DNA of 5,631 nucleotides from Chloroflexota bacterium. Lineage in GTDB: Bacteria > Chloroflexota > Limnocylindria > Limnocylindrales > CSP1-4. A program made the position numbers and the translations under genes. Below the pieces are notes generated by a model. The model was not told the DNA's origin, did no database searches, and saw nothing but the letters and a program-made list of their open reading frames with translations. The first letter of the stretch is position 1; each line of letters starts with the position of its first letter. This document shows positions 1-5,631 of this stretch, piece after piece. The stretch spans positions 665 through 6,295 of the forward strand of contig JAKAMV010000620.1 of assembly GCA_021812735.1 (NCBI GenBank), read 5' to 3'.

Positions 1-1
1 C

Positions 2-988
2 CCGGGCGACGACCAGCGCGGGATGATCCCCGCAACGCGGTTCCTCAAGGAGGTCAACCTCGGCGAGAACCCGGTCCTGACCGGAGACGTGATCGTCGTC
101 GGCGGCGGGTCCACCGCGATGGACGCGGCGCGTTCGGCCAAGCGCTCCGGCGCCGCCAGCGTGTCGATCGTCTACCGCCGCGGCCGCGTCGACATGCCGG
201 CCCAGGCCGAGGAGGTCGAGGCCGCAGAGCGCGAGGGCATCGCGATCCTCGAGGGCCTCGCCCCCAAGGAGGTCGTGGGTCGCGACGGCGACGTCGTGGC
301 GCTGCGGTGCGAGGTGACGAAGCCGGGCGCGAAGCCGGCCGACGGCGGTCGCACGCCGTGGACGCCGACGGGCGAGTCCCGGGAGCTCCCGGCGACTGCG
401 ATCCTCGTCGCCATCGGCGAGGAGCCCGACCCCTCGATCCTTCCCGAAGGCGCGGGCATCGAGGTCAGCGGCTGGGCCGGCATCGTCGCCGATCCCAACA
501 CGCTGGCCACGGGCCGCGCCGGCATCTTCGCCGGTGGCGACGTCGTCAGCGGGCCGAAGACCATCATCGAGGCCGTGGCCGCCGGTCGGCGCGCCGCCGG
601 CTCCATCCACGAGTACCTCTCGGGAGCCCGCGACGGCGAGGCCGAGATCATGCGCACCGTCAGGGTGCACACACCTGCCGAGGCAACGCTCCGGCTCGAC
701 ATCGCCGACCGGCCGCGCGTCCACGCGCCGCTCCCGGTCGTTGACACGGCCAACTTCAAGGCCACGCAGGAGGGCTTCGCGGAGGCCGCGGCGAGGGCCG
801 AGGCGTCCCGCTGCTTCCGCTGCGACGCCGTCTACGGATGTCCTTCCGTCCAGGTCGCGAAGGGTCGCGGCCCGGCTGACTCGCGCATCGGCGGCCCCTC
901 CGCGGCCCACGCGCCGGTCGCCGCAGCGACGTCGCTCACCCCCGCCACACCCCCGTCCCGCCAGCTCAACCAGGGAGGAGCCCAGTGA
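2..988 (+). CDS. GltD-like FAD/NAD(P)-binding oxidoreductase, C-terminal part (5' end outside window)
   Basis: This is the C-terminal portion of a flavoprotein of the glutamate synthase small-subunit (GltD)/pyridine-nucleotide-disulfide oxidoreductase superfamily, which moves electrons between NAD(P)H, FAD and Fe-S partners. The frame is open to the left edge (PGDDQRG before the ATG at 23), so the true start lies upstream and the first FAD-binding motif is missing. Counting from that ATG, visible motifs are the NAD(P)-binding VVGGGSTAMDAA (25-36), YRRGRVDMPAQAEEV (51-65, typical of GltD-like proteins), LVAIGEEPD (128-136) and the FAD-binding GIFAGGDVVSGPKT (167-180). A C-terminal CxxC-x5-C cluster (C264, C267, C273; CFRCDAVYGCP) could hold part of an Fe-S centre. 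It is followed by an Ala/Pro-rich tail with no clear fold. True glutamate synthase is unlikely, because no large subunit is seen and the next genes are membrane proteins. The likely role is an electron-transfer subunit of a larger redox complex; its substrate is unknown. Confidence 0.88.
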   Translation, partial: PGDDQRGMIPATRFLKEVNLGENPVLTGDVIVVGGGSTAMDAARSAKRSGAASVSIVYRRGRVDMPAQAEEVEAAEREGIAILEGLAPKEVVGRDGDVVALRCEVTKPGAKPADGGRTPWTPTGESRELPATAILVAIGEEPDPSILPEGAGIEVSGWAGIVADPNTLATGRAGIFAGGDVVSGPKTIIEAVAAGRRAAGSIHEYLSGARDGEAEIMRTVRVHTPAEATLRLDIADRPRVHAPLPVVDTANFKATQEGFAEAAARAEASRCFRCDAVYGCPSVQVAKGRGPADSRIGGPSAAHAPVAAATSLTPATPPSRQLNQGGAQ

Positions 989-1593
989 ACGCTGACCAGG
1001 TCTCAGGTCTCTTCGGCGCCGGAGAGGCGTTCGTCGAGGGGACCATCGCCGCCGCCCTCGTGATCCTCTGGATCCTGACCGTGGCGCTCCACGTCGCCCG
1101 ACCGTACATGGCCAGGACGACCGGCAAGTTCACGCTCCGGCTCGGCGCGGACCTGTGGTGGATCATCTATGTCGGCCTGCGCGACATCATGCTCCTGCAG
1201 GTCTTCCTCGGCTCGTTCATCTTCTTCTACCCCGACGTGGTGAAGGCGCAGAACCTGCCCGTCACCGGCGGCCTCGCGGCCGTGTGCGCCTTCGCCGCGC
1301 TGCTGATCAAGCTGATGACCAAGGGCGACGCGGACCTCATGTGGATGCGCGTGCAGGTGAGCCTGATCGGCCTCGGCGCCGCGCTCTACCTGGTGCCCTA
1401 CCTGTTCGGCGTCCAGGCCGTGGGGCTGAACGGGTCGCGCCTGCTGCCGCTGGCCCAGTCGCTGAACACCGCCACGAACCCCGACCTCGCCCTTCCGCTG
1501 TGCTACATCTCCGCGGCCCTGACGGGCCTCCTGGGGATCGTCGCCGTCGCCTACAACCTCCGGCTGTCGATGCGGCAGCCGAAGGCCGCCTGA
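985..1593 (+). CDS. Uncharacterised five-helix membrane protein, paralogue A
   Basis: I do not recognise the family. The 202-residue protein has about five hydrophobic segments (roughly 19-39, 66-84, 94-112, 121-142, 170-192). The GTG start at 985 overlaps the upstream TGA (GTGA, 985-988) and has a strong Shine-Dalgarno GGGAGGAG at 973-980, four bases before it, which supports this start and translational coupling. Notable residues are ALHVARPY (34-41) at the end of helix 1, with the only histidine of the protein (H36), then TLRLGADLWW (50-59), RD (66-67) and a YPDV motif (82-85) after helix 2. The following gene encodes a paralogue that shares all of these. One histidine per chain does not match the paired ligands of typical di-haem cytochrome b or NarI-type subunits. 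Coupling to the oxidoreductase suggests a membrane anchor or quinone-side partner, but that is inference. Confidence 0.85.
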   Translation: MNADQVSGLFGAGEAFVEGTIAAALVILWILTVALHVARPYMARTTGKFTLRLGADLWWIIYVGLRDIMLLQVFLGSFIFFYPDVVKAQNLPVTGGLAAVCAFAALLIKLMTKGDADLMWMRVQVSLIGLGAALYLVPYLFGVQAVGLNGSRLLPLAQSLNTATNPDLALPLCYISAALTGLLGIVAVAYNLRLSMRQPKAA

Positions 1594-1606
1594 AGGAGCC
1601 GAAACG

Positions 1607-2266
1607 ATGCTCTCCGGAGACACCCTCGCAACCTCGCTCACCCAGGGCGGCGCCAGCTGGATGGTGGCGTCGGTCGCCGCGGTCCTGCCCATCCTCTGGG
1701 CGTTCACGCTCTCGCTGCACTTCGCCCGGCCGTACGTCCTCCGCTTCCTCCAGAGCCTGACGCTCCGGTTCGGCGGTGACGTGTGGTGGCTGTCCTACGT
1801 GCTCACCCGCGACGCCCTGCTGGTGATCACGCTCGTCCTGTCCACGATCTTCCTCTTCCCCGACGTCTACCTGCGGGGCGACGGCCTCGGCATCACGGCG
1901 CCGGTGGCGACGCTGTTCCTGATGTGGGCCGCGCTGGTCAAGCTGCTGGGCGACCCTGACGACAAGCCCTCGCACTTCCAGCTGCAGAGCATCCTGCTGC
2001 TGGTGGCCTCGGTGCTCTACATCGTCCCCCAGATCTACGGCATGGAGGCCGCGGACCAGGGGCTGAGCTGGAGCTCGGCGCTCGTGTCGATGACGACCGT
2101 GACGCGCAATGGCGTGGACATCGCCGTCCCGCAGCCGATGGCCGAGCCGATCCTGTGGGGAACGATCCTGCTGATCGGCATCACGGGCGGACTGGTGTTC
2201 GTCCGCTTCCTGCTCAAGCTCGGGACGAACGAGGCCGGCGAGGCGTCGGCACTCGCCGAGGCATAG
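1607..2266 (+). CDS. Uncharacterised five-helix membrane protein, paralogue B
   Basis: The 219-residue membrane protein is homologous to the product of the gene just upstream. The two align almost without gaps over their first 110 residues: ILW, LHxARPY, TLRxGxDxWW, YVxxRD, FPDV/YPDV, the KL end of helix 3, then LYxVP in helix 4. Predicted helices are near 18-38, 65-84, 96-115, 126-146 and 180-203. Helix 1 ends with the conserved H38 (SLHFARPY). The helix 4-5 loop is longer and differs from paralogue A, and the C-terminal tail is acidic (GTNEAGEASALAEA), whereas that of paralogue A is basic. The ATG at 1607 is preceded by AAGGAG at 1593-1598, which overlaps the upstream stop codon, with eight bases of spacing. 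Tandem duplication followed by divergence suggests a heterodimer. The family and function are unknown to me. Confidence 0.85.
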   Translation: MLSGDTLATSLTQGGASWMVASVAAVLPILWAFTLSLHFARPYVLRFLQSLTLRFGGDVWWLSYVLTRDALLVITLVLSTIFLFPDVYLRGDGLGITAPVATLFLMWAALVKLLGDPDDKPSHFQLQSILLLVASVLYIVPQIYGMEAADQGLSWSSALVSMTTVTRNGVDIAVPQPMAEPILWGTILLIGITGGLVFVRFLLKLGTNEAGEASALAEA

Positions 2267-2278
2267 CCCATGTGAGGT

Positions 2279-2337
2279 CCCTGCGGGCCGCGCCCCTGCG
2301 ACGCGCGTCCCTGCGCCTCCACTCTGCGTCCTGCGTC
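2279..2337 (+). repeat. Degenerate CCCTGCG direct repeats with 15-nt spacing
   Basis: The heptamer CCCTGCG occurs at 2279, 2294 and 2309, exactly 15 nt apart each time. Two adjacent CTGCGTC copies follow at 2324-2330 and 2331-2337. The block lies between the stop codon of the second membrane protein and the inverted repeat at 2343-2378. It could be a transcript-end element, a protein-binding array, or low-complexity drift in a GC-rich spacer. No coding potential is evident. Confidence 0.4.
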
Positions 2338-2342
2338 CCCCT

Positions 2343-2378
2343 GGCGGCGCCACCGGTCTCTCCCCCGGTGGCGCCGCC
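2343..2378 (+). terminator. Perfect 14-bp stem-loop, likely terminator of the redox/membrane operon
   Basis: GGCGGCGCCACCGG (2343-2356) is exactly complementary to CCGGTGGCGCCGCC (2365-2378), with an eight-base pyrimidine loop. It lies 77 bases after the last stop codon of the operon. The downstream tract is GCTTCTGTG, so the T-run is poor. It may act as an intrinsic terminator of the kind common in GC-rich genomes or as a 3'-end stabilising hairpin. The next gene starts 119 bases further on with its own promoter-like box. Confidence 0.65.
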
Positions 2379-2483
2379 GCTTCTGTGCCCGGGGTGGTCA
2401 GGTCGGCGGCTGGCCAACGGCGCCCCCAACTCAACCACAGGTTGGACCGCAGGAACGCGAGGGTCACGCGTCGGCCGCCCGCG

Positions 2484-2489
2484 TAGAAT
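2484..2489 (+). promoter_or_regulatory. -10 box (TAGAAT) for a leaderless amidotransferase mRNA
   Basis: TAGAAT matches the TANNNT consensus and ends eight bases before the ATG at 2498, which would put the transcription start at or next to the start codon. No Shine-Dalgarno sequence lies between (GCGCGGCC). No good -35 hexamer is present 16-18 bases upstream; a TTGGAC at 2442-2447 is too far away. This geometry is that of leaderless genes in actinobacteria and several other GC-rich phyla. Confidence 0.5.
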
Positions 2490-2497
2490 GCGCGGCC

Positions 2498-3229
2498 ATG
2501 TGCGAGCAGTTCATCGCCCGGGCCGGGGAGCCGTTCCGCCTCGACGCGCTGTGGCCCCTTGCGGAGCGCCTCGAGCGGTATGGCCTCGCGGGTTTCGGCT
2601 GGGGCGCTTCGTGGGTGGGCAGCGACGGCCGCCTCCACACCCACCGCGACGTCCGCGCCTTCCGCGATGACCCGGCCCGCGACGAGGTCGGCGCCAACGA
2701 GACCACCGTCGCGCTCGTCCACCTCCGTCGCCCGTCGCGCCTGTCCACGCTCCAGCTGCCCGACACCCAGCCCTTCGAGGACCCCGCCGGCCGCTTCGCC
2801 TTCTCGCACAACGGGGACCTGCGCGACTTCCGGGCCGCGCGCGCCCGATACCGCAAGGCGGGTCGAATCCACGGCCGGGCCGACAGCGAGGTGGGCCAGC
2901 GCTGGCTCGAGGACGCCTGGTCGGACGCAGAACCGGTGGCCCATCTGCTGGGCGCCCTCCACGACGAGTTCGGCGGCGAGGCCAACCTCGCCGTCCTGAC
3001 GCGCGACGGCACGCCGCACCACTACGCGGGCAACCCCCAGAATCCCGTGTTCACGTTCCGCCTGGGCGCGATCGGCATCGCAGCGACGGCCATCTACTCG
3101 ATCGACCGCTCGGTGTTCCGTTACTGCGCCCCGGGCGCGACCGAGCGCGCGATGGTGCGCCTCCACACGACGGTCGAGCTGGATGCCGCCGGTCGGCCGA
3201 CGGAGGCCGCGAGGCCGTCGAGGCGGTAG
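2498..3229 (+). CDS. Stand-alone class II glutamine amidotransferase
   Basis: This is an Ntn-hydrolase glutaminase domain of the class II (GATase2, YafJ/EgtC-like) type, which releases ammonia from glutamine. Removal of Met1 exposes Cys2 (MCEQF) as the catalytic nucleophile. Further family marks are a GWG turn (34-36), VHLRRPS (74-80, with the substrate-binding Arg of the HxR element), the oxyanion-hole motif SHNGDL (103-108), and RADSEVG (127-133), which corresponds to the SD(S/T)E element. At 243 residues it is the glutaminase alone, with no synthase or sugar-isomerase domain, so the ammonia acceptor must be on another protein or it may act as an amidohydrolase. EgtC is a possible comparison, but no ergothioneine genes are seen nearby. 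It appears to be a single-gene transcription unit: hairpins lie on both sides and its own -10-like box precedes it. The fold and catalysis are well supported; the substrate is not known. Confidence 0.88.
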   Translation: MCEQFIARAGEPFRLDALWPLAERLERYGLAGFGWGASWVGSDGRLHTHRDVRAFRDDPARDEVGANETTVALVHLRRPSRLSTLQLPDTQPFEDPAGRFAFSHNGDLRDFRAARARYRKAGRIHGRADSEVGQRWLEDAWSDAEPVAHLLGALHDEFGGEANLAVLTRDGTPHHYAGNPQNPVFTFRLGAIGIAATAIYSIDRSVFRYCAPGATERAMVRLHTTVELDAAGRPTEAARPSRR

Positions 3230-3234
3230 GGGAG

Positions 3235-3257
3235 TCGCCGGCTGCGGGGGCCGGCGA
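3235..3257. terminator. Hairpin between formerly convergent genes, possibly bidirectional terminator
   Basis: TCGCCGGC (3235-3242) pairs perfectly with GCCGGCGA (3250-3257) around a seven-base loop, five bases after the amidotransferase stop. Without the insertion sequence just to the right, it would sit between two convergent genes and could serve both. There is no T-run on either side, so intrinsic termination is plausible but unproven. Confidence 0.5.
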
Positions 3258-3260
3258 GCC

Positions 3261-3263
3261 TCA
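3261..3263. repeat. Left target-site duplication TCA
   Basis: TCA abuts the left inverted repeat and is repeated directly after the right one (4635-4637). A 3-bp TNA duplication is characteristic of the IS427/IS1031-type branches of IS5. An alternative reading is a 5-bp duplication CTCAG (3260-3264 and 4634-4638) with 15-bp repeats; the sequence alone does not fully separate the two. Confidence 0.7.
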
Positions 3264-3279
3264 GGCCCTGTGAACGAAA
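3264..3279 (+). repeat. Left terminal inverted repeat of the insertion sequence
   Basis: GGCCCTGTGAACGAAA matches the complement of 4619-4634 at all 16 positions; the match stops at the next base inward (G versus C). It is the presumed transposase binding and cleavage site. The spacer from here to the transposase start (3280-3345) holds no other clear signal. Confidence 0.9.
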
Positions 3280-3345
3280 GATCCCGCACGGAGTAGCCCT
3301 TCCCGTGCCAGAGAGCCTGTCGCGGGAGAGCGGCAGACTGCGCCC

Positions 3346-4116
3346 GTGAGCAGCCTGATCGAGCTGACGGACGCGCAGTGGGCGCTCGTCGAGCACATCT
3401 TCGACCCGCGGGGCGGTCGCGGACGCCCGGCCGTGTATGACCGGCGCGAGATCGTCAATGCCCTGCTGTTCCTCGCCCGCACGGGCTGCCAGTGGCGCTA
3501 CCTGCCGGACCGCCCCCCCTGGCCCCCCGTGTGGCAGCAGTGGCGTCGGTGGCGCGACGGCAAGGGCCAGGTGTGGCGGCGGGCGATGGCGCTGCTCGGC
3601 GCGGAGGTGCGCCTTCACCACGGGCGGCAGGCGACGCCCTCGATGGTCATGATCGACGGCCAGACCGTGAAGGGCGGACGGGCCGGCCCCACGTTCCGCA
3701 ACGCCGGCGGGCGGGGCGGTCGGACCGTCGGAGCGAAGCGGACGATCCTCGTCGAGATCATGGGCCTCCCGGTGGCGGCCCGCGTGGATCCCGCGAAGCC
3801 GCACGACGTGCGCGTCGGGCGCGAGCTGCTCGGCGAGCGCCTCGGCGACCTCCCGCGGGTCCAGGCGGTCGTCGCCGACGGCGGCTACAGGGGACTGGCG
3901 AAGCTCGCGGCGCGCAGGCAGGTGCGGCTGGACATCAAGGCCCCGCCGAAGGGGTCGAGCGGGTTCGTCCCCATCGACCCGCTGTGGCGCGTCGAGCACG
4001 CGTTCGCCCAGCTCGGCCGGTGGCGCAGGCTGTCGCGCTGCTACGAGGGCACGCCCGAGAGCGCCCGCGCCTGGCTCGAAGTCGCCGCATTCGGCTACCT
4101 GCTCGGCCGGCTCTGA
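3346..4116 (+). CDS. IS5-family DDE transposase
   Basis: This 256-residue transposase catalyses cut-and-paste or copy-and-paste movement of the surrounding element. The N-terminal part has the IS5-type LTDAQWALVE (7-16), followed by NALLFLARTGCQWRYLP (38-54), typical of the DUF4096/helix-turn-helix region that binds the ends. The catalytic core has D104 (MIDGQTVKGG), D178 (VVADGGYRG) and E217 (RVEHAFAQLGRWRRLSRCYE). The last motif reads VEHAF where IS5 proteins usually have VERTF or a close variant. The length is normal for a single-ORF IS5 transposase, with no frameshift or premature stop. The GTG start at 3346 is the only reasonable one in frame, since no ATG, GTG or TTG lies upstream inside the element. 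There is no close Shine-Dalgarno sequence; a GGGAGAG at 3324-3330 is rather distant. It ends 12 bases before the stop of the convergent lipoprotein gene. Confidence 0.95.
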   Translation: MSSLIELTDAQWALVEHIFDPRGGRGRPAVYDRREIVNALLFLARTGCQWRYLPDRPPWPPVWQQWRRWRDGKGQVWRRAMALLGAEVRLHHGRQATPSMVMIDGQTVKGGRAGPTFRNAGGRGGRTVGAKRTILVEIMGLPVAARVDPAKPHDVRVGRELLGERLGDLPRVQAVVADGGYRGLAKLAARRQVRLDIKAPPKGSSGFVPIDPLWRVEHAFAQLGRWRRLSRCYEGTPESARAWLEVAAFGYLLGRL

Positions 4117-4128
4117 CCCCGCCCCGCG

Positions 4129-4545
4129 TCAGGGCGCGACGACCAGCGTGCCCGGGCACGCGAGCCAGGTCCCAGCGCCGTCGATCTCGCCGCCGCCGAT
4201 CGACACGCGGTCTCCCTCGTGCGCCAGGACGGTGCCGCTCTGGTCGACGACCGCGAGGCGGCCGCCGTCATGGCGTGCGGAGAAGCCGTTGGGCCAGATC
4301 ACCTGGCGCGCCTGCCCCTGCTCGTCGCGCAGCCGGATGCCGGCGTCCCCGTCCCTGACGAGGGTGCCGGTGACGAGGGCCGCCATGCACGCGGTCGCAG
4401 TCCCGGCCGGCTGGGGCTGCTGCTGCTGCGTTCGGAGCGCGATGGCCCCGGGGGTCGCGGTCGCGCCGGAGGGAGCCGATGGGCCAGCCGCGCACGCCCC
4501 CACGAGCGTCGCCGCCGCGAGTGCGAGCAGTGCCCGAGCGAACAT
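4129..4545 (-). CDS. Small predicted lipoprotein, passenger of the insertion sequence
   Basis: This 138-residue secreted protein has a short lipoprotein signal peptide (MFARALLALAAATLVGAC) with lipobox VGAC and lipidated Cys18. Residues 19-50 form a low-complexity Ala/Pro/Ser/Thr linker with a QQQQPQP run. The C-terminal part, about 52-138, looks like a small beta-rich domain: GTLVRDGDAGIRL, VIWPNGF (82-88), LAVVDQSGTVLAHEGDRVSIGGG (97-119) and WLACPG (127-132). Two cysteines (C53, C130) could form a disulfide at its base. This resembles small uncharacterised lipoproteins of GC-rich bacteria, and I assign no biochemical function. The ATG has a strong AGGAGG seven bases upstream. The stop lies 12 bases from the transposase stop, in the convergent direction. 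Carriage between the ends of an IS is unusual, and it is unclear whether it helps the element or the host. Confidence 0.8.
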   Translation of the reverse strand: MFARALLALAAATLVGACAAGPSAPSGATATPGAIALRTQQQQPQPAGTATACMAALVTGTLVRDGDAGIRLRDEQGQARQVIWPNGFSARHDGGRLAVVDQSGTVLAHEGDRVSIGGGEIDGAGTWLACPGTLVVAP

Positions 4546-4552
4546 CCCACTC

Positions 4553-4558
4553 CCTCCT
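4553..4558 (-). promoter_or_regulatory. Shine-Dalgarno site (AGGAGG) of the lipoprotein gene
   Basis: The minus strand reads AGGAGGGAGTGGGATG. The spacing of seven bases fixes the start at 4545 and argues that the passenger is really translated. A CAGAAT hexamer further upstream (plus-strand 4576-4581) could be a weak -10, but I see no convincing -35. Confidence 0.7.
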
Positions 4559-4618
4559 GACCCGGATCAGACGCCATTCTGACGCCGCGGCGCGGCTCGC
4601 GGTTGCCTCAGTTTCAGG

Positions 4619-4634
4619 TTTCGTTCACAGGGCC
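4619..4634 (-). repeat. Right terminal inverted repeat of the insertion sequence
   Basis: TTTCGTTCACAGGGCC is the exact complement of the left end. The subterminal sequence (CCTCAGTTTCAGG just inside) differs completely from the left subterminal sequence, so only the 16-bp tips are shared. Confidence 0.9.
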
Positions 4635-4637
4635 TCA
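4635..4637. repeat. Right target-site duplication TCA, also the glycosyltransferase stop codon
   Basis: This TCA duplicates 3261-3263. On the minus strand it is TGA, in frame with the glycosyltransferase gene to its right, and forms the stop codon of that gene. Confidence 0.7.
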
Positions 4638-5591
4638 GTCGCCGATCTCGATCGACCGCCGCGCCGCGCTCGGCCTCCCCCGCCGGCTCGCCTCGTGCGC
4701 CGGGGCGTGGAGGCCCAGGAACACGTTGACGCCCGCGCTCAGCCGCGCCCGCGCCCGGGTCGCCGTGGCCGATGGCGCCGTCCGGAACGCGCGTCCCCAG
4801 AGCCCGGCCCGCGCCAGCGCCCGCCCGAACGCCTGCTGCCAGGTCGACGGCCGCAGGAACGCGAACGGGTGCTCGAGGCGCCACCACCAGGGCACTGCGG
4901 CCCAGACATACACGAGGTAGTCGGCGCGGATGGGCCGCTGCGTGAAGCCGAACAGCACCTGGAGCTGGATGATCGTGAGCGGCAGCATCGCGAGCGAGAG
5001 CAGGCCGGCCAGGGCGAGCCACACGAGGCCGTACGCGCGTGCTCGCGGCGGCAGGACCAGCCACAGGAACGCCGGCACCCACTTCATCCACGTCGCGAGG
5101 CCCCAGACCAGCCCGCCCAGCCGCCCGCCGAGGAACTGCGCCCCGAACAGCACCACCGCAAGGAGCAGGTTGACGTTGCCGGTGTCGATGTTCGCCTCGA
5201 TCGGGATCCAGAGGATCGCCGCCAGGATCGCCGTTGGCAACGGGCGGCGCGCGTACGCCCAGCGGATGGTCCACAGGAGCAGCAGGAGCGAGGCGCCCCG
5301 CCACGCGAACCAGGCCACCTCCCAGGGCAGCATCGCCCAGGGGATGAACAGCGGCAGCATCCAGGGGGCGTAGACGTAGGGCAGGAACGGCCCGGTGGGA
5401 TGGTAGGGATCGCCACCGTCGAGCCACAGGCGCACAGCCGCCCAGTAGGCGCGGGCGTCGGCACCGGCCACGTCGCCCCGGGCCCAAATGGCGGCGCAGG
5501 CCGCCGCGAACAGGACGATCAGAATGGCCATTGCCGCGATCCGACGCCGGTCTCGAAGCCGAAGCGCCTCCCGGCGGATGGCGCGCCGCAC
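4635..5591 (-). CDS. GT87-like integral-membrane glycosyltransferase (5' end may lie outside window)
   Basis: This polytopic membrane protein resembles the GT87 (DUF2029) polyprenyl-phosphate-sugar-dependent glycosyltransferases, which transfer mannose or related sugars to lipids or glycans on the outer face of the membrane. A basic N-terminus and first helix (about 18-37) are followed by GADARAYWAAVRLWLDGGDPYHPTG (43-67), where D45 is the candidate catalytic acid and GDPY is typical of the family. Next come the Pro/Trp-rich YVYAPWMLPLF helices, then the family-like DTGNVNLLL (136-144) and GLVWGLATWMKWVPAF (160-175) with its membrane Lys170. About eight helices are visible, and the last 60 residues are a charged Arg/Ala tail. 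At 318 residues it is shorter than many relatives (about 380-450). The GTG at 5591 is the first start visible, but the frame is open to the window edge and no Shine-Dalgarno sequence is seen, so the start is uncertain. ATG at 5531 is an alternative. Its stop codon coincides with the insertion-sequence target duplication. Confidence 0.8.
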   Translation of the reverse strand: MRRAIRREALRLRDRRRIAAMAILIVLFAAACAAIWARGDVAGADARAYWAAVRLWLDGGDPYHPTGPFLPYVYAPWMLPLFIPWAMLPWEVAWFAWRGASLLLLLWTIRWAYARRPLPTAILAAILWIPIEANIDTGNVNLLLAVVLFGAQFLGGRLGGLVWGLATWMKWVPAFLWLVLPPRARAYGLVWLALAGLLSLAMLPLTIIQLQVLFGFTQRPIRADYLVYVWAAVPWWWRLEHPFAFLRPSTWQQAFGRALARAGLWGRAFRTAPSATATRARARLSAGVNVFLGLHAPAHEASRRGRPSAARRSIEIGD

Positions 5592-5631
5592 CGTGCCGTC
5601 ATGCCGGGCGCGGTAGCGGGTCAGGGCCGAC

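What the first reader, a model, noticed from the sequence alone, without database searches (positions are those of the whole stretch)
3264..4634. IS5-family element carrying a lipoprotein gene between its only terminal repeats
Seen directly: perfect 16-bp inverted repeats and matching TCA flanks enclose not only the transposase but also an intact minus-strand lipoprotein ORF with a good Shine-Dalgarno site. IS5 elements normally encode only transposase. Because the duplication flanks the whole 1371-bp unit, it appears to have moved as one piece, making it an IS with a passenger gene. A surface lipoprotein is an unexpected cargo compared with resistance, regulator or methylase genes.
Basis: partly seen in the sequence, partly recalled or inferred. 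Interest (0 to 1): 0.72.

Follow-up and report, generated by a model that had tools for sequence, protein, structure and literature searches.

The report
Cargo-swapping IS5-type element carrying a lipoprotein
A tiny bacterial jumping gene that normally carries only its own enzyme here carries a small secreted-protein gene as well, and close relatives in the same bacterial class carry different genes in the same slot, so it looks like a miniature gene shuttle.

Summary
A 1371-bp unit (3264-4634) is bounded by perfect 16-bp inverted repeats and TCA duplications and encloses an IS5-family transposase and an intact convergent lipoprotein gene. A related genome has the uninterrupted site: the same neighbours tail to tail, no lipoprotein, one TCA. 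So the unit entered as one piece and the lipoprotein is cargo.

The wider result goes beyond the finding. Of 30 transposase loci in one Chloroflexota class (the G001 copy included), 21 are bounded on both sides; 16 of these 21 carry extra DNA between the transposase stop codon and the right repeat. Elements with about 80-91% identical transposase DNA carry unrelated cargo; homology stops at the stop codon and, where it resumes, covers only the last 17-22 bp. Cargo includes seven lipoproteins, SnoaL, VanZ, DUF2652 and a HipBA-type pair. SnoaL recurs with transposase DNA and right end at three loci, two of them incomplete, and is under purifying selection.

I file it as a transporter IS with a modular cargo slot; ten searches of an open-access library showed no IS5-family example. 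How cargo is exchanged, and what the lipoprotein does, are unknown.

The parts
3261..3263 (.). left copy of the TCA target duplication
   Evidence: sequence; single copy in the empty site of G009
3264..3279 (+). left terminal inverted repeat, GGCCCTGTGAACGAAA
   Evidence: same end in L042
3346..4116 (+). IS5-family DDE transposase, 256 aa, GTG start
   Evidence: NF033580 157 bits (cut-off 110), PF13340, PF01609
4117..4618 (.). cargo slot: from the transposase stop codon to the right repeat, variable among relatives
   Evidence: homology between relatives with different cargo ends within -10 to +22 bp of the stop codon
4129..4545 (-). cargo gene: 138-aa predicted lipoprotein, distantly DUF5818-like, convergent with the transposase
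   Evidence: 44 homologues; lipobox VGAC at residue 18; some relatives score PF19135 below its cut-off, the window protein itself has no Pfam hit
4550..4558 (-). Shine-Dalgarno-like AGGAGGGAG ahead of the lipoprotein start
   Evidence: sequence
4619..4634 (-). right terminal inverted repeat
4635..4637 (.). right copy of the TCA duplication; read on the minus strand it is the TGA stop codon of the GT87 gene
   Evidence: sequence and ORF list
2498..3229 (+). left neighbour, GATase_6 gene, not interrupted
   Evidence: PF13522; adjacent to GT87 in empty-site relatives
4635..5591 (-). right neighbour, GT87 glycosyltransferase gene, not interrupted
   Evidence: PF09594; a match in 84 of 126 genomes of the order

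Best explanation
It is a transporter insertion sequence: an IS5-family element whose transposase cuts at the two 16-bp ends and so moves everything between them, including a host-type lipoprotein gene. SHOWN: it inserted as one 1371-bp unit at a CTCAG site between two convergent genes; close relatives have the same left end, transposase and right end but unrelated cargo in the slot between the transposase stop codon and the right end; one cargo (SnoaL) recurs together with transposase DNA and right end at three loci. INFERRED: the transposase acts on both ends in cis; cargo is exchanged when the right end is replaced by that of another copy lying beyond a host gene, or by recombination between two elements followed by transposition; the lipoprotein is made from a start close to the right end and exported. 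Its convergent transcript may also damp the transposase by antisense. The exchange mechanism and the lipoprotein's role are not established.
For: Perfect ends and duplication; empty site; 21 of 30 loci bounded on both sides, 16 of the 21 with identical 3-bp duplications and 16 of the 21 with 339 bp or more right of the aligned transposase; a right end of 13/16 or better arose in 0-6 of 300 shuffles per element for 15 of the 16 cargo-bearing elements. In 32 within-clade pairs with different slots, transposase-end DNA is 73-92% alike and homology ends at -10 to +22 bp from the stop codon; 17 of the 32 share 17-22 bp again at the right end. L049 and L068, two loci of one genome, are 90.7% identical over 929 bp through the 3' part of the transposase, SnoaL cargo and right end; L056 in another genome is 83-85%. 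SnoaL dN/dS 0.17-0.30 by NG86.
Against: G001 holds one copy of the lipoprotein-bearing element, so unit mobility of this cargo rests on the insertion alone. Of the three SnoaL loci only L049 is complete; L068 lacks the left part of its transposase and L056 is cut by the contig end. 9 of 30 loci were not bounded on both sides; 5 of 21 bounded ones lack identical duplications; 5 of 21 have no cargo-sized slot. dN/dS for the two lipoprotein pairs is 0.75 and 0.78, near saturation, so it gives no support for selection there. Cargo of L044, L045, L047, L053, L055 and L063 has no known homologue. No sigma-70 promoter or terminator was seen.
Confidence: 0.88

Rival explanations
1. Ordinary IS beside a host lipoprotein gene: the IS ends after the transposase, the lipoprotein is native to the locus, and the far repeat is coincidence or a second solo end.
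For: Lipoproteins of this family look like common host genes: 46 of 126 genomes of the order have a match, and 28 of 30 loci read show no such transposase within the stretch held.
Against: Empty site in G009 without lipoprotein; none of 29 other GT87 loci read has a lipoprotein match; no closer right end; the right repeat is perfect.
Confidence: 0.02
2. One-off hitchhiker: this element trapped a host gene by accident, and the cargo has no role and no wider pattern.
For: One copy only in G001; no other element with the same lipoprotein and a near-identical transposase was reachable; dN/dS of the lipoprotein pairs is uninformative.
Against: 16 of 21 bounded elements carry cargo, several clades show replacement at the same boundary, and SnoaL cargo is under purifying selection.
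Confidence: 0.08
3. The cargo is kept for the element's own sake: a convergent gene whose transcript represses the transposase, or an addiction-like gene, so its identity matters little.
For: 12 of 16 bounded cargoes run against the transposase; a HipBA-type pair is cargo in L121; cargo identity is freely replaced.
Against: 4 of 16 cargoes run with the transposase; 5 of 21 elements do without cargo; purifying selection on the SnoaL protein implies that the protein matters in that case.
Confidence: 0.25
4. Assembly artefact: conserved transposase DNA made assemblers join unrelated sequence.
For: The relatives come from genomes in many contigs.
Against: Two contigs that differ by 2.5% show the same structure; 16 of 21 bounded elements have matching duplications on both sides; the changes fall at the stop codon, inside the elements, rather than at their ends.
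Confidence: 0.03

Closest known systems
Transporter IS (tIS), named for IS1 and IS1595 families after Siguier 2009 (that paper not seen; passages of PMC3129680 and PMC8496243 seen)
   Same: One transposase, one pair of terminal repeats, passenger gene unrelated to transposition inside.
   Different: IS5-family transposase; cargo often small lipoproteins; cargo is replaced at one fixed boundary among close relatives.
IS231/MIC231 subgroup of the IS4 family (PMC2266710, passages seen)
   Same: Modular elements with extra DNA and diverse passenger genes between the same ends; [quoted passage not shown]
   Different: IS231 extra DNA lies between the left end and the transposase; here it lies between the transposase stop codon and the right end. 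Different transposase family and hosts.
ISDsp3, an IS6-family tIS of Dehalococcoides (PMC7986276, passage seen)
   Same: An IS with one passenger gene of unknown function; Dehalococcoides is also a Chloroflexota genus (recalled).
   Different: IS6-family transposase, a single member, no cargo exchange described in the passage.
Ordinary IS5-family elements such as ISRm4-3, ISRtr3, ISAli1
   Same: Nearest named plasmid relatives of the transposase, about 37% identical.
   Different: They normally encode transposase alone (recalled). Length by itself is no mark: passages give 850-1200 nt in Ralstonia (PMC7371123), 800-1500 bp in phytopathogens (PMC11092175) and 1518 bp for ISHsp1 (PMC3606827).
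Mobile insertion cassettes and composite transposons
   Same: Cargo between IS ends.
   Different: Cassettes lack a transposase and composites have two IS copies; this element has one transposase and one pair of ends.

Membership tests
IS5 family | transposase matches a curated IS5 model above cut-off | tested here: met
   NF033580 157 bits, cut-off 110; PF13340 and PF01609 above cut-off
IS5 family | short terminal inverted repeats and a short TNA-type duplication (recalled for the IS1031/ISL2-like groups) | tested here: met
   16/16 repeat, TCA duplication; 16 of 21 bounded elements with identical TNA duplications
IS5 family | named subgroup (IS427, IS1031, ISL2, ISWpi1) | not testable with these tools
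   ISfinder is not held; nearest names from plasmids only
IS5 family | no gene besides the transposase (usual, recalled; not strictly defining) | tested here: not met
   intact 138-aa lipoprotein ORF inside the ends
transporter IS (tIS) | passenger gene unrelated to transposition inside one pair of ends with one transposase | tested here: met
transporter IS (tIS) | passenger moves with the element | tested here: met
   empty site for the whole unit; SnoaL cargo with transposase DNA and right end at three loci, two of them incomplete. Active transposition not tested.
IS231/MIC231 | IS4-family transposase with passengers between left end and transposase | tested here: not met
   IS5 model; cargo on the right
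composite transposon | two IS copies flank the cargo | tested here: not met
   one transposase ORF in the unit and one pair of ends
DUF5818 (PF19135) | passes the Pfam cut-off of 27 bits | tested here: not met
   no hit for the window protein; among eight relatives scanned the best was 26.3 bits

The most novel reading that the evidence does not exclude
This IS5 lineage has a dedicated cargo slot: its transposase tolerates, and some process repeatedly replaces, whatever lies between the transposase stop codon and a roughly 20-bp movable right end. That would make it a minimal gene shuttle that spreads short genes, above all exported lipoproteins, among uncultured Chloroflexota.
Probability: 0.4. 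Interest if true: 0.78.

Novelty: new variant of a known kind. Interest (0 to 1): 0.62.

Why it matters
It shows an IS family usually thought of as transposase-only working as a modular carrier with replaceable cargo, in a group of little-studied bacteria. It offers natural sets of closely related elements with different cargo, which make the question of how insertion sequences capture genes directly testable. Automatic annotation would be expected to end such elements at the transposase and to file the cargo as an unrelated hypothetical protein.

Tried and rejected
Whole-genome search of the window's own assembly was not possible: none is held. The near-identical MAG G001 was used instead.

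Viral contigs gave no relative of the lipoprotein. Plasmids gave no record with most of the 1371 bp and only transposases under 60% identity. A sample of 400 phylum genomes gave matches in 12, each already met in the class scan.

A sigma-70 promoter and a terminator were looked for in 3200-4720 and not found; such scans say little in GC-rich DNA. The lipoprotein model (mean pLDDT 74.7, all-beta core) had no PDB match at E 0.001 or better; the first ones listed were RNA polymerase stalk-type subunits at query TM 0.37 or less, so no function is claimed. PADLOC gave only one weak match for it, E 0.076.

I considered that the two DUF5818-like cargoes (L041, L061) descend from one capture. The tree puts L061 with L017, a gene with no such IS seen beside it (91/97), and L041 in a clade with P0001-P0007, P0009 and P0011, so two captures are likelier, though L061 has a long branch.

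Left out of the 30 loci: L133 and L141, another IS5 group without clear ends, and L144 and L145, two further transposase fragments seen only by tblastn. L152 is the L067 locus again. L065 was not counted as bounded: its inner end bases match at 15/16 but its outermost bases and flanks do not. The end search gave two extra points to ends with matching triplets, which favours matching duplications where several ends compete, without that bonus, found the same ends for most elements. One search ended in a script error and was partly redone. In one search the figures on the own side of L060 (transposase stop codon lost) and L068 (stop codon not found in the frame used) are not meaningful and were ignored.

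Full report
Observation. The window holds exactly two matches to GGCCCTGTGAACGAAA at up to three mismatches, at 3264-3279 (+) and 4619-4634 (-), both perfect; shuffles give 0.03 on average. TCA flanks both. Between them lie an IS5-family transposase (3346-4116, +; NF033580 157 bits, cut-off 110) and, tail to tail with 12 bp between stop codons, a 138-aa lipoprotein ORF (4129-4545, -; lipobox VGAC at residue 18; AGGAGGGAG ahead of its ATG). The finding is confirmed as written.

Same locus elsewhere. The window's own genome is not held. Contig JAJZRG010000008.1 (MAG Chloroflexi bacterium SKS1.bin7, handle G001) carries the same locus, 97.5% identical over the window; the IS differs by 2 of 1371 bases and the lipoprotein by none, while 108 of 136 mismatches lie in the first 988 bases. 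G001 has one full copy of the element and one other related element without cargo-sized DNA (L062).

Empty site. GT87, the right neighbour, has a match in 84 of 126 genomes of G001's order. I read 30 of those loci, up to 1.5 kb on each side. The G001 locus has the IS and the lipoprotein; none of the other 29 has a match to either within the stretch held. GATase_6 was found in 11 of the 29, and in 7 (L074, L077, L078, L085, L088, L097, L099) it lies tail to tail with GT87 within about 65 bp; in the other 18 no GATase_6 match lay in the stretch. The closest, G009 (L074; 90% and 86% protein identity), reads GAGCTCAGTCGCCGATCTCGA where the window's joined flanks read GAGCCTCAGTCGCCGATCTCGA, with a single TCA. 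So the 1371-bp unit is an insertion, and the lipoprotein came with it. The right TCA copy is also the GT87 stop codon, so neither neighbour was broken.

Relatives. The transposase matched in 19 of 126 genomes of the order at E 1e-40 and in 20 of 177 genomes of the class at E 1e-60; in a sample of 400 phylum genomes 12 matched, each already found in the class. Merging two pieces of one frameshifted copy (L058, L066) gives 30 loci, the G001 copy (L041) included. An end search bounded 20 of the 30 on both sides, and a longer fetch bounded one more (L050, as L121), so 21 of 30. Of these 21, 16 have identical 3-bp duplications and 5 do not (L044, L048, L049, L051, L064). The search favoured matching triplets, which did not, had placed most of the same ends. 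Of the 17 flanks printed, the TNA is preceded by C in 16 and followed by G in 15, so the target is CTNAG-like. For 15 of the 16 cargo-bearing elements I ran shuffles: a right end of 13/16 or better arose in 0 to 6 of 300. Of the other 9 loci, 3 are cut by contig ends (L052, L056, L057) and 6 are truncated, degenerate or without recognisable ends (L046, L059, L065, L067, L068, L069); 4 of the 9 (L046, L056, L057, L068) do have a right end.

Cargo. Of the 21, 5 have 192-221 bp right of the aligned transposase (L048, L051, L062, L064, L071) and 16 have 339 bp or more. I assign the 16 as follows: lipoproteins with a lipobox in L041 (the window's element), L043, L044, L055, L058, L060 and L061; proteins with hydrophobic stretches, judged by eye, in L042, L045, L047 and L053; no assignment in L063; SnoaL_3 (E 1.8e-9) in L049; DUF2652 (4.5e-22) in L054; VanZ (1.2e-12) in L070; an HTH protein plus HipA (HipA_C 3.4e-48) in L121, a 2619-bp element with TGA on both sides. 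Twelve of the 16 run against the transposase, four with it. Two pairs of cargo are related to each other: L041 with L061 (E 6e-13) and L058 with L060 (3e-9). L046, bounded on the right only, carries a plus-strand lipoprotein-like ORF. Limits: L044, L053, L055 and L063 had no Pfam match and no homologue search; L045, L047 and L061 were not run against Pfam, and the first two not against anything else outside this set. Whether lipoproteins are over-represented against the hosts' short genes was not tested.

Replacement at a fixed boundary. L041, L042 and L043 form a supported clade (100/100) with 88-91% identical DNA up to the transposase end and three unrelated cargoes. L045, L046, L055, L057 and L060 (about 80-90% identical) have five different cargoes. 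L044 and L050 (89%) have a lipoprotein and a HipBA-type pair. One search compared 36 within-clade pairs; 4 share their slot (L048-L051 and the three SnoaL pairs). In the other 32, homology ends between 10 bp before and 22 bp after the stop codon; in 17 of the 32 it resumes for the last 17-22 bp, and in 15 no right-end match passed the threshold. L048 and L051, both without cargo, are alike end to end, while L062 and L064 differ even in their short slot.

Unit mobility and selection. L049 and L068, two loci of genome G028, are 90.7% identical over 929 bp through the 3' part of the transposase, SnoaL cargo and right end; L056 in G082 is 83-85% in two blocks. Only L049 is complete: L068 lacks the left part of its transposase and L056 is cut by the contig end. 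SnoaL dN/dS is 0.30, 0.20 and 0.17 (NG86) for the three pairs, so this cargo protein is conserved; for the two lipoprotein pairs (L041-L061, L058-L060) it is 0.75 and 0.78 at near-saturated distances, which says nothing either way. L110 (G077) looks like a decayed element: the last 42 residues of a transposase, an L043-type lipoprotein tail to tail with it, and a 13/16 right end.

Where cargo comes from. The window's lipoprotein has 44 homologues, and its family matched in 46 of 126 genomes of the order. Of 30 such loci read, only G001's and G011's lie beside this transposase; one more had a lone end-like match (L030). The L042 cargo matched in 5 of 126 genomes and the L043 cargo in 14 of 126, own genome included; of the 18 loci read, apart from the two elements themselves only L110 showed a transposase piece. 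A tree puts the L061 cargo with L017, a gene with no such IS seen beside it (91/97), rather than with the window's, which suggests separate captures, with the caution that branches are long. These point to host genes as the source. Whether the closest lipoprotein homologues (P0002-P0016) are IS-borne could not be seen.

How it probably works. The transposase recognises both ends and moves what lies between; that follows from the anatomy and the empty site. Cargo exchange is inferred: either a new right end beyond a host gene is used after loss of the old one, or two elements recombine and the hybrid transposes. Recombination between terminal repeats is documented for an IS5-family element, ISWpi1 (PMC3004938, passages seen). 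Convergent cargo may damp transposase expression by antisense. The lipoprotein model is all-beta with no clear structural relative, and no function is claimed.

Known and new. Transporter IS elements are an established notion (passages seen of PMC3129680, PMC9330008, PMC7986276, PMC8496243). The nearest precedent is IS231 in the IS4 family, with passengers between left end and transposase, called in 2008 a modular aspect not yet observed in other IS families (PMC2266710, passage seen). Ten searches of an open-access library, seen as listings, and passages of eleven papers showed no IS5-family lineage with exchangeable cargo; subscription papers and ISfinder were not searched. I file it as a new variant of a known kind.

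Noticed in passing
L072 (Miltoncostaea oceani plasmid NZ_CP064357.1), 1931-4269: A 54% identical IS5-family transposase is followed by a TnpB-type RNA-guided endonuclease gene, with 13/16 matching ends around both; the flanking triplets (TCA, TAA) differ, so it may be an IS5 element with TnpB as cargo.
   Followed up: partly
L121 (G066:C39), 3752-6370: An element of this lineage carries an HTH gene and a HipA-like gene, a toxin-antitoxin-type pair, with TGA on both sides.
   Followed up: partly
L110 (G077:C123), about 1380-2160: A decayed element keeps a lipoprotein ORF without stops but only the last 42 residues of the transposase, as if the cargo had been left behind for the host.
   Followed up: partly
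window 1-988 against L001: 108 of 136 mismatches to the otherwise nearly identical MAG fall in the first 988 bases, which looks like a recombined tract between strains.
   Followed up: no
window 985-1593 and 1607-2266: Two neighbouring ORFs of about 200 aa, membrane proteins by eye, share repeats at 71% DNA identity (D2, D3) and match no Pfam or NCBIfam family; they follow an oxidoreductase of the glutamate synthase small subunit type.
   Followed up: no
L071 (G159:C7): The left and right ends are of two different subtypes (GGGCCTGTGGCCGAAA and GGGCCTGTGTATGAAA) with matching TAA flanks, as if an element had been put together from two.
   Followed up: no
L002 (JAUJNA010000001.1), 5356-6675: A domain like the window's lipoprotein sits inside a 439-aa ORF beside what looks by eye like a sigma-factor gene, so the domain is not restricted to small lipoproteins.
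   Followed up: no
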